From Bacteroidota bacterium (lineage in GTDB: Bacteria > Bacteroidota > Bacteroidia > UKL13-3), in assembly GCA_034439655.1 (NCBI GenBank), contig JAWXAU010000108.1, forward strand, positions 1-34,837: a DNA stretch of 34,837 nucleotides, written 5' to 3'. The stretch's first letter is position 1; the number at the start of each line of letters is the position of its first letter. This document shows positions 1 to 34,837 of the stretch, piece by piece. The position numbers and the translations under genes are program-made. The notes beneath the pieces are model-generated. The model did no database searches. It had not been told where the DNA came from and saw only the letters and a program-made list of their open reading frames with translations.

Positions 1-39
1 TCGTTGGTGGAAAGTGGTGCTATGAAAAAATTAAAATAA
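1..39 (+). CDS. 3' end of an upstream gene (partial)
   Basis: The first frame is open from the window edge and ends in TAA at 37-39, giving the C-terminal residues SLVESGAMKKLK. The last base of the stop is the first base of the next ATG (TAATG), an arrangement typical of translational coupling. The peptide is too short to identify. A GrpE-like or other chaperone partner would fit the following Hsp70 gene, but that is only a guess. The frame of the next gene is also open to the edge, so this assignment is not certain. Confidence 0.4.
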   Translation, partial: SLVESGAMKKLK

Positions 40-2492
40 TGAGAACACACATAGATTACGGGATATACTTCAATTCTGATTTTTGCCAAATTGCCAGAAT
101 CGAGAATGGTGTGCCCGTAATTGTGGAATCTAATTTGATGAAAGATTCAATGCCTTTGTGTGTGGTAATAAATCCAAGGAAGAATATAATTGTAGGCGAT
201 GCAGCTTATGCAGCAAATATTAAAGATAAGCTTCGACTTTTAAAGACGTTTGGCAAAGATGATTCAAATAGTTATTGTGGATTTACAAGAACCTTGGGTA
301 CAGATATAAAATACTATAGCAGCATATTGAATAAAGACTTTTCTTCCGAAGAATTACTTGCAGAGTGCTTCAAACAATTAAAGTCGTTTGTGTCTGATGA
401 AATATTAAATTCAGTAGTAATTACTGTTCCTGATAAGTTTATTAACCCACAAAATGAAGCAGTAATTAGAGCAGGTAAGATGGCAGGTTTTAAGCAAATT
501 GAATTGGTTCAGAAATCAATTGCAACAAGTTTAGGGTATGGTTTGGATTCAAAACATAAAGACAGCTTTTGGTTAATGTTCGATTTTGGTGGTAGCACTT
601 TTGATGTTACCTTGATAAAATCCGAAGAAGGAATTTTAACTGTGAAAGATATAGATGGCGACAATTGGCTTGGAGGTAAAAATTTAGATGAAGCAATTGT
701 TGACCAAATCATTATTCCAAATTTGCAAGAAAAATTTGCTATTGATAGTATTTTGGAAGATGCTGATAAAATGGAAATTCTTAAAAACGCAGTAAAATTC
801 TATGCAGAAGAAACAAAAAAAAAATTATCATTTGAGGAATCACATTGCATATTTTCCTATTTTGGAGATTTGCCTTTTGAAGATGAAAATGGTAATGAAT
901 TAGCAATAAACATAGAAATTACTCAACAAGATTTGGCTTGGGTATCACGACCCATTTATCAAAAAGCAATTGACATTACTATTGATTTACTCAAAAGAAA
1001 TAATCTGAAAGGAAAGGATATAGATGCTATTTGCTTAGTTGGTGGAGATACTTATTCGCCAGTTCTTCGCAAAATCTTAAAGGAGCAAATCACGGACAAA
1101 ATAGATGTTTCCATTGACCCTATGACAGTTGTTGCTAAAGGAGCTGCATTATTTGCTTCAATAAATGACTTAGGTATGGCACAAATAGCGTCTACAGGTA
1201 CTATCGCATTAGATTTAAAATATGAATCTGCAACCATAGAAGAGCATACTTTAATTAATTTTAAAATAAATTCAGCTTTAACTACTTTTTCAATACCTGA
1301 AAAAGTATACGCAACCCTAAAAAGAGGAGACAAAGCATATTTAAGTAACAAGATTTTAATTCGTGATAAAAAAGCAACTTTAATTGAAGTTTTATTGAAT
1401 CAAAATGAATCAAATTATTTTTCTATTATTTTAACTAATGAAAAAGGCGATAGAATTCCTTGTCAGCCAAATCAATTCAAAATTATTCAATCTGATATGG
1501 CTGACGACTTTCCAATTACTCTGCCCTACCATATTGGAATTAGTAAATATTGTGAAACGGAAGATAAAGAACTTTTTCAGACAATTAAAGGATTAGAAAA
1601 ACATAAAAAGATTCCTGCGACAGGAGTAATAAATGGTTTTAAAACAAGATTTGATTTAAGACCTGGAGTTATAAGTGATGTAATTCGTTTCCCAATTTAT
1701 CAGGGAGATTACAATGCAGAGGGCACGGATCCATTATTAAATAATCACGTTGTTGATATTGTTATTTCAGGTGAATCTTTACCAGCCTTACTTCCTGCCA
1801 ATAGTGATATTGATTTTACCGTCAAAGTAGATAAATCGCAATTGCTGACTTTCTCCGTTTATATTCCTTACTTAAATCACACAGAGGAGTGTACAATTGA
1901 AATAAAGCAAACTAAACCACCAACAGTGGAGTTTTTATTTAAGGAAATTTCAAAAGCAAAACAAACAGCAAAAAGATTAAATGCAACCAATGTATCTGAA
2001 AAATTAGAAGTTTTAGAAGTACAATTAGAAAATGATAAAGTAAGTGCGGATGTCAAACTGAAAATCTTTGATGAACTTCGTAAGGAATTATTAAAGTTGG
2101 ATAGTGCAATAAAAACTGCCGAATGGCCAAGGATTGAGCAAGAACTAAAAGATGCTTTTTATGAGATGGAAATATCATCTTCAAATGAAGCCCAAATTTC
2201 TGAGTTCCGTTTTACAATAGAACAAATATTAAAAGAAAAGAATATTCGTGAAGCTAAACTAATGTTAGTTGAAATCAATGATTTTAATGGTTTAACAACA
2301 ATATCAGATAAGTATATTGATGATTTAAAAGGTAAACTTGTATTGTTTTACGCTGACAATCCATCAATGGGAAAAGAAAGATTTAGATTTCTATTAATGG
2401 AATTAATTAGAATTGAAAAAAATAAAGTTGCTGAAGATGATAAAATGAAAGTCACTGATTTACTTAAAAAAGAATTATTAAAATGGAAATAA
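39..2492 (+). CDS. Divergent Hsp70 (DnaK-like) family chaperone
   Basis: This 817-residue protein has an Hsp70/actin-type ATPase domain at about residues 1-375. Phosphate 1 is IDYG at 5-8, where DnaK has IDLGTT. Residues 129-170 follow the DnaK pattern VPAYF...AGL...YGLD, but with QKSIATS in place of EPTAAA. Phosphate 2 is FDFGGSTFDV at 181-190, followed by GDNWLGG at 207-213, and the adenosine motif is LVGGDT at 333-338. A beta-rich substrate-binding-like part and a charged helical C-terminus follow. It is longer than DnaK (about 640 residues) and lacks its C-terminal tail. The ATG at 39 is chosen because it places the phosphate-1 loop at residue 5, as in the family. The gene overlaps the next one by 10 bases. 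It probably binds client proteins in an ATP-dependent way in the cytoplasm; the client is unknown. Confidence 0.88.
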   Translation: MRTHIDYGIYFNSDFCQIARIENGVPVIVESNLMKDSMPLCVVINPRKNIIVGDAAYAANIKDKLRLLKTFGKDDSNSYCGFTRTLGTDIKYYSSILNKDFSSEELLAECFKQLKSFVSDEILNSVVITVPDKFINPQNEAVIRAGKMAGFKQIELVQKSIATSLGYGLDSKHKDSFWLMFDFGGSTFDVTLIKSEEGILTVKDIDGDNWLGGKNLDEAIVDQIIIPNLQEKFAIDSILEDADKMEILKNAVKFYAEETKKKLSFEESHCIFSYFGDLPFEDENGNELAINIEITQQDLAWVSRPIYQKAIDITIDLLKRNNLKGKDIDAICLVGGDTYSPVLRKILKEQITDKIDVSIDPMTVVAKGAALFASINDLGMAQIASTGTIALDLKYESATIEEHTLINFKINSALTTFSIPEKVYATLKRGDKAYLSNKILIRDKKATLIEVLLNQNESNYFSIILTNEKGDRIPCQPNQFKIIQSDMADDFPITLPYHIGISKYCETEDKELFQTIKGLEKHKKIPATGVINGFKTRFDLRPGVISDVIRFPIYQGDYNAEGTDPLLNNHVVDIVISGESLPALLPANSDIDFTVKVDKSQLLTFSVYIPYLNHTEECTIEIKQTKPPTVEFLFKEISKAKQTAKRLNATNVSEKLEVLEVQLENDKVSADVKLKIFDELRKELLKLDSAIKTAEWPRIEQELKDAFYEMEISSSNEAQISEFRFTIEQILKEKNIREAKLMLVEINDFNGLTTISDKYIDDLKGKLVLFYADNPSMGKERFRFLLMELIRIEKNKVAEDDKMKVTDLLKKELLKWK

Positions 2493-4291
2493 ACTACAAA
2501 GGTATATTACCAAAGAACTTTTCAATAAATGAAAAATACAAAGTTTTGCTTTTCATTAAGCAAGGTCATAATGCGGAAACCTATAGAGTAAAAGGAAAAG
2601 ATGGGAAGTTGTATTTTCTTAAATTATTTAATTATTCAAAACTTCATCATTCATCCTTTGATGCTGATAATAACTTATTAGAAACTGAGATTGTAAAAAC
2701 TCTAAAAAATGATAATATTGTAAAGTATGTTGATAGCGGTGAATTATTTCTTGAAAATAAACGTTATGGTTATTTAGTACTAGATTTTATTGCAGGCGAA
2801 ACGTTAACAGAAAAAATTAAAAGAGAACCCATTACATCGCTTTATGATTTAAAACAAATCATTGGTGGTGTTTTGAATGGATTAAATTACTTACATAATT
2901 TGCCATCTCCAATTATACACAATGAAATTACACCGCATAATATCATGCTTGATTTATCAGCGGAAGTACCTCAAGCAAAAATTATAGATTTTGGATATGC
3001 TCGCTTTTTTCATTCATCAACAAGAGCCTTTAATAAAGTAGGTTTAGATTTAAATTATGTCGCTTCGGAATGCTTTCACAATATATTTTCTCCACAATCA
3101 GATATTTTCTCTATGGGCGTATTAATGTATCAATTACTATTTGGTATTACCCCATGGACTAATGAAATATCTAAATACAGAACCAGCAGAGGCAATGTTG
3201 AGGAATTCCTATTAGAAGAAAGAATGAAACCATTGGCATTTCCGAATATTGAAAATAAAATTGCAGATTTTGATGAGTCAATTTTGAAAGTTATAAAAAA
3301 AGCATTACAACAAGACCCTGAAAATAGATATAAAAATGCTGATGAATTTGTGAAGGCTCTTAATGGAGAAATTGAGTTTGATGAAATAAAAGAAAAAAAG
3401 AATGAACCTATTGAAGAAAAAAAGAAGATAGCATCAACCGTAAAAAAGAGTAAAGGATTTATTGCTATTGCTGGGATGAAGAAATTAAAAGACCAGTTAA
3501 AAAATGATGTGATAGATGCGATTGAAAACCCTGAAGAACATAAAAAGCATAATCTTGGATTACCTAATGGAATTTTGTTGTATGGCCCTCCAGGATGCGG
3601 AAAGACATTTTTTGCTGAAAGATTTGCCGAAGAAGCAGGTTATAACTTTATGAAGGTAATTTCATCTGATATTGCAAGTATTTATATTCATGGTTCTCAG
3701 GAAAAAATTGGCAACCTATTTAAAGAAGCTCGGGAAAAGGCACCCACAATTTTATATTTTGACGAATTAGATGCGATGGTTCCAGATCGTGAAAAATTGA
3801 ATAATCAAAGCCAAAGTGGCGAAGTAAATGAGTTTTTATCTCAATTAGATAATATTGGAGAATCCGGTGTTTTTGTAATTGGGTCAACTAATAAGCCAGA
3901 CTTAATTGATAAGGCTGTTTTGCGAGCAGGTAGATTAGAAAAATGGTTTTATATTCCACCGCCAGACTTGGAAGCAAGAAAATCAATGTTTGAATTGTAT
4001 TTAATAGACCGACCATTAGACTTTGGAATTGATTATAGTAAATTGGCTGAATTGACAGAAAATTATGTTTCAAGTGACATCAAATTATTGATAGATGAAG
4101 CTTCTAGAAAAACAATTCGTGACAAAACTAAACGAATATCAATGGAGATATTGGAGTTTATTATTAAGAATCAAAGACCAACAGTTCCTCTATCAGAATT
4201 AAAAAAATACGAAGATATGAGAAAGAAAATTGAAGAGGAAATTGATGAAGACAAATCCAATGACCGACCAAGAATCGGCTTTAAATCTTAA
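2483..4291 (+). CDS. Protein kinase-like domain fused to AAA+ ATPase
   Basis: This 602-residue protein has two modules. Residues about 18-295 form a Ser/Thr kinase fold: a degenerate glycine loop (GHNAETY, 28-34), ATP lysine K47, catalytic-loop asparagine N153, DFG at 169-171 and the helix-F aspartate D207. The HRDLKPEN loop reads HNEITPHN at 146-153, so the catalytic Asp is Glu and the loop Lys is Thr. It is therefore probably a pseudokinase or an unusual kinase. After a Lys/Glu-rich linker, residues about 325-550 form an AAA+ domain of the FtsH/Cdc48/proteasomal type: Walker A GPPGCGKT (368-375), Walker B ILYFDE (423-428), sensor 1 GSTN (467-470) and arginine-finger region LRAGRLEKWF. The pore-loop aromatic may be Y401. 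No protease motif follows, so an unfoldase or remodelling role is inferred. Together with the overlapping Hsp70 gene it may form one machine. Confidence 0.9.
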   Translation: MEINYKGILPKNFSINEKYKVLLFIKQGHNAETYRVKGKDGKLYFLKLFNYSKLHHSSFDADNNLLETEIVKTLKNDNIVKYVDSGELFLENKRYGYLVLDFIAGETLTEKIKREPITSLYDLKQIIGGVLNGLNYLHNLPSPIIHNEITPHNIMLDLSAEVPQAKIIDFGYARFFHSSTRAFNKVGLDLNYVASECFHNIFSPQSDIFSMGVLMYQLLFGITPWTNEISKYRTSRGNVEEFLLEERMKPLAFPNIENKIADFDESILKVIKKALQQDPENRYKNADEFVKALNGEIEFDEIKEKKNEPIEEKKKIASTVKKSKGFIAIAGMKKLKDQLKNDVIDAIENPEEHKKHNLGLPNGILLYGPPGCGKTFFAERFAEEAGYNFMKVISSDIASIYIHGSQEKIGNLFKEAREKAPTILYFDELDAMVPDREKLNNQSQSGEVNEFLSQLDNIGESGVFVIGSTNKPDLIDKAVLRAGRLEKWFYIPPPDLEARKSMFELYLIDRPLDFGIDYSKLAELTENYVSSDIKLLIDEASRKTIRDKTKRISMEILEFIIKNQRPTVPLSELKKYEDMRKKIEEEIDEDKSNDRPRIGFKS

Positions 4292-4300
4292 TATAAAAAA

Positions 4301-4831
4301 ATGGAAACAACTAGCTTTGACAAATTACTGCTTAAATCAGCATTTTGCTGTATGGCATCCGATGGGCATATTGACAATAGAGAAATTGCCTTAATTAAAA
4401 CAATGTGTGAAAATTCGCCATTGTTCAAAGACTTCAACTTTCAAGAGGAAATTAATTCCCTTGTAAATAAGATAAATACAAGAGGTAAGGAATTTATCAC
4501 TTACTATTTTGACTTGTTAAGCAAATCTACATTGACGGAGAAGGAGGAATTGACTTTAATTGATTTTGCAATTCAGACAATTAAAGCAGACGAACAAATT
4601 GAATACTCTGAAATAAAATTCTTTAAAAATATTCGACACAGACTGAAAGTAAGTGATGAAAATATTTTAGCTGTGTTTCCAGATATTGAGCAGTTTTTGG
4701 AAGAAGATATTGTAACCGAATCATTTTTGGACAGAATAACAAAACAATATTTAGACACAGCGGAATTACCTCAATTTGAGTTAATCAGTATTGACACCAG
4801 TTTACTTGACGACTTAAAAAAAGATGATTAA
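4301..4831 (+). CDS. TerB-like protein
   Basis: This 176-residue protein opens with the TerB/DjlA pattern: a helical stretch with MASDGHIDNREI at about 18-29 (acidic, potentially metal-binding), followed by a second half-repeat with AIQTIKADEQIEYSEIKF. TerB-like domains occur in tellurite-resistance and stress gene clusters and in membrane-associated chaperone proteins such as DjlA, where they are thought to bind metal or act as scaffolds. No signal peptide or membrane segment is visible, so it is probably cytoplasmic. It starts nine bases after the kinase-AAA gene and overlaps the next gene by eight bases, so it is very likely cotranscribed and may work with them. The exact role is unknown. 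Confidence 0.75.
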   Translation: METTSFDKLLLKSAFCCMASDGHIDNREIALIKTMCENSPLFKDFNFQEEINSLVNKINTRGKEFITYYFDLLSKSTLTEKEELTLIDFAIQTIKADEQIEYSEIKFFKNIRHRLKVSDENILAVFPDIEQFLEEDIVTESFLDRITKQYLDTAELPQFELISIDTSLLDDLKKDD

Positions 4832-5123
4832 CGCAATCAAAATAGTTTTAGCGATTTTATTCTTTCTCTGTTTGGCAGATATGCCTTACGGCTATTACCA
4901 ATTTGTAAGATTCATTGGACTAATTGGGTTTGCAATTTTAGCTTATCAAGCAAATCAACAAGGCAGACAGACAGAAATGATAATTTACGGTGGACTTGCG
5001 TTGCTATTTCAACCATTTTTCAAAATAGCATTTGGTAGACAAATGTGGAATATAGTTGACGTAGTTGTAGGAATTGGACTTTTAATATCAATATTTATGA
5101 AACCAAAGAAAAGCCAACCCTAA
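4824..5123 (+). CDS. Small membrane protein, DUF6804-like
   Basis: This 99-residue protein is almost entirely hydrophobic. It has three or four membrane segments, at about residues 4-18, 26-42, 50-68 and 76-92, and the motif MPYGYYQFVRF near residue 20. This resembles the small DUF6804 membrane family, as far as I can recognise by eye. Its start overlaps the end of the TerB-like gene (ATG inside GATGATTAA), which suggests translational coupling. It is the last gene of the cluster and could anchor the complex at the membrane; that is inference. Function is unknown. Confidence 0.65.
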   Translation: MINAIKIVLAILFFLCLADMPYGYYQFVRFIGLIGFAILAYQANQQGRQTEMIIYGGLALLFQPFFKIAFGRQMWNIVDVVVGIGLLISIFMKPKKSQP

Positions 5124-5348
5124 AAGTAAGCACAATTGCAATTCGCACAAGCCAACACACGACCAAAAATTGCAATAGAGCTTGCTTTGCCCACGCAGAC
5201 AAAATTGTTTTTAAAAAATTTCCAACGCTTCAAAAAAATAAAAAAACACCAACACACAGCCCGACAAAAACGGCAGACAATGACACAGAAACTCAACATT
5301 GACAATGCATACAGCGATTCGGTAGACAGAAGGCCAGCAGGTAACAGC

Positions 5349-5389
5349 TAAGGTTTCGTTGCGTCCAACGGACGAACAATAAAACCTTA
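5349..5389. repeat. Imperfect inverted repeat downstream of the Hsp70 cluster
   Basis: TAAGGTTT (5349-5356) pairs with AAACCTTA (5382-5389). CGTCC (5362-5366) pairs with GGACG (5370-5374) around an AAC loop. The middle is imperfect. The alternative pairing CGTTG/CAACG is also possible. The fold recalls an integron attC or a dispersed folding repeat, but the consensus R' core GTTRRRY is not met. There is no U-run for a standard terminator. Confidence 0.4.
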
Positions 5390-5497
5390 CGTTGCACGGA
5401 ACCTACGATAGTTTTTATTTTGTTATGGGGATTGGGTTTGAGTTTCTGTTTATACCGACACTCAATATACAATAGTCCAAAAGTAAGGGACTAATCC

Positions 5498-5532
5498 CCC
5501 CGCATCCCGATAATTATCGGGATTAAGCGGGG
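5498..5532. repeat. Strong palindrome, possible bidirectional terminator
   Basis: A perfect 20-base palindrome lies at 5504-5523 (ATCCCGATAA then its reverse complement). It is flanked by CCCCGC (5498-5503) and GCGGGG (5527-5532), which extend the stem past a three-base TAA bulge. It may stop transcription leaving the Hsp70 cluster or be a REP-like element. Confidence 0.6.
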
Positions 5533-5551
5533 CTTTCGGGATGTAGTTCGG
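5529..5551 (+). repeat. Dispersed repeat, copy 1
   Basis: This 23-base stretch (GGGGCTTTCGGGATG then TAGTTCGG) recurs in reverse orientation at 31562-31584 with a single T/C difference. The two copies lie about 26 kb apart, both outside genes. Confidence 0.7.
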
Positions 5552-5573
5552 TATTACGATTCTAAATACTAAA

Positions 5574-5588
5574 TCCGCCGCAGGCGGA
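5574..5588. repeat. GC-rich hairpin TCCGCC-GCA-GGCGGA
   Basis: A six-base stem with a three-base loop. It belongs to a set of similar CCGCC/GGCGG palindromes scattered in the gaps of this AT-rich window. Confidence 0.55.
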
Positions 5589-5626
5589 GAACTATTTTAG
5601 GTTAAGAATTTGTATTATCCCTAGTT

Positions 5627-5640
5627 CCCGCCGCGGCGGG
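5627..5640. repeat. GC-rich palindrome CCCGCCGCGGCGGG
   Basis: A perfect 14-base palindrome in an AT-rich intergenic region. The core CCGCCGCGGCGG recurs at 24794-24805, so this is probably an interspersed palindromic repeat. Confidence 0.6.
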
Positions 5641-5813
5641 CCCACCAACAATAAAACACCTACCACCCACTAAGCCTTCTAAATATTTTTTTACACACCT
5701 TATCAAACACCTACTTCCCTTTAAATCAAATACCCACACACATTTAATTTATTTAGACAAAGAACAAACTAACAATTTTTTTACAAAAAAATTTTCTCAA
5801 AGGGTTTTTCAAA

Positions 5814-5821
5814 TAAATTTG
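5814..5821 (+). promoter_or_regulatory. Possible -7 element of the coxB promoter
   Basis: TAAATTTG matches the Bacteroidota -7 consensus TAnnTTTG and lies 56 bases before the coxB ATG. No good -33 TTTG is seen at 19-21 bases upstream, so this is a weak call. Confidence 0.25.
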
Positions 5822-5877
5822 CCGCACCATTGCACAATCATGTGCATGTCTACTAAAACTAAAACAAATAGCTGTAA

Positions 5878-7227
5878 ATGACAAAGTTATTACTAAGATT
5901 GGGCCTAGTTTGCCTGTTATTTTTTGCGTACACATCACGAGGTTTTGCGGTAAAACACGACGAGAAAGCCGACACATCTAAAAAAGAGGCTGCTAAAATA
6001 GGACTTGCTGCAAAAAGTGGTGAAGTCGAACCGTCAGCGGATAAAACCCTAACGGGGCCATTGATGGAGCTTGCCCAGCCCGACAAAGAGGACCCCGAAA
6101 ATCCTTTCCCAGCCCCGCAAAAAGAAGAACCAACCATCAATAAGTTTGTTAAATGGACACTTATAGCGGTGAGCCTCTTGTTCTTAATCGTAATTTTATC
6201 TCTGTTCAATGTTATTGGGCTTATGGGAGATGTTTCTGGAAAGCCTGCTATTGATTGGAACAAGTGGAATCCACGTTTAATGGTTCTATTCCTTATCGCA
6301 TTCTTATCAGCAGGGGTATACGAAGCCATTGCCGATAGTGATTATTATATGCCAGAAAGTGCATCAGAACATGGCGTTGGTATTGATAATATGTTTAGTC
6401 TTACCACGGTACTTATATTAATTGTATTCTTTATTACCCAAGCGGCACTGTTTATTTTCCCCTATAAATATAGAATGCGTAAAGGGCATACCGCTTATTT
6501 CTATTCGCATAACGACAGACTAGAAATTATATGGACCGTTATTCCTGCCATTGCTTTATCAATACTAATTACGGGTGGTCTTAAATCATGGAATAGCATT
6601 ACTAGTCCTGCACCTACTGATGCCCAACATATTGAAGTTTACGCCAAACAATTCGGTTGGACAGCACGCTATGAAGGAAAAGATATGAAGCTAGGCAAAC
6701 ACAATTTCCGTTTAATAAAAGATGATAACGATTTAGGTATTGATTGGTCTGATGCAAAATCGCACGACGATGTACAGAATAATTCTGAAATACATCTTAT
6801 CAAGGGCAAGAATGTAGAATTTAAATTTAGAGCCAAAGATGTAATTCACTCCGCATACATGCCTTATTTCCGTTTACAAATGAATGTTGTACCAGGTGTT
6901 CCCACTTCTTTTTGGATGAAACCTATTTTAACCACCCTAGAAATGAGAAATGTATTGAGGGCAAACGGTCGTCCCGATGCCAATGATTTTGAATACTATT
7001 TATATTGTAATAAAATTTGTGGATCGGCTCACTATAACATGAAAATAAAAGTGGTTGTAGAAGATGAAGAGAGCTATAATAAATGGTGGGCTACACAAAA
7101 GGCAGATTATGTAAAAATGAACGAGCCCGAAGCACCTGCAGCGGCAACACCAGCCTCGGTTCCTGCGACACCCACAGATACCAGTAAAAAAGACAAGGCA
7201 GTTGCCATGATTTCCAATAAGAAATAA
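5878..7227 (+). CDS. coxB: Cytochrome c oxidase subunit II
   Basis: Subunit II of the aa3-type terminal oxidase; it takes electrons from cytochrome c into the CuA centre on the outer face of the inner membrane. The 449 residues begin with a likely signal peptide or first membrane segment (1-23). A Lys/Glu/Pro-rich spacer follows (24-85), then four hydrophobic helices at about 92-116, 134-150, 172-194 and 217-234. The cupredoxin domain spans about 252-396. Its CuA ligands are H324, C377, C381, H385 and M388. The motif reads CNKICGSAHYNM, with Lys where many proteobacterial proteins have Glu, as I recall from other Bacteroidota. The spacer and Ala/Pro/Lys-rich tail are longer than in typical CoxB. 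It is the first gene of the oxidase operon; coxA follows after 47 bases. Confidence 0.95.
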   Translation: MTKLLLRLGLVCLLFFAYTSRGFAVKHDEKADTSKKEAAKIGLAAKSGEVEPSADKTLTGPLMELAQPDKEDPENPFPAPQKEEPTINKFVKWTLIAVSLLFLIVILSLFNVIGLMGDVSGKPAIDWNKWNPRLMVLFLIAFLSAGVYEAIADSDYYMPESASEHGVGIDNMFSLTTVLILIVFFITQAALFIFPYKYRMRKGHTAYFYSHNDRLEIIWTVIPAIALSILITGGLKSWNSITSPAPTDAQHIEVYAKQFGWTARYEGKDMKLGKHNFRLIKDDNDLGIDWSDAKSHDDVQNNSEIHLIKGKNVEFKFRAKDVIHSAYMPYFRLQMNVVPGVPTSFWMKPILTTLEMRNVLRANGRPDANDFEYYLYCNKICGSAHYNMKIKVVVEDEESYNKWWATQKADYVKMNEPEAPAAATPASVPATPTDTSKKDKAVAMISNKK

Positions 7228-7274
7228 CTTATACTTTTTAAATTTAACTTTTAAAAGATTATTATATATTAATT

Positions 7275-9191
7275 ATGAGCCAAGAAGCACATACCAATAC
7301 CGGGCACGGTGATGCCCACGAAGAACACCACCACCACGAAGAAACCTTCATATCGAAGTATGTCTTCAGTATGGACCACAAAATGATTTCAAAACAGTTT
7401 TTGGTTACTGGAATTATTATGGGAGTTTTGGGCATGATTCTATCTATGATATTCCGTGTACAATTGGCGTGGCCTACCACCGATATGAGCTACCTTAAAC
7501 CCATTTTAGGTGGCTGGATTAGCGACACAGGTAAAATGGATCCGAGTTTTTATATGTCATTGGTAACTTTACACGGAACCATTATGGTGTTCTTTGTATT
7601 GACAGCCGGCCTTAGTGGTACCTTTAGTAACTTGCTTATTCCATTGCAAGTGGGAGCCCGCGATATGGCTTCTCCCTTTGTGAATATGCTTTCATATTGG
7701 TTTTTCTTTATGAGCAGTGTGGTATTGTTCATTTCCTTATTTATCAGTAGCGGCCCAGCAGCAGCAGGTTGGACAGTTTATCCTCCCTTGAGTGCACTAC
7801 CTAAAGCAATGCCTGGTTCAGGATTAGGGATGACTTTATGGTTGGTATCTATGATTTTATTTGTAGGATCGGCTTTGATGGGCGGAATGAATTATATAGT
7901 TACAGTGCTTAACATGCGTACCAAAGGTATGAGCATGACACGTTTGCCACTTACTATTTGGGCATTCTTCTTAACAGCCGTATTAGGTTTACTTTCTTTC
8001 CCTGTGTTATTGGGAGGTTGCCTATTATTACTATTCGACCGTAGTTTTGGAACTATGTTTTATCTAAGCGATATCCCTGCAGAATTAACAGGTGGTATAG
8101 AAAGAGTAGGAGGAAGTCCGATATTGTTCCAGCATTTATTCTGGTTCCTAGGTCACCCCGAAGTATATATTATATTATTGCCTGCATTGGGATTAACTTC
8201 CGAAATTATTGCAACCAATTCCCGAAAACCAATCTTTGGTTATCGAGCGATGATTATGTCGCTGTTGGCTATTGCCTTCCTCTCGTTTATTGTGTGGGGA
8301 CATCATATGTTTATTACAGGTATGAATCCTTTCCTAGGTTCGGTTTTCATATTGGCTACGCTTATTATAGCGGTACCATCGGCTATCAAGGTATTTAACT
8401 ATTTGGCTACACTGTGGCGAGGAAATATCATACTCACCCCTGCTATGATGTTTGCTATTGGATTGGTTTCATTCTTTATATCAGGCGGTCTTACTGGACT
8501 TTATCTAGGTAATGCGGCTCTCGATATTAATTTACACGATACGTATTTTGTGGTTGCCCACTTTCATATTGTAATGGGTACTGCAGCTATATTTGGTATG
8601 CTTGCAGGTATATATCATTGGTTCCCTAAAATGTACCGCAGAAGAATGAACGATAAATTGGGAAGTTTGCATTTCTGGCTAACTATTATAGCTGCCTATG
8701 GTGTGTTCTTCCCAATGCACTTTATGGGCTTGGCAGGTGTTCCCCGTAGGTATTATTCATTTACTTTGATGAACGAATGGCATGTATGGGATAACCTCAA
8801 TATATTTATTACTTGTGCAGCATTTGTAGGAGGTATGGCTCAGGTTATATTCTTATATAATTTCTTCAACTCTATTAAGAACGGTCGCAAAACAGAACAG
8901 AATCCTTGGGGTTCCACTACTTTGGAATGGACCGCACCCATCCCACACGTTCATGGCAACTGGTATGGCGAAATACCAACTGTTTATCGCTGGCCTTATG
9001 ATTATTCAGTTCCCGGGGCCGATCAAGATTTCATTCCACAGGATGTCCCCCACGAAGGCGAAGGAGGGACCGATTCCGGACCACATTCGCCACAAGCACC
9101 TCAATCTAAAACTTTGGAGAAGGGGGGCACACTCCACTTCGCAATGCCTAAGTTTTTAAGCAAACTCTTTGGTAACTTATCAAGAGCATAA
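7275..9191 (+). CDS. coxA: Cytochrome c oxidase subunit I
   Basis: The catalytic subunit, which reduces oxygen to water at the heme a3-CuB centre and pumps protons. It is 638 residues long with about 12 membrane helices. The metal ligands are visible: H100 (heme a), H294 of GHPEVY with the cross-linking Y298, H343 and H344 (CuB, WGHH), H429 (heme a3) and H431 (heme a) in VAHFHIVMG. E296 of HPEVY is the residue at the entrance of the K proton channel region, and D130 is a candidate D-channel residue. The N-terminus carries a His-rich stretch (GHGDAHEEHHHHEE, 10-23) and the C-terminus a hydrophilic tail. Two overlapping frames inside it are shadows. Confidence 0.97.
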   Translation: MSQEAHTNTGHGDAHEEHHHHEETFISKYVFSMDHKMISKQFLVTGIIMGVLGMILSMIFRVQLAWPTTDMSYLKPILGGWISDTGKMDPSFYMSLVTLHGTIMVFFVLTAGLSGTFSNLLIPLQVGARDMASPFVNMLSYWFFFMSSVVLFISLFISSGPAAAGWTVYPPLSALPKAMPGSGLGMTLWLVSMILFVGSALMGGMNYIVTVLNMRTKGMSMTRLPLTIWAFFLTAVLGLLSFPVLLGGCLLLLFDRSFGTMFYLSDIPAELTGGIERVGGSPILFQHLFWFLGHPEVYIILLPALGLTSEIIATNSRKPIFGYRAMIMSLLAIAFLSFIVWGHHMFITGMNPFLGSVFILATLIIAVPSAIKVFNYLATLWRGNIILTPAMMFAIGLVSFFISGGLTGLYLGNAALDINLHDTYFVVAHFHIVMGTAAIFGMLAGIYHWFPKMYRRRMNDKLGSLHFWLTIIAAYGVFFPMHFMGLAGVPRRYYSFTLMNEWHVWDNLNIFITCAAFVGGMAQVIFLYNFFNSIKNGRKTEQNPWGSTTLEWTAPIPHVHGNWYGEIPTVYRWPYDYSVPGADQDFIPQDVPHEGEGGTDSGPHSPQAPQSKTLEKGGTLHFAMPKFLSKLFGNLSRA

Positions 9192-9211
9192 TATATTTCA
9201 TATAATAATAA

Positions 9212-10111
9212 ATGCAAAAAATACAAGTCATACAACTTAAAAGTACCAGCACCTTTGCTGCAAAGCTTGCCGACTATAAGCAGCTTTTTAAGCTAAGGCT
9301 TACTTTGTTGGTAGTGTTTTCTGCAGCATTCGGATTTGTGATGGCATCTGGTGGATCTAGTTTCGATTGGATGGGATTAACGCTCATTTGTGTGGGAGGA
9401 TTTTTAGTAGTTGCAGCGTCTAATGGTTTGAACCAAGTAATAGAACGCAACTATGATATATTGATGACACGTACCGAAAATCGCCCTGTTGCCGCTGGCC
9501 GCATGGGCATTGCAGAAGCATCATTGTCATCATTGATAGCTGGTGTTATCGGTATCGCAATACTCGGGTTATATTTCAACCAACTCACAGGAATTTTATC
9601 ATTTATATCATTGGCATTATATGCGTTTGTATATACACCGCTTAAACGCATTCACCCTGTAAATGTATTTGTGGGTGCAATTCCAGGGGCATTACCACCC
9701 ATGCTTGGCTGGACCGCAGTTACCAATAATTTAGATTCGATGTGTATCGCCTTGTTTATGATACAATTCTTTTGGCAGTTTGTACATTTTTGGTCAATAG
9801 CTTGGTTGCTCGATGATGATTATAAAAAAGCAGGATTTAAAATGTTGCCCAAAACAGGTCGTTCAAAAGCTACAGCCATGCAAATATTTGTATATGCAGC
9901 CATGCTTATTCCTTGTGGATTATTGCCTTTACAATTGGGAAAAGCAGGTACAGTTTCAGCAATACTGGCAACCGTTGCAGCATTATATGTTTTGTTCCGT
10001 GCTGCTCGATTATTAAAAACCTGCGATGCCAAAGAAGCCAAACAAATTATGTTTTCAAGTTATATATATTTAACGGTTACACAAATTGCCTATATGATCG
10101 ATAAGATTTGA
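9212..10111 (+). CDS. ctaB: Protoheme IX farnesyltransferase (heme O synthase)
   Basis: This enzyme adds a farnesyl group to heme b to make heme O, the precursor of heme A for the oxidase. The 299-residue protein has the UbiA prenyltransferase pattern: the first Asp-rich motif lies in NQVIERNYDILMTRTENR (about 75-92) with RPVAAGRM after it, and the second is DDDYKKAGFKMLP. About eight or nine hydrophobic helices are seen, so it is an inner-membrane protein. It lies between coxA and a subunit III-like gene, and its stop (TGA, 10109-10111) abuts or overlaps the next start. No heme A synthase gene is visible in this window. Confidence 0.95.
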   Translation: MQKIQVIQLKSTSTFAAKLADYKQLFKLRLTLLVVFSAAFGFVMASGGSSFDWMGLTLICVGGFLVVAASNGLNQVIERNYDILMTRTENRPVAAGRMGIAEASLSSLIAGVIGIAILGLYFNQLTGILSFISLALYAFVYTPLKRIHPVNVFVGAIPGALPPMLGWTAVTNNLDSMCIALFMIQFFWQFVHFWSIAWLLDDDYKKAGFKMLPKTGRSKATAMQIFVYAAMLIPCGLLPLQLGKAGTVSAILATVAALYVLFRAARLLKTCDAKEAKQIMFSSYIYLTVTQIAYMIDKI

Positions 10112-10116
10112 AGTAC

Positions 10117-10701
10117 ATGAAAAAGCAAATGATACAAAAACCTATACAGGAGCAAGAGTACACGGTACATCCACTCAAATTTATTTTGTGGCTGATTATA
10201 GTGGCTGCTGTTATGCTGTTTGCAGGATTAACAAGTGCTTATATAGTTAAGAAAATTGATGGCAAAGCATGGCTCGAGTTCCAATTGCCTTCCATGTTTA
10301 TGGTTTCTACCATAGTAGTAATATTATCGAGTGTAACCATGTGGTGGTCGCACCGTTCAGCAAAAAGAGATGAAATTCAACGTGTAAAAATGGGGCTTTT
10401 TGCTACCTTATTATTTGCATTGTCATTTGTAGGATTACAATATATGGGATGGAAACAATTGGTCGAGAATAATGTATACTTTACGGGCTTCTCAGTTTCA
10501 GCATCATTTGTATATGTTATTTCCGGATTGCACGTATTACATATTTTGGGTGGTATTATATTCTTAGGAATTTTACTTGCCAAAACTTACCGTTACGAAG
10601 TACATAAGAAAAATATGCTTTCTATATCATTGTGCAGCACCTATTGGCATTTTGTGGGATTGCTTTGGGTATACTTGTATTTTTTTATGACCTACGCTTA
10701 A
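10117..10701 (+). CDS. Heme-copper oxidase subunit III-like protein
   Basis: This protein of about 194 residues has five hydrophobic helices and the subunit III signature: LHVLHILGG near the fourth helix and TYWHFVGLLWVYLYFFM at the end. It belongs to the CoxC/CyoC family and probably stabilises the oxidase. I chose the ATG at 10117. A TTG at 10108 is in frame and overlaps the previous stop, but the next two residues would be Lys-Tyr with no added conserved sequence. A second, longer subunit III gene follows 40 bases later, so the operon carries two such genes, as in other Bacteroidota. Confidence 0.85.
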   Translation: MKKQMIQKPIQEQEYTVHPLKFILWLIIVAAVMLFAGLTSAYIVKKIDGKAWLEFQLPSMFMVSTIVVILSSVTMWWSHRSAKRDEIQRVKMGLFATLLFALSFVGLQYMGWKQLVENNVYFTGFSVSASFVYVISGLHVLHILGGIIFLGILLAKTYRYEVHKKNMLSISLCSTYWHFVGLLWVYLYFFMTYA

Positions 10702-10741
10702 AAATTAAAACTAATAAAAACGATTTATATAATATAATAAT

Positions 10742-11476
10742 ATGTCAGAATCAGTAGCTTTAAATCCCAACAGTGCCTGGACCGGTGGCAAGTCGCCCTT
10801 CGGTGTGAGCTATGGCAAACTAATGATGTGGGTATTCCTATTATCGGATGCATTTACTTTCTCATCACTTTTGGTTACCTATGGTTGCAATCGCTACCTC
10901 TCAGGTGGTTCAGAAATTAAGTGGCCACATCCCGATCAGGTGTTCAATCACTTTCCCGGAATTCATGGTGTTGATATGCTGGGTCCAGGTTCAGGATTGC
11001 CCTTATTATTTGTAAGTTTAATGACTTTTATCCTCATCTTTAGTTCCGTAACTATGGTGTTGGCAGTTGAGGCTGGCTCTCGTAAGCATCGTAACGATGT
11101 AGCATTTTATATGTTCCTCACTATTATTGGAGGTATCGCATTTTTGAGTTGCCAAGCATGGGAATGGACGCAGTTTATACAAGGTAGCCACGAAGGAAGT
11201 AAATTCTTGGTGAACGGAGAAAAAATATATGGGGCTAATTTATTCCTCAACGAGTATGGACCAGCAGCATTTGCAGGGCTCTTCTTTATTGTAACAGGTT
11301 TCCATGGTTTCCACGTATTGAGTGGTGTCGTGCTCAATGTTATTATATATGTGAATGTAATTAAAGGCACCTACGATAAACGCGGACATTATGAAATGAT
11401 AGAGAAAGTGGGATTGTATTGGCACTTTGTTGACTTGGTTTGGGTATTCGTATTTACCTTCTTCTATCTTATATAA
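10742..11476 (+). CDS. coxC: Cytochrome c oxidase subunit III
   Basis: This 244-residue integral membrane protein has about six or seven helices. It begins with a hydrophilic stretch and the motif SPFGVSYGKLMMWVFLLSD. Later come CQAWEWTQF, whose Glu is characteristic of subunit III, GFHGFHVLSG, and the terminal YWHFVDLVWVFVFTFFYL. It surrounds the proton-uptake side of subunit I. It is preceded by a short AT-rich gap holding TAAAAACGATTT, which is repeated in front of the next gene. Confidence 0.93.
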   Translation: MSESVALNPNSAWTGGKSPFGVSYGKLMMWVFLLSDAFTFSSLLVTYGCNRYLSGGSEIKWPHPDQVFNHFPGIHGVDMLGPGSGLPLLFVSLMTFILIFSSVTMVLAVEAGSRKHRNDVAFYMFLTIIGGIAFLSCQAWEWTQFIQGSHEGSKFLVNGEKIYGANLFLNEYGPAAFAGLFFIVTGFHGFHVLSGVVLNVIIYVNVIKGTYDKRGHYEMIEKVGLYWHFVDLVWVFVFTFFYLI

Positions 11477-11528
11477 TACAATTTTAATTAGTAAAAACGA
11501 TTTTAAAAAACATTAATATATAAATTAC

Positions 11529-11867
11529 ATGGAACATACAGATAATACAGAACATACTGAACACCACGAAGGACACGGCATATCTAAAAAAGCTATTTGG
11601 AGAACCTTTGGTATACTTTCATTCCTTACCGTGGTCGACTTTGCTATTTTCTTCAATATGGACGGTACCATGAGCCGCAACATGATATTTGTAGCATTGG
11701 GTATAATTAAATCATATTATATAGTGGGCATTTTTATGCACATGAATTATGAAGTAAAACGCCTGGCTGGAATTATTTTATTGCCTTTTGGCTTTATTTT
11801 GGGTTTAATAGCTGCACTTTTATATGAAGGTGATCGCTGGAGTGTAATCAAGTGGTTTGTCGAGTAG
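11529..11867 (+). CDS. Cytochrome c oxidase subunit IV-like protein
   Basis: This 112-residue protein opens with a His/Glu-rich hydrophilic stretch and then has three hydrophobic helices (about 27-45, 52-71 and 79-98), with KSYYIVGIFMHM in the middle. That is the Bacteroidota form of the prokaryotic subunit IV family (CyoD/CtaF-like), a small stabilising subunit. The His-rich N-terminus resembles that of CoxA. It lies 52 bases after subunit III and ends the core structural genes of the oxidase. Confidence 0.85.
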   Translation: MEHTDNTEHTEHHEGHGISKKAIWRTFGILSFLTVVDFAIFFNMDGTMSRNMIFVALGIIKSYYIVGIFMHMNYEVKRLAGIILLPFGFILGLIAALLYEGDRWSVIKWFVE

Positions 11868-12022
11868 GAACAGTATAAAGTCGTAAGTATAAAGCCCGCT
11901 GCGGCGGGAAGTATAAAGTAGCAAGGCTGCTGCGGCGGGAAGTAGCAGATATTTTATTGTTCTAGACTTTATACTTATGATAATATAAATATTAAGCAAA
12001 GTATTATATAAGGAATTTATTC
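11868..12022. repeat. Intergenic tandem-like repeats between subunit IV and SCO1
   Basis: GCTGCGGCGGGAAGTA occurs at 11898-11913 and again at 11929-11944, a 31-base period. CCCGC/GCGGG pairs in the first copy. The tract interrupts the oxidase operon but shows no clear U-rich terminator. Confidence 0.5.
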
Positions 12023-12724
12023 ATGAATAGAACATTATCCAGATTAACCCTTATATTAATTATTGTACTTCCAATCGTATTATATTATATCATGAGGCAG
12101 GCCACAATTGTGGTCAATTACGTTCCTATTTTGGGCGAGAAGGAATATGACCCCATAAAAAAAGATACCATATATCATAAAGTTCCTGCTTTCAAATTTA
12201 CAGACCAATTGGGTCGTACTATTACAGAAAAGAAATTAGATGGTCATGTATATATCGCCAACTTTTTCTTTAGCACTTGCAAAGATGTTTGCCCAAAAAT
12301 GCAGGGCGTGGTGCGTAGTATATATGAAAAATTTTGTGATACCAGTGGCGGATTAAACAAAGATCCATTTGTTAGATTTATTAGCCATACGGTAGACCCT
12401 GAAACAGATACTGTAGCACAATTAAAAAAATACGCAGATGCAATGGGAGCCAATCCCGATTTTTGGTATTTTGTAACAGGCAGCAAACCCGAAATATATG
12501 GTTTGGCACAACGAGGTTATCTTTTGCCCACCGGCGAAGACCCTAGTATTCCCGCCGATTCCATGAAATTTTTCCATAGCCAAATATTAGTTTTGGTCGA
12601 CAAAGAAAAACGAATCCGCGGAGCCTATGATAGTCATGATCCTAACGACATCAATCGCTTGCAAGACGATGTGCGGATGTTGGTGTATGAGTATAATGAG
12701 AAATTAGAAAAGGCGAAGAAATAG
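12023..12724 (+). CDS. SCO1/SenC copper chaperone
   Basis: This 233-residue SCO family protein delivers copper to the CuA site of CoxB or reduces its cysteines. It has an N-terminal membrane anchor (about 7-25) and a thioredoxin-like domain. The copper ligands are visible as the CxxxC motif TCKDVCP (C86, C90) and H185 in FFHSQILVLVD. The FFFSTC strand and SHTVDPETDT are family features. It should sit on the outer face of the inner membrane. It follows the oxidase genes and probably ends the operon, since a strong palindrome lies just after its stop. Confidence 0.93.
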   Translation: MNRTLSRLTLILIIVLPIVLYYIMRQATIVVNYVPILGEKEYDPIKKDTIYHKVPAFKFTDQLGRTITEKKLDGHVYIANFFFSTCKDVCPKMQGVVRSIYEKFCDTSGGLNKDPFVRFISHTVDPETDTVAQLKKYADAMGANPDFWYFVTGSKPEIYGLAQRGYLLPTGEDPSIPADSMKFFHSQILVLVDKEKRIRGAYDSHDPNDINRLQDDVRMLVYEYNEKLEKAKK

Positions 12725-12740
12725 TGGAAATCTCATTCTG

Positions 12741-12760
12741 ACTCCGCAAGCTTGCGGAGT
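12741..12760. terminator. Palindrome after SCO1, possible terminator
   Basis: ACTCCGCAAG is followed directly by its exact reverse complement CTTGCGGAGT, 17 bases after the SCO1 stop. There is no long U-run, so it could equally be part of the repeat tract that continues to 12832. Confidence 0.4.
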
Positions 12761-12799
12761 GCGAGCGAAGAATCTGTTTTGTTCGAAGACGCTATAGCG

Positions 12800-12832
12800 A
12801 GATTGCCACGTGGGAAGCCCACTCGCAATGAC
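12800..12832 (-). repeat. REP-like element with GTC-ATTGC...GCAAT-CT flanks
   Basis: Read on the minus strand it is GTC, ATTGC, an inner stretch with GTGGG/CCCAC pairing, then GCAAT and CT. The GTC and CT flanks match those of the CTTGT hairpin family at 13818-13843 and 30767-30840. Confidence 0.45.
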
Positions 12833-12913
12833 GGAAATCAATAAACAAAATACTTACACATACAACCCTTTTATTTTTTTAGGGTACTTCACTTTATGGC
12901 TCATTAATAAAGT

Positions 12914-13084
12914 ATGCAAAAAAAATCTACTATAGTTTTTATTTTTCTGTGTTTGTTGGGTTTGAGCAATTCTTACGGCAATCAGGTTCTTGGGGGCGAT
13001 ATACAATATAGCTCAACCCACAAAGATACTTTAGATGTTTTGGTAACAATATATAAAGATTGCTTTTGGACTATTATATATTGA
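12914..13084 (+). pseudogene. Relic of a secreted surface protein (N-terminal fragment)
   Basis: An ATG at 12914 opens 56 codons ending in TGA at 13082-13084. Residues 1-21 look like a signal peptide. NQVLGGDIQYSSTHKDTLDV then VLVTIYKDC resembles the start of large Bacteroidota adhesin-like proteins, whose N-terminus typically reads LGGEI.Y...Y..TL.VYRDC. The rest of such a protein is absent, so this is probably a deletion remnant. It is recognised only by pattern. Confidence 0.5.
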
Positions 13085-13107
13085 GTTCCAGTATAAAAAA
13101 CTTTTTG

Positions 13108-13133
13108 CTTCCTTTTTTGTGTAGAAAAGGAAG
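13108..13133. repeat. Hairpin CTTCCTTTT / AAAAGGAAG
   Basis: Nine-base perfect arms (13108-13116 and 13125-13133) with an eight-base loop lie between the relic and miaE. It could be a terminator or part of the repeat that follows (GCCAGCTAGGCAGGC). Confidence 0.35.
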
Positions 13134-13225
13134 GCCGTGCCAGCTAGGCAGGCAACGAATAGAGAAAGTATGTCTTGAATTCACAAATCCAGTAATTTGT
13201 AATTGGTCAATCGTAATTTCGCACC

Positions 13226-13807
13226 ATGCTCAAATTAAAACTTGCCACCGACCCACGTTGGGTAAATATTGCCGAAAAAAGTATTGCCGAAATCCTCACC
13301 GACCATGCCTACTGCGAACAAAAAGCAGCTACCTCGGGCATTAGTATGATAATAGCCTGCCCCGGGCACACACGTTTGGTTAATGAAATGACTTCCTTGG
13401 TAGCTGAAGAGTGGGGGCATTTTCGCAAAGTATATAAAGAACTCGAGAAACGTAATTTGCCCTTGGGCCACAAAAGGAAAGATGAATATGTAATAGCTTT
13501 GCTCAAACTCAAAAAGTCAGGAAGAGATCAAGAATTTCAAACCTGCGAAAACTTATTATTAAATGCCATGATAGAAGCTCGCAGTTGCGAACGTTTCCGA
13601 TTATTATCTTTAAATATGGAAGATGAATACTTCCGCAAATTTTACCACGAGTTCATGGTTTCCGAAGCAGGGCATTATACCATGTATATTGATTTGGCCA
13701 AAGATTTTATGCCCGAAGAGCACGTGGCAACACGGTGGGAAGAAATATTGGAAGGGGAAGCAAAAATACTGGCACAAATGGAGTTAAGGGGTGATCGGGT
13801 GCATTAG
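13226..13807 (+). CDS. miaE: tRNA-(ms2io6A)37 hydroxylase
   Basis: MiaE hydroxylates the isopentenyl group of the modified adenosine at position 37 of some tRNAs, using a di-iron centre and oxygen. The 193-residue protein has the ferritin-like four-helix pattern. Its candidate iron ligands are E31, E62 and H65 (EEWGHF), E117 (IEARS), and E147 and H150 (SEAGHY). The length fits the family. It stands alone between two decayed regions, with no co-oriented neighbour close enough for an operon. The ATG at 13226 gives the expected N-terminus. Confidence 0.92.
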   Translation: MLKLKLATDPRWVNIAEKSIAEILTDHAYCEQKAATSGISMIIACPGHTRLVNEMTSLVAEEWGHFRKVYKELEKRNLPLGHKRKDEYVIALLKLKKSGRDQEFQTCENLLLNAMIEARSCERFRLLSLNMEDEYFRKFYHEFMVSEAGHYTMYIDLAKDFMPEEHVATRWEEILEGEAKILAQMELRGDRVH

Positions 13808-13817
13808 TCTTCACGCC

Positions 13818-13843
13818 GTCATGCCGAACTTGTTTCGGCATCT
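13818..13843 (+). repeat. CTTGT-loop hairpin, copy A
   Basis: GTC, ATGCCGAA (13821-13828), loop CTTGT, TTCGGCAT (13834-13841), then CT. The eight-base stem is perfect. Related copies with compensating stem changes are at 30767-30792 and, inverted, 30816-30841. Confidence 0.65.
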
Positions 13844-13879
13844 CATTCTTGAACAGAATTCCATTCCATTATATATTTC

Positions 13880-14569
13880 TTATTTTTTGTGTACTTTGTT
13901 CTTTCTATAAAAAACTATATCCACACTAACCTGACTTAATTTTGGAGATATAATATAGTGCGAATGATATTTTTGCATTATTCTTTCCCCCTCCAATGTA
14001 TTAGAGTAACCAAAACAATAATGATAAGAAATACCTAGCTCTATTGTTCGTTTTGTTGTCTGATATGATTTTGTGATACCCACGACTCCAGAATAATTTA
14101 TTTTTAATATCTCATTCGTTATATCTGAAGACAGTAATTCAAAAGATGGCGTATCAGATGTTTGAACAGTGAATGAATTAAAAAGCCGATACATTAAATT
14201 GAAGTTAATATTTAGGCCCGCATATATACTGCATAGTTGTTTGTTGTTTTGCTGAATTATATTGTAGCCTAATAAAAATTAGGCTTAAAAACATAATAAC
14301 CTACTTTGGTGTAGAACTCTCCAGTGGTTAATGGCATATTTACTTTTTCTGATGTAGGATAACCCATACCACTAATGAGAAAATTGCCATATAAGAAAAA
14401 TTATTTTTTAATGACAGCTTACTATTTACTCCTAAAGTTAAACTAATAGGTGATGGGGTATAACTCAAAATATCTCTTCGGTATTGTGGGTGCATTAGCT
14501 GCTAGGTGCATAAAGGAGGTGTAGTGAATGATGGATTAATTTGTAATCCCAATTTAATTCCATCAAAAG
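13880..14569 (-). pseudogene. Decayed outer-membrane beta-barrel-like gene
   Basis: Minus-strand reading gives a run of linked fragments. AFDGIKLGLQINPSFTTPP starts near 14569; a TAG follows at 14503-14501. The same frame then gives QLMHPQYRRDILSYTP and LGVNSKLSLKNNF. A frameshift leads to ISGMGYPTSEKVNMPL and GEFYTKVGYYVFKP, and the frame then stops at the hairpin 14266-14285. A last frame of about 125 residues ends with YIISPKLSQVSVDIVFY at 13880. Alternating hydrophobic strands and the final aromatic strand look like an outer-membrane barrel protein. The lesions mean it is almost certainly not functional. The 104-residue frame at 13880-14194 is its surviving end. Confidence 0.55.
14266..14285. 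repeat. Perfect hairpin AGCCTAAT-AAAA-ATTAGGCT
   Basis: Eight-base arms and an AAAA loop lie inside the decayed barrel gene, where both possible upstream frames stop. On the minus strand the loop is UUUU. It may be a small inserted terminator-like palindrome. Confidence 0.5.
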
Positions 14570-14893
14570 CATTTCATATTATTGTTTGGCAACCTAAACA
14601 AAATATTATAATATATATATACGCATTTATTGTTTTATTAATTACAAAGATAGTAAGGAGAGTTTGTTATAATACGAGAGTCCATAAAATAGAAAAGGGT
14701 TGCATTTTATAAATGTATATCTGTAGTAATTCGTAATTCGTTCACTTGTAATTTGTCAATTTTCAACCCCCAAATCCCATCCGCCGGCGGCGGACCAAAT
14801 CCTGAATCCCATCCTATGCAAAAGTTTTTTTCTCAAACATTTGGCTTTGTTCTTAAGTTTGCGGGCGAAAGCCACCTAAAAAAACACCAACAC
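14570..14893. other. Gene-free stretch before topA
   Basis: AT-rich DNA with an alternating TA run near 14610-14622 and repeated TAATTCGTAATTCG-type words near 14730. At 14780-14794 is the GC-rich hairpin TCCGCC-GGC-GGCGGA. The topA frame stays open through 14753-14893 but without TopA sequence. No gene is supported here. Confidence 0.5.
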
Positions 14894-17281
14894 ATGGCAA
14901 AAAATCTAGTAATAGTCGAGTCACCAGCCAAGGCCAAAACCATAGAAGGCTACTTGGGTGCGGACTTCAGCGTAACATCTTCATTCGGGCACATACGTGA
15001 CCTGAGCAAAGAGGAAGAAGCCGTAGACATCGCCAATGGGTTTAATCCCCACTACGAAGTGCCCGCCGATAAAAAGGATGTGGTAGCCAGATTGAAAAAA
15101 ATGGCCAAAGAAGCTGACACCGTTTGGTTAGCGACTGACGAAGACCGAGAAGGGGAAGCCATTTCTTGGCATTTGGCAGAAGTACTCGGCTTGAATATCG
15201 CCGCTACAAAACGTATTGTTTTTCATGAAATTACAAAACGTGCAATCCTTGAAGCTATCAAAACGCCGCGTACCATTGACATCAATTTGGTGAATGCCCA
15301 GCAGGCACGCCGTATATTAGATAGGCTCGTAGGCTTTGAATTATCTCCCGTACTTTGGAAAAAAGTGAAGCCTAGTCTCTCCGCAGGTCGTGTGCAATCG
15401 GTTGCGGTGCGATTAATTGTAGACCGTGAACGCGAGATACAAAATTTTACTTCTAGCTTTCAATTCAAAATTACTGCTGAATTTACCTTGGATGGCGGCA
15501 AAAAATTATTGGCCGATTTGCCCAAGCGTTATGATACCCGTGAGCAAGCCATGCAGTTTTTGGAGGGATGCAAAAATGCAGCATATTCTATAGAAAATTT
15601 AGAAACAAAACCAGCGAAACGCTCACCAGCCGCACCATTTACTACCAGTACTTTGCAACAAGAAGCAGCCCGTAAACTCGGATATCCTGTAGGCATGACC
15701 ATGCAAGTGGCCCAACGTTTATACGAAGCAGGGCATATCACTTATATGAGAACGGATTCTGTAAATTTGGGCGAGATGGCTATTGAAGCATCGAAAGCTG
15801 AGATTGAAAAAAGTTATGGAAAAGAATATTCGCATACACGGAAATATACTACTAAATCTGCGGGAGCACAAGAAGCCCACGAAGCTATACGCCCAACTTA
15901 TTTCGAGAACAGCGAAGTGGAAGGCAGCAGTCAAGAAACAAAACTTTATAGTTTGATATGGAAACGTGCCATTGCCTCGCAAATGAGTGATGCACAATTT
16001 GAACGTACTGTTGCCACTATCAATATATCAACCACAAAAGAGAAATTTACCGCAACTGGCGAAGTCTTAAAGTTCGATGGTTTCCTAAAAGTATATATGG
16101 AAAGTAAAGACGACGAAGATGATGACGAAGCTACAGGAATGCTGCCTCCATTAAAAGTAGGCGAGATATTAAGTCTGAAAGAGATTAATGCCACACAGCG
16201 TTATGGCCGGCCCGCACCAAGATATACAGAAGCAAGTTTGGTAAAGAAATTAGAAGAGAATGGCATCGGTCGTCCTTCTACGTATGCTCCAACAATTTCC
16301 ACCGTCCAAAAGCGTGGTTATGTGGTAAAAGAAGATAGATCTGGCAAAGAGCGTGAGTTTGAAACTTTAACGTTGGCCAAAAATAATATTTCTTCTGTAG
16401 TGAAAATGGAAAACTATGGAGCTGAGAAAAGCAAACTTTTTCCCAGCGATATCGGAACGGTGGTTACCGATTTTTTGGTTAAACATTTCGATAAAATCAT
16501 GGATTACCAATTCACTGCAAAAGTGGAACAGGAGTTTGATGAAATTGCAGAAGGCAAGGTGAAATGGCAACAAATGCTCAAAACATTTTATACCCCATTT
16601 CACGAGACTGTAATACAAACTACAGAAACTGCCGAAAGACAAAAAGGAGAAAGAGTTTTAGGAGTTCACCCAACTACTGGCGAAAAAATTATCGCACGTA
16701 TTGGTCGTTATGGACCACTGGTGCAAATAGGTGGCGAAGACGAAGAAGTGAAGCCCAAATTTGCAAACCTACGCCAAGGCATGATGATAGAAACAATGAC
16801 CTTGGAAGAAGCTTTGGAATTGTTCAAACTTCCAAGAGTTGTTGGTGAATATGAAGGCAAAGAAATAAAAGCCAATACTGGTAGGTTCGGTCCTTATCTG
16901 CAACATGATGGTAAGTTTATTTCGATTCCCAAAACAGATGATCCGATGACGATTGAGCAAGGAAGGGCGATAGAATTGGTAGAAGAAAAACGCAAAAAAG
17001 AAGCTGAGCGTTTAATTAAATCCTTCTCTGAAAATGCAGAAATGCAATTATTGAATGGACGTTGGGGGCCATACTTAGCCGTAGGTAAAGAGAATTATAA
17101 ATTACCCAAAGGTTCCGATCCCAAAACTATGACTTACGAAGATTGTATGGTGATAGTGGAACAAACACCTGCAAAACCTGGAAAGAAAGCAGCGGCATCC
17201 AAGAAAACTGAAGCTCCTGCAAAAGCCGCACCTAAGAAAAAAGCTGCAGCCAAAAAGAAAGCACTCGCCAAAAAGAAATAA
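14894..17281 (+). CDS. topA: DNA topoisomerase I
   Basis: TopA relaxes negative supercoils by a type IA strand-passage reaction. The 795-residue protein starts at the ATG of MAKNLVIVESPAKAK; an upstream TTG (14753) is in frame, but the extra 47 residues come from repeat DNA and resemble no TopA. The Toprim acidic residues are D82, D84 and E86 in ATDEDREGEA. The catalytic tyrosine is Y284 in ITYMRTDS, with R286 behind it. Three C-terminal topoisomerase repeats are visible (GRYGPLVQIG, GRFGPYLQHDG, GRWGPYLAVG), with no Cys4 zinc fingers. The Lys/Ala-rich tail, likely DNA-binding, is common in Bacteroidota. It heads an apparent operon; the next gene starts four bases later. Confidence 0.95.
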   Translation: MAKNLVIVESPAKAKTIEGYLGADFSVTSSFGHIRDLSKEEEAVDIANGFNPHYEVPADKKDVVARLKKMAKEADTVWLATDEDREGEAISWHLAEVLGLNIAATKRIVFHEITKRAILEAIKTPRTIDINLVNAQQARRILDRLVGFELSPVLWKKVKPSLSAGRVQSVAVRLIVDREREIQNFTSSFQFKITAEFTLDGGKKLLADLPKRYDTREQAMQFLEGCKNAAYSIENLETKPAKRSPAAPFTTSTLQQEAARKLGYPVGMTMQVAQRLYEAGHITYMRTDSVNLGEMAIEASKAEIEKSYGKEYSHTRKYTTKSAGAQEAHEAIRPTYFENSEVEGSSQETKLYSLIWKRAIASQMSDAQFERTVATINISTTKEKFTATGEVLKFDGFLKVYMESKDDEDDDEATGMLPPLKVGEILSLKEINATQRYGRPAPRYTEASLVKKLEENGIGRPSTYAPTISTVQKRGYVVKEDRSGKEREFETLTLAKNNISSVVKMENYGAEKSKLFPSDIGTVVTDFLVKHFDKIMDYQFTAKVEQEFDEIAEGKVKWQQMLKTFYTPFHETVIQTTETAERQKGERVLGVHPTTGEKIIARIGRYGPLVQIGGEDEEVKPKFANLRQGMMIETMTLEEALELFKLPRVVGEYEGKEIKANTGRFGPYLQHDGKFISIPKTDDPMTIEQGRAIELVEEKRKKEAERLIKSFSENAEMQLLNGRWGPYLAVGKENYKLPKGSDPKTMTYEDCMVIVEQTPAKPGKKAAASKKTEAPAKAAPKKKAAAKKKALAKKK

Positions 17282-17285
17282 TATT

Positions 17286-18269
17286 ATGATAGACGAACGT
17301 GAAATACATTCGTTAGTAAAACTATTGGACGACCCCGATTTGGAGATTTCGTCCCTCATCGAGCAAAAGCTGATGTCGTATGGTGGCGTTGTGGTTCCTT
17401 TTTTGGAGAATGAATGGGAGACTTGCTTCGATGCACTATTACAACAAAAATTAGAAAATCTGATTAGCCGTATACAATTCGATGTGGTTAAAAAAGAACT
17501 GACAACATGGTATGCCAATGAGGGTGAAGACTTGTTGGACGGTGTGTTTTTGATTGCCAAATTCAAATATCCCGAATTAGATAAGCAAACACTTTCGAAC
17601 CAAATTGATAAAATAAAATTAGATGCTTGGTTGGAATTAAATTACGATTTGTCGAGTTTGGAAAAGACAAAAATATTGAACCATGTTATATATGATTTAT
17701 ATGGTTTCCAATCGAACACACAAAACTATCATTCACCCAATAATTCCTTTATCAATCAAGTATTGGAGAGCCGTCGCGGCAATCCGGTTTCCTTAAGTGT
17801 TGTATATCAATTGGTGGCACAGCGACTTAATATTCCTATATATGGTGTGAACTTGCCACAGCATTTTGTATTGGCTTATCGTGATGATTCGGGATTGGAA
17901 ACAGTGCATTCCATTCATGATACAGTTGATTTGGATAATCTCAATAGAGGCACGATTTTATTTTATATAAATGCTTTCAATCATGGTGCGGTTTTGTCGT
18001 TGAGTAATTTGGAGCAATTTGTAAAACAATTGAATTTGGAATTAGACCCCAATTATTTTATTCCTTGTAGTAATATAGATATCGTAAAAAGAATGTTGCG
18101 AAATTTACTGTTTTCTTATAACCAAAATAAAGATACCAGAAATGAGCACGATGTAAAACAAATGCTCAATATATTGGGAGAGCCTGATATATCAGCTTTT
18201 GGCCATAGTTCAGGACAAGAAGGTGATGATGAGGAAAGGGAAGAAGAAGGTGGTGAGGAAGAAGAATAG
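17286..18269 (+). CDS. Transglutaminase-like (SirB1-type) protein
   Basis: This 327-residue protein carries the SirB1/transglutaminase-like core at about residues 70-215. The signature is SRRGNPVSLSVVYQLVAQRL (163-182) followed by IYGVNLPQHFVLAY (185-198). The family usually lacks a catalytic cysteine in this motif, and none is seen here, so enzyme activity is doubtful. The C-terminus (about 310-327) is a run of Glu, Asp and Gly. It has no signal peptide. It is packed between topA and a DUF6913-like gene, but the context does not reveal its task. Confidence 0.75.
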   Translation: MIDEREIHSLVKLLDDPDLEISSLIEQKLMSYGGVVVPFLENEWETCFDALLQQKLENLISRIQFDVVKKELTTWYANEGEDLLDGVFLIAKFKYPELDKQTLSNQIDKIKLDAWLELNYDLSSLEKTKILNHVIYDLYGFQSNTQNYHSPNNSFINQVLESRRGNPVSLSVVYQLVAQRLNIPIYGVNLPQHFVLAYRDDSGLETVHSIHDTVDLDNLNRGTILFYINAFNHGAVLSLSNLEQFVKQLNLELDPNYFIPCSNIDIVKRMLRNLLFSYNQNKDTRNEHDVKQMLNILGEPDISAFGHSSGQEGDDEEREEEGGEEEE

Positions 18270-18290
18270 CTTCCATAAATAATATATATA

Positions 18291-18827
18291 TTGTCAGTAA
18301 TTGATAACATAAAAAGTACAATAGGCAGGTTCTACTTAATGCGGGACAAGGCTGAAAATGTGCAGCGTTTTACCCAGCATTGGGATGCAGTAAAAACTGT
18401 TGGTATATTATATGAAGCTACGCGTGAAAATATGGAAATAATTAGCAAGTATGCCACTAAATTACGCAACGAAGGAAAGACAGTTTATATATTGGGATAT
18501 TTTCCCTACAAAGAACTCACCTTCGATGTAAATTTCACTATGCACTCTGAATATATACATCGCCAAAACCTTACTTGGACAGGACTTCCGAAGAATGATG
18601 CAGGCATGAAGTTTAAAGCTGATGATTTTGATTTATTGCTCAATTTGTATAATAATGATATACTCCCCTTGTTTTATATATCATTACATTCAAAAGCAAA
18701 ATTTAGGATTGGGAAATTTGAAAAAATAAATGTGCAATTTTTCGATATGATGATCGATATGAAAGAAGACAATATCGAACTTCCCGACCTCATCAAACAA
18801 ATAGATTATTATATACACAAATTATGA
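18291..18827 (+). CDS. DUF6913-like protein of unknown function
   Basis: This 178-residue soluble protein resembles the DUF6913 family that often lies next to dapA in Bacteroidota, judged by its alpha/beta pattern (VKTVGILYEA, KTVYILGYFP) and the segment KAKFRIGKFEKINVQFFDMMID. The start is TTG at 18291; the first in-frame ATG is 16 residues further in and would cut a helix that the family usually has. Its stop overlaps the dapA start (ATGA), suggesting translational coupling. No catalytic motif is recognised. Confidence 0.7.
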   Translation: MSVIDNIKSTIGRFYLMRDKAENVQRFTQHWDAVKTVGILYEATRENMEIISKYATKLRNEGKTVYILGYFPYKELTFDVNFTMHSEYIHRQNLTWTGLPKNDAGMKFKADDFDLLLNLYNNDILPLFYISLHSKAKFRIGKFEKINVQFFDMMIDMKEDNIELPDLIKQIDYYIHKL

Positions 18828-19702
18828 GTTTTAATTATACAGGAACAGGTGTGGCATTGGTTACACCCTTTACGGCAAATGGAGAAGTTGATTATGATGC
18901 TTTGGGCAAATTAATCGACCATGTTATTAATGGAGGAGTTGAGTATTTGGTAGTATTAGGTACTACGGGAGAATCTGCTACACTTACAAAAGAAGAGAAA
19001 AAGAATATTTATAAGTTTGCCGTGCAGGCCAATAACAAACGCGTGAACATGGTTGCGGGTATGGGCGGAAACAATACTGCCGAACTATTAGAAACTGCTG
19101 CTCATTTCGATTACGAAGGATACGATGCAGTACTTTCAGTAAGTCCTTATTATAATAAGCCCAACCAAAACGGAATCTACGAGCATTATAAAGCATTTGC
19201 GAATAAAAGTCCTTTGCCAGTTATAATATATAATGTGCCAGGCCGCACAGGTTCTAATATCTCCGCCGAAACACAATTGCGTTTGGCCAATGATATTTCT
19301 AATATAGTTTGCACCAAAGAAGCCAGTGGAAACTTTGAACAATGTATGGATGTGATACAAGGCAAGCCTGCAAATTTTAAAGTAGTATCAGGCGATGATG
19401 CTATAACTTTATCATTGATAGGAGCAGGAATGGATGGTGTAATTTCAGTAATAGGAAATGCATACCCCCGCATTTTTTCTGATATGGTAAGAGCAGCTCT
19501 CGCCAACGACTACGAAACTGCCCGCCGCTTACATTATAAAGTATATGAGCTCAGCAAACTCATATTTACCGAAGGCAGCCCGGGCGGTGTAAAATATATA
19601 TTAAAACAAATAGGAGTTTGTGGCGATACCGTTCGTTTGCCATTATATAAAATAAGCCCAGCCCTCGAGCAAAAAATGCATAATATTATGCAAACAATAT
19701 AA
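18824..19702 (+). CDS. dapA: 4-hydroxy-tetrahydrodipicolinate synthase
   Basis: DapA condenses pyruvate with aspartate semialdehyde, the first committed step to diaminopimelate and lysine. The 292-residue TIM barrel shows the Schiff-base lysine K165 (VCTKEASGN), Y136 and R141 (IYNVPGRTG), the pyruvate-binding GTTGES at 46-51, and Y110. The length is normal. It overlaps the preceding gene by four bases and is followed after nine bases by the barrel-protein gene. Alternative members of the family (neuraminate lyase and others) are less likely because the TTGES and NVPGRTG motifs are intact. Confidence 0.95.
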   Translation: MSFNYTGTGVALVTPFTANGEVDYDALGKLIDHVINGGVEYLVVLGTTGESATLTKEEKKNIYKFAVQANNKRVNMVAGMGGNNTAELLETAAHFDYEGYDAVLSVSPYYNKPNQNGIYEHYKAFANKSPLPVIIYNVPGRTGSNISAETQLRLANDISNIVCTKEASGNFEQCMDVIQGKPANFKVVSGDDAITLSLIGAGMDGVISVIGNAYPRIFSDMVRAALANDYETARRLHYKVYELSKLIFTEGSPGGVKYILKQIGVCGDTVRLPLYKISPALEQKMHNIMQTI

Positions 19703-19711
19703 TATATTTAT

Positions 19712-21661
19712 ATGTTATTTAACCGCTTTCATAATATAAACAAAATTCAAAAATATAGTAGGATTCAGTCTCCGATAGGAGGAGCAAACTATATGAATGA
19801 TGGTATAGAAGACAGTTTGCACAATATAAACAAAATTCAAAAACATAGTAGGATTCAGTCTCCCCTCAGCGATTCGCCGCGGCAAATAGAGGGGCTACTA
19901 AGCCCCAAATATATATATCTGATACTTTTTTGTACTTTGTTTTTTGTGAATGTGAAGGGGCAAAACGATACTATAAAAGATGGTTCAGCTGGTAATCTAT
20001 TTGAGCATAGGCCAGGAGCATATCCATCACAACCAACATATACTAGTAGCAATAATTTCGGATATCATTTTATAGATAGAATTGAAATTTTATCTGGTAG
20101 CATTAACCAAGCAAATTTTTCTGCGATAAAACCTTATTATAGGAATCAAGTTATAGAATGTTTTAGAAAATATAAAGAATCAGATTGGTTATATAAACCA
20201 CAATATCAGTATCTACACAATGATAATCCCGAATTTTATGAATTGAAAAAGAATGAAAGTAAAAAAATATTCTATACTATTGCTCCTTCACAATTATATT
20301 CCATCCAAAAAGAAGATTTCACTATGATGGTCAACCCCGTCCTCGCCTTCACCGCAGCACGAGAAATGAACAATACCACAGGCAAAAACAATATATTATA
20401 TACCAATACAAGAGGCGTGGAACTAAGAGGAACGTTAGGCGGTAAAATAGGTTATTATACTTTCTTAACTGAGAACCAGAGTATGGAGCCCGCTTATGTA
20501 AAAAACTATATCGATAGTCACCAATTTGTGATGCCAGGTGTAGGTTACCTTAAAAAATTCAAGAACTATAATAATGCCTACGATTATTTTATTGCCCGTG
20601 GTTATATTACTTTCAGTCCTGTAAAAACTACTACGGTTATGTTTGGACATGACCGAAATTTCATTGGCAACGGAATTCGTTCTTTAATATTAAGTGATTT
20701 TAGTAAAGACTATTTGCAATTGAAAATTAATACCAAAGTATGGAAATTTAATTACCTCAACATATTTGCTGAGCTAACAGATTATCGTAGGACATTAGGT
20801 ACAGTTTTATTGCCCAAAAAGTATATGGCCTTCCATCATTTGAGTATGAACGTGTCGAAAAATTTGAATATAGGATTGAGTGAAACCGTTGTATTCTCAA
20901 GAATTGACAGCAACTCTAATGGCGGTTTTGATTTTAATTATTTAAACCCAGTTATATTTTATAGAAGCATTGAACAGAATAATAACTCCGCAGATAATTC
21001 TATGATAGCAGCAGATTGGAAATGGAATTTTTTAAAACATTTTTCATTTTATGGTCAGGTAGTTTTTGATGAGTTTTTGTTAAAGCACTTGGTAAAACAG
21101 GATGGTTACTGGGCCAACAAATATTCGATACAAAGCGGCTTGAAATATATCAATGTATTTGATATTAAGAATCTGGATTATCAGTTTGAGTATAATATGA
21201 TCCGTCCATATACTTATACGCATTTCAAAACCTCAACTGCTTATACAAACTATGGTCAGCCTATGGCACATCCGATGGGGGCAAATTTGAAAGAACAATT
21301 ACATGTTTTGCGTTATCAACCTACAAAAAATATATTTATAGCTGCACGTTATATGTATAATACTTATGGTGCTGATACGGGCGGAACACATTGGGGGGCA
21401 AACATCTTCGAAGATTATCACAAACGCCAATTGGTAGGTTATCCTAAGTATGATTTGGGGAATACGATAGGGCAAGGTATAAAAACACATATACAATATT
21501 TAGATTTTACAGTAACTTATATGCCTTGGCATAATTTGTTTTTGGAGCTGAGTTATATATATAGAAACCAAACGAGCACGGTGAGTTATGTGAATCAAAA
21601 ATCGAGTATGTTATATTTGAATTTGCGTTTAAATTTGCCCAAACGTGATATGTTATTTTAA
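19712..21661 (+). CDS. Outer-membrane protein, Wzi/RemB-like
   Basis: The mature part resembles Bacteroidota proteins labelled capsule assembly Wzi or gliding protein RemB: repeated amphipathic strands, FGHDRNFIGNGIRSLILSD near residue 309, and a terminal aromatic-rich strand. It is thus probably an outer-membrane barrel linked to surface polysaccharide or motility. The frame is open from ATG 19712 (649 residues). The first 63 or so residues come from two copies of a 43-base repeat and a GC-rich palindrome tract, so the native start may have been lost or displaced. A likely signal peptide lies at about residues 64-84 (KYIYLILFCTLFFVNVKGQ). An ATG at residue 28 is also possible. Whether the extended N-terminus still permits export is unclear. 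Confidence 0.7.
   Translation: MLFNRFHNINKIQKYSRIQSPIGGANYMNDGIEDSLHNINKIQKHSRIQSPLSDSPRQIEGLLSPKYIYLILFCTLFFVNVKGQNDTIKDGSAGNLFEHRPGAYPSQPTYTSSNNFGYHFIDRIEILSGSINQANFSAIKPYYRNQVIECFRKYKESDWLYKPQYQYLHNDNPEFYELKKNESKKIFYTIAPSQLYSIQKEDFTMMVNPVLAFTAAREMNNTTGKNNILYTNTRGVELRGTLGGKIGYYTFLTENQSMEPAYVKNYIDSHQFVMPGVGYLKKFKNYNNAYDYFIARGYITFSPVKTTTVMFGHDRNFIGNGIRSLILSDFSKDYLQLKINTKVWKFNYLNIFAELTDYRRTLGTVLLPKKYMAFHHLSMNVSKNLNIGLSETVVFSRIDSNSNGGFDFNYLNPVIFYRSIEQNNNSADNSMIAADWKWNFLKHFSFYGQVVFDEFLLKHLVKQDGYWANKYSIQSGLKYINVFDIKNLDYQFEYNMIRPYTYTHFKTSTAYTNYGQPMAHPMGANLKEQLHVLRYQPTKNIFIAARYMYNTYGADTGGTHWGANIFEDYHKRQLVGYPKYDLGNTIGQGIKTHIQYLDFTVTYMPWHNLFLELSYIYRNQTSTVSYVNQKSSMLYLNLRLNLPKRDMLF
19731..19863 (+). 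repeat. Direct repeat of 43 bases, 90-base period
   Basis: Copies lie at 19731-19773 and 19821-19863 (both contain AACAAAATTCAAAAA then AGTAGGATTCAGTCTCC) and differ at two positions. The spacing of 90 bases keeps the reading frame. The first copy ends in CTCC-GATA-GGAG, a small hairpin. Confidence 0.75.
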
Positions 21662-21670
21662 AAATATATA

Positions 21671-22363
21671 ATGATGAAAACGGCAGTTATTACAGGTATT
21701 AGCAAAGGTATTGGCAAAGCATTATGCGAATTGTTATTGTCTAAAAATTATCGTGTAACAGGCATTGGTCAACATAAACCTGATATAGAAAACGAACATC
21801 TTACTTTTATAAAAGCAGATGTGAGAAACTATATACAAGTTGCTGATGCTATTTTACAAATTAAAACAAATTATAATAACCAAATTGATGTATTGATTAA
21901 CAATGCAGGTTTGGGTTATTTTGGTAATTTAGAAGATATGCCTATCGAGCAATGGCATGAAATGTTTGATACAAACGTGGATGGAGTTTTTTATACTTGC
22001 AAGGAGATTATTCCTATCATGAAACAGCAGAAAAGCGGCCATATCATTAATATAGCAAGTACCGCTGCACTAGAAGGAATGCCGCAGGTCTCCGCCTACT
22101 GTGCAAGCAAGTGGGCAGTGAAAGGATTGACCGAAAGTTTGTGGCGTGAATTGCGTGATTATAAAATTAAAGTAACTTGTGTTTATCCTGGTTCGACCAA
22201 AACAGATTTCTTCAGAAATAGTCCGGGTATTAAACCACACGATTATATGTTAATGCCCGAGGATGTAGCACAAATGATTGTGCACGCAATAGAAACTCCT
22301 CCCAATTTCCATCAAGTAAATTTGGAAGTGAGGCCGCTGCAACCTAAAGGTCCGAAAGTGTAA
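21671..22363 (+). CDS. Short-chain dehydrogenase/reductase
   Basis: This 230-residue classical SDR shows the nucleotide-binding TGISKGIG (8-15), NNAG (77-80) and the catalytic S130, Y143 and K147 in YCASK. The substrate cannot be read from sequence. It is likely a cytoplasmic NAD(P)-dependent oxidoreductase and the last gene of the topA-dapA run, nine bases after the barrel-protein gene. ATG codons at 21671 and 21674 are both possible starts. A large hairpin begins at its stop codon. Confidence 0.88.
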   Translation: MMKTAVITGISKGIGKALCELLLSKNYRVTGIGQHKPDIENEHLTFIKADVRNYIQVADAILQIKTNYNNQIDVLINNAGLGYFGNLEDMPIEQWHEMFDTNVDGVFYTCKEIIPIMKQQKSGHIINIASTAALEGMPQVSAYCASKWAVKGLTESLWRELRDYKIKVTCVYPGSTKTDFFRNSPGIKPHDYMLMPEDVAQMIVHAIETPPNFHQVNLEVRPLQPKGPKV

Positions 22364-22400
22364 TTTCTTACCGTTGGCTTATGCCAACGTTAAGAAATTA
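22361..22400. terminator. Large hairpin closing the topA-SDR operon
   Basis: The 18-base arms at 22361-22378 and 22383-22400 differ at one position and enclose a TTAT loop. The left arm begins with the SDR stop codon, TAA. Because it is symmetric it could act in either direction, and the T-rich DNA after it is consistent with termination. It lies just in front of the RhuM-Fic gene. Confidence 0.6.
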
Positions 22401-22413
22401 AATCCTTTTTTTG

Positions 22414-22421
22414 TATATTTG
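22414..22421 (+). promoter_or_regulatory. -7 element before the RhuM-Fic gene
   Basis: TATATTTG fits TAnnTTTG exactly and ends seven bases before the ATG, so the transcript would be nearly or fully leaderless. No -33 TTTG is seen at the usual spacing. Confidence 0.35.
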
Positions 22422-22428
22422 CCTTTAG

Positions 22429-23409
22429 ATGGAAGAAAGCAAAGGAGAAATATTAATTTACGAGAGTGAAGATCATCAAACGCAGATTGAAGTGCAGTTT
22501 GATCAGGAAACGGTTTGGCTTAGTCAGAGTCAGATGGCTACTTTGTTTAAGCAATCAAAGCAAAACATTAGTTTGCATATTAATAATTGCTTTAAAGAGA
22601 AGGAGCTTTCATCTAATTCAGTTGTCAAGGATTCCTTGACAACTGCCTCAGATGGGAAGAAGTATAAGACAAAATATTACAATTTAGACGTGATAATCTC
22701 TGTTGGTTATCGAGTAAAATCAAGACAGGGCACACAGTTTCGTATTTGGGCGACCCAAAGGCTCAAAGAATACTTAGTTCAAGGATATTCTATTAATCAA
22801 AAACGTTTGGAGCAGTTGAAAACAGTTGTGAAGATTATTCAGCAGTCTGGAAGCACAGAAAATGTTCAATTGTCAGAAGCTAAAGGTTTGTTAGACATTA
22901 TTACAAACTATACCCAAAGTTTCATATTACTGAATCAATTTGATAGTCATAGATTGAAAGAAGAAGCATTGAATGAAGCTATATTATATGTTATTGAATA
23001 TGCCGAAGCAGTGAAAGCTATCCAAGAATTAAAAAGTATATTGATACAGAAGAAGGAGGCATCTGATTTATTTGGTAAGCAAAAGGATGAAAGTTTTAAA
23101 GGTATTTTAGGAAATATAGTGCAAAGTTTTGCTGGTGAGTATTTATATAAAAGTATTGAAGAGCAAGCAGCCCATCTATTATATTTTGTGATAAAGAATC
23201 ATCCATTTTCGGATGGCAATAAAAGAATTGGTGCATTTTTATTTGTATGGCTTTTACAAAAAAATAAACACCAACTTAAGAAAAATGGAGAACTTAAAAT
23301 TAACGACAATGCTTTGGTAGCAATAGCTTTATTGGTGGCTCAAAGTAATCCAGATGATAAAGAATTAATGGTAAAATTAATTGTGAATTTAATTAAGAAT
23401 AACAATTAA
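22429..23409 (+). CDS. RhuM-type domain fused to a Fic domain
   Basis: This 326-residue protein has a RhuM-like N-terminal part (about 1-130; TVWLSQSQMATLFKQSKQNI and YYNLDVIISVGYRVKS are its marks). After a helical linker (about 130-215) comes a C-terminal Fic domain with the complete active motif HPFSDGNKR (258-266). Fic enzymes usually transfer AMP or another phosphate-containing group to proteins. RhuM proteins are often found near mobile DNA. I see no separate antitoxin gene beside it and no obvious inhibitory (S/T)xxxE(G/N) helix. It therefore may self-regulate, be a signalling enzyme, or be a solitary toxin-like gene. It stands alone behind a hairpin. Tyr and Ile codons here are less TA-rich than in neighbours, a weak hint of transfer. 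Confidence 0.85.
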   Translation: MEESKGEILIYESEDHQTQIEVQFDQETVWLSQSQMATLFKQSKQNISLHINNCFKEKELSSNSVVKDSLTTASDGKKYKTKYYNLDVIISVGYRVKSRQGTQFRIWATQRLKEYLVQGYSINQKRLEQLKTVVKIIQQSGSTENVQLSEAKGLLDIITNYTQSFILLNQFDSHRLKEEALNEAILYVIEYAEAVKAIQELKSILIQKKEASDLFGKQKDESFKGILGNIVQSFAGEYLYKSIEEQAAHLLYFVIKNHPFSDGNKRIGAFLFVWLLQKNKHQLKKNGELKINDNALVAIALLVAQSNPDDKELMVKLIVNLIKNNN

Positions 23410-23426
23410 TAAGATATAGCATATTA

Positions 23427-24746
23427 TTATCTAGCCACCTCAATCTTGTATTTTTTTCCTTTAATTTTCTCTTCTTTAATGCGAGACAAAACGCCACCGA
23501 TTTCATCAGTTTTGATAGCTACAAATGATTGAAAATCTTTAACCTCAATAAGTCCCAAATCATCTTTGTTTAATTTCCCTTTTTGTAAAAAGAATCCGAC
23601 AATATCTACCTTATTGAGTTTGTTTTTTTTGCCACCACTTATATATATAGTTTTATATAAAGGAGCATCGGGCAAATTATTTTTCTTATTCAGTTTTAAT
23701 TCTTTGAGACTTTTATCTAAATATGCTGGCTGCTCTTCTTGTTTTGATGTCATAATATAAGCAGTTCCTGATGCATGCATGCGTGCCGTACGGCCATTGC
23801 GATGCACAAACTCTTGCTCTTGCACAGGCAACTGGAAATGTATGACGTGTTTCATTTCGGGAATATCCAAACCACGAGCAGCCAAATCGGTGGTAACCAA
23901 ATAATTTACGCTGCCATTTCTAAATTGTATCAATGCACGTTCACGGTCATCCTGTTCCATGCCACCATGATAAAAAGTACTATATATGCCTTTGTCGTTT
24001 AAGTACTCACTCGTGCGTTCGCAGGCTTCTCGGTGGTTGCAAAATATAAGAGCGGATTCTGAATTCAAAGAACAGATTAATTGATATAAACTATATACTT
24101 TGTCACGGTCTTCTGAAATCACCAATTTGGTACTGAGACTTTCATTCACCTCATCTTTTTTTGGATTGAAGTTTAATACCGTAGGCGAACTTACTCCCGC
24201 AAAATCTGGAATTTGTATACTAGAGGTTGCAGAAACCAATATACGTTTTTTGAGGTTTTCGAGTACACCGATAATTTGTTCCATCTCGCCATGGAAGCCA
24301 AGTTCGAGCGATTTGTCGAACTCATCTAAAACTAATATATGTATATTTTCGAGTGTAAAACTTTTGCGTTGTATATGATCAGCAATTCGTCCAGGGGTGC
24401 CAATTAATACTGCTGGTGGATTGCTCAGGTTTTGCACTTCTGTTTGAGTAGAATGACCGCCATAACATACATTTACTTTATATCCTGTGCTCATTTTTTT
24501 CCAAACTTGTTCTAGCTGCATGGCCAATTCTCGGGATGGAACAAGTATCAAGCATTGAACAGTTTTAATATTTGGATTTAATAATTCTGCTAGCGGCAAC
24601 ATAAATGCTAACGTTTTTCCAGAGCCAGTTGGGGCAACTAACAAAACCGTATCGTCTTTGATGATGGACTTGTGTGCAGCCTCCTGCATGGGTTTGAGCT
24701 CGGATATTCCTAGATTTGAAAGTGTATTTTGGAGTTGGTTTTCCAT
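23427..24746 (-). CDS. DEAD-box RNA helicase, DbpA-type
   Basis: This 439-residue ATP-dependent RNA helicase has the usual motifs: Q motif around LKPMQ (17-21), I APTGSGKT (38-45), Ia PSREL, Ib TPGR (117-120), II DEFD (141-144), III SAT (172-174), V TTDLAARGLD and VI HRNGRTAR. Motif II has Phe where the family name has Ala. The last 75 residues resemble the DbpA RNA-binding domain, which in E. coli directs the helicase to 23S rRNA, so a ribosome-assembly role is likely. The start at 24746 (MENQLQ) is preferred to the longer open frame to 24899, whose extra 51 residues span a GC palindrome and promoter-like DNA. Confidence 0.9.
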   Translation of the reverse strand: MENQLQNTLSNLGISELKPMQEAAHKSIIKDDTVLLVAPTGSGKTLAFMLPLAELLNPNIKTVQCLILVPSRELAMQLEQVWKKMSTGYKVNVCYGGHSTQTEVQNLSNPPAVLIGTPGRIADHIQRKSFTLENIHILVLDEFDKSLELGFHGEMEQIIGVLENLKKRILVSATSSIQIPDFAGVSSPTVLNFNPKKDEVNESLSTKLVISEDRDKVYSLYQLICSLNSESALIFCNHREACERTSEYLNDKGIYSTFYHGGMEQDDRERALIQFRNGSVNYLVTTDLAARGLDIPEMKHVIHFQLPVQEQEFVHRNGRTARMHASGTAYIMTSKQEEQPAYLDKSLKELKLNKKNNLPDAPLYKTIYISGGKKNKLNKVDIVGFFLQKGKLNKDDLGLIEVKDFQSFVAIKTDEIGGVLSRIKEEKIKGKKYKIEVAR

Positions 24747-24750
24747 GCTG

Positions 24751-24758
24751 TAAAGGTA
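24751..24758 (-). promoter_or_regulatory. Possible -7 element of the helicase gene
   Basis: On the minus strand TACCTTTA is one base from TAnnTTTG and ends only four bases before the chosen ATG. A leaderless transcript would result; the call is weak. Confidence 0.2.
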
Positions 24759-24792
24759 GGTTATAATGATTAATGGAAAGTGGTAAATGATG

Positions 24793-24806
24793 TCCGCCGC
24801 GGCGGA
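24793..24806. repeat. GC-rich palindrome TCCGCCGCGGCGGA
   Basis: A perfect 14-base palindrome in the gap between the divergent helicase and DsbA-like genes. It shares its CCGCCGCGGCGG core with 5627-5640. Confidence 0.6.
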
Positions 24807-24958
24807 ATGAATGATAAATGGGTTGTCGCACGAATTTGCTGCTTGTGGTCTGGCGTTTTCGCCAACCACAATATTGAATCCGCAAACAAAACATTGCACA
24901 AATTGTTATATAATATCAAAAAATAAAATTTATTATAATGAAAGTAGAGATATGGAGT

Positions 24959-24973
24959 GATGTGATGTGATGT
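24959..24973 (+). repeat. (GATGT)3 repeat disrupting the DsbA-like start
   Basis: Three perfect tandem copies of GATGT. With two copies the reading frame from ATG 24938 would be continuous with the gene below; with three it hits TGA at 24968-24970. Confidence 0.85.
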
Positions 24974-25578
24974 GTCCGTTTTGCTATATAGGAAAACGGA
25001 AATTTGAAATCGCATTGGAGCAGTTTGTTCAGAAAGATGACGTAGAAATTATTTGGAAAAGTTTTTTGTTGAATCCCGATATTAAAACCGACCCGAGTAA
25101 AAACATTCACGAATACTTGTCAGAAATTAAGGGAATCAGTTTAGCACAAGCTAAGCAGATGAATTATCAAGTAACGCAAATGGCCAGTGAAGTGGGACTT
25201 GAATACAATTTTGATACGGCAGTAATTGCAAACTCATTTGACGCACATCGATTTTCACATTTTGCAAAAAAGTATAATAAACAGAATGAAGCAGAAGAGG
25301 CCTTGTTCAAGTCATACTTTACCGAAGGAAAGAACACCGCTGATACAGATACCTTAGTGCAGTTGGCTGAAGACATTGGATTGGATGGTGAAGAACTTAG
25401 AAAGATTTTAGAAAGTGACGAATATATAAATGAGGTACGGCACGATATGGAAGAAGCTGCAGAATTCGGCATTAGTGGTGTTCCTTTTTTTGTCTTTGAT
25501 AGAAAATATGCGGTGAGAGGAGCACAGGATAGTGCGGTGTTTTTGCAAACGATGGATAAAATAATGGTTAATGGTTAA
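24967..25578 (+). CDS. DsbA/FrnE-family thiol oxidoreductase, N-terminus shifted
   Basis: This protein of about 203 residues matches the cytoplasmic DsbA-like FrnE family: CPFC redox motif near the start (MCPFCYIGKRKFE), a helical insertion, and ISGVPFFVFDRKYAVRGAQ with the cis-proline (VP) near residue 176. The normal family N-terminus, MKVEIWSDV, is present in another frame from ATG 24938. It is separated from MCPFC by one extra GATGT unit. From the GTG 24967 or ATG 24970 the protein could still be made, but without its first beta strand. The gene may be off, phase-variable, or misread. It is divergent from the helicase gene and ends inside an inverted repeat. Confidence 0.8.
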   Translation: MMCPFCYIGKRKFEIALEQFVQKDDVEIIWKSFLLNPDIKTDPSKNIHEYLSEIKGISLAQAKQMNYQVTQMASEVGLEYNFDTAVIANSFDAHRFSHFAKKYNKQNEAEEALFKSYFTEGKNTADTDTLVQLAEDIGLDGEELRKILESDEYINEVRHDMEEAAEFGISGVPFFVFDRKYAVRGAQDSAVFLQTMDKIMVNG

Positions 25579-25674
25579 TGCCATTCGGCAGCTATATATA
25601 ATTGTTAATGCCTTCCGATGCTTCGGAACCGCTGGTTTTTGTTTGCGTAAGCAACATTAGTAATTAACCATTAA
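25568..25674. terminator. Inverted repeat between convergent genes
   Basis: TTAATGGTTAAT (25568-25579) pairs with ATTAACCATTAA (25663-25674), enclosing smaller hairpins, including TTCCGATGCTTCGGAA. Both neighbouring coding regions run into or abut the arms, so it may serve as a two-way terminator. Confidence 0.45.
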
Positions 25675-26151
25675 TCATTGCAAATTAACCATTAAAGCCA
25701 AGTAATCGTGGCGTAAGTCTTCATGCAAAGTATCAATCAAACTATGTATTTTTTTGATTTGTTGCTCATATAAATTTATCAGCATTTGACTTTTATGAAA
25801 GGGGATTCCTGAGTTTTTGAGTTGGGTACAGAAATGTATATATAACTCCGCACTAAGACCCTTATCATTGATATATTTACTGTATTTCGATATAAGTCTC
25901 AAAGTTTTACGTAATCCTTTTTTTACAAAATATAAACTACTTTGCTTTTTTAGTTCAGTGATTTGCTCAGAAATATCGGCTTTTACTTCAACAATAAACT
26001 GCGTTTTATTTTGGGATTCAAATAATATATATCCTAGTAATTCTTTATTGTCTTTTTTATACTTGGCAACACTGATGCATAATTCCACCAAATCAGGAGC
26101 AGGCAAGAGTTGCAGCTCCTTTTTAATCTCGCTTAAAGTAGTAGATTTCAT
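25675..26151 (-). CDS. Conserved hypothetical protein, helical
   Basis: A 158-residue, charged, mostly helical protein with no signal peptide or membrane segment. The beginning (SEIKKELQLLPAPDLVELC) and AKYKKDNKELLGYILFE look like a small family I have seen as hypothetical in Bacteroidota, but I cannot name it firmly. It starts four bases after the flippase stop and so belongs at the end of the minus-strand operon. No catalytic motif is visible. Confidence 0.7.
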   Translation of the reverse strand: MKSTTLSEIKKELQLLPAPDLVELCISVAKYKKDNKELLGYILFESQNKTQFIVEVKADISEQITELKKQSSLYFVKKGLRKTLRLISKYSKYINDKGLSAELYIHFCTQLKNSGIPFHKSQMLINLYEQQIKKIHSLIDTLHEDLRHDYLALMVNLQ

Positions 26152-26155
26152 ATAT

Positions 26156-27328
26156 TTAATTTAGCTGAATTCGTTTGTAAAATGCACCCAATAATATCAA
26201 GCTCGAAACGGCCAAAGTCACGTCGAAAGCCAATGCAGCTCCCTGTAATCCAAGTTGTGGAATATATATATAGTTCAATATTGCGGTAAGCAAAAAACCA
26301 ATGATGGCAGCAAAATTATTATATTTAAATTCACCCTTACCTGCAAAATATGCAGCCGGCACGAACTGCAAAGAACATAATATAATGCCTGGGAACAAAT
26401 ATATAAGTTGTTGCCTCACATCAAAAAATTGTTTGCCGAATATATATATATAAGTTTCGGTAGGGATAATATATAATACCAAACAACACATGCCTGTAAT
26501 GGTAAATGACAGTAAAATGGAACGTTTAATGCCGCGTTTGTCAATTTGCCCACTGGCTATATTTCCTAAATTTATTAAAGCAATACTCTTTCCCGCAAGC
26601 CAAATAGCTTCGCCCAATGCAATGGCTACTGAGAATATTCCCAGATAAGACCCACTTAAAAAAAACGGGATTAAGAAATAACTCAATCGATAGTTCATCA
26701 GTTGGAATATATTGCTCAACTGTGAGTAAAACCCTTTGCCAACAAACACTTCCATAGAAACTGTATCGGACAAGGTGGGAGAATCAACTTTGCTGATGAA
26801 TATATATCCTATCATACTTGTTGCCAATAAAGCTGTACCAAAGCAAGCTAGATAAATCATACTATTTACTTGCATATAATAACTGGCTATCGCAAACAAC
26901 AAAACATGCAAAGTGATATAGATATTGCTTAGCATATTCGCTTTTACAATTTTGTTGTGACCCGTTAGCAGCATAGAGAACGACAAGAATGCTACATTAA
27001 TGAATGCAATAATGGGTATATAAATACCCAAGTTAAGTTGTTTGTAAAATAAGAAGGTGATTCCCACTGAAACTATAGAAAGTACTATATTATATAAGAA
27101 TATATTTTTGAGCAAATGTTTGTTATTATATCTGCTGGCAAAATATACCAATGCTGGTCCACCAAAGCATAAACCTAGCTGTGTAAACAGATTGATAGCC
27201 GCTGTCCAATTGCTGATTTCTCCCCTGCCTTCTCTGCCCAACTCATGTGTGGTGAGCAAAATAAGCAAAAATGCGAGCACCATAGACCACATTTTTGAAA
27301 GGAAGGTATAAGCAATTTTTTTAAGCAA
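26156..27328 (-). CDS. Polysaccharide flippase (Wzx/MATE-like)
   Basis: This 390-residue protein is almost all hydrophobic, with about 12 membrane helices and the N-terminal pattern of oligosaccharide flippases (FLSKMWSMVLAFLLILLTTHELGREGRGEIS, start near residue 9). Such proteins move lipid-linked sugar units across the inner membrane for capsule, exopolysaccharide or O-antigen. Its start overlaps the end of the upstream glycosyltransferase gene by eight bases, supporting joint action. The substrate is unknown. Confidence 0.87.
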   Translation of the reverse strand: MLKKIAYTFLSKMWSMVLAFLLILLTTHELGREGRGEISNWTAAINLFTQLGLCFGGPALVYFASRYNNKHLLKNIFLYNIVLSIVSVGITFLFYKQLNLGIYIPIIAFINVAFLSFSMLLTGHNKIVKANMLSNIYITLHVLLFAIASYYMQVNSMIYLACFGTALLATSMIGYIFISKVDSPTLSDTVSMEVFVGKGFYSQLSNIFQLMNYRLSYFLIPFFLSGSYLGIFSVAIALGEAIWLAGKSIALINLGNIASGQIDKRGIKRSILLSFTITGMCCLVLYIIPTETYIYIFGKQFFDVRQQLIYLFPGIILCSLQFVPAAYFAGKGEFKYNNFAAIIGFLLTAILNYIYIPQLGLQGAALAFDVTLAVSSLILLGAFYKRIQLN

Positions 27329-28442
27329 GTTTCAATTCTTTATAAAAGTTATTGAATAATTTATTGATGGTATTGCTATCATATTTTTCGTTATAGTTTG
27401 CAAAGTTGCAATGATGTTTTCCTTGAACTATATTTATCATCGCATCACATAATTCGGAATCATTATTTACCAAAACACCAAATTGAGGTTTTACCAATTC
27501 TTGAAATGAAACTATATTGTTGCATATAACGGGGCAATGCACTGCCAGGGCTTCGTATACCGTGATGCCTTGCGTTTCATAAAGGCTGTAGGAAACTAAC
27601 GCAGTTGCCTTTGACATTTTTTCTAACACTTCTTGTCTGGGGATTATGCTTTCAATAAATATACTTCTAAACAATAATCCATGTTGCTGTGCCATATTTT
27701 TGCAAGCCTCTTTGTCTTCCCCATCTTCGCCATACATATATAATTTATAATCGGGCATCTGAGTTAATACTTTTATAAATGCCTCAACAATTTTTATACT
27801 TTGTTTTACAGGTGCGAAGTTGGAAACATGTATAAAGTACCTTTCTTTTTCTATATGTTTTGGAATGTCATAGAGCTCATCATCAATCAAATTTGGAATT
27901 AAGGTAGGCAGCGTTTTTAAGTCGAATAATTGTTGCACATCATCGCTCAGATGCTTGGAAACACAGGTAATTCCTTCTGCATTTTTGAATATTTGTTTTT
28001 CAAATAAATGCAAGCGTGGGGTATTTACTTGTAAATAGCGGCTATTATGCTCGGTAATGATATAAGGAATTTTCTTTAGTTTTTTTAGCAGCCATGCCAC
28101 AAGTGCCGTGGGCCAGCCAACATGCACCTGAATAAATTTCGGCATCCCGTATTGCTTAAAAATATGTAAACAATAATTATAATAAATAAAAAATTTGGTT
28201 AAACTTGAATTGGGTTTCACTATATATTTTTTGATATATAATATATTCCCCACCAGCTCTTCTTTATCCTCTCCCCTGTAACTATCTGGGTGCAGCTTGC
28301 GGTCAACAAATTTAAGGTAAAAAACGATTACTTTGTTATTGATGCCGATAGCCCGCACATGGCTTTGCACAAAATTACCTGATGTGGGTTCCAATTTGTT
28401 GGGAAACCAAGATGCCAACATAAATATATAATCCCCCTTCAA
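27321..28442 (-). CDS. Glycosyltransferase family 4-like
   Basis: This 373-residue protein has two Rossmann-type halves. The N-terminal half begins MLASWFPNKLEPTSGNFVQ and holds ITEHNSRY. The C-terminal half contains YFIHVSNFAPVKQSIKIVEA and the EX7E motif in ETQGITVYEALA, typical of GT-B family 4 enzymes. It would transfer a sugar from a nucleotide donor to a growing glycan at the cytoplasmic membrane face. It overlaps the flippase gene and lies three bases after the preceding gene. Donor and acceptor cannot be told. Confidence 0.88.
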   Translation of the reverse strand: MKGDYIFMLASWFPNKLEPTSGNFVQSHVRAIGINNKVIVFYLKFVDRKLHPDSYRGEDKEELVGNILYIKKYIVKPNSSLTKFFIYYNYCLHIFKQYGMPKFIQVHVGWPTALVAWLLKKLKKIPYIITEHNSRYLQVNTPRLHLFEKQIFKNAEGITCVSKHLSDDVQQLFDLKTLPTLIPNLIDDELYDIPKHIEKERYFIHVSNFAPVKQSIKIVEAFIKVLTQMPDYKLYMYGEDGEDKEACKNMAQQHGLLFRSIFIESIIPRQEVLEKMSKATALVSYSLYETQGITVYEALAVHCPVICNNIVSFQELVKPQFGVLVNNDSELCDAMINIVQGKHHCNFANYNEKYDSNTINKLFNNFYKELKLA

Positions 28443-28445
28443 AGT

Positions 28446-29141
28446 TTATTCGTTCTTAAATAAAATTTTGTGCAACATATAACATCTTTTGATGGTTTCT
28501 ATAATTTCATATTCAGAAGTAGTAGCTACCAGATTATAAGTAGGGCCACAAAAGTTCATAAACGAGTCGAGGGCCGTTCCATATAAGCCAGAAATTTGAT
28601 GAGCAATATCTCGCGTAAACACATCATTGACGGCATGTTTTTTTTCGTCACGCTCAAAAAGTTCTTCCAGCTTTTTTAGTTCTCTACCATGTTTGCTATA
28701 GTTATAATAAAACAATGATATTGGGCTTTGAAAACCCGGTTTAGGTCGGTCGAGCACATAACTCCACTCCTTGCGTCGTTCGTAGGCATCCACTTTTGGT
28801 GTGCGAATAGTTCGGAAAACAAATTCAGGAAACAATTGAGGAATGGATTCCATATATATAATATTGTTTTTCCCCAGCAAAGAATCTAGTTGTAGGGAAA
28901 CTGTTTGATATCCCAATTTTTTAACGATAAGCTGCTTGTGTATGGAATCTACTGCGAGTCTAAATTCTCCATTATATGATGATACCGTGCCTACATATAA
29001 ACCCTGCGGAACAACAATGGCCTGCACTACAGGAGTGCTGTCAGAAGATTTAAGCAATTTGCCTCTTATATATAATTGTCCCTGCACTGGTACGGTGAAT
29101 ACCACTAGTAAAAAAATATAATATAGATTTATTTTTTTCAA
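28446..29141 (-). CDS. Secreted protein with carboxypeptidase-regulatory-like domain
   Basis: This 231-residue protein starts with a signal peptide (about 1-21, ending VQG). Then comes a beta-sandwich of the carboxypeptidase D regulatory-like type (about 22-100: IRGKLLKSSDSTPVVQAIV, GTVSSYNGEFRLAV, KKLGYQTVSLQL). This domain is frequent at the N-terminus of TonB-dependent receptors and in secreted Bacteroidota proteins. The remaining 130 residues are charged and unassigned. It is exported to the periplasm or outer membrane. Its place between a nitrilase-like enzyme and glycan genes hints at an envelope role, no more. Confidence 0.8.
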   Translation of the reverse strand: MKKINLYYIFLLVVFTVPVQGQLYIRGKLLKSSDSTPVVQAIVVPQGLYVGTVSSYNGEFRLAVDSIHKQLIVKKLGYQTVSLQLDSLLGKNNIIYMESIPQLFPEFVFRTIRTPKVDAYERRKEWSYVLDRPKPGFQSPISLFYYNYSKHGRELKKLEELFERDEKKHAVNDVFTRDIAHQISGLYGTALDSFMNFCGPTYNLVATTSEYEIIETIKRCYMLHKILFKNE

Positions 29142-29148
29142 ATAGGTA

Positions 29149-30684
29149 TTATAGTTCTTTCAATTCATATAAATCTAAACGGCGGTCTTTCCAGTTCAAA
29201 ACAGTTCCCGTATTACGCACCCTTTCCAATGCTGCAAGGTCGAGGTCAGCTATAACGACGGTTTCTATATTGGTGTTACACTCGCCCGCCACAGCATCGG
29301 GAGGGAATGCAAAATCGCTAGGCGTATATATTCCTGATTGGGCATAGTTAATATCCATATTATCGACCGATGGAATATTGCCTATAGTACCCGCAGTGCA
29401 TACAAATATTTGGTTCTCGATAGCTCGGGCTTGGCTACAATATTTCACCCTTTGGAAGCCATGTTTTTCGTCCGTGCTAAATGGTACAAACAATATCTTA
29501 GCCCCTTTCTGACAGGCTATCCGGGCCATCTCCGGAAACTCCACATCATAACATACATTGATAGCCACTTTACCACAATCTGTATTCATTACATTTATTT
29601 CGGAACCCGCTTTTACGCCCCACCACTTTTGCTCGTTTTGTGTGATATGGATTTTATATTGTCTCTCATAAGTTCCATCACGTTTAAATAGGTAAGCTAT
29701 ATTATATAAATCATCTCCTTCCAATTGTAAATGTGTGCCAGCTATTATATTTATATTATATTCCAAACTTAATCGCTTGAACAAACTTATATAATCATCA
29801 GTATACTCATCCATTTTTCTTATACTGTCTTCAGGACTCATACCTCTATAGTCTATCAAAGATAATAACTGTGTGGTGAACAGCTCAGGAAAAATTGCAA
29901 AATCCGATTTGTAATTACTAGCCACATCAGTGAAATACTCACACTGCTGAGCAAATTCATCGAATACCACGATTTTACGCAACTCGTATTGTATACAACA
30001 TACCCGTACTTTTTTCATCATTACCGAGCGTTCCGATTTGCTCTCGGGGGTATAATCTATATTTTTCCATTCCAATAAGCATGCATAGCCTTCGCTCTCC
30101 ATATCGTTAGGCAAATAATCTTTGATGATACGGCGTATTGCAAATCCTTGCGACAATTGAAAAGTAAGCACGGGGTCTTTAATCTTTTTATCAATTACTC
30201 TTTTCACATAAGCACGCACGCCAAGTTTGCCCGAGTGTATATGAAAATTTGGCAAACGGCCACCAATTAAAATCTGCATCAAGTTTTTTTCTACGCCAAG
30301 GTCTCTACGCATTTCATATAAACGGCGGCCTATCTTCAAGCCTTGATATTCGGGGTGTACCATGGCTTCAATACCATATAAAGTATCCCCGTCTTCATCA
30401 TGGTTGGTTATATAACCTTTGTCGCATATTTCGTTCCAGGTATGGTCATCATCATAATCGTCCCAGTTTATGATAAGGCTGGTGGCCGAGCCCACAATTT
30501 CGCCTTCAAACTCAATTACCTGCATGCCTTCGGGGAACAGGCGGAACTGGCTTTTCAGCATGTCCATCGTCCATGGGTCATTGTCGTGAAAACAGATTTG
30601 TGATAACTTGATGATGTCCTGAAAATCGTCGGGAGTGGCCGTGCGTTGTATGATTACAGGTCGTTTGCTGATTCGTTTTTTCAT
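29149..30684 (-). CDS. GNAT acetyltransferase-nitrilase fusion
   Basis: This 511-residue protein fuses two enzymes. Residues about 10-200 form a GNAT N-acetyltransferase with the acetyl-CoA loop around QGLKIGRRLYE (114-124). Residues about 225-490 form a carbon-nitrogen hydrolase with the triad E267 (FPEL), K344 (RQYKIH) and C378 (NVCYDVEFPE). Such fusions are seen in Bacteroidota, where they are annotated as bifunctional proteins of unknown substrate. The nitrilase half would cleave an amide or related bond. It is the first gene of the minus-strand operon. Confidence 0.9.
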   Translation of the reverse strand: MKKRISKRPVIIQRTATPDDFQDIIKLSQICFHDNDPWTMDMLKSQFRLFPEGMQVIEFEGEIVGSATSLIINWDDYDDDHTWNEICDKGYITNHDEDGDTLYGIEAMVHPEYQGLKIGRRLYEMRRDLGVEKNLMQILIGGRLPNFHIHSGKLGVRAYVKRVIDKKIKDPVLTFQLSQGFAIRRIIKDYLPNDMESEGYACLLEWKNIDYTPESKSERSVMMKKVRVCCIQYELRKIVVFDEFAQQCEYFTDVASNYKSDFAIFPELFTTQLLSLIDYRGMSPEDSIRKMDEYTDDYISLFKRLSLEYNINIIAGTHLQLEGDDLYNIAYLFKRDGTYERQYKIHITQNEQKWWGVKAGSEINVMNTDCGKVAINVCYDVEFPEMARIACQKGAKILFVPFSTDEKHGFQRVKYCSQARAIENQIFVCTAGTIGNIPSVDNMDINYAQSGIYTPSDFAFPPDAVAGECNTNIETVVIADLDLAALERVRNTGTVLNWKDRRLDLYELKEL

Positions 30685-30711
30685 GTGCGGTTTTATCTAA
30701 AAGATAATACG

Positions 30712-30719
30712 CAAAGGTA
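30712..30719 (-). promoter_or_regulatory. -7 element of the GNAT-nitrilase operon
   Basis: On the minus strand TACCTTTG is an exact TAnnTTTG match, 27 bases before the start codon. No clear -33 TTTG at the right distance. Confidence 0.4.
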
Positions 30720-30766
30720 GAAAAGAATTTGGGATTAATATAATTGTTGTTCGGACTTTGCTTGCC

Positions 30767-30841
30767 GTCATTCCGAACTTGTTTCGGAATCTATATTTGT
30801 GCAATTCTGATTAATAGACCCTGAAACAAGTTCAGGGTGAC
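30767..30841. repeat. Two CTTGT-loop hairpins in inverted orientation
   Basis: Copy B is GTC, ATTCCGAA (30770-30777), CTTGT, TTCGGAAT (30783-30790), CT. Copy C is inverted: ACCCTGAA (30818-30825), ACAAG, TTCAGGGT (30831-30838), then GAC. Stem changes are compensated in both and the loop is identical. They lie between the GNAT-nitrilase and tag genes. Confidence 0.65.
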
Positions 30842-30856
30842 GTTCCTGAAATTCCT

Positions 30857-31426
30857 TCACACCTCCTTATGCCTATAACATCCCACCAAATGGTCATTGA
30901 CCATACCTGCTGCTTGCATAAAAGCATAGCATATAGTGGGGCCCGCAAACTTAAAACCCCGCTTACGCAAATCCTTGCTCATGGCTTCTGCCTCAACGGT
31001 TCTGGCGGGAATTTCAGATTGCGATTTTAACTTATGGTTAATTGTTTTATGACTCGTGAACTGCCAAATATATTTGGCAAAACTGCCATACTCTTTTTGA
31101 ATGGCTATAAATAATTGGGCATTGGTTACGCTACTATATACTTTTAATTTATTTCTAATGATACCCTCGTTTTGCATCAGTTCGTCGAGTTTTTTTTGGT
31201 CAAATTTGGCTACTTTTTTATAATCGAAATTGGCAAATGCTTTTTTGAAATGATGCCTGCGGTGTAATATCGTTTTCCAACTCAACCCCGCCTGGAAAGC
31301 ATCGAGTATTAAGAACTCAAATAGTTTGGTATCATCGTGAACGGGTACGCCCCACTCGGTATCGTGGTAGGCTTCCATTAGCTCATCGCCCATGCACCAG
31401 AGACATTTTGTTTTTTGTTTTTTCAT
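30857..31426 (-). CDS. tag: DNA-3-methyladenine glycosylase I
   Basis: This 189-residue enzyme removes 3-methyladenine from DNA, the first step of base-excision repair. The zinc ligands typical of Tag are visible with the right spacing: C8 and H21 near the N-terminus and H179 and C183 near the C-terminus (NDHLVGCYRH). The region FEFLILDAFQAGLSWKTIL carries the conserved core, with a candidate catalytic Glu. The length matches the family. It stands alone on the minus strand with its own likely -7 element. Confidence 0.94.
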   Translation of the reverse strand: MKKQKTKCLWCMGDELMEAYHDTEWGVPVHDDTKLFEFLILDAFQAGLSWKTILHRRHHFKKAFANFDYKKVAKFDQKKLDELMQNEGIIRNKLKVYSSVTNAQLFIAIQKEYGSFAKYIWQFTSHKTINHKLKSQSEIPARTVEAEAMSKDLRKRGFKFAGPTICYAFMQAAGMVNDHLVGCYRHKEV

Positions 31427-31449
31427 TTATTATATATTTTTGAAGGCGA

Positions 31450-31457
31450 CAAAAGTA
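31450..31457 (-). promoter_or_regulatory. -7 element before tag
   Basis: On the minus strand TACTTTTG matches TAnnTTTG and lies 23 bases before the tag start codon. The -33 element is not clear. Confidence 0.35.
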
Positions 31458-31561
31458 ATTCGCCGCATCGAATAATGTAATTTGCGAGCAATAATATTAT
31501 ACCATTTCTTAAACTATAATTGTTCTCCGCCTTTGGCGGCTTAGTTTTTATAATGGTAATG

Positions 31562-31584
31562 CCGAACTACATCCCGGAAGCCCC
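31562..31584 (-). repeat. Dispersed repeat, copy 2 (inverted)
   Basis: The reverse complement of this stretch equals 5529-5551 except for one base. Confidence 0.7.
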
Positions 31585-31775
31585 GCAAACTTGTACTTTG
31601 AATTGGTTAAATATATGAATATTTTGTTTATAATATATAATTGAGTAGCTCGTAAAACCTTCCCAATTTCAAACCAATAAATCTCAGTTTTGGATTTTTT
31701 GCTGCATTGTGACCTAAGATTCCCACTCATAAAATTAATGACCTTAAATACTTTAAGATAAATTTTAAAATTCAA

Positions 31776-31806
31776 TTTGTCGCTTTGGCAAAAGTCCTTA
31801 TTTTTG
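31776..31806 (+). promoter_or_regulatory. Promoter of the tRNA-Phe/tRNA-Gln genes
   Basis: A -33 TTTG at 31776-31779, a 19-base spacer and a -7 TATTTTTG at 31799-31806 fit the Bacteroidota sigma factor consensus. Transcription would begin near 31812, inside or beside the hairpin at 31810-31826, about 36 bases before tRNA-Phe. Confidence 0.55.
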
Positions 31807-31847
31807 CATCCCGATTTTGTATCGGGACTTTAAACCGAAAACAAATT

Positions 31848-31920
31848 GGTGCGGTAGCTCAGTTGGTAGAGCAAAGGACTGAAAATCCTTGTGTCGCCGG
31901 TTCGATCCCGGCCCACACCA
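31848..31920 (+). tRNA. tRNA-Phe (GAA)
   Basis: 73 bases fold as a cloverleaf: acceptor GGTGCGG with CCACACC, D arm GCTC/GAGC, anticodon arm AAGGA/TCCTT with loop CTGAAAA (anticodon GAA), T arm GCCGG/CCGGC with TTCGATC, and discriminator A. CCA is not fully encoded. The fifth acceptor pair is C-A, a mismatch; a T at that position would restore it. Confidence 0.93.
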
Positions 31921-31935
31921 CAAGAAAGTATACAT

Positions 31936-32006
31936 TGCCCGATCGTCTAATGGCAGGACTTCAGATTTTGATTCTGACTGTGTTGGTTCGAATCCAGCTC
32001 GGGCAA
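31936..32006 (+). tRNA. tRNA-Gln (TTG)
   Basis: 71 bases: acceptor TGCCCGA/TCGGGCA, anticodon stem TCAGA/TCTGA with loop TTTTGAT (anticodon TTG), T loop TTCGAAT, and discriminator A. It lies 15 bases after tRNA-Phe and 23 bases before prs, so the three genes may share a transcript. Confidence 0.94.
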
Positions 32007-32029
32007 CTTTAACACAATAACCATACAGT

Positions 32030-33010
32030 ATGATGCAGCCCATATCCAATCAGGTTAAATTATTTTCGGGCACGCACTCTCATTATCTTGCTGAACAAAT
32101 CGCACAACACCATGGCTCTCAGCTTGGGCAGTTAAGTATTCTGCGTTTTGCCGATGGCGAATTTCAACCTTCTATCGACGAAACGGTTCGTGGTTGCGAT
32201 GTGTTTTTTATTCAAAGCACTTTTGCTCCTGCCGATAATTTGATGGAAATATTATTGTTTATTGATGCAGCCAAACGAGCTTCGGCACATTATATAACTG
32301 CAGTGATTCCTTATTTCGGAATGGCCCGGCAAGACCGTAAAGACAAGCCCCGTGTATCTATCGGAGCTAAACTAGTCGCCGAATTATTGCATACTGCAGG
32401 TGCCAGCCGTGTAATGACCATGGACTTGCATGCAGGACAAATACAAGGATTTTTCGACGTACCTGTCGATCATTTAGATGCATCAGTAGTATTTGTTCCT
32501 TATATAAGAAGTTTAAATTTACCCAACCTTATTATAGCGGCCCCCGATATGGGTGGTACCGCCCGTGCCCGTGTATTTGCCAAAGCACTTAATGCCGATA
32601 TGGTAATATGCGATAAGGAACGCAAACGTGCCAATGAGATTGCCTCCATGACCGTGATAGGTGATGTAACCAGTGCCGATGTGGTATTGGTGGACGACTT
32701 AATAGATACTGGAGGCACACTTTCCAAATCGGCGAAGATGCTGATGGACCGTGGTGCTAAAAGTGTGAGAGCGGTGTGTACGCATCCTGTATTATCAGGT
32801 CAGGCTTATGAAACTATTGAAAATTCTGTGCTCACCGAATTAATTGTATGCGATACCATTCCTTTGAAAAAGCATGTAGATAAAATAAAGGTATTGTCGG
32901 TGGCACCGCTTTTTGCCAATGCTATCCGCTCGGTTAATGAGCATACCTCCATCAGTTCGCTGTTCGATATGAACGGGAATAAGGTGCAGATTCAGGAGAA
33001 ATTGGTTTAA
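32030..33010 (+). CDS. prs: Ribose-phosphate pyrophosphokinase (PRPP synthase)
   Basis: PRPP synthase joins ribose 5-phosphate with the pyrophosphate of ATP, supplying PRPP for nucleotide, histidine and tryptophan synthesis. The 326 residues start with KLFSGTHSHYLAEQIA, carry FADGEFQPSIDETVRG, the flexible loop PYFGMARQDRKDKPR and the PRPP-binding loop VVLVDDLIDTGGTLS. Two adjacent ATG codons (32030 and 32033) can start it. The tRNA genes are only 23 bases away, with no promoter visible between. A weak AT-rich hairpin follows the stop. Confidence 0.95.
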   Translation: MMQPISNQVKLFSGTHSHYLAEQIAQHHGSQLGQLSILRFADGEFQPSIDETVRGCDVFFIQSTFAPADNLMEILLFIDAAKRASAHYITAVIPYFGMARQDRKDKPRVSIGAKLVAELLHTAGASRVMTMDLHAGQIQGFFDVPVDHLDASVVFVPYIRSLNLPNLIIAAPDMGGTARARVFAKALNADMVICDKERKRANEIASMTVIGDVTSADVVLVDDLIDTGGTLSKSAKMLMDRGAKSVRAVCTHPVLSGQAYETIENSVLTELIVCDTIPLKKHVDKIKVLSVAPLFANAIRSVNEHTSISSLFDMNGNKVQIQEKLV

Positions 33011-33032
33011 AGTATTTTTTTGAAACTTTAAA
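33006..33032 (+). terminator. Weak AT hairpin after prs
   Basis: TTTAAAGT (33006-33013) and ACTTTAAA (33025-33032) flank an 11-base spacer that contains seven T residues. The stem overlaps the prs stop. It is weak because it lacks G-C pairs. Confidence 0.3.
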
Positions 33033-33185
33033 GACTACTTGTTCGTTTTGGTATAGATATTTATATTAAATATTGAAAGCTAAAACTTTATAGCTATTTT
33101 ACTGTTAAAAATATTGTTAATATTATTATTAATAAATTGGATTATATAATCAAACTAGTATTAATTTCGCTCCTTTAAAATAATT

Positions 33186-33906
33186 ATGAATTTAAAACAA
33201 AGAGAACTCTTTAGTAAAACAAAATTACTGAGGCGATTTGTCAATTCACTTTTAAAGAACATATAAACTCCGATTTGTATGTGAAATTTGCTGAAAGAAT
33301 TAACTCTAAATATTCGAATATTTTAGAAATCCCTCTTATACATTTTAATTTCAATCTTCAGGACCAAAATTCTTCTCAAGTAAATTTAAATGGTCTTAGA
33401 ATTTCTAATAATGAGAAGGATAAAATAGTTCAAATTTTTACAGATAATTTATCAATACATCAAGTTGGGAATTATCAAAAGTGGGAAATTTTTAGCGAAG
33501 ATGTTTATTATATTTTAAATGAATTCCAAAAGGAGATTCCAGCATAAATTGGACGGATAGATATAAGAACAATTAATATTTTTGATTTTGATTTTGATCC
33601 TCGTAAATATTTCCATGTAGCAATGAATTACCCCAAAGAGTTTATTCAAAATTCTAATTATCAATATAGTTAGATCAAATATATGAACCGGGTAAGAGTG
33701 CTGGAGTTTTAAGGGGTAATTATTTGAGGGAAGAAGGACAAAATAAATTTATACTTGACCTTAGTTTTATTAACTGGTTTTTGGAAGATGATATTACAAT
33801 AAACGATACAATACAAATTAAACAAATTCTAGGAATAGGTCATATGAAGTTGTATAATTTATTTAACGAGGCAATTACTCAAGAAACAAAAAACTTAATA
33901 AGATAA
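33186..33906 (+). pseudogene. Broken TIGR04255-like gene
   Basis: Pieces in different frames add up to one TIGR04255-type protein of about 240 residues. The start is MNLKQRELFSKTK (33186), then, after one missing A, KITEAICQFTFKEHINSDLY. The next long piece has NGLRISNNEKDKIVQIF and runs to TAA at 33545-33547. The same frame continues as IGRIDIRTINIFDFDFDP. Another frameshift near 33670 leads to LREEGQNKFILDLSFINWF and TQETKNLIR at 33906. The order matches the family (ITEAI..., then a strand with VQLF, then IxRIxLRYIN, then the C-terminal helix). At least two frameshifts and one stop make it nonfunctional unless they are sequence errors. The family's function is unknown. Confidence 0.7.
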
Positions 33907-33908
33907 AA

Positions 33909-34418
33909 ATGACAGATTATAAAGAACACAAAATAAATGTTGAATTCTGCATTAAAAGCGAGGATAATACTATTTTGAATTTTAATCCTATCGTTGGAGA
34001 AAATGATAATTCAATATCTGTAACTAATCATCCAACTTCTTCTTATAGAACATCAAGAAATTTTTTAAATGAGAGTATTACATTACCCTCTAGAAAAATG
34101 CGTTTACTTCAAGGTGCTGTTGCATTGAATCATGTTTATAAAGAATTAGAGTTAGATAATCCATCTGTTATTTTAACAGCAATTAATATATTACAAAAGT
34201 GTATTATTAATAATATCTCACAAATTGAAATATCTAAAACAGGAAATAAAGAAATTCTAATATATAAACAAAAATCTAGTGGCTTTTCTAATATATTAAT
34301 TGACGAAGATGGAGATGTGTCTTATGTATTTGTTGGGAAGAAATTAGGGGAAGAAAAAACTGCATATTTTTCAAAACAAAAAGGACTAGATTATCAAAAG
34401 ATAGCAGAACTTCTTTAA
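33909..34418 (+). CDS. Hypothetical protein beside the TIGR04255-like gene
   Basis: A 169-residue protein, intact, starting two bases after the end of the broken gene. It is rich in Ile, Asn, Ser and Lys, soluble, and has no signal peptide. A helical patch with RLLQGAVALNHVYKELELDNPSVI is followed by beta strands with LIYKQKSSGFSNILIDEDGDVSYVFVG. I do not recognise the family. The close spacing suggests that it was cotranslated with the TIGR04255-like protein, so it may be its partner. Its Ile-Tyr codon use (ATA TAT) is like that of the chromosome body. Confidence 0.55.
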   Translation: MTDYKEHKINVEFCIKSEDNTILNFNPIVGENDNSISVTNHPTSSYRTSRNFLNESITLPSRKMRLLQGAVALNHVYKELELDNPSVILTAINILQKCIINNISQIEISKTGNKEILIYKQKSSGFSNILIDEDGDVSYVFVGKKLGEEKTAYFSKQKGLDYQKIAELL

Positions 34419-34425
34419 TTCTTAT

Positions 34426-34837
34426 ATGGCGTGTTCAGAAACTAGCATACCAGTGTATCTGCATTTTTCGTCTGAGAAAAAAGTATATAAACCCAAAGAT
34501 TTTTTATTTTATCATATACTTTATAGAACAGGATTTAAAGAGAGAGATAATCCTTTTGAGTTTCCCAATACTCTAACAGCTTTTTCTGTTGTTAGTCTAA
34601 ATTTATCCATAGGAAGGATGTGCTTTCTGTTGTTCAAACTTTAGCTACTAATCCAGATTAAATGGGGAATCATGTATACTTTGGCACAATAAAGAAGATA
34701 AAAACTATTAAAGTAATAGTACATTATATTCACGATACTTGTGGAGGTGAACATGTCATAACTACTGCTTTTGTTCATTCACCTCTACCGTGTAATTACT
34801 CACATTGTGAAATTTTAATCAAACCTTGCTCTAAAGA
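34426..34837 (+). pseudogene. Broken gene of unknown function, cut by the window edge
   Basis: MACSETSIPVYLHF begins at 34426. The reading runs for about 60 residues, then shifts frame near 34615 to give RKDVLSVVQTLATNPD, stops at TAA, and the same frame continues from ATG 34662 (MGNHVYFGTIKKIKTIK, and then DTCGGEHVITTAFVHS) to the edge. The pieces read like one protein with several Cys and His residues (HDTCGGEH, CNYSHCE), but I recognise no family. Two separate genes with the second partial remain possible. Confidence 0.4.

Follow-up and report, generated by a model that had tools for sequence, protein, structure and literature searches.

The stretch of DNA analysed here, which we call the window, comprises 34,837 nucleotides from a draft Bacteroidota genome (GCA_034439655.1, contig JAWXAU010000108.1). 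It carries a FrnE/DsbA-like gene whose start is out of frame with its active site, next to a divergent helicase-like gene that is also its neighbour in the comparison genomes G001 and G002 (Table 1). Read directly, the forward strand from position 24938 is ATG AAA GTA GAG ATA TGG AGT GAT GTG ATG TGA. The MKVEIWSDVM frame hits this TGA (24968-24970) because the unit GATGT is present three times. The frame encoding CPFC is open to 25578, over 203 codons from GTG 24967 or 202 codons from ATG 24970. Its upstream in-frame stop is TGA 24958, so no earlier start is available in that frame. The 5-bp unit sits at codons 8-12, where a gain or loss shifts the frame, and removal of one unit makes the frame read S-D-V-M-C-P-F-C, as relatives encode it.

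Table 1. Features at and beside the start of the FrnE-like gene, in window coordinates.
Feature	Positions	Strand	Basis
Original FrnE-like start, MKVEIWSDVM then TGA, now a 10-codon open frame	24938..24970	+	Direct reading; homologous start in 109 relatives
Pentamer array (GTGAT)x3.6, 100% matches	24957..24974	+	TRF
GATGT x3, one copy above any relative	24959-24973	+	Direct reading; relatives' loci
TGATG, short-frame stop overlapping ATG 24970, possible termination-reinitiation site	24968..24972	+	Direct reading; PMC6728339
Remaining FrnE-like frame with CPFC and GVPFF, without the first beta strand	24967..25578	+	Sequence, domain match, model
Divergent DEAD-box-helicase-like gene, start taken at MENQLQN	23427..24746	-	Name from sequence motifs

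The remaining frame scores 142.2 bits against PF01323 (DSBA), for which the curated cut-off is 25.6. Over its own full length it also matches two solved FrnE proteins, D. radiodurans DR_0659 (PDB 5cnw/5co3; E = 2.7e-46) and S. coelicolor SCO1869 (PDB 3gl5; E = 7.5e-36), and the alignment places in it the CP(F/W)C active site and the GVPFF cis-proline region that it has in common with both. A search of the gene against NCBIfam gave no match above the cut-offs of that collection. Judged from its sequence, the window gene is orthologous to the cytoplasmic thiol-disulfide oxidoreductases of FrnE/DsbA type, a common kind of enzyme. It differs from the FrnE subfamily of DsbA-like enzymes in its frameshifted start and in having no C-terminal CXXXXC; the only cysteines in the remaining frame are the two of CPFC. 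The C-terminal motif is optional and is missing in some described FrnE proteins (PMC8945050).

The structural context of the start was taken from the modelled G002 orthologue (pLDDT 93.6), which superimposes on FrnE 5co3 with a TM score of 0.96 and an rmsd of 1.0. In this model, the strand running into the active-site helix consists of residues 2-7, and W6, S7 and D8 lie in that strand or directly after it. A model of the downstream frame from Met 24970, built with a similar alignment, keeps the helical part, and strands 2-7 and 35-40 are lost. As a domain the gene is incomplete, with its N-terminal strand out of frame with the active site. Because the frame is broken at TGA 24968, the locus is a FrnE/DsbA-like member by descent, now broken.

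We compared the start with homologous loci present in relatives of the window's genome or in a species-level genome collection, counting the 110 distinct loci that have a readable CPxC frame. In 109 of these 110, a [WIVS][ST]D[VIL]x segment is followed without interruption, in the same frame, by CPxC, in most cases as MKVEIWSDVMCPFCYIGK; the window is the sole exception. All 28 aligned orthologues share M1, W6, S7 and D8. The conserved in-frame start and these invariant residues indicate that the short frame in the window is the gene's own start, cut off from the rest. The earlier note had proposed that ATG 24938 is the expected FrnE start, that a third GATGT copy introduces a stop before CPFC and that two copies would restore the frame, and each of these statements is borne out. 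The same note had named relatives without MKVEIWSDV as grounds for dropping the proposal; the relatives do carry it.

GATGT copy number just 5' of the CPxC codons was scored at the same 110 loci, where the relatives are other species: 51 have no copy, 37 have one, 21 have two and the window alone has three. Across 395 genomes of the class, three copies before the CPF codons occur once, in the window's own genome. There GATGTx3 is found a single time, and 100 shuffles of the window gave an expectation of 0.00. Background rates for repeats and for gene breakage were taken from 326 kb of the own genome and about 790 kb of same-genus stretches. The array is the only one of period 5 and at least 18 bp in the 326 kb (Markov expectation 0.0); at a threshold of 15 bp, five arrays were observed versus 0.67 expected. 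When Asp-Val-Met-Cys is written GAT GTG ATG TG, two GATGT copies result. Since these codons are present in 21 relatives, the substrate for slippage is normal coding sequence, and because they account for the two-copy core, only the third copy requires an event. Slippage from two units to three, as the earlier note suggested, is thus the simplest origin of the array, the two-copy form being made by codons in relatives.

The FrnE-like gene is often absent from the family. No FrnE-like match at E<=1e-8 was found in 39 of 64 family genomes. In the single-contig genome G022 the gene has a normal two-copy start and an internal TAA (L012, G022:C1 about 66,906-67,499), so that either the gene was inactivated independently here or the sequence is in error. 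G015 retains a fragmented remnant with several stops (L029 / L033, G015:C29 about 8,879-10,199), an older loss of the gene. Together, the missing copies, the G022 nonsense codon and the G015 remnant indicate that the FrnE-like gene has been lost repeatedly and is dispensable in the family. A second FrnE-like copy was looked for in the window's own genome, and none was found.

The downstream part of the window gene shows little sign of age. Its frame is still open, and 98 of the 1,818 possible single-base changes would create a stop. Within a genus sample of three genomes, differences fall at codon positions 1/2/3 in numbers of 51/36/104 versus G002 and 62/30/102 versus G001. At columns conserved to at least 90%, the window gene differs in 8 of 76, a high count, and the other orthologues in 0-8, so some intact orthologues differ equally often. 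In AVSGAQ the window gene has arginine in place of the serine shared by all 28 orthologues, a substitution that may be a slight hint of relaxed constraint. The open frame and the excess of third-position differences fit purifying selection until recently, with at most slight relaxation.

We consider it probable, at about two in three, that the window gene is a null allele of a dispensable FrnE-like gene, produced by a recent tandem duplication of 5 bp; we infer that the duplication is real, that it is recent and that it abolishes function. The codon-made GATGT pair would have gained its third copy by strand slippage. Translation from ATG 24938 would then end at TGA 24968 after ten residues. 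Ribosomes may restart at ATG 24970, which overlaps this stop, and the resulting product would lack the MKVEIWSD beta strand. In these respects the gene is like ordinary short-tandem-duplication pseudogenes: a single small duplication has arisen between pre-existing short direct repeats, in an otherwise intact gene that is dispensable in relatives, and no feature of the window gene was found that sets it apart from them. Against the null reading, an open downstream frame and an intact catalytic motif are equally expected of a working restarted protein.

That objection is the core of an alternative that we regard as improbable, in which the short frame serves as a leader and translation resumes at ATG 24970 to give a shortened but useful protein. 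TGATG is a stop-start overlap that coupled genes are known to use, and restart in Bacteroidetes does not depend on SD motifs, both of which suit reinitiation (PMC6728339). The downstream frame also retains CPFC and GVPFF. However, the overlap is an automatic by-product of duplicating GATGT, and none of the relatives starts at the position of ATG 24970. The segment that the short form loses is the strand into the active-site helix with its invariant WSD, and the short-form model loses two strands. Some restart at ATG 24970 is plausible. Without the WSD-carrying strand, the restarted product is probably not a working enzyme; this inactivity is suggested by the model, although an AlphaFold model is no test of stability. 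Around the start, RNA structure is unremarkable (MFE z -1.9, with 10 of 200 shuffles as good). Ribosomal frameshifting was considered and, judging by the sequence, rejected: the CPFC frame is -1 and GTG ATG TGA has no slippery heptamer, and a +1 shift at the TGA would lead into the wrong frame.

The main rival to a recent null allele, though still unlikely in our judgement, is an error of assembly or consensus, with the organism itself having two GATGT copies and an intact gene. The assembly is a 205-contig draft, probably a metagenome bin, and an error would agree with the intact repeat region at every other locus and with the unbroken remainder of the window gene. Any ordinary read, however, should span an array of 18 bp. 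A check for stops and frame changes in 82 non-overlapping gene matches between own-genome stretches and the same-genus genome G002 (28,797 aligned residues) likewise gave no clear broken orthologue, so the assembly shows no general excess of false frameshifts, although a single local one may still be present. Six of the 82 matches were flagged: in two the stop lies among the final few residues, in three all stops precede the likely true start, and the sixth, which has an internal stop, is an ATPase-like paralogue at 41% identity. A second candidate frameshift in the own genome, in a dihydroorotase-like gene (L134 3191), was set aside because the open reading frame of the relative is over-extended and there is no break.

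The earlier note had also raised phase variation by GATGT slippage. On this reading copy number would toggle between two (on) and three (off) and be under selection. The unit suits such a switch: it is not divisible by three, lies beside the start codon and decides between an open and a closed frame. The comparison with relatives leaves the proposal unsupported, and we think it very unlikely. The array has only three units, and the pair of units is dictated by codons that 21 relatives keep with no sign of switching. A search of the other 394 class genomes found no three-copy array before the CPF codons. By the measures of hypermutable length and of polymorphism, the array thus falls short, with three units and a three-copy state in 1 of 110 loci (the others from other species) and 1 of 395 class genomes. 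Phase variation does not usually target a cytoplasmic redox enzyme, and the dispensability and independent breakage of the gene in the family favour plain gene loss. The meningococcal opa genes resemble the window gene in that a pentamer array lies within the start of the reading frame and its copy number sets the frame. In contrast to opa, the window gene has an array of three units, gives no sign of a second state and does not encode a surface protein. Of the opa genes, 83% have five or more pentamer units, and arrays of five or fewer rarely switch, at 0.007 per month of carriage for <=5 repeats versus 0.16 for >=9 (PMC7157529). An extension of the idea, in which the codon-encoded GATGT pair is a reversible slip switch in the genus and restart at TGATG in the 'off' state yields a little of a shortened redox protein, is highly speculative and in our view scarcely probable.

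The main interest of the locus is in annotation. Automatic gene callers will start at 24967 or 24970 and report a seemingly intact DsbA family protein of 202-203 aa, despite the frameshifted true start. The D-V-M-C motif is also an instance of codons that happen to form a short repeat and so provide a ready site for a frame-breaking slip.

The sequence around the gene contains further repeats. Between the helicase-like and FrnE-like genes (window 24755-24880) lie two dispersed repeats. One, at about 24775-24822 and including CCGCCGCGGCGG, recurs several more times in the own genome, with 83-97% identity between copies. The other, at about 24836-24872, contains the hairpin GTGGTCTGGCGTTTTCGCCAACCAC and has at least three further own-genome copies, with similar pieces in G001 and G002. 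The gap 3' of the FrnE-like gene (window 25562-25695) holds TAATGGT/ATTAACC heptamer repeats, to which other parts of the genome show short matches. Heptamer tandem arrays of at least three perfect copies occur six times in the 326 kb of own-genome sequence, versus 0.0 expected (L116:5982-6015, L116:13913-13935, L118:10042-10067, L120:2315-2336, L124:16958-16981 and L125:16691-16713). Open frames across these arrays are mostly short, so most of the arrays are probably intergenic.

Two other gene arrangements in the window were recorded. Adjoining the helicase-like gene, 22429-23409 encodes a protein that joins a RhuM-like N-terminal part to a Fic domain (PF13310, PF02661). At the beginning of the window, a gene for an HSP70-like ATPase (39-2492) comes directly before one encoding a fusion of a protein kinase domain and an AAA ATPase domain with lid (2483-4291).
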